Below are positions 1 through 64,000 of a DNA stretch of 64,000 nt, in pieces. Location of the stretch: contig CAJWPC010000001.1 of the NCBI GenBank assembly GCA_913045225.1, positions 223,594 through 287,593 of the forward strand, in the 5' to 3' direction. The translations under genes and the position numbers were made by a program. The stretch comes from an uncultured Rhodobiaceae bacterium (GTDB lineage: Bacteria; Pseudomonadota; Alphaproteobacteria; Rhizobiales; TMED25). Each line of letters starts with the position of its first letter. Position 1 is the first letter of the stretch. A model generated the notes under the pieces. It saw only the letters and a list, made by a program, of their open reading frames with translations, ran no database searches and was not told the DNA's origin.

Positions 1-92
1 AATTATTATTTAAATCAAAAAATAATTTTTTCAAAGAAAATAATTTATATTCTGTATGCAAATTGAGAACATAGTACCGATCATATGATTCA

Positions 93-821
93 CTAACCTG
101 AGTTCGGTGTTATCTTATCTAGAATAATTCCAATAGCGACAGATACATTTAAGCTCTTAATTTCTCCAATTGTATTTACACGGTATGTCATATCACAAAG
201 TTTCTTTGTCAAGTTTCTCATTCCTTTACCCTCTTCACCAAATATCAAAACAATTCGATCTTGCAAATTAAAGACTGAATCTTCAATATTAGAGTTAGCT
301 TCGCTATCGAAGCCTATTAACCAATATTTATTTTTTTTTAGCTCGTTTAAGCAATTTGATAAGTTATTTGATGTAATTATATCTATGTATTCTAATCCAC
401 CAGATGACGCTTTTGCTATTATACCTTCATCAAGTTGTTCAAATTTGTTGGTAGTGATTATTGTTTTACAATTGAATGCAGCGCAAGTCCGAATAATTGC
501 CCCAATATTTCTTGGGTCCACAACATTATCTAGAAATACAACTCGTTTAGAATTCGAAAAATCATAATCATTAACTGCAATGATTTTTTTCTTTTCGGAA
601 ACAATTAAAATTCCCTGATGCACTTGATTGCCATCAAGCATTCCATTTATTATTTTTGATTCTACGATTTTGGTACTAAATTTATGAATATCAATATTAT
701 TATTTTCGACTATTTTTTTGTATGCATTTTTTGTAATAAATATCTCTTTTATAACTCTATCCTCATTATAAAGAGCGTGTGTTGCTGCATGATAACCGTG
801 TATATATGCATATTTATTCAT
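93..821 (-). CDS. rlmB: 23S rRNA (guanosine-2'-O-)-methyltransferase, TrmH/SpoU family
   Basis: ORF 242 aa; SpoU motifs VVFLDNVVDPRNIGAIIRTCAAF, IVLIFGEEGKGM, SLNVSVAIGIIL. Confidence 0.9.
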   Translation of the reverse strand: MNKYAYIHGYHAATHALYNEDRVIKEIFITKNAYKKIVENNNIDIHKFSTKIVESKIINGMLDGNQVHQGILIVSEKKKIIAVNDYDFSNSKRVVFLDNVVDPRNIGAIIRTCAAFNCKTIITTNKFEQLDEGIIAKASSGGLEYIDIITSNNLSNCLNELKKNKYWLIGFDSEANSNIEDSVFNLQDRIVLIFGEEGKGMRNLTKKLCDMTYRVNTIGEIKSLNVSVAIGIILDKITPNSG

Positions 822-921
822 AATTGCCTTTACCTCTAGATTTTTATATATCTTTGGTGTAATTGTGTATAGTGTTTAATGCAAACGCTCTTTACGCATA
901 AGCAATTTGGGTTTTTCTATT

Positions 922-1006
922 GGAGGGGTGCCCGAGTGGTTAAAGGGGACGGGCTGTAAACCCGTTGGCTTAGCCTACGTTGGTTCAAATCCAACCCCCT
1001 CCACCA
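922..1006 (+). tRNA. tRNA-Tyr (GTA)
   Basis: Acceptor GGAGGGG/CCCCTCC + ACCA, anticodon loop CTGTAAA, long variable arm, T arm GGTTCAAATCC. Confidence 0.95.
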
Positions 1007-1026
1007 ATTTGTTTACGAATGTTGAT

Positions 1027-1100
1027 GCGGGTGTAGCTCAAAGGTAGAGCAGCAGCCTTCCAAGCTGAGGACGAGGGTTCGATTCCCTTCACCCGCTCCA
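1027..1100 (+). tRNA. tRNA-Gly (TCC)
   Basis: GCGGGTG...CACCCGC TCCA, anticodon loop CTTCCAA, T arm GGGTTCGATTCCC. Confidence 0.95.
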
Positions 1101-1237
1101 AAAAAATATAAAATTTTTGTTTATTTTTTTGTAGATTTTTTAAAATAATCAACTATATATGGTAAAGAATTCATTCATCATTAACATAATAATCGTATAA
1201 AAAATATGATTTACTAACTATTAAGGTAGGAAGAAAC

Positions 1238-2425
1238 ATGGCTAAAGAAAAGTTTGATCGCAGTAAACCGCATTGTAACATTGGTACAATCGGTCACGTA
1301 GACCACGGTAAAACAACATTAACTGCAGCAATTACAAAAGTGCTTTCAGAAGCAGGTGGAGCAGAATTTTCTGCGTATGACGCTATCGATAAAGCTCCAG
1401 AAGAAAAGGCACGTGGGATAACAATATCAACTGCTCACGTCGAGTATACAACAGACAATAGGCATTATGCTCACGTAGATTGTCCAGGTCACGCTGATTA
1501 CGTAAAAAATATGATAACTGGTGCCGCGCAAATGGATGGAGCGATTCTTGTTGTTAATGCAGCTGATGGGCCAATGCCACAAACTAGAGAACATATCTTA
1601 CTTGCAAGACAAGTTGGCGTTCCCGCACTTGTCGTTTACTTAAACAAAGTTGATCAAGTTGATGATGATGAGCTACTAGATTTAGTTGAAATGGAAGTAA
1701 GAGAACTTTTAAGCTCTTATGAATTTCCTGGCGATGATATACCAATAGTAAAAGGATCTGCACTAGCTGCACTCGAAGGTAGAGATGATGAAATTGGTAA
1801 AAATTCAATTATGGAATTAATGGCCGCTGTTGACTCATATATTCCTCAACCTGATAGACCAAAAGATCAACCATTCTTGATGCCAATAGAAGACGTCTTT
1901 TCGATTTCAGGCCGCGGAACTGTTGTGACTGGAAGAGTTGAACGTGGTGTTATAAATGTCGGTGAAGAAATAGAAATTGTCGGCATTAAGGATACAGCAA
2001 AAACAACATGTACTGGTGTTGAAATGTTTAGAAAGCTTCTAGATCAAGGTGAGGCTGGAGATAATGTTGGTGTGCTACTCAGGGGAACCAAAAGGGAAGA
2101 AGTTGAAAGAGGACAGGTTTTGGCAAAGCCAGCATCAATCAAACCTTTTGCAAAATTCAAAGCTAATGCATACATACTTACGAAGGATGAGGGAGGCAGA
2201 CATACACCTTTCTTTACAAACTACCGACCACAATTTTATTTCCGTACAACAGATGTTACAGGCGTAGTTTCGCTACCACAAGGTACTGAAATGGTAATGC
2301 CCGGTGATAACATTGAAATGGATGTAGAATTAATCACTCCAATAGCAATGGAAGAAAATTTGAGGTTTGCTATTCGTGAAGGCGGTAGAACCGTCGGTGC
2401 TGGAGTAGTTTCAAAGATAACCTAA
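1238..2425 (+). CDS. tuf: elongation factor Tu
   Basis: 395 aa; [22 protein letters not shown]. Confidence 0.98.
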
Positions 2426-2453
2426 GTTAATTGACAGGTGGTTCAATTAATAC

Positions 2454-2529
2454 AGGAGTGTAGCTCAATTGGCAGAGCGTCGGTCTCCAAAACCGAAGGT
2501 TGGGGGTTCGACTCCCTCCACTCCTGCCA
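2454..2529 (+). tRNA. tRNA-Trp (CCA)
   Basis: AGGAGTG...CACTCCT GCCA, anticodon loop CTCCAAA, T arm GGGTTCGACTCCC; between tuf and secE. Confidence 0.95.
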
Positions 2530-2555
2530 AAAAATAAAAAGTACTAATTAAAATC

Positions 2556-2753
2556 ATGGCAAAATTCAGACCTGTAAAATACGTACAAGAAGTTAAGAAC
2601 GAGATGGACAAGGTCACATGGCCTTCACGTCGTGAAACCACTGTGACGTCAATCATGGTTTTAATTTTTGTATTTATTGCCGCAATTTTCTTTCTATTAT
2701 CTGACCAATTACTTAGCTGGGTTGTTGGTTTGATACTTGGGATTGGTGGTTAA
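2556..2753 (+). CDS. secE: preprotein translocase subunit SecE
   Basis: 65 aa; EVKNEMDKVTWPSRRET motif and one TM segment; upstream of nusG. Confidence 0.95.
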   Translation: MAKFRPVKYVQEVKNEMDKVTWPSRRETTVTSIMVLIFVFIAAIFFLLSDQLLSWVVGLILGIGG

Positions 2754-2755
2754 TA

Positions 2756-3286
2756 ATGGCTCATAATTGGTTTATAGTGCACGCTTACTCAAACTTTGAA
2801 AAGCAAGTAGCAAACTCAATAAAAGAGCAGGCTATACAGAGAGGCATGGAAGATAAATTTAGCGAGATTCTCGTTCCCACCGAAGATGTAGTGCAAGTAA
2901 GAAAAGGAAGAAAAGTCCAATCTGAAAGAAAGTTTTTCCCAGGCTATGTGCTAGTAAAAATGGAAATGAGTGATGAAGCTTATCATCTAGTTAAAAAAAC
3001 AAATAAGGTTGCGGGGTTTCTTGGCTCTCAGAATAAACCAATTCCAATCACAAAAGAAGAAGTTGACCGTATCATGACGCAAGTCCAAGAAGGTGTTGAT
3101 GGACCGCTATCTACAATTTCATTTGAAATTGGAGAGCAGGTTAGAGTCGCTGAAGGACCGTTCGCATCCTTTAGTGGAGTTGTTGAGGAAGTTGATACTG
3201 AAAGATCAAGATTAAAGGTTGCAGTTTCAATTTTTGGTCGCGCCACGCCTGTTGAGTTAGAATACAATCAAGTTGAAAAGTTATAG
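2756..3286 (+). CDS. nusG: transcription antitermination factor NusG
   Basis: 176 aa; WFIVHAYSNFEKQVA, FPGYVLVKM, KOW motif GPFASFSGVVEEVD. Confidence 0.97.
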   Translation: MAHNWFIVHAYSNFEKQVANSIKEQAIQRGMEDKFSEILVPTEDVVQVRKGRKVQSERKFFPGYVLVKMEMSDEAYHLVKKTNKVAGFLGSQNKPIPITKEEVDRIMTQVQEGVDGPLSTISFEIGEQVRVAEGPFASFSGVVEEVDTERSRLKVAVSIFGRATPVELEYNQVEKL

Positions 3287-3344
3287 TGTTTGATTTTAAT
3301 AAAAAAATATGTAATGTGTACTTTATTCAAATAGAGGATAAGTA

Positions 3345-3773
3345 ATGGCAAAAAAGATTGAAGGTTATTTAAAACTACATGTTCCTGCTGGGAAGGCTGC
3401 GCCGGCTCCTCCAATTGGACCTGCTCTAGGCCAAAGAGGCTTAAATATTATGGAGTTTTGCAAAGCTTTCAACGCGGAAACTCAAGATCTTGAACCAGAA
3501 ATGCCTATACCGACGACAATAACTATCTACCAAGATAAGTCATTTACATTTACAACAAAAACACCACCGGCCTCCTATTTATTAAAAAAAGCTGCAAATC
3601 TAGCAAAGGGTGGCTCAACACCGGGAAGAGAGAGTGCTGGGACCGTGACGAAAAAACAAGTAGAAGAAATTGCTGAACAAAAAATGAAAGATCTCAACGC
3701 AAATTCTATTGATCAAGCTGCAAAGATTATAGAGGGATCAGCTCGGTCAATGGGTTTTGAGGTTGTAGAATAA
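3345..3773 (+). CDS. rplK: 50S ribosomal protein L11
   Basis: 142 aa; [33 protein letters not shown]. Confidence 0.98.
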
Positions 3774-3782
3774 GGTAAGTAA

Positions 3783-4478
3783 ATGGGAAAGATAGGAAAA
3801 AGATATACTGAAATTTCAAGCTCAACTGACTCTAAAACTCTATATGGAATTGATGAAGCCGTCAAACTTGTGAAGAACAATGCTAAGGCAAAGTTCAATG
3901 AGACCATTGAAATATCTTTTAACTTGGGCGTTGACCCAAAACAAGCTGATCAGATGGTTCGAGGGGTTGTAAATTTACCTGAAGGTACAGGAAAAACTGT
4001 TAAAGTGGCTGTATTTGCAAGAGATGCGAAAGCAAAAGAGGCAGAAGCAGCAGGAGCTGATATTGTAGGTAGCGATGATTTAGCTGAAACAGTGAAAAGT
4101 GGGAAATTTGATTTTGATCGGGTAATTTCAACACCTGATATGATGGCGGTTGTTGGGCAGTTGGGAAAAGTTCTAGGGCCAAAGGGGCTAATGCCCAACC
4201 CTAAATTGGGAACCGTCACTGACAATATCAGTGATGCAGTAAAAAATATCAAAGGAGGCTCAGTAGAATATCGCGTTGAAAAAGCTGGAATAGTTCACGC
4301 AGGTATCGGTAAAGCAGATTTTTCAGAAAGTGCAATTAAAAATAATGTACTGGCAATCATTGAGGCAATTCAGTCCGCAAAACCCACTGGTGCAAAAGGA
4401 ACATATATCAAAGGAATTACCTTGACATCAACAATGGGTGTTGGTGTAAAACTTGATCCAGCCATACTTGAGACTTAA
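3783..4478 (+). CDS. rplA: 50S ribosomal protein L1
   Basis: 231 aa; [23 protein letters not shown]. Confidence 0.98.
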
Positions 4479-4560
4479 TTAAAAAAAATAAATAAATTGA
4501 CTTTACATTTAGGATTAAAAAGCATAAATATATTTTAAATATGTACAACCTGTCCTAGAT

Positions 4561-4676
4561 TATAGGGGCTTCGGCTTAATTTCCTATATGAGACAATGCG
4601 ATGTTTACTGAAACCTAAATGTCGCCACAGTTAGTATAAAATACTACGGGCAGGTAACATTCGTTATTTCGAATGT
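4561..4676 (+). promoter_or_regulatory. candidate L10 (rplJL) autoregulatory mRNA leader
   Basis: 216-nt rplA-rplJ gap; TATAGG...CCTATA stem enclosing a GGGC(UUCG)GCUU hairpin, and ACATTCG-TTATTT-CGAATGT hairpin (4657-4676) just upstream of the rplJ SD; position matches known L10 leaders. Confidence 0.55.
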
Positions 4677-4694
4677 ACACTGAAAGAGGAAACT

Positions 4695-5213
4695 GTGGAC
4701 AGACAAGCTAAAGAATCTTTTGTTGCGAATCTCAAAGATGTATTCAACACATCTGCCGTTGTGGTTGTGGCACAAAATACTGGTCTGACCGTATCAGAAA
4801 TGAACGAACTGCGAAGTGCTATGCGCGATGCGGGTGGGCAAATCAAGGTAATCAAGAATAAACTAACAAAAATTGCGCTTGATGGTACACCTCTATCCGC
4901 TATAGAAGAGTATTTGAATGGGCCGTCAATGTTAGCCTATTCAGACGACCCTGTAGCTGCGCCAAAAATCGCAATAAAATTTGCAAAAGAAAATGATAAC
5001 TTTGTTGTTCTCGGTGGATCTCTTCCAGAAAAGAAAATTGATCTTGGGGAAGTTAAACAACTTGCAAGTCTCCCATCGCTAGATGAATTAAGGGCTAAAA
5101 TACTTGGCCTCATTAATACGCCTGCAGGAAATATCGCAAGTCTCGTAAATACACCAGGTACCAATTTAGCCCAGGTTGTTAAAGCCTATTCAGAAAAAAG
5201 CGAAGCAGCCTAG
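4695..5213 (+). CDS. rplJ: 50S ribosomal protein L10 (GTG start)
   Basis: 172 aa; MDRQAKESFVANLKDVF...VVVVAQNTGLTVSEMNELR; SD GAGGA upstream of GTG. Confidence 0.95.
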   Translation: MDRQAKESFVANLKDVFNTSAVVVVAQNTGLTVSEMNELRSAMRDAGGQIKVIKNKLTKIALDGTPLSAIEEYLNGPSMLAYSDDPVAAPKIAIKFAKENDNFVVLGGSLPEKKIDLGEVKQLASLPSLDELRAKILGLINTPAGNIASLVNTPGTNLAQVVKAYSEKSEAA

Positions 5214-5243
5214 TTTTTATAATTAATTAAGATAGGACAGGAA

Positions 5244-5630
5244 ATGGCAGATTTAGAAAAAATTGCAGAAAGTTTATCAAGTTTAACAATTCTTGAGGCA
5301 TCAGAATTAACAAAGATGCTTGAAGAAAAATGGGGTGTATCCGCAGCTGCGCAAGTTGCTGTCGCGGCGGCACCTGCTGGCGGGGATGCAGGTGGAGCTT
5401 CGGCTTCAGCAGAAGAAAAAACTGAATTCAGTGTTGTTCTTGCAAGCATGGGTGATCAGAAGATTAATGTCATCAAAGAAGTCAGGGCTATCACAGGCCT
5501 TGGATTAAAAGAGGCAAAAGATCTTGTTGAGTCTGCCCCTAAGCCAGTAAAAGAGGGTGTAGCAAAAGATGAAGCAGATAAGATTAAAGAACAATTGGAA
5601 GGAGCCGGTGCTACCGTTGAAGTTAAATAG
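5244..5630 (+). CDS. rplL: 50S ribosomal protein L7/L12
   Basis: 128 aa; [22 protein letters not shown]. Confidence 0.98.
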
Positions 5631-5693
5631 AAGATAACATTCTAGCGAAAGCTAAAAAAAAAATTCTATATTAACTATTAACGGGAACACAGC

Positions 5694-8600
5694 ATGTCTG
5701 AAACTTTCATTGGACGAAAAAGAGTAAGAAAATCATTTGGTAAGATCCGCGAAGTTGCGGAGATGCCTAATCTAATTGAAGTACAAAAATCATCATATGA
5801 TTATTTCCTTCAAGCAACAGAGCCTGACGGCGGGAGAGACAATACAGGATTACAGTCTGTATTCACATCTGTATTCCCAATTACAGACTTTAACGAAAGT
5901 TCTCGCCTTGAATTCGTAAAATACGATTTTGATGCACCAAAATATGATGTTGAAGAATGTCAACAGAGGGGTTTAACATATGCAGCGCCCCTTAGGGCAA
6001 CGCTAAGACTGATCGTATTTGATATTGACGAAGATACACAAACACCATCTGTAAAGGATATAAAAGAACAAGAAGTCTATATGGGCGATATCCCATTAAT
6101 GACAAATAATGGTACATTCATATTTAATGGCACCGAAAGAGTTGTCGTGAGTCAGATGCATCGTAGTCCCGGAGTATTTTTCGATCATGACAAAGGCAAA
6201 TCTCACTCAAGTGGAAAGATACTTTATGCTGCAAGAATAATTCCTTACAGAGGATCATGGCTCGATTTTGAATTTGATGCGAAAGATCTTGTATATGCTC
6301 GTATCGATCGTAAGAGAAAAATACCAGTTTCAACAATTCTCTTTGCGCTCGGTTATGACTCCGAAGAAATACTTAATAATTTCTATCATAAATATGTCGT
6401 TGAAATGAACAAAAAAGGTTGGGTTTCGGACTTTAAGGGGGCCCAATACAAAGGGATAAAGATTGCGGCAGACCTAATTAATGCCGATACAGGTGAGGTT
6501 GCCGCTGAAGCAGGAACGAAAATGACTCCAAGATACATCAACAAGTTAGTGGAGTCAGGGCTCAAAAAAATTCTGTATGCAAAAGAAGCACTTGTCGGTC
6601 AATTTGTGGCAGAAGATATTGTAAACCTAAAAACGGGACTCGTTTATGCAGAAGCAGGTGACGAGATAACCATGGATCTTCTCGAAGCGCTCGAGTCAAA
6701 TAAAATATCGAAATTACCAATATTAGAAATCGATCATGTGAATACAGGTGCTTTCATTCGGGATACATTAAAAGTTGATAAAAATCAAAACAAAAGAGAG
6801 GCACTAGTCGATATCTATCGCTTGATGAGGCCAGGTGAGCCACCCACTGATGAGACTGCAGAAAGTTTATTTGAAAGCTTATTTTTTGATCCTGATAGGT
6901 ATGACTTGTCGGCTGTTGGGCGTGTAAAAATGAACATGAGATTAGAGCTTGACGCTGATGATGACTATTGCGTATTGAGAAAAGAAGACATATTAGCGGT
7001 CGTAAAGCATCTTGTTGAGCTCAGAGATGGAAAAGGTGACGTTGATGATATCGATCACTTAGGCAATCGAAGGGTTAGATCAGTTGGAGAGTTAGTTGAA
7101 AATCAATACAGGATTGGCTTGCTCCGTATGGAAAGGGCCATAAGGGAAAAATTAAGTTCCGTTGATATAGATACTGTTATGCCTAATGACTTGATTAATG
7201 CTAAACCAATAACGGCAGCTTTGAGGGAATTTTTTGGCTCCTCGCAACTTTCACAATTTATGGACCAGACAAATCCACTCTCTCTGATCACCCACATTAG
7301 ACGCGTATCAGCGCTTGGGCCAGGTGGGCTAACCCGAGAAAGAGCGGGATTTGAAGTGCGTGACGTTCACCCAACACACTATGGTCGAATTTGCCCGATT
7401 GAGACCCCAGAAGGTCCAAATATAGGCTTGATCAATTCTTTGGCAACTTTTGCACGAGTAAATAAATATGGTTTTATTGAAAGTCCATATAGGAAAGTTG
7501 TAAAAAGTAAGGTTACAGACGATGTTGTGTACTTATCTGCAATTGAAGAAACTAAATATAACATAGCTCAAGCAAATGCAACTCTTGATAGCAAGTCTAA
7601 GTTTGTTGACGAACTCATAAATTGTCGACTTGCTGGGGAGGTTCAATTAGTACCTGCGGAAAAAGTTGATTTTATGGATGTATCACCAAAACAATTAGTT
7701 TCGGCAGCTGCAGCTCTCATACCATTTCTTGAAAATGATGATGCAAACAGAGCGCTCATGGGGTCTAACATGCAGCGTCAGGCAGTGCCTTTGATGAAAA
7801 CTGAAGCCCCATTTGTTGGGACTGGAATGGAGTCTGTTGTTGCCAGGGACTCTGGTGCCGCTGTCACAGCCAGACGTACAGGTATCGTAGACCAAGTGGA
7901 CTCAAACCGTATTGTAATTAGAGCAACAAACGAGAAAGATGCCTCAAAATCTGCAATCGATATTTATAATTTAGCAAAATTTCAAAGATCAAATCAGAAT
8001 ACATGCATAAATCAAAGACCGCTTGTAAAAGTGGGTGAGTCGGTTGATGCAGGAGATATTATCGCTGATGGTCCATCAACGGATTTGGGCGATCTGGCAT
8101 TAGGTAAAAATGTACTTGTCGCCTACATGCCATGGAATGGTTACAACTATGAAGACTCGATTCTTATATCAGAAAGAGTGGTAAGAGAAGATACATTTAC
8201 CTCAATTCACCTAGAAGAATTTGAAGTCATGGCTCGAGATACCAAACTTGGACCTGAAGATATAACAAGAGATATACCAAATGTTGGTGAAGAGGCTCTC
8301 AAGAACCTTGACGAAGCTGGAATAGTCTATATTGGTGCTGAGGTAAAGGCAGGGGATATATTAGTCGGTAAGATTACACCAAAAGGTGAGAGCCCAATGA
8401 CCCCTGAAGAGAAGCTATTAAGAGCAATTTTTGGTGAAAAAGCAACAGATGTGAGAGATACGTCGTTAAGACTACCACCAGGTGTTACAGGAACTGTCGT
8501 CGAGGTTAGAGTCTTCAATAGGCATGGCATAGAAAAAGATGAAAGAGCTCTTGCCATAGAGCGCGATGAAATTGTCAGATTGTCTAAGGATAAGGACGAT

Positions 8601-9827
8601 GAAACAAATATACTCGACAGGAATGTTATGGCAAAATTGAAAGACACTCTGATCGGTTGTGAGGTGGCAAAAGGTGGATCTGGGCTAAAGAAAGGAACAA
8701 AATTAAATTCAGAAAATATTGAAAAAATCGAAAGAATAGACTGGTGGAATTTTGTCCTAACAAGCGACAAAAAAATGAAAGAGATCGAAGCTATGAAAGC
8801 ACAATATGATCAGTCAAAAGATGCTATTGAGAATCGTTTCATCGATAAGGTTGAAAAATTACAACGTGGAGATGATATGCTTCCAGGTGTAATGAAAATG
8901 ATTAAAGTGTTTGTTGCTGTTAAAAGAAAGCTTCAACCAGGAGATAAAATGGCTGGGAGGCATGGTAATAAGGGTGTTGTTTCTCGCATTATGCCACAGG
9001 AAGATATGCCATATCTAGAAGATGGTACACCTGTCGATGTTGTGCTGAATCCCCTGGGCGTGCCAAGTCGCATGAATGTCGGGCAAATTCTCGAAACCCA
9101 TCTTGGATGGGCTTGCAGGGGACTTGGAAAATTAATTGGTGAGTCAATTGATTTAATACAAGAAAAAGATAAAGACGCTAAAAATTTAAGAAAAACTTTA
9201 AACGATATTTATGGTAAAAATGAAACTATTGACGCATTAAAGAGAGATGATCTCGTAGAGCTTGCGGTAAATTTAAGTAAAGGCGTGCCTATTGCAACTC
9301 CAGTATTTGATGGTGCCCGTGAACATGACATTGATAAACTTCTTGAGAAAGCTGGTCTTGATAAGTCTGGGCAAGTCAAGTTATTTGATGGAAGAACAGG
9401 GGAAGAGTTTGATAGAAAGGTAACAGTTGGATATAAATATATACTCAAACTTCACCATCTAGTTGATGACAAAATCCACGCCAGATCAATAGGACCATAT
9501 AGTCTGGTCACTCAGCAACCTCTTGGCGGAAAAGCTCAATTTGGCGGGCAACGATTTGGTGAAATGGAGGTTTGGGCTCTTGAGGCTTATGGCGCGGCAT
9601 ACACACTCCAAGAAATGTTAACGGTAAAATCCGATGATGTCGCTGGGCGCACGAAAGTTTATGAAGCAATTGTACGTGGCGATGATGCGTTTGAGGCTGG
9701 GATTCCGGAATCATTTAATGTGCTAGTAAAAGAAATACGCTCATTAGGCTTAAATGTTGAACTAAAGACTTCAGATCTTTCAAATGAGTCAGCAAACAAT
9801 AACCTCTCAGATATGAGCAGCGAATAA
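5694..9827 (+). CDS. rpoB: DNA-directed RNA polymerase subunit beta
   Basis: 1377 aa; [69 protein letters not shown]. Confidence 0.99.
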
Positions 9828-9838
9828 TAGGAAAAAAT

Positions 9839-12800
9839 ATGAATCAAGATTTAACAAATGTTTTTAATCCAAACTTTTCACAATCACAAATTTTTGATCA
9901 GATAAAAATTACTATTGCATCACCTGAGAAGATGCTCTCATGGTCTTTTGGTGAAATAAAAAAACCTGAAACGATCAATTATAGAACGTTTAAACCGGAG
10001 AGAGATGGTCTATTTTGCTCGAGAATTTTTGGTCCAATAAAAGACTACGAATGTCTTTGTGGCAAATATAAGCGTATGAAGTATAGAGGGGTAATCTGTG
10101 AAAAATGTGGTGTGGAAGTCACTTTGTCGAAAGTTAGGCGTGATAGAATGGGCCATATTGAACTCGCGGCTCCTGTTGCGCACATTTGGTTTTTGAAATC
10201 ACTTCCATCAAGAATTGGACTGCTTTTAGATATGAAATTAAAAGATCTTGAGCGGGTTCTCTACTTTGAGAATTTTATAGTGATAGAGCCCGGGCTGACA
10301 CCACTAAAAGAATTACAACTGCTAACTGAAGATGAACTCCTTGCATACAAGGATGAATATGGGGATGACTCATTCACAGTTGGAATTGGCGCTGAAGCGA
10401 TACGGGATTTATTAATAGGGCTTGACCTTGAAAAGCTTGCAGAAAGTTTGAGGGTTGAAATTGACGAGTCCACCTCTGAGCTTAAACCAATAAAACTTGC
10501 AAAAAGATTAAAAGTTGTAGAGGCATTTTTAAGTTCTGGAAACAAGCCTGAATGGATGATTATGACAATTGTACCCGTCATACCACCTGAACTAAGACCT
10601 CTTGTTCCCCTAGACGGTGGTAGATTTGCAACATCTGATCTGAATGATTTATACAGAAGGGTCATAAACAGAAATAATCGTCTCAAACGCCTAATAGAGC
10701 TGAAAGCGCCCGAAATAATTATTCGTAACGAAAAGAGGATGCTCCAAGAGTCTGTTGATGCGCTATATGACAATGGAAGAAGAGGGCGTGTAATAACCGG
10801 CGCAAACAAGAGACCGTTGAAGTCACTTGCGGATATGCTGAAAGGTAAACAAGGAAGATTTAGGCAAAACCTACTTGGAAAAAGGGTTGATTACTCAGGT
10901 AGATCGGTAATTGTTACAGGTCCAACACTAAAACTACATCAATGTGGTTTGCCAAAAAGAATGGCATTAGAGTTATTTAAACCGTTTATCTACTCAAAGC
11001 TTGAAGCAAAAGGTCTATCAACAACAGTCAAACAAGCAAAAAGATTAGTTGAAAAAGAACGCCCAGAGGTTTGGGACATACTTGACGAGGTTATTAGGGA
11101 ACACCCTGTCCTTCTTAACCGTGCTCCAACACTTCATAGGCTTGGTATACAAGCATTTGAGCCAACACTAGTTGAAGGTAAGGCTATACAGTTGCATCCA
11201 CTCGTATGTTCAGCATTTAACGCTGATTTTGATGGTGACCAAATGGCAGTCCATGTTCCATTATCACTTGAGGCTCAGTTGGAAGCAAGGGTGCTGATGA
11301 TGTCAACCAATAATATACTTCATCCAGCCGATGGCTCGCCAATAATTGTTCCCAGTCAAGATATGGTCTTGGGATTATATTATCTGTCGCTTGTCAAGGA
11401 TAATGAGCCCGGAGAAGGTATGGTTTTTGGTAATATGAATGAAGTACATTACGCTCTTCAGTCAGGAATTACAACTCTTCACGCAAAAATAAAAGGAAGA
11501 TTTACAACAAAAGACGAGGATGGCAACGTAATAAAAGAAACCCATGAAACAACACCTGGCAGACTTCTCATGGGCGAGCTGCTGCCTAAATACCACTCAA
11601 TCAATTTCTCGCTTTGCAACAAGGTTATGACGAAAAAAGATATTTCAAGGATGATTGACGAAGTATACAGGCACTCAGGCCAAAAGGATACTGTTATATT
11701 CTGTGATAAAATTATGGCGCTTGGTTTTCATCATGGCTGTAAGGCCGGGATCTCATTCGGTAAAGATGACATGGTTATACCAGAAACAAAATCAAATTTA
11801 ATTGATGAAACGAACGTGTTGGTGAAAGAATATGAAAACCAATATAACGATGGTTTAATAACGCAAGGTGAAAAATATAACAAGGTGGTTGATGCTTGGG
11901 CAAAATGCACTGATAAAGTTGCTGATGAGATGATGTCAAAAATACAAGTGATTGAAGTTGAAGAAAATTCAGATAAACAAAAAGATCAAAACTCAATTTA
12001 TATGATGGCACACTCTGGTGCGCGCGGATCACCAGCTCAAATGAAGCAACTCGCAGGGATGAGGGGGCTTATGGCGAAGCCGTCTGGGGAGATTATAGAA
12101 ACTCCAATTACATCAAACTTCAAAGAAGGGTTATCAGTTCTTGAATATTTCAATTCTACCCATGGAGCTAGGAAAGGATTAGCTGACACTGCATTAAAAA
12201 CCGCAAATTCAGGCTATCTAACAAGAAGACTTGTGGATGTTGCACAAGATTGTATTATTTTAGAACGCGATTGTGGCACAGATAATGGTATCACATTGAG
12301 AAGTGTGATGGATGGTGGTGAAATTATTGTTCCTATCAGCGATAGGTTGCTTGGTAGATATTTGGCAGAAGATATAAAGGATCCATCTACAGGCAAAGTT
12401 CTATTCGATAAGGATAATATGATAGACGAGGCTTTATCCAAAGAAATAGAAGAATCTGGTATTGATGCTGTAAAAGTTAGATCTGTGCTCACCTGTGAGT
12501 CAAAAATTGGAGCCTGTGGGAGATGTTACGGCAGAGACCTTGCGAGGGGAACCTCAGTTAACGTAGGCGAAGCAGTTGGGGTTCTTGCAGCTCAATCTAT
12601 TGGAGAGCCCGGAACTCAGTTAACAATGAGGACATTTCACATTGGTGGTACTGCGCAAGTAGTAGACCAATCCTTTATTGAAAGCTCGCATGACGGTAAA
12701 ATATCTATACAAAACCCTTCACTTGCAACTGACTCAAATAACAGAGTTGTGGTCACAGGAAGAAGCCTATTGGTAGCAGTGCTCGATGAAAACGACTCTG

Positions 12801-14074
12801 AGAGATCTCAAAATAAAGTGCCTTACGGAGCACAGTTATTTGTGAAAGATGGAGAAATTGTGAAAAGAGGTCAAAGAATTGCTTCGTGGGATCCATACAC
12901 AAGACCAATATTAGCGGATGTATCTGGTAAGGTAGATTTTGAAGACTTAGTTGATGGAATATCTATTGATGAAAGGATGGACGAGTCAACAGGTATTTCA
13001 CAAAGAGTAGTAATAGATTGGAGGGGCTCAGCTCGTGGAAATGATCTACAGCCCTCTGTGCTTTTGACGCAATCAAAGTCGAAAGCAAAGTCAGAGACAA
13101 AAAAGTTTACTTTACCTGTAAATGCCATTTTGTCTGTTGAAAAAAACAATACTGTCTCTGCTGGTGATGTTCTAGCAAGGGTCCCGACGGAGAGCGCCAA
13201 AACAAAAGATATTACAGGAGGTCTACCTAGAGTTGCCGAGCTTTTTGAAGCAAGAAGGCCAAAAGACCACGCAATTATCGCTGAAATTGCGGGTACTATT
13301 GAATTTGGCAATGATTTCAAGAATAAGCGTAAAATAAGAATCATCCCAGATAATGAGGCAGATCAAGTTTGTGAGTACATGGTCCCTAAAAATATCCATC
13401 TTGAGGTTCAAGATGGAGATCAAATTGAAAAGGGTGACTTTATACTCGATGGTAACCCAGCTCCTCACGACATACTTGCCATTAAAGGGGTAGAAGAACT
13501 TGCCTCCTATTTGGTAACAGAAATTCAAGATGTCTACAGACTTCAGGGCGTGACAATCAATGATAAGCATATTGAGGTTATTGTTAGTCAAATGCTTAAA
13601 AAAGTAGAAATAATAGATCCAGGTGACTCATCCCTACTCAAGGATGAGCAGATAGATAAAATTGATTTACAAGAGCTAAATGACGAGCTTGCAAGCGCGA
13701 ACAAGAAATTAATCACCTCCCGCCCAATTTTGTTAGGGATAACAAAGGCTGCACTACAGACGCGTAGCTTTATTTCTGCCGCGTCTTTTCAAGAAACAAC
13801 AAGGGTTCTCACAGAAGCTTCCATGGTCGGAAAGTCAGATTTACTGCAAGGTCTAAAAGAGAATGTAATTGTGGGTAGGTTGATCCCGGCGGGTACTGGA
13901 AGCGCAATCAGTAAGTTGCGTCAGGTGTCTACGCATCGTGATAATCTAATTATTCAAGAGAAGCAAAAAGCTGAAGAATTGGAAGATTCCTCGGATAGCC
14001 CTGAATTACCTCCAGAGGTAGCAGAAAACGCTGCTGATGAAAGGTCGACAGATGATATCCCAGTAGACGAATAA
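9839..14074 (+). CDS. rpoC: DNA-directed RNA polymerase subunit beta'
   Basis: 1411 aa; [12 protein letters not shown], zinc-binding [24 protein letters not shown]. Confidence 0.99.
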
Positions 14075-14125
14075 AGAAGGTATATTTCATCCAAAAATAT
14101 TGAGTATTGATTAAGTAAATAATGC

Positions 14126-14154
14126 TTGACGATTAGCTTACGAAGAAGTATTGT
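14126..14154 (+). promoter_or_regulatory. putative sigma70-type promoter of the rpsL-rpsG-fusA unit
   Basis: TTGACG (14126-14131), 17 bp, TATTGT (14149-14154) in the rpoC-rpsL gap. Confidence 0.6.
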
Positions 14155-14162
14155 CCGAACAT

Positions 14163-14203
14163 CTAAACCAATAGGCTGTATGTTTAGGCTTAGACGCTAT
14201 TGG
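14163..14203 (+). promoter_or_regulatory. candidate rpsL 5' leader with alternative hairpins
   Basis: CCAATAG (14168-14174)/CTATTGG (14197-14203) perfect stem versus CTAAAC (14163-14168)/GTTTAG (14182-14187), mutually exclusive at 14168. Confidence 0.4.
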
Positions 14204-14248
14204 GACGCAAAACAAAAGATAGTGTAGACGAAAGGAAAACTGGTTGAT

Positions 14249-14620
14249 ATGCCAACTATTAATCAACTACTACGAAAACCACGGAAGCCGCAAATAAAGC
14301 GAAATAAAGTACCTGCTATGGAAGCTTGCCCTCAGAAAAGAGGCGTTTGCACAAGGGTATACACTACGACACCAAAAAAACCAAATTCTGCACTACGAAA
14401 AGTCGCACGGGTCAGGCTATCTAATGGATTTGAAGTCACAAGTTATATCCCTGGTGAAGGTCATAATCTGCAAGAGCATTCAGTTGTTTTAATCCGAGGA
14501 GGTAGAGTAAAAGATTTACCTGGTGTGCGCTATCACATTGTCAGGGGTGTTCTTGACACTCAAGGCGTCCAAGACCGTAAACAGCGTAGATCAAAATACG
14601 GCGCAAAGAAACCCAAATAG
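14249..14620 (+). CDS. rpsL: 30S ribosomal protein S12
   Basis: 123 aa; [29 protein letters not shown]. Confidence 0.98.
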
Positions 14621-14629
14621 GAGCAATAA

Positions 14630-15100
<471 letters not shown>

Positions 15101-15117
15101 GTAAATAGAGGTGTACG

Positions 15118-17193
15118 ATGGCAAGATCTAATCCAATTGAAGAATATAGAAATATCGGAATAATGGCACACATCGATGCCGGAAAAACAACTACTACTGA
15201 GAGAATTCTGTATTATACGGGAAAAAGTCATAAAATTGGGGAAGTGCATGATGGTGCCGCAACCATGGATTGGATGGAACAGGAGCAAGAGCGTGGTATT
15301 ACCATAACCTCAGCAGCAACTACCACCTACTGGAATGGTAAAAGAATAAATATCATTGATACGCCCGGGCACGTTGATTTCACAATTGAGGTGGAGAGGT
15401 CTCTCAGAGTGCTAGATGGCGCAATAGCGCTCCTAGACGCAAATGCTGGTGTTGAACCACAAACAGAGACGGTATGGAGGCAGGCTAATAAATATAATGT
15501 TCCAAGAATGATATTTGTAAACAAAATGGATAAAATTGGCGCAGACTTTGATAGATCCGTTGAAATGGTAAAAGAAAGGCTTGGTGCCAAGCCATTAGTA
15601 TTACAAATCCCAATAGGATCTGAGTCAAGCTTAAAAGGCGTGGTAGACTTAATTGAGATGCGAGCCATAATATGGGAAGATGAAAGTTTGGGTGCGAAGT
15701 TTAACTATGAAGATATACCAAGTGATTTACAAGATAAAGCATCGAAGTGTCGTGAAGAGATGATTGAAACAGTTGTTGAGCTTGATGAGTCGGCAATGGA
15801 AAAATATCTAGAAGGCGAAGAACTTGATATATTAACAATCAAATCACTCATCAGAAAGGGAACATGCGCAAACGAGTTTTATCCGGTATTCTGTGGATCT
15901 GCATTTAAAAATAAGGGAGTCCAGCCACTACTTGATGGCGTTCTGGATTACTTACCTTCACCGATGGACGTTGAGAGAATAAAAGGCATTGACCTAAAAA
16001 CAGAAGAAGAGATTATGGTTCAATCATCTGATAGTGAAAAAGTATCTCTATTGGCATTCAAAGTTATGAATGATCCTTTCGTGGGATCACTGACATTTTG
16101 TAGAGTATATTCGGGTAAGGTTGAAAGCGGGATGCAGCTACTAAATTCAGTAAAAGATAAAAAGGAAAGAGTTGGAAGAATGCTGCTTATGCATTCCAAT
16201 TCAAGGGAAGATATCAAAGAGGCATATGCTGGGGATATTGTAGCTTTAGCTGGTTTAAAACTCACAACAACCGGGGACACGCTATGCGATCCTTCCTACC
16301 CTGTTGTCTTAGAAAGAATGGAGTTCCCTGAGCCTGTAATCGAAATTGCAGTTGAACCAAAAACAAAAGGTGACCAAGAAAAAATGGGTGCAGCACTTGC
16401 AAGGCTTGCTCAGGAAGACCCATCTTTCCGCGTGGCGTCTGATGATGAGTCTGGTCAAACAATTATAAAAGGAATGGGAGAGCTGCACTTAGATATCCTC
16501 GTTGACAGGATGAAAAGAGAGTTCAAGGTTGACGCAAATATTGGTGCACCTCAGGTTGCTTATCGTGAGACAATCACGAAGCCTTCTGATGTAGACTATA
16601 CACACAAGAAGCAATCAGGTGGCGCAGGGCAATTTGCAAGAGTGAAAATGACAATTAGCCCAGGGGAACCGGGAACAGGCTTTGTTTTCGAAAACAAAAT
16701 AGTTGGTGGAGCAATCCCAAAAGAATATATTCCAGGTGTCGAGAAGGGAATTGCATCTGTATTAGATAATGGGGTGTTAGCTGGGTTTCCTCTGCTGGAT
16801 ATAAACGTTGTGCTCCATGATGGCGCATTTCATGATGTTGACTCATCAGTAATGGCATTTGAGATTGCAGGGCGAGCGGCTTTCCGTGAGGCTGCCCAAT
16901 CAGCAGCACCGAAACTATTGGAGCCAATCATGGATGTAGAAGTTGTAACTCCAGAAGAATATATGGGGGATGTTATTGGGGACCTTAATTCACGTCGAGG
17001 GCAAATTGCTGGCACAGAGTCAAGATCAAATGATACTGTTATAAAATCAAAAGTGCCACTTGCGAACATGTTTGGTTATGTGAGTCATTTGAGGTCTATG
17101 AGTCAGGGTCGTGCACAATTTACGATGCAGTTTGATCATTATGAGCAAGTTCCGCAGGCTGTTTCAGATCAAGTTATCGCCAAGTATGCTTAG
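15118..17193 (+). CDS. fusA: elongation factor G
   Basis: 691 aa; [24 protein letters not shown]. Confidence 0.98.
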
Positions 17194-17210
17194 AAAAAGA
17201 TAGGAAAATA

Positions 17211-17519
17211 ATGCAAGGTCAAAATATAAGAATAAGGTTGAAGGCATACGATCACAGATTGTTGGACACATCAACAACTGAAATTGTAAATACAGCCAAA
17301 AGAACGGGAGCAAATGTTCGTGGTCCGATACCTTTGCCTCGTCGTATTGAAAAATTTACTGTTTTGCGTGGTCCTCATATTGACAAGAAAAGTCGCGAGC
17401 AATTTGAAATCAGAACATACAAAAGGCTTCTTGATATTGTAGATCCTACGCCTCAAACTGTAGATGCTCTTATGAAACTAGATCTATCCGCGGGCGTAGA
17501 TGTGGAAATAAAATTATAG
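17211..17519 (+). CDS. rpsJ: 30S ribosomal protein S10
   Basis: 102 aa; [16 protein letters not shown]...GPIPLP. Confidence 0.98.
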
Positions 17520-17532
17520 GTAGAAGAAATTT

Positions 17533-18498
17533 ATGAGAGTTGGTTTAATAGCAGAAAAAGTTGGAATGATGAGGGTCTTTACAGAAAAAGGTCAACACAT
17601 ACCTGTGACTGTTTTATCACTCGCTGGTTGTCAGGTTGTTTCTCATAAAACAATTGAGAATGATGGTTATGCTGCCATCCAAATAGGTGCTGGCGTCCCA
17701 AAGGTTAAAAACATCACAAAGCCAATGCGAGGTCACTTTGCCAAAAATAAGGTAGAACCAAAATCAAAATTAGTGGAATTTAGAATTGATGAAGGTAACT
17801 TCATCCAGATTGGACTCCAGATGAAGCCAGATCACTTTGTTCCCGGTCAGAAAGTCGATGTAACTGGAACTAGTATTGGTAAAGGCTTTGCTGGGGCAAT
17901 GAAAAGGCATAACTTCTCTGGATTAAGGGCTTCGCATGGAGTTTCGATAAGTCACCGTAGTCACGGATCAACGGGACAATGTCAAGATCCAGGAAAGGTA
18001 TTTAAAGGAAAGAAAATGGCAGGACATATGGGTGCTGCAAAAGTCACAGTTCAAAACCTTTCAATTTATTCAGTTGATAATGAAAGAGGGCTTATTTTTA
18101 TACATGGTGCCGTTCCTGGACACAAGGGTGGCTGGGTCACGATACGTGATGCAATTAAAATCAAGTCAAATATTGAATTACCAACACCGGGTAGCTTCAT
18201 AGACCCCAATGCACCAAAGCAGGAAAGTACGCCGAAAGAGGCAACTGATGATTTAACGACGCAAGATCATTCAGTCCAAGAGGAGAGTACTGAACCATCT
18301 AATCAAGAGTTGGTCGATAATGATACCCCTGATAATAAAATGGAAGAAAATACCAGTGAAGTTTCAGAAGAAAATGAAGCAAATCAGGTGCCAGCTGTAG
18401 AGGTAGAAGCGGCCAATACCGACGAAGTTGCTCCTGAAGATGAAGAAAATAGTGATGAGCTAGATATAAAAAAAGATGATAATGGTGATAGCAAATGA
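17533..18498 (+). CDS. rplC: 50S ribosomal protein L3 with acidic C-terminal extension
   Basis: 321 aa; L3 core [17 protein letters not shown]...[27 protein letters not shown], then ~100 aa Glu/Asp-rich tail. Confidence 0.97.
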
Positions 18499-19118
18499 AG
18501 ATTAACGTAATTGACATTTCATCAAAAGCATCGGGGACAACAAATCTGAGTGATGCTATATTTGGGCTGGAGCCGCGGAAAGATATCCTTCATAGAACTG
18601 TAGTCTATCAGCTTGCAAAGAAACGTGCCGGAACACACAAGGTAAAAAATAGAGCAGAAATAACTGCTACAACAAAAAAAATGTATAAGCAAAAAGGAAC
18701 GGGAAGTGCAAGACACGGGTCAAAAAAAGTACCACAATTTAGAGGTGGGGGGCGTGCTTTTGGGCCTCATCCAAGAGACCACTCAATAAAATTAACGAAA
18801 AAGTTTAGAAAATTAGCTCTTAGACATGCACTATCTTCAAAACTTAAAGATGGTAATATCGTTATTCTAAGTGAAGCAAAGCTCAGCAAGCCAAAAACAT
18901 CGTTACTTGTAAAAAATTTACAAAAATTGGCTGTTGACTCAGCTCTCTTTATAGATGCTAAGGAGTTTGATAAAAATTTTGAATTGGCAACGATGAATAT
19001 CCCAAATATCGATATTCTTCCAGTTCAGGGTATCAATGTATATGACATGCTAAAAAGAGATAAGCTTTTCATAACAAAGGCAGCCCTCAAAGAGATAGAA
19101 GGTCGGTTAAATGAATAA
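18495..19118 (+). CDS. rplD: 50S ribosomal protein L4
   Basis: 207 aa; [32 protein letters not shown]. Confidence 0.97.
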
Positions 19119-19410
19119 TATTGATTTATATGACGTTATAAGAAATCCGGTTATCACAGAGAAGGCGACTTTAATATCGGAGAATGGTCAAGTAATCTTC
19201 GATGTCTCAAAGGGTGCCACCAAAGCGCAAATAAAAGAGGCAATCGAAACGCTTTTCAAAGTAAAGGTCAAGTCTGTGAATACCTTGATAAGAAAAGGGA
19301 AAGTCAAGAGATTTAGGGGAAGATTAGGAAAAAGATCGGATATTAAAAAAGCGATAGTATCTCTTGAAGATGGTCAAAATATTGACTTTACAACAGGTTT
19401 AAGTGGATAG
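19111..19410 (+). CDS. rplW: 50S ribosomal protein L23
   Basis: 99 aa; [16 protein letters not shown]. Confidence 0.97.
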
Positions 19411-19416
19411 AAAGAC

Positions 19417-20253
19417 ATGGCATTAAAATCATACAAACCCAATACACCAGGACAACGCGGACTCGTATTAGTATCACGTGATAGCCTTTGGTCAGGTAAG
19501 CCTGAGAAAACATTGACTGTCGGTCTATCAAAATCTGGAGGTCGAAATAATAAAGGAAGAGTAACTGCAAGAAGGCGTGGCGGAGGCCATAAGCGCTTAT
19601 ATAGGATGATTGATTTCAAGAGAAACCATTTTGAGATACCGGCAAAAGTTGAAAGAATTGAATATGATCCAAATAGATCAGCGTTCATTGCCCTTTTATT
19701 GTATGATGATGGAAAAAAATCATATATTCTTGCGCCCCAAAGATTGGCGGTTGGAGATACAGTTGTTTCTAGTGCCAAAGCTGATATTAAGCCGGGTAAC
19801 GCATTACCTCTTGCTAATATCCCTGTTGGTACGATAATACACAATGTCGAGCTCAAACCCGGAAAAGGCGGACAAATTGCAAGATCTGCGGGGACATACG
19901 TACAGTTAGTTGGTAGGGACCAATCATACTCAATACTAAGATTAAACTCCGGTGAACAGCGTATGACTCGCTCTGAATGCATGGCCACAATCGGAGCCGT
20001 ATCAAATCCTGATAATAAAAATATTAAATTGGCGAAAGCAGGAAGATCACGTTGGCTCGGTAGACGACCATCGGTTAGAGGTGTGGCAATGAATCCAATA
20101 GATCATCCGCACGGTGGAGGTGAAGGCAAAACATCAGGTGGTAGGCACCCAGTTACACCTTGGGGTAAGCCAACGAAGGGTAAGAAAACAAGAACAAATA
20201 AGACAACTGATAGACTGATTCTCAGAAGCAGGCATTTGAAAAAGAAAAGGTAA
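19417..20253 (+). CDS. rplB: 50S ribosomal protein L2
   Basis: 278 aa; [31 protein letters not shown]. Confidence 0.98.
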
Positions 20254-20260
20254 TTTATAG

Positions 20261-20539
20261 ATGGCGCGTTCAGTATGGAAAGGACCCTTTGTTGATGGGT
20301 ATTTGCTTAAGAAAGCAGAAACAGCAAGAGCATCAGGAAGAAATGATGTTATTAAGATCTGGTCAAGAAGATCAACGATACTTCCGCAATTTGTAGGTTT
20401 AACATTTGGTGTTCACAATGGGCAAAAGCATATACCAGTTCTTGTAACAGAGGAAATGGTGGGACGTAAATTTGGCGAATTTTCGCCAACTAGGACATAC
20501 TATGGTCATCTAGCCGATAAGAAAGCGAAAAGGAAGTAA
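20261..20539 (+). CDS. rpsS: 30S ribosomal protein S19
   Basis: 92 aa; [18 protein letters not shown]. Confidence 0.98.
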
Positions 20540-20541
20540 TT

Positions 20542-20913
20542 ATGGCAGCGAAATTACAAGATGGAATGGCTTTGGCGACAACTAAAAATCTCAAAATTAG
20601 CATGCAGAAACTTAACTTGGTTGCTGCGATGATAAGAGGCAAAAAAGTAGAGAAAGCCATGAATGATCTTCAATTTTCAAGGAAGAGAATTGCTCAGGAT
20701 GTACTAAAGACCCTAAAGTCGGCCGTTGCAAATGCCGAAAATAACCATAATCTTGATATTGATGAATTGTACGTAAATGAGGCATATGTTGGAAAAAACC
20801 TTGTACTAAAGAGATGGAAAGCAAGGGCGCGAGGTCGTGTTGGTCGAATTAAAAAACCATTTAGTCAAATAACCGTTGTTGTAAAACAGCAAGAAAATGA
20901 GGAAAGCAAATAA
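20542..20913 (+). CDS. rplV: 50S ribosomal protein L22
   Basis: 123 aa; conserved C-terminal [24 protein letters not shown]. Confidence 0.97.
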
Positions 20914-21611
20914 TGGGACAGAAGGTTTCACCAGTAGCTTTAAGGCTTGGAATAAATAGGACTTGGGACTCTCGTTGGTATGCTGAGAAAAACGAATATC
21001 CGAAACTATTAATGGAAGATCGTAAGATTAGAGCGCTAGTTAATAGTCTTAAATCAACAGCAGCAATATCAAAAATTGTTATTGAGCGCCCGCATAAGAA
21101 GTGTAATGTCACTATATATTCTGCAAGACCTGGTATACTAATTGGTAAAAAGGGATCAGATATTGAGCTAATAAAAACTAAAATCCAAAAAATTACAAAT
21201 ACCGAAGTTTCAATAAATATTCTTGAAGTTAAAAAGCCTGAAATTGATGCTACATTGGTGGCAGAGTCTATTGCGCAACAACTTGAGAGGCGTGTAGCGT
21301 TCAGAAGAGCAATGAAAAGGGCTGTCCAAACCGCTCTGAGAATGGGTGCCGGGGGGATAAGGATAAATTGTGGTGGAAGGCTCGGTGGGGCTGAAATAGC
21401 AAGAACTGAGTGGTATAGAGAAGGGCGTGTTCCACTTCACACACTCAGGGCAAATGTTGATTATGGAGTCGCAACAGCACAGACAACCTATGGCGCTATC
21501 GGGATAAAAGTCTGGATTTTTAAAGGTGAAATACTAGAACACGACCCAATGGCCCAAGAAAAAAGCATCACTGGTTCGCAAGATCAATCAAGAAATCAAA
21601 GACCAGAATAA
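20913..21611 (+). CDS. rpsC: 30S ribosomal protein S3
   Basis: 232 aa; [24 protein letters not shown]. Confidence 0.98.
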
Positions 21612-21623
21612 GGGATAACACTC

Positions 21624-22043
21624 ATGTTACAACCAAAAAAGACTAAATTTAGAAAAATGCATAAAGGCAGGATTAGCGGTAACGCTAAAGGAGGATTTGC
21701 ATTGAATTTTGGTTCGTATGGTCTTAAATCTCTCGAGCCTTCTAGGGTAACGGCAAGGCAAATTGAGGCTGCGAGAAGGGCAATGACGAGACACATGAAA
21801 AGAGCTGGAAGAGTTTGGATAAGGATTTTTCCTGATGTTCCTGTATCCAAAAAACCCACTGAAGTTAGAATGGGTAAGGGTAAAGGTTCTGTAGAATTTT
21901 GGGCAGCAAAAGTAAAGCCAGGAAGAATGATGTTTGAAATTGATGGCGTACCACTTGATGTTGCAAGAGAAGCATTATCACTTGCCGCTGCAAAGCTACC
22001 GGTCAAGTGTAAGTTTGTTTCTAGATTAGGCGATACAAATTAG
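21624..22043 (+). CDS. rplP: 50S ribosomal protein L16
   Basis: 139 aa; [16 protein letters not shown]. Confidence 0.98.
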
Positions 22044-22054
22044 GAATGTAAGCA

Positions 22055-22258
22055 ATGAAAACAATTGAAATTAGAGAGTTATCAGCAGATCAAATTAGTG
22101 ACGAACTAATTAAATACAAGAGAGAGCAACTCAACCTTCGCTTTCAAAGATCTAGTGGTCAACTTGATAATACTGCAAGAGTTAAAGAGGTAAGAAGAAC
22201 AATTGCCAAACTTAAAACAATTCAAAATGAAAAAAATAAATTACAGGAGAAGAAATAA
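22055..22258 (+). CDS. rpmC: 50S ribosomal protein L29
   Basis: 67 aa; L29-like and between rplP and rpsQ. Confidence 0.95.
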
Positions 22259-22482
22259 TGCCAAAGAGAATACTCTCAGGTGTTGTAGAAAATAATAGCC
22301 AAGATAAGACAGTTGTTGTGCGTGTTGAACGTCGATTTATTGATCCCTTATTGAAGAAAACTGTAAGAAGGTCAAAAAAATATCATGCTCATGATGAGGA
22401 AAATAAACATAACATAGGTGATGAGGTTCGGATTCAAGAATCAAAGCCATATTCAAAGTTAAAAAAATGGATAGTCATATAG
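22258..22482 (+). CDS. rpsQ: 30S ribosomal protein S17
   Basis: 74 aa; [27 protein letters not shown]. Confidence 0.96.
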
Positions 22483-22504
22483 AAATCAGAAGGAATAGAA
22501 ACCA

Positions 22505-22873
22505 ATGATACAGATGCAATCAAATCTTAGCGTGGCTGATAACTCTGGCGCAAAAAGGGTGCAGTGTATCAAAGTCTTGGGTGGATCAAAAAGAAAAACG
22601 GCACACATTGGTGATACAATCGTGGTAACTGTCAAAGAAGCTATACCTCGTGGGAGAGTTAAAAAGGGGGACGTCTTAAAGGCTGTTATTGTAAGGACGG
22701 CCAAAGGAATATTAAGAAATGACGGTACTGCAATAAGATTCGATGGTAACGCGGCTGTATTAATAAATAACCAAGGCGAGCCAATTGGAACTAGAATATT
22801 TGGGCCGATAACTCGTGAGCTTAGAGCAAAAAATCATATGAAGATAATTTCATTAGCACCGGAGGTACTATAG
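22505..22873 (+). CDS. rplN: 50S ribosomal protein L14
   Basis: 122 aa; [28 protein letters not shown]. Confidence 0.98.
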
Positions 22874-23194
22874 ATGGCGGCAAAGATTAGGAAAGGTGAC
22901 AGCGTTATAGTATTAACGGGAAAAGATAAGGGTAAGACTGGGACTGTTTTAACTGTATTTCCTGATGAAAATAAGCTAATTGTGCAAGGGGTGAGTATTA
23001 AGAAAAAACATCAAAAACAAACACAAACGCAACAGGCTGGCATAATAGAAAAAGAAGGTAAAATACACATCTCAAACGTTGCTATTCTTGAGCCGAGTCA
23101 ATCTAAAAAATCAAAAATTGGTTTCAAATTTTTGAAAGATGGTAAGAAAGTAAGATTTTACAAAAGTAATAGTGAGGTCATAGATGACAAATAG
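22874..23194 (+). CDS. rplX: 50S ribosomal protein L24
   Basis: 106 aa; [23 protein letters not shown]. Confidence 0.97.
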
Positions 23195-23738
23195 TTATAT
23201 CCCTCGAATGAGAACACATTATCAAGATGTAGTAATTAAGAATCTAAATGAACGATTCAACTACACAAATGCAATGCAGGTACCAAAGCTTGATAAAATA
23301 GTCATAAACATGGGCCTGGGTGACGCTGTTTCTGACTCAAAAAAAGCTGATATTGCAATTGATGCGTTGGGTTTAATTGCCGGCCAAAAGCCAGTATTTA
23401 CCAAAGCAAAAAAATCCATTGCTAATTTTAAGCTTCGTGAGGGCATGGTTATTGGTACAAAGGTTACGCTTCGTAAATCACGAATGTATGAATTTATTGA
23501 TCGACTAATTACTATTGCGTTGCCTCGCGTTAGAGATTTTCGAGGAATTAGCTCAAAGAGTTTTGATGGTAATGGAAACTACGCAATGGGAATTAAAGAG
23601 CATATAGTGTTTCCTGAAATTAATTATGACAAAGTCGATGTCATTAGAGGGATGGATATCATAATTTGTACAACAGCAAATTCAGATGAAGAGGCAAAAG
23701 TTCTACTTGAAGGGTTTAACTTTCCCTTCAGGAATTAA
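23184..23738 (+). CDS. rplE: 50S ribosomal protein L5
   Basis: 184 aa; [15 protein letters not shown]. Confidence 0.97.
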
Positions 23739-23752
23739 TAATAGGAGTCTAA

Positions 23753-24058
23753 ATGTCAAAAGTCAGTATAACAGAGCGAAATAATAAAAGATGGAAAATG
23801 AATAAAAAGTTTTCATCAAAAAGAAATAAACTAAAGGACTTAACAAAAAATAAAGCCTTAACAATGGAAGAGAGATTTCAAGCTACAGTTAAACTTGCAA
23901 AGCTACCAAGAAATTCAGCCTCCATTAGATATAGAAATAGATGCGCAATAACTGGAAGACCCAGAGGTTACTACAGAAAACTTGGTGTATCAAGAATTGC
24001 AGTAAGAGATTTGACAGCGGAAAGTCAAATACCGGGTATGATTAAATCAAGTTGGTGA
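23753..24058 (+). CDS. rpsN: 30S ribosomal protein S14
   Basis: 101 aa; RNRCAITGRPRGYYRKLGVSRIAVRDL. Confidence 0.97.
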   Translation: MSKVSITERNNKRWKMNKKFSSKRNKLKDLTKNKALTMEERFQATVKLAKLPRNSASIRYRNRCAITGRPRGYYRKLGVSRIAVRDLTAESQIPGMIKSSW

Positions 24059-24067
24059 GGTGTTAAA

Positions 24068-24463
24068 ATGATGACAGATCCACTAGCAGATATGCTAACA
24101 AGAATAAGGAATGCTCTATTAAGGGGTAAGCCTACTGTAATAACTCCCGCTTCAAAATTGAGGGAAAACGTCTTATCAGTTTTGCAAGATGAAGGATATA
24201 TTCGTGGCTTCATGAAATTAGAAATCGAAGGTGAATTCCCAATGTTTGAAATTGAATTGAAGTATCATGAAGGTGACCCGGTAATAAAGAAACTAGAGAG
24301 GGTATCAAAGCCTGGAAGAAGAGTGTATTCCTCTGTATCAGAATTACCACGCGTTTTTAATGGGCTGGGTGTTTCAATTCTATCTACTTCAAAAGGCGTA
24401 ATGTCAGATGTTAATGCACGTGAAGCAAATGTTGGAGGGGAAATACTCTGTAAAGTATTTTAA
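24068..24463 (+). CDS. rpsH: 30S ribosomal protein S8
   Basis: 131 aa; [31 protein letters not shown]. Confidence 0.97.
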
Positions 24464-24474
24464 TTAGGTAAAGT

Positions 24475-25008
24475 ATGTCAAGAATTGGAAAAAAATCAAT
24501 CAATATACCAGATAATGTGAAAGCAAGTATTGCTGATGGAGTTATAACGGTTACCGGTCCAAAGGGTGAGTTATCTGCGGAATTATCAGAAGATATTTTG
24601 GTGGAAATTAGTGATACTGAAATAAGTGTTATGCCCAAGAATCTTGAAAAGAAAGCAAGGTCATTTTGGGGCCTGTCAAGAACCATAGTAAGTAATTTAG
24701 TTGCAGGCGTATCTGAGGGATTCTCGAAAACTCTCGAAATCCAAGGTGTTGGTTATCGGGCACAAATGCAGGGTAATGTACTACAGCTTGCGCTTGGGTT
24801 TAGCCATGAGGTAAAATATGATGTACCCGAAGGGATAGATATAAAATGTTTAAAGCCAACCGAGATACAGATTGATGGTATAGACAAGCAGAAGGTTGGT
24901 CAGGCTGCAGCTGAAATTCGAAGGTTTAGGCCTCCAGAGCCTTATAAAGGTAAGGGTATTAGATACAAAGATGAGTATGTATTCAGAAAAGAAGGAAAGA
25001 AAAAGTAG
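24475..25008 (+). CDS. rplF: 50S ribosomal protein L6
   Basis: 177 aa; MSRIGKKSINIPDNV, PEPYKGKGIRYKDE. Confidence 0.97.
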   Translation: MSRIGKKSINIPDNVKASIADGVITVTGPKGELSAELSEDILVEISDTEISVMPKNLEKKARSFWGLSRTIVSNLVAGVSEGFSKTLEIQGVGYRAQMQGNVLQLALGFSHEVKYDVPEGIDIKCLKPTEIQIDGIDKQKVGQAAAEIRRFRPPEPYKGKGIRYKDEYVFRKEGKKK

Positions 25009-25016
25009 AGTAAAGA

Positions 25017-25370
25017 ATGACCGATATGAATAGTAAAATTAAAAGGAAGTTGAGAGTCCGTAGGGCTCTAAAGAAAAATAAAGACCAAAGACCGAGGCTA
25101 AGTGTTTTCAGGTCATCAAAGAATATTTATGCTCAAATTATCAATGATATCGAAGGCAAAACTTTGGCTTCTGCATCAACTCTAGAAAAAGATCAAAAAA
25201 AATTTAGCGGATCAGATATTAAAGCTGCGGAGAAAATTGGTCAGTTAATTGCTGAACGGGCTAAAAAAGTTGGTATCGATAAGGTTATTTTTGATAGAAG
25301 CGGCTATTTATATCATGGCAGAGTGAAAGCGCTTGCTGAGAAAGCAAGAGAAAATGGATTACAATTTTAA
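25017..25370 (+). CDS. rplR: 50S ribosomal protein L18
   Basis: 117 aa; [20 protein letters not shown]. Confidence 0.97.
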
Positions 25371-25381
25371 GGAATCAGGAT

Positions 25382-25933
25382 ATGGCAAGGACTCCAGTTA
25401 AAACAAAAGAAGAAAATAACGATTTTATCGATCGACTCGTCCACATTAATCGAGTTGCAAAAGTTGTCAAGGGTGGGCGACGATTTGGATTTGCTGCGCT
25501 GGTTGTGGTCGGAGACCAGAAAGGAAAAGTTGGTTTTGGCCACGGGAAGGCAAAAGAAGTTCCTGAAGCAATAAAAAAAGCAACTGATGATGCAAAGAGA
25601 GAAATGATCAAAGTGCCTCTTAGAGATGGTAGAACTTTACATCATGATGTTTATGGACATCACGGTGCTGGAAAGGTTTTGCTTAGATCCGCACCATCTG
25701 GTACTGGTATAATTGCTGGAGGGCCAATGCGGGCTATCTTTGAAGCTGTCGGAGTGCAAGATGTAGTTGCAAAATCACAGGGAACAGCAAACCCATATAA
25801 TATGGTGCGCGCAACATTTAATGCTCTAAAAAGTGAACAGAGCCCTCGTATGGTAGCTGCCAGAAGGGGTATGAAAGTCAGCAATCTTGTATCAAGAAGA
25901 AAAGAGTTAGCAATAGAAATAGATGATAGGTAA
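25382..25933 (+). CDS. rpsE: 30S ribosomal protein S5
   Basis: 183 aa; [26 protein letters not shown]. Confidence 0.97.
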
Positions 25934-25936
25934 GAA

Positions 25937-26125
25937 ATGTCAACATCAAAAAAAACAATTACTGTAAAACAAATTGCGAGCTCAATTGGCAGGAAATTTG
26001 ATCAAAAGCAAACACTCATTGGTCTTGGTTTAAACAAAATTGGTAGAATAAGAGAGCTTGAGGACACCCCATCGATAAGAGGTATGGTGCGAAAAGTCAG
26101 TCACCTCGTAGAAATTATAGAATAG
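25937..26125 (+). CDS. rpmD: 50S ribosomal protein L30
   Basis: 62 aa; [23 protein letters not shown]. Confidence 0.95.
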
Positions 26126-26132
26126 GAATAAT

Positions 26133-26606
26133 TTGATGAAATTAAATGAATTATCAGATTTAGTTGGCGCAAAAAAGAATAGGAAGCGAGTTGGTCGAGG
26201 TATCGGTTCAGGCACCGGCAAAACGTCAGGGCGTGGCGTAAAAGGACAAAAGTCTCGTTCTGGTGTCGCGATAAAAGGATTTGAAGGTGGTCAAATGCCA
26301 CTTCACAGAAGGCTTCCAAAGCGTGGTTTTAATAATTTATTTTCAAAGAAATATAATGTCTTTAATCTGGATAGAATTCAGTATTTCATTGACAATGGTA
26401 AGATAGACGCAAAGCAAATCATAAATATAGATACTTTACTTGAGGCAAAGTTGATTAAGTCTGAGCGTGACGGATTAAAAATACTTGGAAGGGGTAAACT
26501 AACATCCAAAGTTGAGCTTGAGGTGTCAGGGGCCTCAGAGAAAGCAGTTAAGCTCGTTGAAAAAGCCGGTGGTAAAGTAACTGTGCTTGGTGCTGCAAAA
26601 AACTAA
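26133..26606 (+). CDS. rplO: 50S ribosomal protein L15
   Basis: 157 aa; [27 protein letters not shown] (start likely at second Met, 26136). Confidence 0.97.
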
Positions 26607-26636
26607 GGTTTGTTTAAATTTACAGAATGGTGACTC

Positions 26637-27968
26637 ATGGCATCTGCGGCTGAACAGCTTGCTTCAAATATAAATTTTTCAACTTTCGGTAAAGCCAAAG
26701 ATCTGCAAGGGCGAATATTATTCACACTTGGGGCTCTTTTAATATACAGACTCGGAACCTTTATTCCGCTGCCAGGAATTAATACATCCGCTTTAAATGA
26801 GTTATTTCAGCAAAATCAAAGCGGTATACTTGGCATGTTTGACATGTTTGCTGGCGGTGCTGTTGGTAGAATGGCAATTTTTGCTTTGAATATTATGCCA
26901 TATATATCCGCGGCAATTATTATGCAGCTATTGGTTGCAGTCTCGCCAGTTCTGGGGCAACTGAAAAAAGAGGGTGAACGAGGCAGAAAGCAAATCAATC
27001 AATATACAAGATATGGAACGGTATTTCTTGCCGCACTGCAAGCTTGGGGTATTTCAATAGGTCTTGAAGGTGCCGGTAATATTGTCATTGATCCCGGACT
27101 GTATTTCAGAATGTCTGCTGTAATAACGCTAGTTGGTGGTGTTGTATTTTTGATGTGGATCGGCGAGCAGGTTACGGCACGTGGTATTGGTAATGGTATT
27201 TCACTCATTATATTTGCGGGTATTGTTGCTGAGCTTCCATCCGCTCTGGTTAATACGCTTGAGTTAGGGCGACAAGGAGCACTATCAACTTGGTTAATTT
27301 TGGGTGTTTTGGTTTTGGCAATAATTGTCATTGTGACAATTGTCTATGTAGAAAGGGCTCAAAGGAAGCTAGTGGTTCAGTACCCAAGGAGACAACAAGG
27401 AAATAAGGTGTTTGAGGGTGATAGCTCACATTTACCACTAAAAGTCAATACTGCAGGGGTAATTCCTCCAATCTTTGCTTCTTCATTGCTGTTACTTCCA
27501 ATGACTGTTGCCAATTTCTCTACTGGTCAAGGACCGGATTGGATTAATTTTTTAAGTTCTTTTTTGGGCAGGGGACAACCTTTATACTTATTGTTTTATA
27601 TTTCTTTAATCGTATTTTTTGCTTTCTTCTATACAGCGATTGTCTTTAATCCTGCTGACACAGCTGATAACCTGAAGAAACAGGGTGGATTTATTCCTGG
27701 AATAAGACCCGGAGAGAAAACAGCTGAATATATAGATTATGTACTAACCAGAATTACATGTTTTGGCGCAGCATACTTGGCTGCGATATGTATATTACCT
27801 GAGATATTGATATCTTATGCAGCAATACCATTTTATTTTGGCGGAACATCATTACTTATTGTTGTTAATGTGACTATGGATACTGTTTCACAGGTTCAAA
27901 GCCACCTTCTAGCGCATCAATATGAAGGGCTAATAAGGAAATCTAATTTAAGAGGAAGACGGCGATGA
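26637..27968 (+). CDS. secY: preprotein translocase subunit SecY
   Basis: 443 aa multi-TM; PLPGINTSAL, YVERAQRKLVVQYPRRQ. Confidence 0.98.
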   Translation: MASAAEQLASNINFSTFGKAKDLQGRILFTLGALLIYRLGTFIPLPGINTSALNELFQQNQSGILGMFDMFAGGAVGRMAIFALNIMPYISAAIIMQLLVAVSPVLGQLKKEGERGRKQINQYTRYGTVFLAALQAWGISIGLEGAGNIVIDPGLYFRMSAVITLVGGVVFLMWIGEQVTARGIGNGISLIIFAGIVAELPSALVNTLELGRQGALSTWLILGVLVLAIIVIVTIVYVERAQRKLVVQYPRRQQGNKVFEGDSSHLPLKVNTAGVIPPIFASSLLLLPMTVANFSTGQGPDWINFLSSFLGRGQPLYLLFYISLIVFFAFFYTAIVFNPADTADNLKKQGGFIPGIRPGEKTAEYIDYVLTRITCFGAAYLAAICILPEILISYAAIPFYFGGTSLLIVVNVTMDTVSQVQSHLLAHQYEGLIRKSNLRGRRR

Positions 27969-28540
27969 ACCTCATCTTATTAGGCCCCCCTGGTTGCGGT
28001 AAGGGTACGCAAGCAGTAAACCTTGTTAAGAAATATGATTATTATCAGCTTTCAACCGGTGATATGCTTAGGGAAGCTGTTGCAAATGAGACACAAACTG
28101 GAAAAATTGTAAAGGATGTCTTGGCAAGCGGAAAACTAGTTGATGATGAGTTAATCATCAAGATAATGGAGGAAAAATTAATTGCGACAAAATCAAAGCC
28201 AGGACGAATATTTGACGGCTTTCCAAGGACACTAATTCAAGCGAATGAACTTGAAGGCTTATTAAAGCGTTACCAAATGAAACTTGACTTAGTAATTGAA
28301 TTGGTGGTTGACCAGCATTCTCTTTTGGAGAGGATCCTGAAAAGAGCAAAAGAGAGTGAAGAGAAAAGAGATGATGATAATTCAGTTATTGTGAAAAAAA
28401 GATTAGAGGTATATAACAAGGAAACAAAGCCAATAGTTGATTTTTATAGCTCTAAATATAATTTAAACAAAATCGACGGTATGCAGAGCATTCAGGAGGT
28501 AAGTAATACAATCGAAAATTTGATTGAAAACAAACATTAA
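27965..28540 (+). CDS. adk: adenylate kinase (short LID form)
   Basis: 191 aa; GPPGCGKGTQA, STGDMLREAV, DGFPRTLIQA. Confidence 0.95.
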   Translation: MNLILLGPPGCGKGTQAVNLVKKYDYYQLSTGDMLREAVANETQTGKIVKDVLASGKLVDDELIIKIMEEKLIATKSKPGRIFDGFPRTLIQANELEGLLKRYQMKLDLVIELVVDQHSLLERILKRAKESEEKRDDDNSVIVKKRLEVYNKETKPIVDFYSSKYNLNKIDGMQSIQEVSNTIENLIENKH

Positions 28541-28550
28541 TTAACCAGAT

Positions 28551-28576
28551 ATTATCAAACGATTATGTTTGATAAT
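28551..28576 (+). repeat. inverted repeat / hairpin between adk and rpsM
   Basis: ATTATCAAAC - GATTAT - GTTTGATAAT, perfect 10-bp arms; no U-tract follows. Confidence 0.6.
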
Positions 28577-28653
28577 ACTAATAATTGTTGGTATAACACA
28601 AATATATTAAGCTAGACTTTTTTATCCAACAAATTGACATAAGGAGAAGTAAA

Positions 28654-29022
28654 TTGGCAAGGATTGCAGGAGTTAACATTCCAACCAATAAGAGAGTAGA
28701 AATAGCACTGCGCTCAATACATGGTATTGGGCCGATTAAAGCTAGGGAAATTTGTGAAAAGGTAAAAATAGAAAATACAAAGAGGGTCAATCAACTCTCT
28801 GATTCTGAGGTCATTGCTATTCGTGAAGCAATTGATAGTGATTATCTAGTCGAAGGGGATCTAAGGCGTGAAGTAGCAATGAATATTAAAGGTATGATGG
28901 ATTTGGGCTGTTATAGAGGTCTAAGGCATAGAAGAGGATTACCTGTGCGAGGTCAGAGAACTTCCACAAATGCACGAACTAGAAAAGGTCCCGCAAAACC
29001 TATAGCTGGTAAAAAGAAATAG
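28654..29022 (+). CDS. rpsM: 30S ribosomal protein S13
   Basis: 122 aa; [26 protein letters not shown] (TTG start). Confidence 0.97.
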
Positions 29023-29032
29023 CGAGAACTAA

Positions 29033-29422
29033 ATGGTCAAAGATAAAACAAGAGTAAAGAGAAGAGAGAAAAAGAATATTACATCGGGTATTGCCTTCGT
29101 TAATGCTACATATAACAACACAATGATAACAATTACGGATGCTCAAGGAAATGCAATTTCATGGTCATCTGCCGGTGGGATGGGTTTTAAAGGTTCACGT
29201 AAATCAACTCCATACGCGGCACAAGTTGCAGCTGAAGATGCGGCAAGGAAAGCAATGGAGCATGGGATGAAAACAATTGAAGTAATGGTAAAAGGACCCG
29301 GTACTGGTCGAGAGTCAGCACTCAGAGCTCTACAATCAACTGGCTTTACCATAACGTCTATAAAGGATGTCACTCCAATACCCCATAATGGCTGTAGGCC
29401 ACCAAAAAGGCGTCGTGTATAG
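29033..29422 (+). CDS. rpsK: 30S ribosomal protein S11
   Basis: 129 aa; [34 protein letters not shown]. Confidence 0.98.
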
Positions 29423-29476
29423 GATTAAAGGTAGATTTTCTAAATAAATTTTAAAAAAAGATCAAAGAGGTAAGTT

Positions 29477-30493
29477 GTGATAGAAAAAAACTGGCAGGAA
29501 CTTATAAAGCCAAATAAAATAGAAATAAAGGAAGATAACTCTGGTAAGAATGTCTCAAGACTCACCGTAGAGCCACTTGAGAAAGGATTCGGGCTAACAA
29601 TAGGTAATTCTTTGCGTAGAATCCTATTATCCTCATTGCAGGGTAGCGCAATCACTTCCGTCAAAATTGATGGAGTTTTACATGAATTTTCAGCAATTTC
29701 AGGAGTTAGAGAGGACGTAACCGACATAATATTGAATATTAAAGATGTTGCTCTTAAAATGCATACTGATACAGAGATCAAAATGATCTTAAATAAAACT
29801 GGGCCATGTACTGTTGTTGCTGGAGATATTGAGTCATCCACCGATGTAGAAATACTCAATCCAGAGACTGTCATATGCACACTTGATGACAAGGTTAATG
29901 TTCGTATGGAATTCATTGCAAGAACAGGAAGAGGTTATGTGCCTGCAGAAAAAAACAGGTCAGAAGATGAACCAGTTGGATTGATACCAATAGATAGCTT
30001 ATTTTCACCTGTGAAGCGTGTCTCCTACGAAATCGAAAATACACGGGAGGGGCAAATTCTAGACTACGATAAGTTGAATATGACAATTGAAACGGATGGA
30101 TCTGTCAGGCCTGAAGATGCAGTCGCTTTTGCAGCACGAATTATGCAAGACCAATTAGATGTCTTCGTTAATTTTGAAGAACCGGTTGCGCCAGTGGTAG
30201 AGGATAAAGCGCCTGAGTTAACATTTAATCCCGCTCTACTGAAGAAGGTTGACGAGTTAGAATTGTCGGTTAGATCTGCGAACTGCCTAAAAAATGATAA
30301 TATAGTTTATATTGGCGATCTAATACTAAAATCCGAGTCAGAGATGTTAAGAACACCAAATTTTGGAAGAAAATCCTTGAATGAAATTAAAGAGGTGCTA
30401 GCACAGATGGGTCTCCATCTTGGAATGAATATTCCAAATTGGCCACCTGAAAATATCGATGATCTTGCAAAAAGATATGAGGAAAGCTACTAA
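29477..30493 (+). CDS. rpoA: DNA-directed RNA polymerase subunit alpha
   Basis: 338 aa; [27 protein letters not shown]; alpha-[13 protein letters not shown]. Confidence 0.98.
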
Positions 30494-30517
30494 GCTTATA
30501 ATCCAAAGGATAGATAA

Positions 30518-30958
30518 ATGCGCCATAATAAAGCACAAAGGAAATTGAACAGGACAGCTAGCCATCGGAAAGCTATGTTTTCAAATATGGCTAACGCGCT
30601 AATTAAACATGAGCAAATCATGACGACTCTGCCAAAGGCGAAAGAATTAAGGCCAATTGTTGAGAAATTAGTAACATTGTCAAGAACAAATAGCCTACAT
30701 GCCAGAAGGCAAGCAATATCGAAACTGCAAGATACTGCCATGGTATCTAAACTATTTGACGTGCTCGGCCCAAGGTACGCAGATAGAGCTGGCGGTTACA
30801 CCCGCATAATCAAAGCTGGCTTCAGATATGGTGACTCAGCGCCAATGGCAGTCATTGAATTTATTGACAGAGATAAGGGTGCAAAAGGTCAAGATTCTGG
30901 CCCTGTCCAAATCCAAGATATTGAAGAAGAAACCGAAAATACAAACGCAATTGCATAG
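30518..30958 (+). CDS. rplQ: 50S ribosomal protein L17
   Basis: 146 aa; [29 protein letters not shown]. Confidence 0.97.
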
Positions 30959-30961
30959 GTC

Positions 30962-31333
30962 ATGTTGAAAGTCATATATGTTGGCTTTGGCGGTTTTATT
31001 GGCTCAATATTGAGGTATTCTCTGTATTTTTTAACGAGCAACATACTTGGATATACAACGCCAGTAGCAACCCTATTTGTGAATATCATTGGATGTTTTT
31101 TGATTGGTTGTGCTTATCAGTTATTCAGTGCACATCTTGTAGTTTCTGAAAATTTGCGGTTATTTATTATGATTGGCTTGCTCGGAGGTTTTACTACATT
31201 TTCAGCATTTTCTATTGATGCGTTTCTTCTATATCAAAATAGTGGAAAAATATTAGCTATAGCGTATGCAGTTTTATCTATTACATTATCATTACTGGCA
31301 ACGCTAGCAGGGGTTTGGTTGATTAAATCGTAA
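30962..31333 (+). CDS. crcB: fluoride efflux channel CrcB/Fluc
   Basis: 123 aa, 4 TM; GGFIGSILRY, FVNIIGCFLIG, GGFTTFSAFS. Confidence 0.92.
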   Translation: MLKVIYVGFGGFIGSILRYSLYFLTSNILGYTTPVATLFVNIIGCFLIGCAYQLFSAHLVVSENLRLFIMIGLLGGFTTFSAFSIDAFLLYQNSGKILAIAYAVLSITLSLLATLAGVWLIKS

Positions 31334-31350
31334 GTGCAAAGGTTAATATC

Positions 31351-32271
31351 ATGTATCAAATTGTAAAAAACGACGATAGCGGAGTTAGATTAGACAGATG
31401 GCTAAAAGAAAATTTACAAGATATTACTTATGTTGAGATTCAAAAATTAATCCGAACAGGACAAGTAAGAGTCGATGGGGGACGAAAAAAGCAAAATTAT
31501 AGGGTAAATTCGGGAGAAAAAGTCAGATTTCCTCCTAAATTTACGAAGATGAATATCGATATAAACAAAAACATGCCAAAAAATACGGCATTCAGTCTAG
31601 AAGAGATCAAGATTTATGAAGATGATAGCTTGATTGTAATAAATAAACCATATGGTTTATCTACTCAGGGAGGCACAAAAGTTAAGTATCATATTGATGG
31701 ATTGTTATCTATAGAAAATGAGAATGACAAGAATAATTATAGACTAATTCATAGATTGGATAAATATACAAGTGGTGCTCTAATTGTGGCAAAGAAAAGG
31801 GAAAGCGCATCATTTTACACTAAGAAATTCTTTCGTAAGGAAATAAAAAAAACATATTTAGCGCTAACACGCGGTGTACCTGATATCAAAACAGGCTTGA
31901 TCAGCTTTCCTATAGAAAAATCAAATTTAAAAAAAATGTCAAAAAATCAGGATCAATTTCAAGATGCTGTGACCCAATATGAAGTTATCGAAACAACAAA
32001 AGATAGAGTATCTCTGATCAGATTAGAGCCTATTACTGGTAGAAAGCATCAGATCCGTAGGCATTTAAGCATGTTAAATACTCCAATCATTGGAGATAAA
32101 AAATATGGCAATGATGATGCGCCAGAGAATACTGAAAAGCGATTTTATTTACACGCTTATAAGATAGAGTTTCCCCGCTACAGTGATGGGAAAAATATTT
32201 TAATAAAGGCAGAAATTCCTCAATATTTTGAGGAAGCCATGAGTACTCTCGGGATCCAATTTGATGAATAA
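31351..32271 (+). CDS. rluC: RluA/RluC-family 23S rRNA pseudouridine synthase
   Basis: 306 aa; S4-like N-term, IHRLDKYTSGALIVAKK, ITGRKHQIRRHL. Confidence 0.88.
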   Translation: MYQIVKNDDSGVRLDRWLKENLQDITYVEIQKLIRTGQVRVDGGRKKQNYRVNSGEKVRFPPKFTKMNIDINKNMPKNTAFSLEEIKIYEDDSLIVINKPYGLSTQGGTKVKYHIDGLLSIENENDKNNYRLIHRLDKYTSGALIVAKKRESASFYTKKFFRKEIKKTYLALTRGVPDIKTGLISFPIEKSNLKKMSKNQDQFQDAVTQYEVIETTKDRVSLIRLEPITGRKHQIRRHLSMLNTPIIGDKKYGNDDAPENTEKRFYLHAYKIEFPRYSDGKNILIKAEIPQYFEEAMSTLGIQFDE

Positions 32272-32965
32272 AAAATCATTAAAAAAAACAATAATTGAAA
32301 AATTTGACTTAAGCCTGACGGATAAGGGTTGTTTCCTAACCTTTGGGGGTGAAATATATTTAACTAAAAATGGTAACAAGGTATGCGTACCTAATGAAAA
32401 TTTAATAGAAATACTTAAACCAGAATTTAAGGATTATAATATTTTGGAGTGTTCAAAATTTTCACTCACTAAAATACTTATTAGCTTTGCGGATCAATTA
32501 CCTCATGAAAAAAGTATTTTTGTTGATGAATTGATAAAGTATTTAGAGACTGACCTCTTGTTTTATAGAGTGTCTAGCCCGAGAAACTTATCTGTTTCTC
32601 AGAGTGAAAAATGGGATAAAATAATTCATATTTTTGACAGTATCTTTCAAACCTCTTGGAGTGTATCCACAAACATCATGCCCCTAAAACAGGACCCTGA
32701 AAGTATTCAAAAAATAAAAGATTATCTAATAAGCCTTGATATACTTAATCTCCATATTATGACATATCTATTAAAGGTTACAGGTTCATGTATCGTCACA
32801 GTGTTATGCAATATTAAGAAATTAGACGCGATGGAAGCTTGGGAGTCCGTTAATATAGAAGAGCTCTGGTATAATAAAATTTACAATGATAACGAAAAAA
32901 AAGAAGAATTGGACAGCCAGATGGCGGAAGTTGATTTCTATATTAAATTACTTGACTCCATATAG
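32261..32965 (+). CDS. ATP12 family (F1-ATPase assembly) chaperone
   Basis: 234 aa; LISFADQLPHEKSIFVDELIKYLETDLLFYR and WDKIIHIFD; follows an rluC-like gene as in many alphaproteobacteria. Confidence 0.8.
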   Translation: MMNKKSLKKTIIEKFDLSLTDKGCFLTFGGEIYLTKNGNKVCVPNENLIEILKPEFKDYNILECSKFSLTKILISFADQLPHEKSIFVDELIKYLETDLLFYRVSSPRNLSVSQSEKWDKIIHIFDSIFQTSWSVSTNIMPLKQDPESIQKIKDYLISLDILNLHIMTYLLKVTGSCIVTVLCNIKKLDAMEAWESVNIEELWYNKIYNDNEKKEELDSQMAEVDFYIKLLDSI

Positions 32966-33619
32966 GTCCAGATAATCAAGTTGCTTTAAATCGCCAACTT
33001 TTGATTGAAAATTCCTAATGAACTCTCTATCGAATTTATCCATAGTAATTAAATCATTTATTTTTTTAACACTCGTAACATTATAATCACGAAGTCCGCA
33101 TGGGATTATTCCATTAAAATAATTGAGATCAGGATCTATGTTAATTGCTACACCATGTAATGATATCCACTTCTTTATTTTTAACCCAATTGCTCCAATC
33201 TTCTCTTCTTGACCTCCATTTTTGACCCACAATCCGATACGGTCTCGATGAGGATATGCATCTATATCGAAGTTAGTGAAAGTTTTTATCAATACTTCCT
33301 CGAGGTTTTTTATAAATGATCTAATATCCCTGTCAAATCTACCAAGGTCCAGCATTAGATATATAATTCTTTGCCCTGGACCGTGGTATGTATATCGTCC
33401 TCCTCTTGGTGTTTTAAATACAGGAACCTGTCCTGAATCGAGTAGTTCATCATTCTTTGCGCTAGAACCTGCGGTGTAAACGTGAGGATGCTCTAAAAAC
33501 CAAATTAATTCAGGGGCGGTACCATTATTTATAAGATCAACCCTTCTATCCATGAAATTAACTGCAATTTCATATTCCACTGGTGATTTACTTATTATGT
33601 ACTCTATTTCCTTATGCAT
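32948..33619 (-). CDS. lipB: lipoyl(octanoyl) transferase
   Basis: 223 aa; TPRGGRYTYHGPGQRIIYLMLDL, KIGAIGLKIKKWISLHGVAINI, PCGL. Confidence 0.95.
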   Translation of the reverse strand: MHKEIEYIISKSPVEYEIAVNFMDRRVDLINNGTAPELIWFLEHPHVYTAGSSAKNDELLDSGQVPVFKTPRGGRYTYHGPGQRIIYLMLDLGRFDRDIRSFIKNLEEVLIKTFTNFDIDAYPHRDRIGLWVKNGGQEEKIGAIGLKIKKWISLHGVAINIDPDLNYFNGIIPCGLRDYNVTSVKKINDLITMDKFDREFIRNFQSKVGDLKQLDYLDLYGVK

Positions 33620-33699
33620 TAAACGCTATTTCATATTAATCTGATTGCTAAATAATATCATTCAAATATATTAAGTTGTATAAAAATAAAATATATCGT

Positions 33700-33786
33700 G
33701 CGATCGTGGCGGAATTGGTAGACGCGCAGCGTTGAGGTCGCTGTAGAGGAAACTCTGTGGAAGTTCGAATCTTCTCGATCGCACCA
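33700..33786 (+). tRNA. tRNA-Leu (GAG)
   Basis: GCGATCG...CGATCGC ACCA, anticodon loop TTGAGGT, long variable arm. Confidence 0.93.
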
Positions 33787-33813
33787 TCTACCATTTTATT
33801 TTTTTAAAATTGT

Positions 33814-34182
33814 TTGCAATCTCATGAAATCACCATGACTATTTTACTGTTAATGTTCATTCCAATTATTCTAGCCTTGCTAATAAAATTCAAGATACTT
33901 GGGTATATCATTTACCTATTGCCTTATATACTAAGAGTATTTTCGCGAGTAAAACAATCAAATCCTAATTACCCAAGGCAAAATATTGATATATCTGGGA
34001 TTGAAGAGGCATATGAAATACTTGGACTTACAATGGATGCCAGTGATGAGGAAATCGATCGTGCGTATAAAGAGTTAATTCGGAAAAATCACCCTGATAT
34101 GGGTGGCAGCGAGTATATTGCCAAAAAAATCAACGCAGCTAGAGAATATATAATTAAAAGTAAAGAAACTAGGGGAAGATAG
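33814..34182 (+). CDS. membrane-anchored J-domain (DnaJ-like) protein
   Basis: 122 aa; N-terminal TM then EAYEILGLTMDASDEEIDRAYKELIRKNHPDMGGS (HPD motif). Confidence 0.85.
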   Translation: MQSHEITMTILLLMFIPIILALLIKFKILGYIIYLLPYILRVFSRVKQSNPNYPRQNIDISGIEEAYEILGLTMDASDEEIDRAYKELIRKNHPDMGGSEYIAKKINAAREYIIKSKETRGR

Positions 34183-35125
34183 TTAATATTTTATCGACTC
34201 GGTTACTAAGTATTTCGAACCTTGATTGTCTCCTCTCTTCAGATTTCACTGAATTATATTTTAGGTTTATTTTTTTCTGTTCGATAAAAGGATTGGATTT
34301 CGGAAAAGGTATTTCGTACTTTGCGAGCTTTATTGATTTATTTAAGACTTTTACCATGTTTGAATTCCGTGATGTCGAAGAACTACCGCCCATTACAACG
34401 GAGATAATTTCTTTATTTTCCTTCATCACATAAGAAATTAAATTGAAACCAGACATATTTGTGAATCCGGTTTTCATTCCTTTTGTTCCCGGATATGAAA
34501 ATAGTAATTTATTATGGCTACGGTATGTTTTGCCTTCAAAAACAAATTCTTTCTGCGAGAATACCCTCGACTCATCAGGAAAATCTTTTAAAATCCTTAG
34601 GCCGAGGATAGCCATATCAAATGCAGTTGTCTTTTGGTAATTATTATGGAGCCCTGATGCATTTCTAAAACTTGTTTGATACATTCCGAGTTCTCGTGCT
34701 TTATTAGTCATTCGTGTCGCAAAGCTCTCCTCTGTACCAGATAAATGCTCAGCTACGGCAGTTGCGACATCATTTGCAGACTTTATTGCAAGTGCCTTGA
34801 TAGCATTACTAAGTGTTATTGTTTCACCTGGTGCAAGACCGAGTTTTGATGCTGGCATACTTGAGGCATTTCGACTGAATGTAACTAAATCTGATTTCTG
34901 AATTTTACCATCTTCAAGTTCCTCAAAAATCAAATAAAGCGTCATAACTTTTGTAAGAGATGCAGGATATCTTGTTTGAAAACCTCTATTATTGTGTAAT
35001 ATCTCACCCGAGATAGCATCGAGGCTAAAGGATGAATATTTTGGGGCAGCAATCGTATCCGTTGAAAAAAAATAAATAATCAAAAAAAGAAAAACAGACA
35101 CAAAATTTCTTTTATTAGTATGCAT
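34169..35125 (-). CDS. D-alanyl-D-alanine carboxypeptidase (penicillin-binding protein 5/6 type)
   Basis: 318 aa; signal peptide, SLTK, SAND, GTKGMKTGFT. Confidence 0.9.
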   Translation of the reverse strand: MHTNKRNFVSVFLFLIIYFFSTDTIAAPKYSSFSLDAISGEILHNNRGFQTRYPASLTKVMTLYLIFEELEDGKIQKSDLVTFSRNASSMPASKLGLAPGETITLSNAIKALAIKSANDVATAVAEHLSGTEESFATRMTNKARELGMYQTSFRNASGLHNNYQKTTAFDMAILGLRILKDFPDESRVFSQKEFVFEGKTYRSHNKLLFSYPGTKGMKTGFTNMSGFNLISYVMKENKEIISVVMGGSSSTSRNSNMVKVLNKSIKLAKYEIPFPKSNPFIEQKKINLKYNSVKSEERRQSRFEILSNRVDKILTIFP

Positions 35126-35270
35126 TGCAAAAAAATACCATTTAATTCTTATATTTTACTTAATCAAGTTATATATTTTTTAAAAAAAATGATTTTTAAA
35201 ATTGATTTTTATTTTTTTTTCCCCAAATATTATAGTACGTAAGTATGTAAAAAGTTGGAATGTAGTACGA

Positions 35271-35582
35271 ATGACCAATAATGTCGCTTCAAACAAAACT
35301 CAAACGCTTATAAAGGATAAGTTAAAGCGCCCCAGTATGTATGAGGTTATTCTATTAAATGATGACTACACTCCAATGGAATTTGTTGTAGATGTTCTCA
35401 TGAAATATTTTGGGAAAGACATCAATCAAGCAAATGAGGTGATGATGCATGTTCACAGAAATGGTACAGGTTTGTGTGGTATCTATCCTTTTGATATTGC
35501 TGAGACTAAAGTGATGCAAGTTATGAATTATTCAATAAAGAATGGTCATCCATTACAATGCAAGATGGAGAAAAATAAATAA
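35271..35582 (+). CDS. clpS: ClpA adaptor ClpS
   Basis: [44 protein letters not shown]; likely start ATG 35271 (MTNNVASNK), not 35202 of the ORF track. Confidence 0.92.
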
Positions 35583-37885
35583 TGCCAACATTTTCAAAAG
35601 GTCTAGAAGACTCGCTACACAAAGCACTCTCTATAGCAAGATCTAAAAACCATGAATTTTCAACGCTTGAACATTTACTCATGGCTATAATTGATGATGA
35701 TGATGCATCTCTTGTGTTTAAACACTGTTCTGTCGATTTGGAGACATTAAAATATGAACTTGAAGGCTATCTTGATAACGAATTGAGACATATTGTACTA
35801 AAAGATAGTATTGATGTTAAGCCAACTACGAGCTTCCAAAGGGTCGTGCAAAGAGCTGTAATACATGTCCAGACTTCTGGTAAAGAGGAGGTTACAAGTG
35901 CAAATATACTTGTTGCAATATTTTCAGAAAGGGAAAGTCACGCAGTTTATTTTCTTAATAAAGTAAATTTATCAAGATATGATGTTGTAAATTATTTGAG
36001 TCATGGTAAGTCAAGTAATTCATCTGAATTGGACGATCTCGAGGCACAGGAGGTTGGTGAAGGAAAGCAAGAAAGTTTAACTCCAAACATTGATAAATAT
36101 TGCATAAATCTTAATAATAAAGCCAATAGTGGCAAGATTGACCCTGTAATTGCTCGAGATAATGAGATATTGCGGATTTGTCAGACACTGTGTAGGCGAA
36201 GAAAAAATAATCCAATTTTGGTCGGTGATCCGGGTGTTGGCAAGACGGCCATTGTAGAGGGTGTCGCACTGAATATAGTGAATGGGAAAGTACCCGATTT
36301 TTTAAAAAAGACACAGATTATCCAACTGGACATGGGGGCTTTGATTGCGGGGACAAGATATAGAGGGGATTTTGAAGAGAGGCTAAAGGATGTACTGAAG
36401 GAAATTGAAAAAATCCCTCATGCAATATTATTTATTGATGAGATACATACAATCATAGGTTCAGGAGCGACTTCCGGTGGGGCAATGGATGCCGCTAATT
36501 TACTAAAACCAGCACTTCAGTCTGGTCAAATAAAATGCATCGGCTCGACTACTTATCGTGAATTTACAAGGTATTTTGAGAAGGACAGAGCGCTTGTCAG
36601 AAGGTTCCAAAAAATAGATATAGCTGAACCAAGCATCGAAGATTCAATTAGCATAATCAGTGGTTTACGTCCTTACTTTGAAGAATTTTATCAAATTAAA
36701 TTTGATGATCAAAGTCTTATTGCTGCAGTTGAGTTATCGTCACGCTATATGCAAGATAGAAAGCTACCTGATAAAGCCATTGATCTAATTGATGAAACGG
36801 GCGCTGCTCAGGCAATACTACCTGTTGAAAAACGTAAGAAAAAAATAACTGAGAAAGAGATTGAAAAAACCCTGTCCATTATTGCAAGAATACCTGAAAA
36901 AACTGTTTCAAAATCTGATAACTCAATATTAAAGAAACTAGATAAAAGCCTTAAGAATCAAGTTTTTGGTCAAAATCATGCTGTTGAGTTATTATCATCA
37001 TCAATAAAATCATCACGCGCAGGCTTAAGGGATATTGAAAAACCAATCGGATCATATTTATTTTCAGGCCCAACTGGTGTTGGTAAAACAGAGCTTGCGA
37101 GACAACTAGCTGATACACTATCAATTGAACTTGTTCGTTTTGACATGTCTGAATATATGGAAAGACATTCCATCTCAAAGTTAATTGGCGCACCACCAGG
37201 TTATGTTGGTTATGATCAGGGGGGTCTACTAACTGAGAAAATTGAAAAAACACCTCATTGTGTATTGTTATTGGATGAAATTGAGAAGGCACATTTCGAT
37301 ATTTATAACATACTTTTACAAGTTATGGATTACGGATTCTTGAGCGACCACAACGGAAAAAAAATTGATTTTCGAAATGTCATTATAATCATGACAACAA
37401 ATGCTGGTGCCCAGGATCTGACCAAAGAATCAATAGGTTTTTCTGAGTCAAAAATTGAGCAAAATTATAGTCAAGAGATCAATAGATTATTTTCACCTGA
37501 ATTTAGAAACAGACTTGATGCAATTATACCATTCAATTCGCTATCAAAAGCCATAATGAAGCAGATAGTTGATAAGTTTGTTATAAAACTCGAGTCACAA
37601 CTTGATGAAAAAAGCGTTCTTCTCACATTAACGGAACCAGCATATGAGTGGCTTACAGAAAATGGGGTCGATGAGAAATATGGTGCAAGACCTCTACAGA
37701 GATTTATTGATGAAAAGATAAAAAAACCACTCGCAGATGAGCTACTATTTGGAAAATTAAAAAATGGGGGAAGTGTCAAGGTTGACAAGTTAGACACTGA
37801 TAGTGAACTTTCCATTTACGTTAATGGTAAAAAATTATCTAACAGCAAAAAAAAGAAAGAAACCGAAAGCCTTATGCTACACTAG
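35582..37885 (+). CDS. clpA: ATP-dependent Clp protease ATP-binding subunit ClpA
   Basis: 767 aa; two AAA modules GDPGVGKTAIVEG and GPTGVGKTELARQ; Clp N domain; after clpS. Confidence 0.96.
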   Translation: MPTFSKGLEDSLHKALSIARSKNHEFSTLEHLLMAIIDDDDASLVFKHCSVDLETLKYELEGYLDNELRHIVLKDSIDVKPTTSFQRVVQRAVIHVQTSGKEEVTSANILVAIFSERESHAVYFLNKVNLSRYDVVNYLSHGKSSNSSELDDLEAQEVGEGKQESLTPNIDKYCINLNNKANSGKIDPVIARDNEILRICQTLCRRRKNNPILVGDPGVGKTAIVEGVALNIVNGKVPDFLKKTQIIQLDMGALIAGTRYRGDFEERLKDVLKEIEKIPHAILFIDEIHTIIGSGATSGGAMDAANLLKPALQSGQIKCIGSTTYREFTRYFEKDRALVRRFQKIDIAEPSIEDSISIISGLRPYFEEFYQIKFDDQSLIAAVELSSRYMQDRKLPDKAIDLIDETGAAQAILPVEKRKKKITEKEIEKTLSIIARIPEKTVSKSDNSILKKLDKSLKNQVFGQNHAVELLSSSIKSSRAGLRDIEKPIGSYLFSGPTGVGKTELARQLADTLSIELVRFDMSEYMERHSISKLIGAPPGYVGYDQGGLLTEKIEKTPHCVLLLDEIEKAHFDIYNILLQVMDYGFLSDHNGKKIDFRNVIIIMTTNAGAQDLTKESIGFSESKIEQNYSQEINRLFSPEFRNRLDAIIPFNSLSKAIMKQIVDKFVIKLESQLDEKSVLLTLTEPAYEWLTENGVDEKYGARPLQRFIDEKIKKPLADELLFGKLKNGGSVKVDKLDTDSELSIYVNGKKLSNSKKKKETESLMLH

Positions 37886-38284
37886 AAGCTTTCTTACTGC
37901 TTCCGCTTGCTTTTCTTTACTATTTAGACTGTCAGGCATAGTCTTATTTTCTGTAAAATATGGAATGATATGAAAATGTGTATGAAAAACAACTTGTCCT
38001 GCCTCAGACTCGCAATTATGTATAATTTTGGCTCCAGCAGCCCCAAAAGCTATCTTTTGCATCTCAGCTATCTTCTTAACAAGAATACACAGCCTTTCTA
38101 AATCTTCCTCATTTATATCATATATATTTCTAGATTTTGCTTTAGGGATTGCTAACATATGACCCTGTTTCTCGGGGTAGGCGTCCATAATTACTAAGTT
38201 ACTTGAATCTTCAAAAACCCGAATTGCAGGTATTTCATTCGCCAATATTTTTGAAAAAATGTTATCTTTATCATAATTAATCAT
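37877..38284 (-). CDS. HIT family hydrolase
   Basis: 135 aa; FHTHFHIIP HIT motif, IFSKILANEIPAIRVFED. Confidence 0.9.
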   Translation of the reverse strand: MINYDKDNIFSKILANEIPAIRVFEDSSNLVIMDAYPEKQGHMLAIPKAKSRNIYDINEEDLERLCILVKKIAEMQKIAFGAAGAKIIHNCESEAGQVVFHTHFHIIPYFTENKTMPDSLNSKEKQAEAVRKLLV

Positions 38285-39416
38285 TTAATCCTCCAGTTTT
38301 TTTGAATGGGTTAAAACTTGATAGGTAATCTACCTCTTTATTAATGTACTCACCCTCTTTTTCAATGAACTCTGATACTATATTATGAATTTGCTGGTTT
38401 TGGAAAAAATGAGCAGAGTAGGTTAATGTAGGTTTATAGCCTCTAGATATCTTATGTGATCCGCCTGCGCCAGATTCTATGGTTTTCATCCGGTTCTCAA
38501 TCGCATACTCAATTGCTTGGTAATAGCATAACTCATAATGTAAAAATTTATAAAAGCCGCTTGCCCCCCAATATCTGCCATACAGTGTATGATCATTATG
38601 GAGGTGCAGGCTACTAGCTATGGTATTTCCATTTTTCTTAGCTATAATCAGTAATAAATTATCAGGCATCTTATCCACTAGATTTTCAAAGAAAATCTTA
38701 TTAAGGTAAGCATTACCCCATTTTCTATTACAAGTATCAAGGTAATGCTTGAAGAAGTTATCGAGTTGTTCGCTTGTAATATTTTGACCTTCAACTCTAT
38801 CAAAATTAATTCCGTCAGAATGCAGGCTCTTCCTCTCTTTGTTAATCATCTTCCTTTTTCTTGCATTTAAAGAATGTAAGAATTCATCAAAGTTTTTATA
38901 ATTCTGGTTATCCCAAATGAACTGCTTACTATTTCTTTTTATAAAATTATTATCTTGTAAAATACCTATTTCCGGGTCTTCGATGAAATTGATATGCGCA
39001 CTTGATATATCATACTTGTTCAGTAACGATTTTATAGCCTTTATTGATTTTTCTTTACCATTAGCGACATTTGATTTAGTAAGAAATTTGCATGATCTGA
39101 TGGGGGTAAATGGAATAGCAACAAGTAATTTTGGAAAATACTTAATATTTACTTTATTGTAAAAGTCAACCCAGGCATGATCAAAGATATATTCTCCAAA
39201 AGAATTATATTTCAAATATGCTGGTGTAAAACAGGTGATGTGGCCTTGCTCGTTTTTTTCTATTAGATGATTTGGGGCCCAGCCAAATGCATCACTTGCG
39301 CAACCTGAGCTTTCCAGTGACCATAGAAAGTCATATTTCATAAATGGGTTGTCATTATCTAAGCCTTGAAAATCATCTACTGATATTTCACTCATCGACT
39401 TACAGATTTCAATCAT
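38277..39416 (-). CDS. GNAT/FemAB-like protein (COG3146 type)
   Basis: 379 aa; ARKRKMINKERKSL, LHNDHTLYGRYWGAS, ESGAGGSHKISRGYKP. Confidence 0.75.
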   Translation of the reverse strand: MIEICKSMSEISVDDFQGLDNDNPFMKYDFLWSLESSGCASDAFGWAPNHLIEKNEQGHITCFTPAYLKYNSFGEYIFDHAWVDFYNKVNIKYFPKLLVAIPFTPIRSCKFLTKSNVANGKEKSIKAIKSLLNKYDISSAHINFIEDPEIGILQDNNFIKRNSKQFIWDNQNYKNFDEFLHSLNARKRKMINKERKSLHSDGINFDRVEGQNITSEQLDNFFKHYLDTCNRKWGNAYLNKIFFENLVDKMPDNLLLIIAKKNGNTIASSLHLHNDHTLYGRYWGASGFYKFLHYELCYYQAIEYAIENRMKTIESGAGGSHKISRGYKPTLTYSAHFFQNQQIHNIVSEFIEKEGEYINKEVDYLSSFNPFKKTGGLND

Positions 39417-39527
39417 TTTTTGCCTGCTTTCAAAGTTTTTTTTGCATTACTTAATAAGTAACTATTAATATGTACCATTTATTATATTCTATTATATGTA
39501 TATAAAAATTATTCATTCAATCTGCGT

Positions 39528-39902
39528 ATGGAAAAGAAAAATAGAAAGGTGCTAATTGTCGAAGATAACAAACTGAATATGAAGCTATTCAGAGAAATTC
39601 TAATTGCAGAGAATTGCGAAGTTATCGAGTGTGCAGATCCTATGTTCGCAATGGATAAAATTTCAAATGAGTTACCAAACCTCATTCTTATGGATATACA
39701 GTTGCCAAGAATTTCTGGCTATGATTTGATTACTTGGATAAAGGCAGATGCTAACATTTCACATATTCCAATAATTGCGATCACGGCCTTTGCGATGGAG
39801 GATGATAAGGAAAAGATATTAGCGCTCGGGTGCGAGGAGTATATGTCAAAGCCAATCTCTATGGACCCATTTATAAGAAATGTAAATAAATTTCTTGGGT
39901 AA
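39528..39902 (+). CDS. divK: single-domain response regulator, DivK-like
   Basis: 124 aa receiver; VLIVEDNKLNMKLFREIL, LILMDIQLPRISGYDL, K in MSKPIS. Confidence 0.85.
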   Translation: MEKKNRKVLIVEDNKLNMKLFREILIAENCEVIECADPMFAMDKISNELPNLILMDIQLPRISGYDLITWIKADANISHIPIIAITAFAMEDDKEKILALGCEEYMSKPISMDPFIRNVNKFLG

Positions 39903-39952
39903 AAAATTTGAAAAATTTATTTTCAATAAATTAAATTACTATATAATATCAG

Positions 39953-40075
39953 GTGAGTTTCCCTGCGGAGTTGCTCAGGTCCGCCGCATCTCCTGGGTCC
40001 GTAGGGTTTAGGTCGTATTGTTAGTCACTAAATTTGGCCTCCTCCAAATCTAGAGACTGACATATGACCAGATGA
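39953..40075 (+). ncRNA. candidate structured small RNA with anti-SD-like CCUCCU loop
   Basis: TATAAT at 39942-39947; hairpin 1 CCCTGCGGA/TCCGTAGGG (39961-40006); long hairpin 2 GGTCGTAT...ATATGACC (40011-40069) ending in ATTTGG-CCTCCT-CCAAAT. Confidence 0.6.
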
Positions 40076-40142
40076 ATTATAAAAATATCAAGTAAAATAT
40101 GATGAACTTATGTTAACCTTATTGGTTACATTCGGATTAGTA

Positions 40143-40310
40143 TTATTTGATTTTATTTTCTTTAAAATCTACATGTTTTCTGGCAACAGGATCGTATTTT
40201 TTTACGACCAACTTATCTGTCATTGTACGATTATTCTTTTTTGTAACATAAAAATATCCAGTACCAGCTGTACTTTCTAATCGTATCTTTATATTTCCAG
40301 ATTTTGCCAT
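40143..40310 (-). CDS. rpmG: 50S ribosomal protein L33
   Basis: Own translation (absent from ORF track, 55 aa): [55 protein letters not shown]. Confidence 0.97.
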
Positions 40311-40365
40311 AATTTACCTTTTTTTATATAAATATATCAATATTAAAGTAAGTCAACGAATGATT

Positions 40366-42864
40366 TTAATTTTTTTTATCTTTTAAATCTATAATTTTTA
40401 TAGCCTCTTCGAGGTTTAATGTTTCAACCGAAATATTTTTCCCAACAGAGTAATTCTTTTTCTTATACTTTAAGTAAGGCCCATATCTGCCACTAGATAA
40501 AATTATATCATTCTTAGTTTTGGGGTATTGGCCCAATATTTGATTTGGGCTTGAAGGTGACACTTTATTTTTTTCGTCAATCAACGTCACTGCTCGGTTG
40601 AGTCCTATTGCAAAAAGATCCTCAAGCTTAATACTCACATACGTATTTTCATGTTTGATATAGGGTCCATACCTGCCAATAGCACCAGTAATCTCTTGAT
40701 TTGTTTCAGGATGGTTACCAATTGATTTCGGCAGGGATATAAGCTGTAATGCTAGTTCATCTGACAAATCTTCCACCTTGATGTTTCTTGGTATTGAGAC
40801 ACGCTTTGGTTTGTCATTCTCCATATTGGAATCTTCCACTTCTAAATAAGGGCCATAACGACCACTTTGAAGTGTAATTTCATTGCCAGTCATTGGATCA
40901 ATTGCAATTACTTGCTTCTGGGTTGCGATAGCATCATTTTTTCCTAAACCATGCTGAAAGTTACAATCAGGATAATTTGAACAACATAAAAATGAACCAC
41001 TTTCAAATGACTTTAGGGTTATTTTCCCCCCGCTGCAGTCTGGGCATAGTCTTGGATTTTCTGAGTCTTGGCCAAATATGTGAGGGGCGAGTGTGTCTAC
41101 GAGGTTTTCCATGACTTCTATTCGTTCAATGTCCTTAACATTTTTAGTTTTCATATCCAGATTTGAGTAAAAATCCTCTAGTAATGATATTCTTGTAAAG
41201 TCGCCGTTTGATATTTGATCTAATTTTTGTTCTAAGTCAGCGGTAAAATCATATTTTACGTAGTCTGGATAGTAATTTTCTAAAAAGACAGTTAAAAGTC
41301 TGCCATTGCTGGTTGGGATAAATCTTTTTTGTTCTAGTTTTGTATAATTTCTCTCTGTCAAAACACTAAGTATACTTGCATAGGTTGACGGTCTTCCAAT
41401 TCCTAAGTCTTCCAAGAGCTTGATTAGTGAGGCTGGGTTGAATCGCGGTGGCGGCTCAGTATCGTGTGCATTATCTGTAAGTTTTTTACAGCTGATAGAC
41501 TCATTTTCTTCTATTCCAAATACATTTTGATTACTTAATTTTTCTTCATTCAGATCTTTTTCCGCACCATCATTTGGTTTATCATCAAAAAGTACTTGAT
41601 ACCCAGCCTCCAATCGATGTTCGCCGGATGCTCGAAAAAGATTATTCTGACCTAAATTATCAATTGCTTTAATTGTAATACTGGTTCTTTCAAATTTTGC
41701 ATTGGCCATTTGACTTGCCATTGTTCTTTTCCAAATAAGCTCATAGAGTTTGAATTGCTCATCACTTAAATGGGCTTTAATCTTTTCAGGCGCATTAGTT
41801 ATTGATGTGGGCCTGATAGCCTCGTGTGACTCTTGTGCATTCTTGGATTTTGTCTGATAAATATTCTTATTTTGAGGAACTTGCTCTGCCCCAAAAATAA
41901 CTTCGATATTATTCCTTATCTCATTTATTACGTTATCTTCTATTTGGACTCCGTCAGTTCGCATATATGTAATTAGCCCACCTTCAATCTTTTGACTATC
42001 TATTCCCTCATACAATTTTTGAGCTACTTGCATTGTTCGTGTTGGATTAAAGCCAAGTCTTTTCGACGCCTCCTGTTGTAATGTTGATGTTGTAAACGGT
42101 GGCTGGGGCTTTCTAATAATACTTGTTTTTTTAACCTCAGATACAGTGAAAATTGAATTATTTAGATTATTGATTATTGCTTTTGCTTCTTTTTCAGACT
42201 TAATATCAAATTTGTTTAATTTATTCTCATTAATAGATACTAGAGATGCTGTAAAATTTTGACCATTTTTTGCTGACATTGATGAAGTAATGGACCAATA
42301 TCTTTGGCTTTTGAAATTTTCTATCTCAATTTCTCTCTCACAAATAATTTTTAGTGCAACTGATTGAACTCTACCTGCTGATTTAACGCCTGACAGTTTA
42401 GTCCATAAAATTGGAGAAATTTTAAAGCCAATAAGATAATCTAGGGACCTCCGAGCTTTATACGCCTCAACCAGGTCACTATCAATACTCCTTGGATTGT
42501 TTATTGCATCAAGAACTTTATCTTTTGTAACGGCATTAAAAACAACCCTTTCGAAATTCTTAGATTTTTTTTTATTTAATAACTCAAAAAGGTGCCATGA
42601 AATAGCTTCACCCTCCCGATCGGGATCGGTGGCAAGTACTATTTTTTCAGATTTTTCAACTGCATGCTCAATCTCTCTCAAGGTCTTAGCCCTGCTAGTT
42701 GTTTTTTCCCATTTCATTTCAAAATCATTTTCAGGATCTATTGAACCACTTTTTGCAGGTAGGTCCCGCACATGCCCCATAGAGGCAAGTACCTTATATT
42801 CTGATCCTAAATACTTATTAATTGTTTTCGCTTTAGCTGGTGATTCTACTATTACTAATATCAT
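40366..42864 (-). CDS. topA: DNA topoisomerase I
   Basis: 832 aa; VIVESPAKAKTINKYLG, DPDREGEAI, zinc finger CPDCSGGKIT...CSNYPDC, three GRYGPY repeats. Confidence 0.97.
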   Translation of the reverse strand: MILVIVESPAKAKTINKYLGSEYKVLASMGHVRDLPAKSGSIDPENDFEMKWEKTTSRAKTLREIEHAVEKSEKIVLATDPDREGEAISWHLFELLNKKKSKNFERVVFNAVTKDKVLDAINNPRSIDSDLVEAYKARRSLDYLIGFKISPILWTKLSGVKSAGRVQSVALKIICEREIEIENFKSQRYWSITSSMSAKNGQNFTASLVSINENKLNKFDIKSEKEAKAIINNLNNSIFTVSEVKKTSIIRKPQPPFTTSTLQQEASKRLGFNPTRTMQVAQKLYEGIDSQKIEGGLITYMRTDGVQIEDNVINEIRNNIEVIFGAEQVPQNKNIYQTKSKNAQESHEAIRPTSITNAPEKIKAHLSDEQFKLYELIWKRTMASQMANAKFERTSITIKAIDNLGQNNLFRASGEHRLEAGYQVLFDDKPNDGAEKDLNEEKLSNQNVFGIEENESISCKKLTDNAHDTEPPPRFNPASLIKLLEDLGIGRPSTYASILSVLTERNYTKLEQKRFIPTSNGRLLTVFLENYYPDYVKYDFTADLEQKLDQISNGDFTRISLLEDFYSNLDMKTKNVKDIERIEVMENLVDTLAPHIFGQDSENPRLCPDCSGGKITLKSFESGSFLCCSNYPDCNFQHGLGKNDAIATQKQVIAIDPMTGNEITLQSGRYGPYLEVEDSNMENDKPKRVSIPRNIKVEDLSDELALQLISLPKSIGNHPETNQEITGAIGRYGPYIKHENTYVSIKLEDLFAIGLNRAVTLIDEKNKVSPSSPNQILGQYPKTKNDIILSSGRYGPYLKYKKKNYSVGKNISVETLNLEEAIKIIDLKDKKN

Positions 42865-42865
42865 T

Positions 42866-43504
42866 TTATTTAAGCTTAGACTCTTGCCCTTTGATCAATC
42901 TTTTTATATTTTCCATATGCCTATATATCAAAATAACGCTCATGAAAAGTATAATCGTAAAATTAATACGAAAGTCAATATCCTTCGGGCTTAAAAAATC
43001 ATAATAAATAAAGTCATTCAATTTCATCATATTTACCATAATATATACGACAGGTATTGAGATAATTGATGTTATGCTGGATAGGGAAGAGTATCGCGTG
43101 GTGACGAAAGTTGATACCCACATTAATATAAACAGCAATGAAAACAACGGGCTCATTATGAGCAAGATACCAAAATAGGCCGCAACTCCCTTTCCCCCGC
43201 GAAAATTTAGCCAAATTGGGAACACATGACCAAGCAAAGAAAAGAAACCAATGATCATGATCATGTTTGCATTTATATCAAAATATTTTGCCATCATCAT
43301 TGGTATTATGACTTTTGATATATCCAATAGCAGTGTTAAAGCACCAATTTTTCTATTACCTGCTCTGATAACATTAGTTGCCCCAATATTTTTTGAGCCG
43401 AGTTTACGAATATCAATGTTTAAAATCTTTTTCGATAGGATAAGCCCGAATGGAATACTACCTAAGAAATATGCAAATAGTGATACTAATAAAATCAAAA
43501 TCAT
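42866..43504 (-). CDS. plsY: acyl-phosphate glycerol-3-phosphate acyltransferase PlsY
   Basis: 212 aa; GSIPFGLILSKK, GSKNIGATNVIRAGNRKIG, NFRGGKGVAAYFG. Confidence 0.94.
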   Translation of the reverse strand: MILILLVSLFAYFLGSIPFGLILSKKILNIDIRKLGSKNIGATNVIRAGNRKIGALTLLLDISKVIIPMMMAKYFDINANMIMIIGFFSLLGHVFPIWLNFRGGKGVAAYFGILLIMSPLFSLLFILMWVSTFVTTRYSSLSSITSIISIPVVYIMVNMMKLNDFIYYDFLSPKDIDFRINFTIILFMSVILIYRHMENIKRLIKGQESKLK

Positions 43505-43518
43505 ATCAAAATTATTTT

Positions 43519-44820
43519 TTACTGATCTATTAAATTATGAATAATATTTCCATTAACAATTGTTAGCAATACTCTGCCTTGCATTTTTTGATTTTCAAAG
43601 GTTGTATTCTTGCATTTTGTTGTTAATTTGTCAGCATCACACACCCACGGCTGATCCAAATCAACGAGAATTAAATCGGCCTTTTTACCAACTTCAAGAC
43701 TCCCTGTATTCTCTAAGTTGAGAATCTTTGCAGGGTTATAGGATATTTTTTTCATAAGCTTTGAAAGTGAAATATAACCTTCATGGTATAAAGATAATGA
43801 TGCTGCCAGCAATGTCTCGATGCCCACAGCACCGTATGCCGCTTCTTCAAATGGTAGGCGTTTAGACTCTGTTCCTTGTGGTTCATGGTTTGATGTTATA
43901 ATATCAATTGTATCATTGTTTAAATTTTCAAGTATGTATGAACGGTCATTCTCTGATCGAAGCGGTGGCTTGACTTTAAAAAATGTCCTATATGCGGCAA
44001 TATCATTTTCATTTAATTTTAGGTTATTAATTGATACACCGCATGTAATTTTATCACTCATATCTTTGAATTTATTAACTACATCATAAGACTCGCTTGT
44101 TGAAATACACATCGAATGATACTTTACTTTCGTATGATGTGCGATACGCAATTCCCTTTCTAGCGCAATTGTTTCAGAAATTTTTGCAATTCCTGGTAGG
44201 CCAAGGCGCATTGAAATTTCACTCTCATTCATTACACCAAATTTATCAAGGTCCGATACAGGTAATTGCATAATTTGAGCATTAAAGTTTGAAGCGTAGG
44301 TGAATACATTTTTTAGTATATTTGTATTATTTATTTCATTATAAGCATCTGAGAACCCAACCGCCCCCGCTTCTTTTAGAAGGCCGATTTCAGTCATATT
44401 TTTTCCTTCATGCTTCTTTGTCAATGCCGCTATTGGTAAGATATTTATTTGTGATTTATCTTCAGATTTTCGAATTATATATTGAACTAATTCAGCTTCG
44501 TCAATGATAGGGTTAGTGTCTGGTCGACATGCGATGGATGTTATTCCAGATGCTTTAGCTGCATTACTTATATCCTCAATCGTTTCAATATGTTCATATC
44601 CAGGTTCACCAGCAAAAACCCACATATCAATAAGTCCAGGCGATAAAGCATTTTTTTTGCAATCGATTATTTTGCAATCTGAAATATCGTAATTCGGACT
44701 TGGTTTATTGAAGATTTCCTTAATAATTCCTTTTTCAACAAGCAGGGAGCCAATAAACTCCATCTCATTTTTTGGGTCCACAAGTAATGCATTTTTAATT
44801 AATAATTTCTTTTTGGTCAT
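43519..44820 (-). CDS. dihydroorotase-like protein (PyrC'/PyrX type, probably non-catalytic)
   Basis: 433 aa; LSPGLIDMWVFAGEPGYEHIETI (HxH metal motif absent), SNHEPQGTESKRLPFEEAAYGAVGIETLL; next to pyrB. Confidence 0.85.
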   Translation of the reverse strand: MTKKKLLIKNALLVDPKNEMEFIGSLLVEKGIIKEIFNKPSPNYDISDCKIIDCKKNALSPGLIDMWVFAGEPGYEHIETIEDISNAAKASGITSIACRPDTNPIIDEAELVQYIIRKSEDKSQINILPIAALTKKHEGKNMTEIGLLKEAGAVGFSDAYNEINNTNILKNVFTYASNFNAQIMQLPVSDLDKFGVMNESEISMRLGLPGIAKISETIALERELRIAHHTKVKYHSMCISTSESYDVVNKFKDMSDKITCGVSINNLKLNENDIAAYRTFFKVKPPLRSENDRSYILENLNNDTIDIITSNHEPQGTESKRLPFEEAAYGAVGIETLLAASLSLYHEGYISLSKLMKKISYNPAKILNLENTGSLEVGKKADLILVDLDQPWVCDADKLTTKCKNTTFENQKMQGRVLLTIVNGNIIHNLIDQ

Positions 44821-44827
44821 TCTTTTT

Positions 44828-45772
44828 TTACCCAGTGGCTAATGTTTCTAGAACTGCCATCCGAGCCGCTACTCCCATTTCAACTTGATCCTTGATTACG
44901 CTTTGTACATTATCTGCTACTGATGTATCAATTTCCACACCTCTATTCATTGGGCCGGGATGCATCACAATCGCATTCTTACTCGCATAGGATAACTTAT
45001 CCTCATCAAGCCCGTAGTATTGGAAATATTCTCTGGCTGAAGGAATATATGAGCTTAACATTCTCTCGTTTTGCAGTCTCAGCATCATAATTACGTCAAC
45101 ATCTCGAATACCTTCTCGCATATCTAGGTATGTTTTTACTTTGTATGCATCTATATTATTTGGAAGCAGCGTCTTGGGAGCAACAATATTGATATCCGCC
45201 CCAAGCATTGATAGTAGAATTATATTCGACCTTGCAACTCTGCTGTGTAATATATCGCCGCATATAGCTACCTTCAGTCCCTCTATCTTTTTTTTATGAT
45301 AAATTATAGTTAGAGCATCAAGTATTGCTTGCGTCGGATGCTCATGCGAGCCATCTCCTGCATTGATAACAGAGCAGTCGACCTTTTGTGATAGCAGTTC
45401 AGAAGCCCCAGCTGAATAATGGCGGACAATTAGGAGATCAGGCTTCATAGCATTCAATGTTACCGCTGTATCAATGAGGGTTTCACCTTTGGCAACTGAT
45501 GACTGTTTGAGTGACATATTGATAACGTCTGCGCCCAATCTTTTACCTGCGAGTTCAAATGAACTTTGTGTGCGCGTTGAGGGTTCAAAAAATAGATTTA
45601 TTTGTGTTTTCCCTCTGAGAATATCAGTTTTCTGTGGTTTGTTTTTGTTCTTTTCAAACCATCCTTGCGATTTTTTTATTATAAAGTTGATGTCTTGAGG
45701 GGAAAGTTTTTCAATACCCAGCAAATGTGTTAACTGAGGTAAATAAAGAGAGTCTTTATTTTTTTTATTCAT
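44828..45772 (-). CDS. pyrB: aspartate carbamoyltransferase catalytic subunit
   Basis: 314 aa; [45 protein letters not shown]. Confidence 0.96.
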
Positions 45773-45880
45773 TAAAATAATATTGTATATCGCTCTTTCA
45801 TTATTTCTGCAAGATTATTTATTTATTTTTTTTTATATTAAAAGAATGTATCCTCAAATAAATAATCACAAAGAGGCATT

Positions 45881-46831
45881 ATGACACTTAATGTAGCACT
45901 ATTAGGGACAGGTAGAATAGCGGAGTATGGCTATATACCTGCAATAAGTAAAATTGATGATGTAAATATAATATCAGTATTATCTCGCAGTGATACAAGA
46001 GGATCTGAATTTGCCATCAAGCACTCAATACCAAGGGTTTATGTTGAAATTGATGACTTACTTGCAGATAATCACCTCGATGCAGTAATTGTTTGCACCC
46101 CCGACAGCCTGCACGAGGAGCAGGTTATAAAGTCCTGCCGTGCCAAAAAACATATATTATGCGAGAAGCCAATGTCGACGAGCGTTGAAAGCTGTGAGAA
46201 TATGATCGCTGAAATTGAAAAATCCGGCATCATTTTTGGAATGGCTCATAATAATAGATTTAACGCAGGACTGCGTTATATTAAGGAGGTATTGGACTCA
46301 AGGTCAATTGGACAAGTTTATTATGCAAGATCAATACTAACTACGCTTCAAAATGATCCATCAGGATGGAGAGCGCTTGGTAAGGAGTCAAAATTTTGGG
46401 CAATGAGTGCAACAGGAGCGCACATGATTGATATATTTAGGTGGTATTTTGGTGAGCCTACAAAAATGAAAAAAGTTTCTCTCTCTCCAAAATTTAAGAG
46501 TATAAATGATGAAATCACAACAATTTCACTGAACTTTAATGACAGTATCATATGCGATATTACCGCATCTGCAATTCTTCCACCAGTAAATAGAATTGAA
46601 ATCTACTCGACTGAAAATACCATTATTGGCGAGAATGTCTTCGGTATAAAAACCAATGAGAGGATCTATCACAACAATGAGAAAGTAATGATTGAACCAA
46701 TAAGCTCATTTTTTGGAGAAGTTGTAGATTTTACAAACGCAATAATTAAGAGCATTCAGCCAAGATCCACACATAAGGATGGTATTGAAAATATCAGAAT
46801 AATGACAAACGCTTTATCTGACAGAAGTTAG
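45881..46831 (+). CDS. Gfo/Idh/MocA family oxidoreductase
   Basis: 316 aa; N-terminal VALLGTGRIAEYGYIPAI, ILCEKPMSTSVESCE. Confidence 0.85.
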   Translation: MTLNVALLGTGRIAEYGYIPAISKIDDVNIISVLSRSDTRGSEFAIKHSIPRVYVEIDDLLADNHLDAVIVCTPDSLHEEQVIKSCRAKKHILCEKPMSTSVESCENMIAEIEKSGIIFGMAHNNRFNAGLRYIKEVLDSRSIGQVYYARSILTTLQNDPSGWRALGKESKFWAMSATGAHMIDIFRWYFGEPTKMKKVSLSPKFKSINDEITTISLNFNDSIICDITASAILPPVNRIEIYSTENTIIGENVFGIKTNERIYHNNEKVMIEPISSFFGEVVDFTNAIIKSIQPRSTHKDGIENIRIMTNALSDRS

Positions 46832-46843
46832 TTTTGATTTGGC

Positions 46844-47314
46844 TTATTTTTTATGATTTCTAATTCTATCAAGAGCGCCTTGCAATATATATGTAGCTGC
46901 CATTTTATCAATCACCAACTTCCTCTTTTTTCTCGTTAAATCAGCATTAATTAAGACTTTTTCTGCAGCTGATGTGGATAACCTCTCATCCCATAAGATT
47001 ATTGGTGTATCGATAACTTTTTCGATTTCACGAGCGAAAGACATTGTTGATTGCGTACGAGGCCCTGTTGTATAATTCATATTTATTGGATAACCAAGAA
47101 TTATTCCACAGACATCAAATTCATTAATCAAATACTGTATCCGCTCTAGATCTATTTTTATTTTTTTTCTATTTATAGTTTCTAAGGGTGAAGCAATAGT
47201 CATGGATGGGTCGGATATTGCAAGTCCAATTGTCTTTGTGCCTAAATCAATTCCAATGAGCCTTTTTTTTGACTCCAAAATTTTTATCGCCTCGATCAAT
47301 TCCTTATATATCAT
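46844..47314 (-). CDS. ruvX: Holliday junction resolvase-like YqgF/RuvX
   Basis: 156 aa; IGIDLGTKTIGLAISD, WDERLSTSAAEKVL, IDKMAATYILQGALD. Confidence 0.93.
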   Translation of the reverse strand: MIYKELIEAIKILESKKRLIGIDLGTKTIGLAISDPSMTIASPLETINRKKIKIDLERIQYLINEFDVCGIILGYPINMNYTTGPRTQSTMSFAREIEKVIDTPIILWDERLSTSAAEKVLINADLTRKKRKLVIDKMAATYILQGALDRIRNHKK

Positions 47315-47382
47315 GCGGTTAGTGTACTCGAAATTTTTGAAAAAAATGATATTAAATTTATAATTTTTTATATATAAATCTT

Positions 47383-47691
47383 ATGGTAAGTAAAGTAAAT
47401 CAAATGACAATAACAAAAGATACAATTCGGAAGATCTCAAATTTAGCTAAGATATCTATTGCAGATCAAGAAGTTGAAAAACTTGAAAGTGAAATATCAT
47501 CAATAATCAGATGGGTTGAAGCACTGAACGAGGTTGATACTGAAAACGTTGACCCAATGTCTAACAGTCTTACAGGTGCACTCCGGATGAGGGAAGATTT
47601 AGTTACAGATGGAAACAAAGTGTCAGATATTCTATCAAACTCGCCCGTTGATGATGAAAATTTCTTTGTGGTGCCTAAGGTCATCGAGTAA
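47383..47691 (+). CDS. gatC: Asp-tRNA(Asn)/Glu-tRNA(Gln) amidotransferase subunit C
   Basis: 102 aa; ISNLAKISIADQEVEKL, VDTENVDPM; start may be ATG 47404. Confidence 0.93.
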   Translation: MVSKVNQMTITKDTIRKISNLAKISIADQEVEKLESEISSIIRWVEALNEVDTENVDPMSNSLTGALRMREDLVTDGNKVSDILSNSPVDDENFFVVPKVIE

Positions 47692-47693
47692 TT

Positions 47694-49172
47694 ATGATTG
47701 ATTTGGTTTCATCAGATTTGGTATCAATAAGAAATTCATTACAAAATAAAGAATTTACAGCTATCGAATTATTAAATGAATATATTGACCGCATAGCAAA
47801 ATCATCAAAGCTTAATTTATTCAACACCACAAACTTTGAGAATGCACTCAAGGCTGCACAGGAAAGTGATCAAAAAATAATTAGGGGGGAGGCTAGATCA
47901 CTAGAGGGTATACCTATCGGAGTAAAAGACTTATTCTGTACGGCGGGTATTAAAACAACGGCATCAAGTAAAATTTTAGAGAATTTCGTTCCTGCATACG
48001 AATCAACAATTACCCAAAAGCTCAAAGACCAGGGAATGATACTTTTGGGCAAGCTCAGCAATGATGAATTTGCGATGGGCTCCTCAAATGAAACTAGCAG
48101 TTTCGGACCAGCCGTGAGTCCATGGAAAGGTGATAGCTCTGATAAAGAGCTTGTGCCTGGTGGATCTTCAGGTGGCTCATCTGGAGCTGTTGCAGCATCG
48201 TTATGTCCACTCGCTACTGCTACTGATACTGGAGGATCGATACGTCAACCCGCTGCATTTACTGGAACCGTTGGCCTTAAGCCTACATATGGTCGATGTT
48301 CACGTTGGGGTATTGTGGCATTTGCATCATCCCTAGATCAAGCGGGGCCGATAACAAAAACTATAGCTGATTCAGCGATGGCGCTAAAATATATGGCTGG
48401 GTATGATGAAAAAGATAGCACAAGTGCCGATATTGATGTTGAAGATTATGAGCAAGCAGTTGGACAAAGCATAAAGGGGATGACTGTTGGGGTGCCAAAA
48501 GAATATGAAGAGTTAGACCTCGAAGATGACATAAAGAAAAATTGGCAGGATGCGATCAATTGGTACAAGCTCGAAGGAGCAGAAATAGTATCTGTTAGTC
48601 TGCCGCACTCTAAATATGCTTTACCTGCATATTACATCATTGCACCAGCTGAAGCATCTTCAAATCTCGCACGTTACGATGGCGTAAAATATGGAACCAG
48701 AATGACAGGAGATAACCTAGATGATCTCTATAAAAATACACGTGGTCTGGGTTTTGGTCCTGAAGTTAAAAGGAGAATCCTAATTGGCACTTATGTGCTC
48801 TCCGCCGGGTATTATGACGCCTATTACTTAAAGGCTCAAAAAGTGAGAAGATTGATACATAGTGACTTTGTTGAAGCATTTAAAAAAGTAGACGTGATAA
48901 TAACTCCAACAACGCCAACCACAGCATTCGGTATTGGAGAAAATTTATCAGATCCCTTAAAAATGTACTCAAATGATATTTTGACTGTTCCCGTAAATCT
49001 TGCTGGGCTCCCAGCAATATCCATTCCGAGCGGACTTGACAGTCAAGGGCTTCCGATGGGCATACAACTAATTGCAAATCACTTCAATGAAGGAAAATTA
49101 TTCCAGTTCGGAACGGTTGTTGAAAAATCAAGATCATCTATTACAAATCAATCAGAGTGGTGGCTCGAATAA
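47694..49172 (+). CDS. gatA: Asp-tRNA(Asn)/Glu-tRNA(Gln) amidotransferase subunit A
   Basis: 492 aa; GIPIGVKDLF, PGGSSGGSSGAVAA amidase signature. Confidence 0.97.
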   Translation: MIDLVSSDLVSIRNSLQNKEFTAIELLNEYIDRIAKSSKLNLFNTTNFENALKAAQESDQKIIRGEARSLEGIPIGVKDLFCTAGIKTTASSKILENFVPAYESTITQKLKDQGMILLGKLSNDEFAMGSSNETSSFGPAVSPWKGDSSDKELVPGGSSGGSSGAVAASLCPLATATDTGGSIRQPAAFTGTVGLKPTYGRCSRWGIVAFASSLDQAGPITKTIADSAMALKYMAGYDEKDSTSADIDVEDYEQAVGQSIKGMTVGVPKEYEELDLEDDIKKNWQDAINWYKLEGAEIVSVSLPHSKYALPAYYIIAPAEASSNLARYDGVKYGTRMTGDNLDDLYKNTRGLGFGPEVKRRILIGTYVLSAGYYDAYYLKAQKVRRLIHSDFVEAFKKVDVIITPTTPTTAFGIGENLSDPLKMYSNDILTVPVNLAGLPAISIPSGLDSQGLPMGIQLIANHFNEGKLFQFGTVVEKSRSSITNQSEWWLE

Positions 49173-49193
49173 GATTAGCTATATTTTAGAAAA

Positions 49194-50672
49194 ATGAATG
49201 ATATAAATACTACAAGTGAAGTTAGGCATACCATTGAAGGTCAAAATGGTGAATGGGAAATAATAATTGGTCTAGAAATTCACGCTCAAGTGACATCAGA
49301 GTCAAAATTATTTTCAGGATCATCGGCTTCCTTCGGTGGCGCTCCAATGTCGCATGTAAGTTTGGTAGATGCTGCAATGCCGGGAATGCTTCCGGTAATC
49401 AATAAACATTGCGTCCGGCAAGCAGTAAAAACTGGTTTGGGGCTCAATGCTAAAATTAATAGTTATTCTGTTTTTGATAGAAAGAATTATTTTTATCCAG
49501 ATTTACCTCAAGGTTATCAGATCTCTCAATTCAAATATCCAATAATTGGGGAAGGGGAAGTAAAGGTATCTCTGAAGGATGGAGAAGATATAATTGTACG
49601 AATAGAACGGCTGCATCTAGAACAAGATGCTGGTAAATCATTTCATGATATAGATCCTGAGAACTCATACATTGATTTGAATAGGTCGGGAGTTGCGCTT
49701 ATGGAAATTGTTACAATGCCAGATCTCAGAAGCGCAGAAGAGGCGAAGTCATTCGTTACAAAACTACGGACAATACTCAGATATCTAGAAACGTGCGATG
49801 GTAATATGGAAGAGGGGTCTCTCCGTGCAGATATAAATGTTTCCGTCAGGAGACCTGGCGATAACCTTGGGACAAGATGTGAAATAAAGAATGTTAATTC
49901 TATTAGGTTTATTGGAATGGCAATAGAATATGAGGCCCGAAGGCAAGTAAATGAAATAGAAAATGGTAGGGAGATAATCCAAGAAACTAGACTCTTTGAT
50001 GTGTCCACTGGTGAAACTAGATCAATGAGAAGTAAAGAAGAAGCTCACGACTATAGATATTTCCCTGATCCTGATCTCCTTCCGTTAAACCTCGAGGATG
50101 ATTTTATAAAGGAGATAATTAATGAATTACCTGAACTGCCGGATCATAAAAAAGAGAGATTAGTTAGAACTTATGGATTAAATTCCTATGACGCTGATAT
50201 TCTTGTGTCAGATAAAAATTATGCTGAATATTTTGAGAGTGTGGCAAATGGTAGAGATCCTAAAATATCTGTTAATTGGATAACGGGGGAATTATTTAGC
50301 GCACTGAATAAGTTAAATCTTGATATTCACGATAGCCCGGTGTCCTCTGAACAACTTGGCGAGCTTATTGATTTAATTTCGGATGGAACTTTATCAGGAA
50401 GACTCGCAAAAGATGTTTTTGAAATTATGCTGGAAACAAAAAAAAATCCAAAAGTAATTGTAGAAGAGAAAAATTTGTCGCAGATTACAGACGAGTCATC
50501 TATCGAAAAGATTGTAGATAAAATTATGGAGTCTAATATTGATAAGGTTGCAGAGGCACGTGAAAAACCGAAATTGATCGGTTGGTTTGTTGGTCAAGTA
50601 ATGAAGGAAAGTCAGGGTAAAGCAAACCCTGCAACAGTTAATAATCTAGTAAAGAAGAAAATTGGGATATAA
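49194..50672 (+). CDS. gatB: Asp-tRNA(Asn)/Glu-tRNA(Gln) amidotransferase subunit B
   Basis: 492 aa; [32 protein letters not shown]. Confidence 0.97.
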
Positions 50673-50675
50673 TTA

Positions 50676-51554
50676 TTATCTAAATCTCTGCAAAATTCGT
50701 CCATCTACTAATATCAAACCAATTAGAATCAAAATGAGTCCGATGATATGTTGAGTAGCGATTGACTCACCTAAAAAAATAATAGACATAAATATCGCGC
50801 TTATTGGCATAAGCAATGTTACTAACATTACATTCGAGCCAATATTTTTTATTAACTTATAAAATATCAAATATGCTACGGCTGTTGAAAATATAGATAG
50901 CCCAAGCAATGGAATCATTGATTCTATTTTTGATACCGCAATGAAGTCAACACCCATATAAATTACAATTGGCATTAAAATTATCGACGAAATGCACAAC
51001 ATCATTGTAGCGGATATCGCTGGATGAATTGAACTATCAATTTGCTTACCAAATAGTACTGATATCGCATAAGAAACAGAAGCTAGGAGAATTGCAATTT
51101 GCCCATCTATTGAATTATTCAGGTCATCAAAACTGAAGCCCATAAGAATTGAGACACCGCATATACCAACAACCACTCCAATAATGCGATTTAAGGTTGC
51201 TTTCTCACCTTTTGGCCAATAGTGTGCCAGTATTACTGTAAATAATGGTGTTGTTGCGTTAAGTATTGAGCTAACTGATGCTGTTATCTGTGACTGTCCC
51301 CAAGCAATTAGATTGAATGGGATAACATTATTAAACAAGCTCATCATTAAAAAAATTATAAATAACCTCTTATTGATCACAAAACTTAACTTTAATATTT
51401 TACACACACTCAGCAGAAATATTGATGCCATAAACACTCGAAAGAACACAATCATTAGAGGTGATATTGTCAGAAGCGCAATCTCGATCCAAATGTATGA
51501 ACCGCCCCATAAAAGGGATAGTATGATTAATCTTATCCAGTCAAAAAGACCCAT
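50676..51554 (-). CDS. DMT family (EamA) transporter
   Basis: 292 aa, ~10 TM; two EamA-type repeats, LLWGGSYIWIEIAL. Confidence 0.85.
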   Translation of the reverse strand: MGLFDWIRLIILSLLWGGSYIWIEIALLTISPLMIVFFRVFMASIFLLSVCKILKLSFVINKRLFIIFLMMSLFNNVIPFNLIAWGQSQITASVSSILNATTPLFTVILAHYWPKGEKATLNRIIGVVVGICGVSILMGFSFDDLNNSIDGQIAILLASVSYAISVLFGKQIDSSIHPAISATMMLCISSIILMPIVIYMGVDFIAVSKIESMIPLLGLSIFSTAVAYLIFYKLIKNIGSNVMLVTLLMPISAIFMSIIFLGESIATQHIIGLILILIGLILVDGRILQRFR

Positions 51555-51625
51555 TCTGCTTCCAAATTTTTCGTAATAGTGATATTTATCTATATATCAA
51601 TAATTATGGTAAAGCGAGTTATATA

Positions 51626-52339
51626 ATGAATGACTTCTCAAATAAGTTGCCAATTGAGCTATATTATTGGCCGACTTCAAATGGTTTTAAAATATCTATT
51701 TTTTTGGAAGAGGCCAAATACCCATATAATTTAAATTATGTAAATATTTCAAAAGGAGAACAGTTTGAACCATCATTTTTAAAAATATCACCAAATAATC
51801 GTATGCCTGCTATCATTGACCCTGATGGTCCAGATGGGAGAGAAATTTCAATTTTTGAGTCTGGAGCCATTTTACAGTATTTAGGTAGAAAGACTGAAAT
51901 GTTTTATCCTTCCGATTATAGAAAACAGATTGAGGTTGACCAATGGCTGTTTTGGCAAGTTGGTAATTTAGGACCAATGGGTGGCCAAGCCCATCATTTT
52001 CGTAACTATTCTCAGACAAAACTTCAGTATGCAATTGATCGATACACAAATGAGGTTAATCGTTTATATGGTGTATTAAATAAAAAATTATCAGATGGAA
52101 GAGAGTATATAGCTGAAGATTATACAATAGCGGATATGGCTTGTATTGGCTGGGTAAGGAATCCTGAAAGGAAGGGGCAGGATTTGGAGAATTTTCCTTA
52201 CTTAAAATTATGGTTCGAAAGAATGATGGCAAGACCCGCTGTAATTAAAGGTGTTAGTATTGGCGCAGATATTAATCATGATTTATCAAAAGATCTTGAA
52301 GCTCAAAAGATTTTATTTGGACAAAAGGCAAGGGATTGA
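51626..52339 (+). CDS. glutathione S-transferase family protein (YfcG/YghU-like)
   Basis: 237 aa; LYYWPTSNGFKISIFLEEA, NNRMPAIIDPDG, GQAHHF. Confidence 0.85.
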   Translation: MNDFSNKLPIELYYWPTSNGFKISIFLEEAKYPYNLNYVNISKGEQFEPSFLKISPNNRMPAIIDPDGPDGREISIFESGAILQYLGRKTEMFYPSDYRKQIEVDQWLFWQVGNLGPMGGQAHHFRNYSQTKLQYAIDRYTNEVNRLYGVLNKKLSDGREYIAEDYTIADMACIGWVRNPERKGQDLENFPYLKLWFERMMARPAVIKGVSIGADINHDLSKDLEAQKILFGQKARD

Positions 52340-52351
52340 TAGGGTAGAACA

Positions 52352-53554
52352 ATGGTAGATGTATTTTTATGCGATGGAGTTCGAACACCAATTGGTAGAT
52401 ACGCCGGAGCACTCTCCTCCGTGAGAGCCGACGATCTTGCTGCAACCGTTTTAAGTGGCTTAATTAAAAAAAACCCAAATATCGATCCACTTGAAATAGA
52501 TGAGGTAATATTTGGATGTGCAAACCAGGCTGGCGAAGACAATAGGAATGTTGCTCGAATGGCAACTTTGCTGGCGGGCTTACCCATCTCAGTTCCTGCC
52601 ACTACAATTAACAGACTTTGTGGTTCAGGCCTAGACGCTGTCATTACTGGGTGCAGAGCCGTAACTACTGGGGAAATGAAATTAGTTATTGCGGGTGGTG
52701 TTGAGAATATGTCTCGGGCGCCTTTTGTGATGCCAAAATCTGAGAGTGCATTTTCACGTTCTAATAAAGTTGAGGATACTACAATTGGGTGGCGCTTTAT
52801 AAATAAGAAGATGTTTTCAATTTATGGAACAGACTCTATGCCAGAAACGGCTGAAAATGTCGCGGAATATTATAACATAAACCGTGAAGACCAAGATCTA
52901 TTTGCTTTTAATAGTCAAAAAAAGTATCAAGAGGCCAAGAAAAATGGTCGATTTGAATTGGAAATTATACCAGTTGAAGTGCCTCAAAAAAGGGGAGACC
53001 CACTAATTTTTGAGGAAGATGAGCATCCAAGAGAGACGGATTTAGATAAGATGTCTAAATTGCCAACACCATTTAAAGAGAATGGAACAGTAACCGCAGG
53101 AAATGCATCTGGTGTCAATGACGGAGCGGGATGCTTACTAATTGCTTCTGAGGATATGGTGAAGAAATATTCATTGCGGCCATTGGCAAGATATTGTGGG
53201 GGAGCGACTGCAGGAGTTGAACCAAAGTACATGGGAATTGGACCAGTATTTTCAACCCAAAAGATACTAAAGTCACTCAATATCGAAATGGAGCAGATTG
53301 GTCTTATTGAATTAAATGAGGCTTTTGCATCTCAATCTTTGGCATGCATGAGAGGTTTAGGGGTTGCAGATGATAGTGAGATAGTAAATCCAAATGGTGG
53401 GGCAATAGCATTGGGGCATCCACTTGGGATGTCGGGTGCACGACTTGCCCTAACTTCGTCTATTGAGATACATTCAAAAAAAATAGACTATGGTTTATGC
53501 ACAATGTGCGTGGGCGTGGGACAAGGTATATCAATGATAATCGCAAGGGTGTGA
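52352..53554 (+). CDS. thiolase family protein (acetyl-CoA acyltransferase; PcaF-like motifs)
   Basis: 400 aa; FGCANQAGEDNRNVARMA, NRLCGSGLDAV, GGAIALGHPLGMSGAR, CVGVGQG. Confidence 0.9.
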   Translation: MVDVFLCDGVRTPIGRYAGALSSVRADDLAATVLSGLIKKNPNIDPLEIDEVIFGCANQAGEDNRNVARMATLLAGLPISVPATTINRLCGSGLDAVITGCRAVTTGEMKLVIAGGVENMSRAPFVMPKSESAFSRSNKVEDTTIGWRFINKKMFSIYGTDSMPETAENVAEYYNINREDQDLFAFNSQKKYQEAKKNGRFELEIIPVEVPQKRGDPLIFEEDEHPRETDLDKMSKLPTPFKENGTVTAGNASGVNDGAGCLLIASEDMVKKYSLRPLARYCGGATAGVEPKYMGIGPVFSTQKILKSLNIEMEQIGLIELNEAFASQSLACMRGLGVADDSEIVNPNGGAIALGHPLGMSGARLALTSSIEIHSKKIDYGLCTMCVGVGQGISMIIARV

Positions 53555-54679
53555 TTATTTATTCTCGAAATTTAATCGATCCATAATTTCTTCTTCGGAT
53601 AAATTGAGGTCAACTTCTTTCATCGTCTTTGCAGATAGATCCATCGCTAAGGTTAACATTAAATTTTGATGCGCTACTTCTGCTTGTGTATGAGGGGTAT
53701 TTAGTCCCATACAAATTCTCTGAAGCCAAGAATAAGTTTCATCTTTTAGAGGCCCCCAGAGCTCATTATTGTATATGTCTCCGGGAGGAAAACTCGTTAG
53801 AAAGTCAACATGTCTATCAATTTCATCCTCTCTCCCCTTTGGTCTATAAATTTTTCCTTGATCAAAGTCACTGACGATGATTACATCTCTATGGGTATCT
53901 TCTATATCAAGAATGCCATGCGTACCTACGAAGCCCATTTGTAATCCATAGCTTGCACCAGGCCAAATTTTTGGCAAAGACCAGCATATATTCATACTGA
54001 ATATTTTATCATTAAAGGTAAATAATCCAAAGGTTGCATCCTTTGTGCCTATCTCACCAAGTATTTTGTCAGATGATCGTGCAAATACTGATTGTGGTTG
54101 ATCATCAATAAGCCACAATGACATATCTAAACTATGTGTTCCAGATACGACCATGGGCGTAAGATATTTTCTATCCTGCGTTAATCTTAGCTCATTCATA
54201 GGCCCCATTTTATTCATAAATGTTCTCGTAACAGCGCATGTTATATGGCCAATTTGGTTACTTTCTATTTTCTCTTTAGCTGAGATAAATCTGCGGCGAA
54301 ACCTCTGCGTGTAGCCCACACAAACATCAATATTTTTTTCGATTATCTTATCAATAAGGAATCTGGATTGTTTAGCGTCAAGGGTGAGGGGCTTTTCAAT
54401 GAATATTTTTTTATTATTTTCGATTGCTATTAACGCCGGTTCAAAATGACTCCAAGTTGAAGTTGCTACAATTACACAATCAACCTCTTCACGAATAATT
54501 AGTTCTTCGTAATTAGTTGTGAGATAATCTGCATTAATATCTTTTTTAAGTTCTTTTCCGACTTCTTCATTAATATCGCATAATCCAATCCAGGATATGC
54601 CAGGGAACTCTGAGGCAATCTTTCCTCTCATCCTCCCTACGCGCCCACATCCGATTATAGCTAAACCAATATTTCTCAT
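53555..54679 (-). CDS. Gfo/Idh/MocA family oxidoreductase (inositol 2-dehydrogenase-like)
   Basis: MRNIGLAIIGCGRVGRMRGK start at 54679; ORF-track extension to 54784 runs across a terminator; FIEKPLTLDAKQ. Confidence 0.85.
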   Translation of the reverse strand: MRNIGLAIIGCGRVGRMRGKIASEFPGISWIGLCDINEEVGKELKKDINADYLTTNYEELIIREEVDCVIVATSTWSHFEPALIAIENNKKIFIEKPLTLDAKQSRFLIDKIIEKNIDVCVGYTQRFRRRFISAKEKIESNQIGHITCAVTRTFMNKMGPMNELRLTQDRKYLTPMVVSGTHSLDMSLWLIDDQPQSVFARSSDKILGEIGTKDATFGLFTFNDKIFSMNICWSLPKIWPGASYGLQMGFVGTHGILDIEDTHRDVIIVSDFDQGKIYRPKGREDEIDRHVDFLTSFPPGDIYNNELWGPLKDETYSWLQRICMGLNTPHTQAEVAHQNLMLTLAMDLSAKTMKEVDLNLSEEEIMDRLNFENK

Positions 54680-54685
54680 TTTTTC

Positions 54686-54718
54686 AAAAAAAAACCCGAA
54701 AGAGCGAACTCTTTCGGG
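54686..54718 (-). terminator. intrinsic terminator of the substrate-binding protein gene
   Basis: Minus strand: CCCGAAAGAG-TTCG-CTCTTTCGGG (10-bp perfect stem, UUCG loop) followed by T9. Confidence 0.93.
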
Positions 54719-54743
54719 CTTTATTAGACAAGTTAAGTTTGAA

Positions 54744-55808
54744 TTATGGAACCATTTTGTCTGGGTTAGCAGCAGCCCATGCATCCATTAATTCTACAAC
54801 TTCATATGTGTCCCAGTCACTCGCACGATCGATAAATCTGTGATCTACGAATGTTGCTGGATCAATGAAACCATCGATTTCACCTAGGCCAATGTATGGA
54901 CCTTGGATTTGAGCCCAAATCCAGTTACGAGGCTCACCATATTTGTTTGTACGACGTAGTTGATAAATGTAAACTGAACCGTTGATTAGGTTTGAACCAG
55001 TTTGCATGTTTTCAAATACTTCAGGTGTAGCAACAGCGCATACACTTATTACAAATTTAGTATCTAGAACACCCATGTGTTGTGACATAGCCCAACCACG
55101 TAGGAATCCTGCAGTAGCTTCGTCTAGCTCATCCATACGTGAATCCCACATTGCGAATGAGTTACCAGGGTTAGCTGACACAGCCATTGGTGTAATGTTT
55201 CTAATTGCAACACCACCAGCTTGGATGTTAGCACGGTCAGATGAACCGCCTGCAAAACCGTCAATTCTTCCTGATGTTAGAGCGTCAACCATAACTGGGC
55301 CAGCGTCACCAACAACAACTGTTTCGATTGAGTCACCTGGAAGACCAACTGAGTCAAGAGCGATTAGAGTTGTGATTTCGTCACGGTCAGATGCAAGACC
55401 AATAACTGATCCTGGTAGATCGTTTAGACCTTTAATTGGGCTGTCAGCTGGAACAACAATACCTTCAGATGCGAAGTTATATGCTTCGTATACAACTGAA
55501 CCAGGTTGTCCTGCGTTAGCCATTTGTAGTACTTGTGCAGAGTCAAGCATCACATATTCTGCATCACCTGTATCTAGGAATGCAACGTATGGGATAGTTG
55601 TTTCTGAGTTAAGTAGGTTAACTTCAACGCCATTAGTTTCATAAGCACCTGTTAGACGACCAACGTGCTGCGCATAAATTGAGCAAGAACCGTTGTTAGC
55701 TGTAATAACATTTAAGTCTGTTAGTGCAGAAGCTGGAGTTGTAGAAACCATTGATAGTGCTAAACCACCGAAAGCAGCGCCAAGCACAAATTTAGTAGTG
55801 GATTTCAT
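54744..55808 (-). CDS. NitT/TauT-type ABC transporter substrate-binding protein
   Basis: 354 aa; signal peptide MKSTTKFVLGAAFGGLALSMVSTTPASA, NMT1-like fold features (GLNDLPGSVIGLASDRDE, VMVDALTSGRIDGFAGG). Confidence 0.78.
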   Translation of the reverse strand: MKSTTKFVLGAAFGGLALSMVSTTPASALTDLNVITANNGSCSIYAQHVGRLTGAYETNGVEVNLLNSETTIPYVAFLDTGDAEYVMLDSAQVLQMANAGQPGSVVYEAYNFASEGIVVPADSPIKGLNDLPGSVIGLASDRDEITTLIALDSVGLPGDSIETVVVGDAGPVMVDALTSGRIDGFAGGSSDRANIQAGGVAIRNITPMAVSANPGNSFAMWDSRMDELDEATAGFLRGWAMSQHMGVLDTKFVISVCAVATPEVFENMQTGSNLINGSVYIYQLRRTNKYGEPRNWIWAQIQGPYIGLGEIDGFIDPATFVDHRFIDRASDWDTYEVVELMDAWAAANPDKMVP

Positions 55809-55842
55809 ATCATATCCTCCCTTAAGGTTAATAATAAAACAC

Positions 55843-55856
55843 TTACACTAGTGTAA
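55843..55856. promoter_or_regulatory. palindromic operator-like site 1
   Basis: TTACACTAGTGTAA, perfect 14-bp palindrome. Confidence 0.6.
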
Positions 55857-55882
55857 ACAATTGTACCTAGTACAAACGTCAA
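55854..55882 (-). promoter_or_regulatory. putative promoter of the substrate-binding protein gene
   Basis: Minus strand TTGACG (55882-55877), 17 bp, TGTTTA (55859-55854). Confidence 0.5.
55861..55875. promoter_or_regulatory. palindromic operator-like site 2
   Basis: TTGTAC-CTA-GTACAA inverted repeat. Confidence 0.6.
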
Positions 55883-55930
55883 ATAACTGTTATAGAACAT
55901 CTGTAAAAATAATTCAAATTTTTTTTTAAC

Positions 55931-55958
55931 TTTTTGTTAATTTTTTCTTTAACAAAAA
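55931..55958. repeat. AT-rich inverted repeat
   Basis: TTTTTGTTAA - TTTTTTCT - TTAACAAAAA, perfect 10-bp arms in the divergent intergenic region. Confidence 0.5.
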
Positions 55959-56081
55959 CTCATTCACTGTTGATAATGTTTGATTTTTTTACTATATATA
56001 ACACAATTTAGACATATTTATGTTTATAGTGATGAAAACTTTGAACATTCGCATTGTAAATACATATTTCAGGAGTGAAAA

Positions 56082-57275
56082 TTGAAGTCTGAACTGCCAT
56101 TATCCGATTACACAGTACTTGATCTTACTATTGCCAGGGCTGGGCCCACTGCCGCTAGGGTTCTTGCGGACTGGGGAGCAAATGTTATCCAGATCAATCC
56201 ACCAAATAAACCTGGTCAGAAAGGTGGAAGCGTGACAGGAAAAAGAGATGGTTTTGACTTTCAAAATCTACAACGAAACAAGCGATCATTATCAATCGAT
56301 TTAAAAAGTGACGATGGGCATGAACTTTTTCTTGAGTTAGCAAAAAAAAGTGATGTTATACTTGAAAACTTTCGGGCTGATGTGAAGCACCGTTTGAAGA
56401 TTGATTATGACGCAATTAAAAAGGTCAATAGCCAAATAGTTTATGGAAGCATTTCAGGATTTGGTCAGAATGGGCCATACAAAGAACGACCTGGTCTTGA
56501 TCAAATCATACAAGGAATGTCAGGATTAATGTCAATCACTGGACTTCCTGGTAATGGACCCGTAAGAGTTGGCATACCAATAAATGATCTTTGTGCCGGG
56601 ATGTTTCTAGCCCAAGGTGTGCTTTTAGCATTACTAAATCGTGAAAAAACAGGAAAGGGTCAGTGGGTGCATACATCATTACTTGAAGCTGGTATTTTCA
56701 TGCTCGACTTTCAGGCATCTCGATGGCTCCAAAATCAACAAATTGCGCAGCAGGCTGGGAATAACCACCCAACAGGGATACCTCAGGGCTGCTTTCAAAC
56801 TTCAGATAAACTTATTAACCTAAGTGCTGTTGGGGACCGCCTGTTTGAGAGGTTTTGTAATGCTGTTGGAGCGGAGTATCTGTTGAGTGATAGTCGTTTT
56901 TGCGATGATGAATCCCGCTTGAAGAATAGAGATGAGTTAAACGAAATAATCTCAAACATACTCATTGAAGAGACATCTGATTACTGGATTACTAAATTAA
57001 ACAAAGTTGGTGTTCCGTGTGGCCCTGTAAATAATATTGCCCAGATGTTTGATGATGAACAAGTGAAACACCTTGATATGAAAAGAAAGGTAAAACATCA
57101 CAGGTTAGGTGAATTAGATGTTGTAAGGCAGCCAGTTAATTTTTCTGAATATGAGCAACCGAAAGAATTGAAATATGCCGCACCCGACCTGGGTCAACAC
57201 AATGAGGATATTCTCAGAGAATTTGGATTTGATGACGAATTTATTAAGGATTTGGTAGAAAAAAATGTGGTATAA
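56082..57275 (+). CDS. CaiB/BaiF family CoA-transferase
   Basis: 397 aa; DLTIARAGPTAARVLADWGANVIQI, GSISGFGQNGPYKERPGLDQIIQGMSGLMSITG. Confidence 0.93.
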   Translation: MKSELPLSDYTVLDLTIARAGPTAARVLADWGANVIQINPPNKPGQKGGSVTGKRDGFDFQNLQRNKRSLSIDLKSDDGHELFLELAKKSDVILENFRADVKHRLKIDYDAIKKVNSQIVYGSISGFGQNGPYKERPGLDQIIQGMSGLMSITGLPGNGPVRVGIPINDLCAGMFLAQGVLLALLNREKTGKGQWVHTSLLEAGIFMLDFQASRWLQNQQIAQQAGNNHPTGIPQGCFQTSDKLINLSAVGDRLFERFCNAVGAEYLLSDSRFCDDESRLKNRDELNEIISNILIEETSDYWITKLNKVGVPCGPVNNIAQMFDDEQVKHLDMKRKVKHHRLGELDVVRQPVNFSEYEQPKELKYAAPDLGQHNEDILREFGFDDEFIKDLVEKNVV

Positions 57276-57309
57276 TAATTACGTCAAATTATTCTTAAAA
57301 AGCTAACGA

Positions 57310-58101
57310 ATGAAATTAAATACAGAGAAAATCATTGCCAGAAAAGATGGCAAAATCGGATGGATGATCATCAATAATCCAGAAAAAAGAAATGCTATAT
57401 CTTTTTCAATGAGGGAAGCAATGACACAAGTGTTTAATGAATATAATAAGGACCCTGAGGTCAGAGTTCTAATTATACGAGGTTCTGGTGGCAAAGCTTT
57501 TATATCTGGTGCAGATATTTCCGAGTTTAAAGATATTAGAAGTAATTATGACGCAGAGGAAAAATATGCCAAGGCAACAGAAATCATGACAAAAGCCATG
57601 AACGCTTTCAAGAAGCCAATACTTGCTATGATAGAAGGCTATTGCGTTGGTGGTGGTGTAGCTACAGCTATTGCATGCGACATGCGGATCGCCACAAAAG
57701 ACACAAAATATGGAATTCCTGCCGCAAAATTAGGTTTGGCTTACGGTTTTGATAATTTAAGACAGTTGGTTGAACTTGTTGGCCCATCAAATGCAAAAAG
57801 AATATTATTTACAGGTGATTTGATTGATGCAGATGACGCGCACCGAATTGGGTTAGTTGATGAGTTATGCGCATTAGATGAGCTTGAAGATATGGTATTA
57901 TCCATCGCCGATAAAATATCTGCAAACGCACCGCTAACGGTTTTAGCATCAAAAGAAACAGTCAAGCATGTACTCAGGCCCGAAATAAGGGATCATCAAA
58001 AGTTAAAGGAAATGGCAAAAATCTGCTTCGATAGTGATGATTACAGAGAAGGCAGAGAAGCTTTCATGGAAAAGAGAAAACCAGAATTTAAAGGACGCTA
58101 A
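57310..58101 (+). CDS. enoyl-CoA hydratase/isomerase (crotonase) superfamily protein
   Basis: 263 aa; GKAFISGADISEFK, GYCVGGGVATAIACDMRIA. Confidence 0.9.
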   Translation: MKLNTEKIIARKDGKIGWMIINNPEKRNAISFSMREAMTQVFNEYNKDPEVRVLIIRGSGGKAFISGADISEFKDIRSNYDAEEKYAKATEIMTKAMNAFKKPILAMIEGYCVGGGVATAIACDMRIATKDTKYGIPAAKLGLAYGFDNLRQLVELVGPSNAKRILFTGDLIDADDAHRIGLVDELCALDELEDMVLSIADKISANAPLTVLASKETVKHVLRPEIRDHQKLKEMAKICFDSDDYREGREAFMEKRKPEFKGR

Positions 58102-58115
58102 AAGGCATAAGATCA

Positions 58116-59054
58116 ATGGAAAATCGCATCATTTTAGATAGTTTGCATAAAAGCTTTGGAGAGCTTCAGGCTGTGAATAATGTTTCAATGACTGTTGAAG
58201 TTGGGGAAATATTGGGTTTCATTGGCCCAAACGGTTCTGGCAAGTCCACAACTATGAAAATGGCAACGGGTTATCTTAAGGCCGACTCAGGTACTTCTAC
58301 CATTTGCGGTGTAAATATGGAAATTAATCCGAAAGAGGCAAAAAAACTCATAGGATACTTACCAGAGGGCGCGCCAGCTTACGGTGAGATGACAACAATC
58401 GGATTTTTAAATTTTATTGCAGATATTAGAGGATATTATGGTAAGAAGAGAGCGATCCAAATTGATAAAGCTGTTGAGAGGGCTAGAATAAAACACGTAC
58501 TGCATCAACAAATTGATACTCTATCAAAAGGCTACAAACGGCGAGTAGGGCTGTCGCAAGCGATAATGCATGAGCCAAAAATTCTTATCCTGGATGAGCC
58601 AACAGATGGACTAGACCCCAATCAAAAGCATCATGTGCGTGAATTAATAACCGAAATATCAAAAACTACAGCAATTATTGTATCAACTCATATTCTTGAG
58701 GAAGTTGATGCAGTATGCTCCAGTGTTTTACTCATTAATAAGGGTAACGTAGTATTAAATGGCTCTTCATCCGAACTCCGATCAAAGGTTGAAAGTAATA
58801 ACTCAATTATGATTAAAATCGATCCAAAACATAGCGAGGATCTTAAAAGGCTTCTTTTAACAATCCCGAGCATAAGTAAGATTGATGTTTTAAATGAAAC
58901 AGAGTCGAATGTTAACATAAATGTATACCCAAAAGAGAACAGGGTTATTTTAACAGAAGTAGCAAAAATTATAGCTGACCATAAGTTTCCGGTAAAAGAC
59001 ATATATCAAAATCACATAGCGCTAGACGAAGCTTTTCGAAAATTAACTGTATAG
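58116..59054 (+). CDS. ABC transporter ATP-binding protein (GldA-like)
   Basis: 312 aa; GPNGSGKSTT, LSKGYKRRVGLSQAI, ILDEPTDGLDPNQ. Confidence 0.9.
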   Translation: MENRIILDSLHKSFGELQAVNNVSMTVEVGEILGFIGPNGSGKSTTMKMATGYLKADSGTSTICGVNMEINPKEAKKLIGYLPEGAPAYGEMTTIGFLNFIADIRGYYGKKRAIQIDKAVERARIKHVLHQQIDTLSKGYKRRVGLSQAIMHEPKILILDEPTDGLDPNQKHHVRELITEISKTTAIIVSTHILEEVDAVCSSVLLINKGNVVLNGSSSELRSKVESNNSIMIKIDPKHSEDLKRLLLTIPSISKIDVLNETESNVNINVYPKENRVILTEVAKIIADHKFPVKDIYQNHIALDEAFRKLTV

Positions 59055-59060
59055 GAAAAA

Positions 59061-59798
59061 ATGTTAGGTAATATATACATAATCTTAAAAAGAGAGACGA
59101 AAGGGTATTTCTCAACCCCACTTGCCTATATATTTATATCGATCTTTTGTGGTTTAACAGCAGCCTTCACATTTTACCTTGGGGCTTTTCTTGAACGGGG
59201 TCAGGCTGATTTATTCCCCTTTTTTGAAAGTCACCCTTGGTTATTAGTACTACTCGTTCCATCTATTTCCATGAGGCTATGGGCAGAAGAGAGGAAAACT
59301 GGATCAATTGAGTTATTAATGACCTTACCGATTACAACTTTTGAAGCTGTTATCGGAAAATATTTAGCTGCTTGGGTTATGATCGCTATTGCACTGGCGT
59401 TAACATTTCCAATGTGGATAACAGTCAATATTCTTGGAAACCCTGATAATGGAGTTGTTATGTCCAGCTATCTCGGGAGCTGGCTATTGGCTGGGCAGTT
59501 TTTAGCAATCGGGTCCGCGCTGTCCGCTATGACTAAAAATCAAGTAATTGCTTTTGTAATTAGTACAGCCGCTTGTTTCTTATTTGTAATGAGTGGGGTT
59601 GAAGCAGTAACTGGGGCAATTGAAGGTTTAGTTCCCAATTACGTAATCTCTATATTTAGCTCAATGAGCTCCCTAGACCACTTCTATGAGTTTGTGAAAG
59701 GGGTTATTGACCTCCGCAGTTTACTATTCTACTTCACATCAATAATTTTTTGGTTGTTATTAAATATTATTATTATAAATATTAAGAAAGCTGCATAG
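59061..59798 (+). CDS. ABC-2 type permease (GldF-like)
   Basis: 245 aa, ~6 TM; RETKGYFSTPLAYIFISIF, RLWAEERKTGSIELLMTLPI. Confidence 0.88.
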   Translation: MLGNIYIILKRETKGYFSTPLAYIFISIFCGLTAAFTFYLGAFLERGQADLFPFFESHPWLLVLLVPSISMRLWAEERKTGSIELLMTLPITTFEAVIGKYLAAWVMIAIALALTFPMWITVNILGNPDNGVVMSSYLGSWLLAGQFLAIGSALSAMTKNQVIAFVISTAACFLFVMSGVEAVTGAIEGLVPNYVISIFSSMSSLDHFYEFVKGVIDLRSLLFYFTSIIFWLLLNIIIINIKKAA

Positions 59799-59807
59799 GT
59801 TATTGTT

Positions 59808-61676
59808 ATGAATAGAAAAAATAGTATCATATATACTTGGTTAGGCGTTCTGAGTGCTGTCATAATTCTGATATCGGTCAATACATTAGTGAATAGCTAT
59901 TTAAATTCCCAAAGGCTTGATTTGACCGAAGAGCGGATGTATACGATATCTTCTGGTACAATTGAAACGCTTCAATCCATACAAGAACCAATAAATATAA
60001 AATTTTATTTCACAAATCGACTAGGTGAGAACTATCCTCCTTTTAAACTATTTGCTGATCGAATAAAAACATTACTCAAAAGATATGAAGAAATATCTGA
60101 TGGAAATCTTATAATATCCACATACAATCCTGAGCCTTTCACGGAAATTGAGGAGCAGGCTCTAGCAGATAATATCCGAGGTATTCCACTTAATGAACAA
60201 GGGGAATATGGATATTTTGGTATACGTGCTTACAATTCTGTTGATGGGGTAGAAGTGATCCCTTTCATGGATATTGAGAGAGAAGAATTTCTGGAGTATG
60301 ATTTAACTTCAAGAATATTCTCATTATCGAAGGAAAGTAAACCTAAGATCGGTTTTATCGCAGGTCTTGGGATAGATGGTGTGCTTGATAATCAGGGGGG
60401 TGCTGTGCCACCGTGGAAGATAATGGGGCAGATAAATGAATTTTTTGACGTTACCACATTACTCGATTACAACATGGACAGCCGAGAACTTAAATCCATA
60501 CCAGATGACATTGATACACTTTTGGTGGTACAGCCATTAAATCTCTCAGATCAAGCCCTCTATACAATAGACCAATTTGTTTTGGGAGGGGGGAATATTC
60601 TACTTGCACTTGACCCAAGCACTACTGTTGCGGCTGGCATTCAATACGATCAAAAAATGGACTACATATTAGAAAATTGGGGACTGAAAATCATGCCAGA
60701 GCTAGTCGCAGGCGATCTTAAACTCGCAAGACCAGCGCAAGTCGGTGATAGAGGCGAGCGGGTATACAATAATTATCTAGCATTAATTGGAGTCACGAGT
60801 GAATACATAAATCAGGACGATCCTATTGTGAGTGGACTTGATTTGATCAATATCACAACTGCTGGTGTGATTGAGAGATTGCCAGATCATAAGACAGAAA
60901 TTACAGATATTTTTACAACCAGCGAGCAATCTACTCTAATTGGGAAAGAAGAGGTAAAAGATAATCCTGATTTGAATAAATTATTGAGAGAGTTTGAGGC
61001 TTCAAATAATAAATATAGCTTATCAGTTAGGGTTAAAGGGAGTGCAGAGTCGGTAATTGAAAATCTTGAATTAGAAAATATCCCAACATACTCAGAAGCT
61101 CAACACATTCAAAATGGATCTGTGAATGCTATTATAGTTACGGATGTTGATTTTTTAGAGGATCAATTTTGGGTTAATATAAAGGAATATTTTGGTGAAG
61201 ATTTACTGACCCCGTTTGCAAACAATGCAACATTTATTGTGAATGCCCTAGAAAATTTAAGTGACTCATCAACTTTAGCTACCTTGCGTGCTCGAGGTGT
61301 AATGGATCGGCCATTTGTATTAATAAATGATCTGCAGCTGCAATCCGAGACCATTTTTCGGGACAAAGAACGATCGCTCGCGAACGAGATGGCGGCTCTT
61401 CAAAATCGTATGAGGGAGCTTGAGCAAAAAGCTGGTGGTTCCGTCATGTTGGGGCAATCCGACCTTGACGCTTTTAATGAATTCCGTGAAAAAGCACAAA
61501 ACGTTCAAAAAGAATTAAGGGCAATAAAGTTAGAGCTTGCTCAAGAACTTGAAGCTTTAAATAATGCAATAAAAATATCCAATATGGCAGGGATACCAAT
61601 GTTATTTCTTGCATTCGGTATTTTATACTGGGCTATTCGTAAATATAAAATTTCTAGATCGGCACAAAAGGACTAA
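59808..61676 (+). CDS. GldG-family ABC transporter auxiliary protein
   Basis: 622 aa; N- and C-terminal TM, RLDLTEERMYTISSGTIETLQSI, GNILLALDPST. Confidence 0.85.
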   Translation: MNRKNSIIYTWLGVLSAVIILISVNTLVNSYLNSQRLDLTEERMYTISSGTIETLQSIQEPINIKFYFTNRLGENYPPFKLFADRIKTLLKRYEEISDGNLIISTYNPEPFTEIEEQALADNIRGIPLNEQGEYGYFGIRAYNSVDGVEVIPFMDIEREEFLEYDLTSRIFSLSKESKPKIGFIAGLGIDGVLDNQGGAVPPWKIMGQINEFFDVTTLLDYNMDSRELKSIPDDIDTLLVVQPLNLSDQALYTIDQFVLGGGNILLALDPSTTVAAGIQYDQKMDYILENWGLKIMPELVAGDLKLARPAQVGDRGERVYNNYLALIGVTSEYINQDDPIVSGLDLINITTAGVIERLPDHKTEITDIFTTSEQSTLIGKEEVKDNPDLNKLLREFEASNNKYSLSVRVKGSAESVIENLELENIPTYSEAQHIQNGSVNAIIVTDVDFLEDQFWVNIKEYFGEDLLTPFANNATFIVNALENLSDSSTLATLRARGVMDRPFVLINDLQLQSETIFRDKERSLANEMAALQNRMRELEQKAGGSVMLGQSDLDAFNEFREKAQNVQKELRAIKLELAQELEALNNAIKISNMAGIPMLFLAFGILYWAIRKYKISRSAQKD

Positions 61677-61681
61677 GTAAA

Positions 61682-62680
61682 ATGTCAAGAAAACTATCCC
61701 TAACTCTATTTATTATTGCGCTTATCAGTATGGGCCTTGTCATATTAACGGGTATTAACAACGCAAAGTGGGATAAAAGTGCCTCTTATGGTCAATATTA
61801 TTTTGATAGCTTGAAGAACGATTTAAATGAAATATCGCTCATAAGACTGAGTCAATCGGGAGAGGTATTTGAAATAAAGAAAGACAATGAAACATGGATG
61901 TTAGTCAACAAGGATAGCTACCCAGCAGATACAAATAAAGTTAATACAAATCTTTTAGCTCTTGCAAACGCAATTAAAATTGAGCCAAAAACAAGCAAGG
62001 CCGTCCTGCATGGCCGACTAAATCTAGAAGATCCGTCAGCACCTGATGCTAAATCCTTTCTCCTGGAACTATTTGATGATAATGGTAGCGTATTAGCCTC
62101 AGCAATACTTGGAAAAAGAAAACCAAATCTTATGAAAAGAGGCGACTTCGGCGTATATTTGAGGAGCCCTGATGAAGACCAGTCTTGGCTAGTAACTGGC
62201 AATCTTAATGCATCAGATGGCATCAAAAATTGGATTAATACACGATTACTTGACCTCGTACCTGACAACATACAGAGTATGGTTGTAGAACGAGGCAATA
62301 GAACCCCACTTAAATTTGGCCGTGACTCGGAAGACTCAAATAAATTTATTATGATCGATTTTATTGAAGGCGTTGAGACCAGGACGTCTATAGGCTTAAG
62401 AAGTGTGTTAAGGCGTTTTTTAAAGGTTGACTTCAGAGACATGCGAGAGGCAGAAACTTACGTTGTATCGCCCGATATAGCAATAGAAATTATTACCACA
62501 AATAAACATTTTATTGACATTGAGATGTATAATGATAAGGACGCACCAGGGGCTTGGGTTTCAATCAAAGATACAGATCATCCAGACCAAATTAAAAATA
62601 TTGGATATGAATTTTATTTGGATGCAAACTACAAAGAAGAGTTTGTTATAACGTTAGAAGATGTCCTAAAAATAGAATAG
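61682..62680 (+). CDS. DUF4340-like protein
   Basis: 332 aa; N-terminal TM, LIRLSQSGEVFEIKKDNETWMLVN; downstream of a GldG-like gene. Confidence 0.75.
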   Translation: MSRKLSLTLFIIALISMGLVILTGINNAKWDKSASYGQYYFDSLKNDLNEISLIRLSQSGEVFEIKKDNETWMLVNKDSYPADTNKVNTNLLALANAIKIEPKTSKAVLHGRLNLEDPSAPDAKSFLLELFDDNGSVLASAILGKRKPNLMKRGDFGVYLRSPDEDQSWLVTGNLNASDGIKNWINTRLLDLVPDNIQSMVVERGNRTPLKFGRDSEDSNKFIMIDFIEGVETRTSIGLRSVLRRFLKVDFRDMREAETYVVSPDIAIEIITTNKHFIDIEMYNDKDAPGAWVSIKDTDHPDQIKNIGYEFYLDANYKEEFVITLEDVLKIE

Positions 62681-62682
62681 AA

Positions 62683-63906
62683 TTATTTTTCAGTTTCTAA
62701 ATTTTCCATTTTTTTTACTTTCCTAAGATCAGGGAATATTATCGACCATAGTAAACTAATCCCAATTGTCATGACTCCTCCAATAAATACAGAAGGAACG
62801 ATCCCTATAAAGCTCGCAGTGACCCCAGCGCGAAGATCACCAATTTCATTAGAGCTATTAGTCGCGACAGAATGAACAGCTCCAACCCTACCTCTCATAT
62901 CATCTGGTGTGACTATTGGTATGATTGTCTGCCTAATATAGACGCTAACCATATCTGCGGCACCATATATAAATAGCATCAAGAGAGAAAGCCATAGTAT
63001 CGATGATACAGCAAATATAGCTGTTGCTGAGCCAAATACTATCATTGAAATAATTAAATTTTTACCAGCATTATTTATTGGGGGTAGCTGTGTTAGAATA
63101 ATACCGGTTAAGACGCCTCCTACAGCTGGCATCGTTCTCAATAAACCCAAGCCTTCAGGCCCAATTTTTAAGATATCTATGGCAAATATTGGAAGCATGC
63201 CCATAATGCCCCCGAATAAGACAGCAAATAAATCAAGAGACATTGTTCCAAGAATAAGCTTTGTTTTCCAGACATATACAAAGCCACTAATAACAACTGA
63301 TAGAGAAATAGATTTAAGGTTACTTGAATTCTTTGGATTTTTTAATAGGAGCGTTGATAAGGTTGAAATCCCTAAGCAAACAATTGCAAAAAAATAAACC
63401 TTGGTATCATAAAAAGCTATAATGATACCGCTTGCAAGAGGCCCAAGAAGGTGCCCAAGTTTCCCGACAGAAGAATTATAAGCTGTAGCGTTTGGAAAAA
63501 GTTTCTTTTCAACTATATTAGGTAAAATAGCATTCAAGCTTGGCTGATACATCGCTCTTGCTGTGCCATGTACTAACAAAGCTGCTAAAATTGGCCAAAT
63601 ACTCTCAGGATCCCCAAGTGAGTAATATAACAAATAAATTGCAACCAATAAGTGCACTATTGTACATAAAGTAATAACCACTTTTCTATCAAATTTATCG
63701 GCAATTACTCCGGATGGTAATATAAATAAAAATATTGGTAACACTTGTGCAAGCCCAATCAGTCCTAAGTCAAGCGGGTTACCAGTTAAGATATATACCT
63801 GCCAGCCTACGGTCAGTGTAATTGATTGGATCGCAAGTGAATAAAACCAGCGTATCGATAGGAATAGAACGAAGTTTTTATTTTTAAGCAAGCTATTTGA
63901 GGTCAT
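62683..63906 (-). CDS. MFS transporter (MFS_3 / EntS-like)
   Basis: 407 aa, ~12 TM; PSGVIADKFDRKVVITLC. Confidence 0.85.
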   Translation of the reverse strand: MTSNSLLKNKNFVLFLSIRWFYSLAIQSITLTVGWQVYILTGNPLDLGLIGLAQVLPIFLFILPSGVIADKFDRKVVITLCTIVHLLVAIYLLYYSLGDPESIWPILAALLVHGTARAMYQPSLNAILPNIVEKKLFPNATAYNSSVGKLGHLLGPLASGIIIAFYDTKVYFFAIVCLGISTLSTLLLKNPKNSSNLKSISLSVVISGFVYVWKTKLILGTMSLDLFAVLFGGIMGMLPIFAIDILKIGPEGLGLLRTMPAVGGVLTGIILTQLPPINNAGKNLIISMIVFGSATAIFAVSSILWLSLLMLFIYGAADMVSVYIRQTIIPIVTPDDMRGRVGAVHSVATNSSNEIGDLRAGVTASFIGIVPSVFIGGVMTIGISLLWSIIFPDLRKVKKMENLETEK

Positions 63907-63969
63907 ATAAAAGCTATTCCCTTTTTTCTTGGACGATTCTATTCTTTATGGGTTAATAATAGAAATAAG

Positions 63970-64000
63970 TGGCGGAGAGAGTGGGATTCGAACCCACGAT
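63970..64000 (-). tRNA. tRNA-Ser, 3' part only (truncated by window end)
   Basis: Reverse complement GTGGGTTCGAATCCCAC TCTCTCC G CCA; discriminator G and acceptor fit tRNA-Ser. Confidence 0.75.

Follow-up and report, generated by a model that had tools for sequence, protein, structure and literature searches.

EcpR1 (SmelC291/SmrC10/Sra33), described in Sinorhizobium meliloti (PMC4414408), is a small RNA braking the cell cycle in rhizobia. It is encoded between divK-pleD and rpmG, is stress-induced, belongs to the stringent regulon, is Hfq-independent and has a length of ~101 nt. The RNA consists of two stem-loops: the strongly conserved loop of SL1, UCCGCCGCAUCU, pairs with the gcrA and dnaA mRNAs, and SL2 has a variable stem with the motif UCCUCG, which the same study calls less conserved. 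An EcpR1 transcript was also observed by RNA-seq in a methanotroph, Methylosinus sporium 5 (PMC12403871). A search of the literature collection used here for EcpR1 in marine bacteria and for small RNAs of OCS116 gave nothing on point.

Locus and family of the RNA

The window, i.e. the whole stretch of 64,000 nucleotides analysed, was scanned with cmscan and Rfam 15 at gathering thresholds. Besides four tRNAs, a single other match was obtained, RF02500 (Atu_C6 = EcpR1), at 39958-40074 on the forward strand. The match was full length (model 1-113) and scored 61.7 bits against a gathering score of 60, a margin of just 1.7 bits, with an E value of 3.5e-06 in the window-wide scan. On the short stretch the E value was 1.5e-8 and no other family did better than 0.28, and in the 1.34-Mb genome RF02500 was present in single copy (E 1.7e-8, genome-wide). 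The features of the locus are as follows.

39528-39902, + strand: divK, single-domain response regulator, upstream neighbour (PF00072; best PDB match Caulobacter DivK 1m5t, E 3.1e-34)
39920-39925 and 39942-39947, + strand: putative promoter, TTTTCA and -10 box TATAAT (consensus match only)
39958-40074, + strand: ecpR1-like small RNA gene, 117 nt (RF02500 match, model 1-113)
39961-40006, + strand: SL1 hairpin, outer stem 39961-39968/39999-40006 (8 bp), inner stem 39973-39979/39992-39998 (7 bp) (RNAfold)
39980-39991, + strand: SL1 loop UCCGCCGCAUCU, 12 nt, the same letters as in the S. meliloti EcpR1 loop that pairs with mRNAs (PMC4414408)
40011-40069, + strand: SL2 hairpin with AUUUGG/CCAAAU apical stem (RNAfold); compensatory changes in the alignments
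40038-40043, + strand: CCUCCU hexaloop of SL2, inside the conserved UGGCCUCCUC motif
40143-40310, - strand: rpmG, ribosomal protein L33, convergent with the small RNA (PF00471, E 1.3e-15)

Because the RF02500 match is full length, above threshold and the only one in the genome, the SL1 loop is identical and the synteny with rpmG is kept, the RNA is identified as a divergent copy of EcpR1, with a probability of about 0.95.

The locus had been given in a preliminary description as an unannotated, structured alphaproteobacterial small RNA with an exposed anti-Shine-Dalgarno-like loop, lying in an ORF-free gap of 240 nt with TATAAT at 39942. These observations hold: the divK-rpmG intergenic gap spans exactly 240 nt (39903-40142), and the box lies at 39942-39947. 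Its statement that the RNA is neither SRP RNA nor tmRNA agrees with the covariance models and ARAGORN, which gave no match to SRP RNA, 6S or tmRNA. On the other hand, the proposal of a divergent alpha-r14/cuckoo/CcsR member or of a new family had to be abandoned. The alpha-r14, cuckoo/CcsR-type and 6S families gave no match at E ≤ 5 in the Rfam scan of the short stretch, and the Rfam comparison that the preliminary description had itself proposed places the RNA, full length and above the gathering score, in the known family RF02500. EcpR1 is already catalogued in Rfam, and its novelty as a family is gone.

TTTTCA sits 16 nt upstream of TATAAT, and promoter-like sites numbered 5 in the region against 4.0 expected. 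The -10 box reads TATATAAT in 8 of the 10 aligned same-genus copies and TATATATTAT in the remaining two. No clear Rho-independent terminator and no evident U-run follow SL2, and the end of the RNA is placed near 40074. A terminator-like site at 39992-40012 was rejected, as it overlaps SL1.

Among related genomes, RF02500 was detected at E ≤ 0.001 in 44/61, with 36 of these above threshold, and 14 controls were all negative. Within the window's family EcpR1 was matched in 13 of 14 genomes, the exception (G008) being only 73% complete; scores ranged from 56.7 to 73.5 bits, and a genome of the same genus (G009) stayed below threshold at 56.7. A scan of named genomes for the exact SL1 pattern returned 11 records, all from groups such as the OCS116 cluster, Rhodobiaceae and Rhizobiales TMED25. 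EcpR1 occurs throughout the order, and a class-wide draw also showed it in two families that the taxonomy used assigns elsewhere; their loci (L056-L059) have rpmG synteny as well. In 30 of the 34 loci tested, rpmG follows the SL1 loop 140-680 nt downstream and is encoded on the other strand.

Structure, conservation and covariation

The minimum free energy (MFE) of the RNA in RNAfold was -51.1 kcal/mol, compared with -31.2 ± 3.5 kcal/mol after shuffling (z = -5.8), and none of 200 dinucleotide shuffles was as low. Folded singly, SL2 had a z value of -7.0 and SL1 of -2.6. Two stem-loop domains are thus present, as in EcpR1, and the SL2 loop motif is UCCUCC, differing from UCCUCG in its last base. 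The RNAfold structure reproduces both hairpins at the positions previously described, including the ATTTGG/CCAAAT stem with its 6-nt CCTCCT loop. The two-stem layout formerly assigned to SL1 was retained with corrected lengths, the outer stem of the MFE structure having 8 bp instead of 9 and the inner one 7 bp. An alternative TGCGG/CCGCA pairing (39964-39968/39984-39988), also proposed earlier, can be read in the letters but is absent from the MFE and centroid structures; it would block the invariant SL1 loop.

This loop, UCCGCCGCAUCU, is unchanged in 13/13 family sequences, in which SL1 is nearly invariant while the flanks diverge. The emphasis of the preliminary description had been on the CCUCCU loop, which does exist but is the secondary motif; it overlooked the SL1 loop, which is the experimentally functional element of the family according to PMC4414408. 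Within SL2, UGGCCUCCUCCA is invariant in the 13 family sequences, and GGCCUCCUC hardly varies over 31 sequences from the order. Order-wide, SL2 carries the motif UGGCCUCCUCG; its last base is C in the window's family, and therefore UGG/CCA closes the CCUCCU hexaloop. Additionally, across the 31 order-wide loci the SL2 motif UGGCCUCCUC (40034-40045) nearly equals the SL1 loop in conservation. Its near-invariance hints at a second functional or pairing site, though the published work calls the motif less conserved.

Conservation and compensatory changes in homologous loci, which the preliminary description had proposed to look for, are present in SL2. RNAalifold on the 31 order-wide sequences gave 23 consensus pairs, 11 of them with changes on both sides, mostly in the SL2 stem. 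In the family alignment 93.8% of cells were paired, compared with 31-52% when partners were slid by 1-3 columns, a contrast that is partly by construction, since this alignment also supplied the structure. The covariation score of this alignment was reached by 0/500 shuffles. The SL1 stems were paired in 100% of cells across 9 distinct family sequences, almost without variation, and therefore speak neither for nor against structure by covariation within the family.

Small RNAs of the anti-Shine-Dalgarno alpha-r14/cuckoo/CcsR kind display an exposed loop of the CCUCC type. A new or divergent RNA of that kind, working chiefly through the SL2 CCUCCU loop, would suit the near-invariance of UGGCCUCCUC and its closure into a hexaloop in the window's family, but RF02500 is the only family that scores, conservation is highest in SL1, as it is in EcpR1, and the rpmG synteny also fits EcpR1, so that this reading is considered highly improbable. 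Equally little credence is given to a 3'-UTR, attenuator or bidirectional terminator of divK/rpmG instead of an independent small RNA: the position between convergent genes and the terminator-like call agree with it, whereas the conserved -10 box of its own, the invariant 12-nt loop and the missing U-run after SL2 argue against it, as does the detection of an independent small RNA in S. meliloti by Northern/RNA-seq (PMC4414408) and in Methylosinus by RNA-seq (PMC12403871).

Candidate targets and absence of pleD

If the RNA acts as EcpR1 does, a transcript of ~117 nt would be produced from its own sigma-70-type promoter and fold into the two hairpins. The GC-rich 12-nt loop of SL1 would base-pair with mRNAs of cell-cycle regulators, lowering their translation or stability, and SL2 would stabilise the RNA and display the second conserved motif, CCUCCU. 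Of the candidate targets in this genome gcrA has the best support; pairing there would place the loop over the Shine-Dalgarno region and the start codon. From the S. meliloti experiments and the pairing rank in the own genome we infer that the RNA is probably transcribed and induced by stress, and that it may repress gcrA.

The genes gcrA, dnaA and a RelA/SpoT homologue are all present in the window's genome. Pairing of the SL1 loop was compared with a background of 304-308 genes, taken from stretches of this genome that total 344 kb, with approximate gene starts. The site in gcrA, accessibility included, spans -10..+12 with -13.4 kcal/mol; gcrA ranked 1/309 in the region -30..+15, chosen as the canonical ribosome-binding site (RBS) window, and 12/309 in -150..+100. 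As two targets and two regions were examined and gene starts are approximate, this rank is suggestive only. The raw SL1-gcrA duplex had -18.7 kcal/mol in five close genomes including this one and -12.4 to -15.6 kcal/mol in the others, and part of the pairing reflects the codons for the conserved N-terminal MAWT. The chances that gcrA is a target of EcpR1 in this species are judged to be about even. The gene dnaA ranked 61/309 at the RBS region and 14 over -150..+100; it was rejected as a conserved target, with no consistent site and a pairing not above background in the own genome. A pairing of the SL2 loop with gcrA at +42 was also discarded, being a coding-region site that is weak in several relatives.

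The strongest own-genome pairing of the SL1 loop (-18.0 kcal/mol with accessibility) lies ~52 nt upstream of a gene at ~5884 of L041 (G000:C2:40001-60000). This gene, a possible alternative target, starts MSSKVVLHANAKINLTLDILGKRSDHYHDI and is presumably ispE.

A homologue of EcpR1 with a rewired regulon, in which control of gcrA and dnaA was lost and other mRNAs are targeted, is a possible but rather doubtful alternative. The background-level pairing of dnaA, the restriction of strong gcrA pairing to near relatives, the eleven genes that outrank gcrA over -150..+100 and the absence of any GGDEF protein from the genome are in its favour; it is opposed by the unchanged SL1 loop and by the first rank of gcrA among the RBS-region sites of this genome.

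No GGDEF protein was detectable in the 1.34-Mb genome, and therefore there is no pleD. In most loci outside the family a response-regulator (REC) match lies ~1.3-1.5 kb upstream of ecpR1, and a scan of this gene in two such loci showed a PleD-like REC-REC-GGDEF protein; in the window's family divK itself is directly upstream. Since the two relatives scanned outside the family have the PleD-like gene and none is found here, pleD was lost and EcpR1 kept, which suggests that the pleD neighbour is not what keeps the RNA. The reason for its retention may be the gcrA/dnaA branch or some other function. It is conceivable, although unlikely, that EcpR1 persisted in the marine OCS116 lineage after pleD and every other GGDEF protein had gone, that it now pairs directly with the start site of gcrA, and that SL2 was remodelled into a closed anti-Shine-Dalgarno hexaloop offering a second site for pairing. 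A genome that has shed most of its regulators would then have held on to this riboregulator of the cell cycle.

Comparison with described EcpR1 systems

Work on EcpR1 has concerned rhizobia and, of late, a methanotroph; the RNA is now placed in streamlined ocean bacteria without pleD or GGDEF proteins. The streamlined marine carrier (OCS116/TMED25-type) without pleD, together with the closed SL2 loop, is modestly new. The RNA resembles EcpR1 of Methylosinus sporium 5 in adjoining rpmG, in its two stem-loops and in its assignment via Rfam; the transcript was seen there, whereas here the RNA is identified from its sequence.

With S. meliloti EcpR1 it shares two hairpins of about equal size, the identical SL1 loop UCCGCCGCAUCU, UCCUC in SL2 and a locus that has divK(-pleD) on its upstream side and rpmG on its downstream side. 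In contrast to alpha-r14/cuckoo/CcsR RNAs, for which no covariance model matches, its principal conserved loop is the GC-rich UCCGCCGCAUCU. It differs from S. meliloti EcpR1 in the lack of pleD, so that divK is directly upstream, in the AT-rich SL2 stem, in the SL2 motif (CCUCCUCC here, closed into a hexaloop, versus CCUCCUCG there) and in the predicted gcrA site, located at the RBS/start here and at -109 to -95 in S. meliloti.
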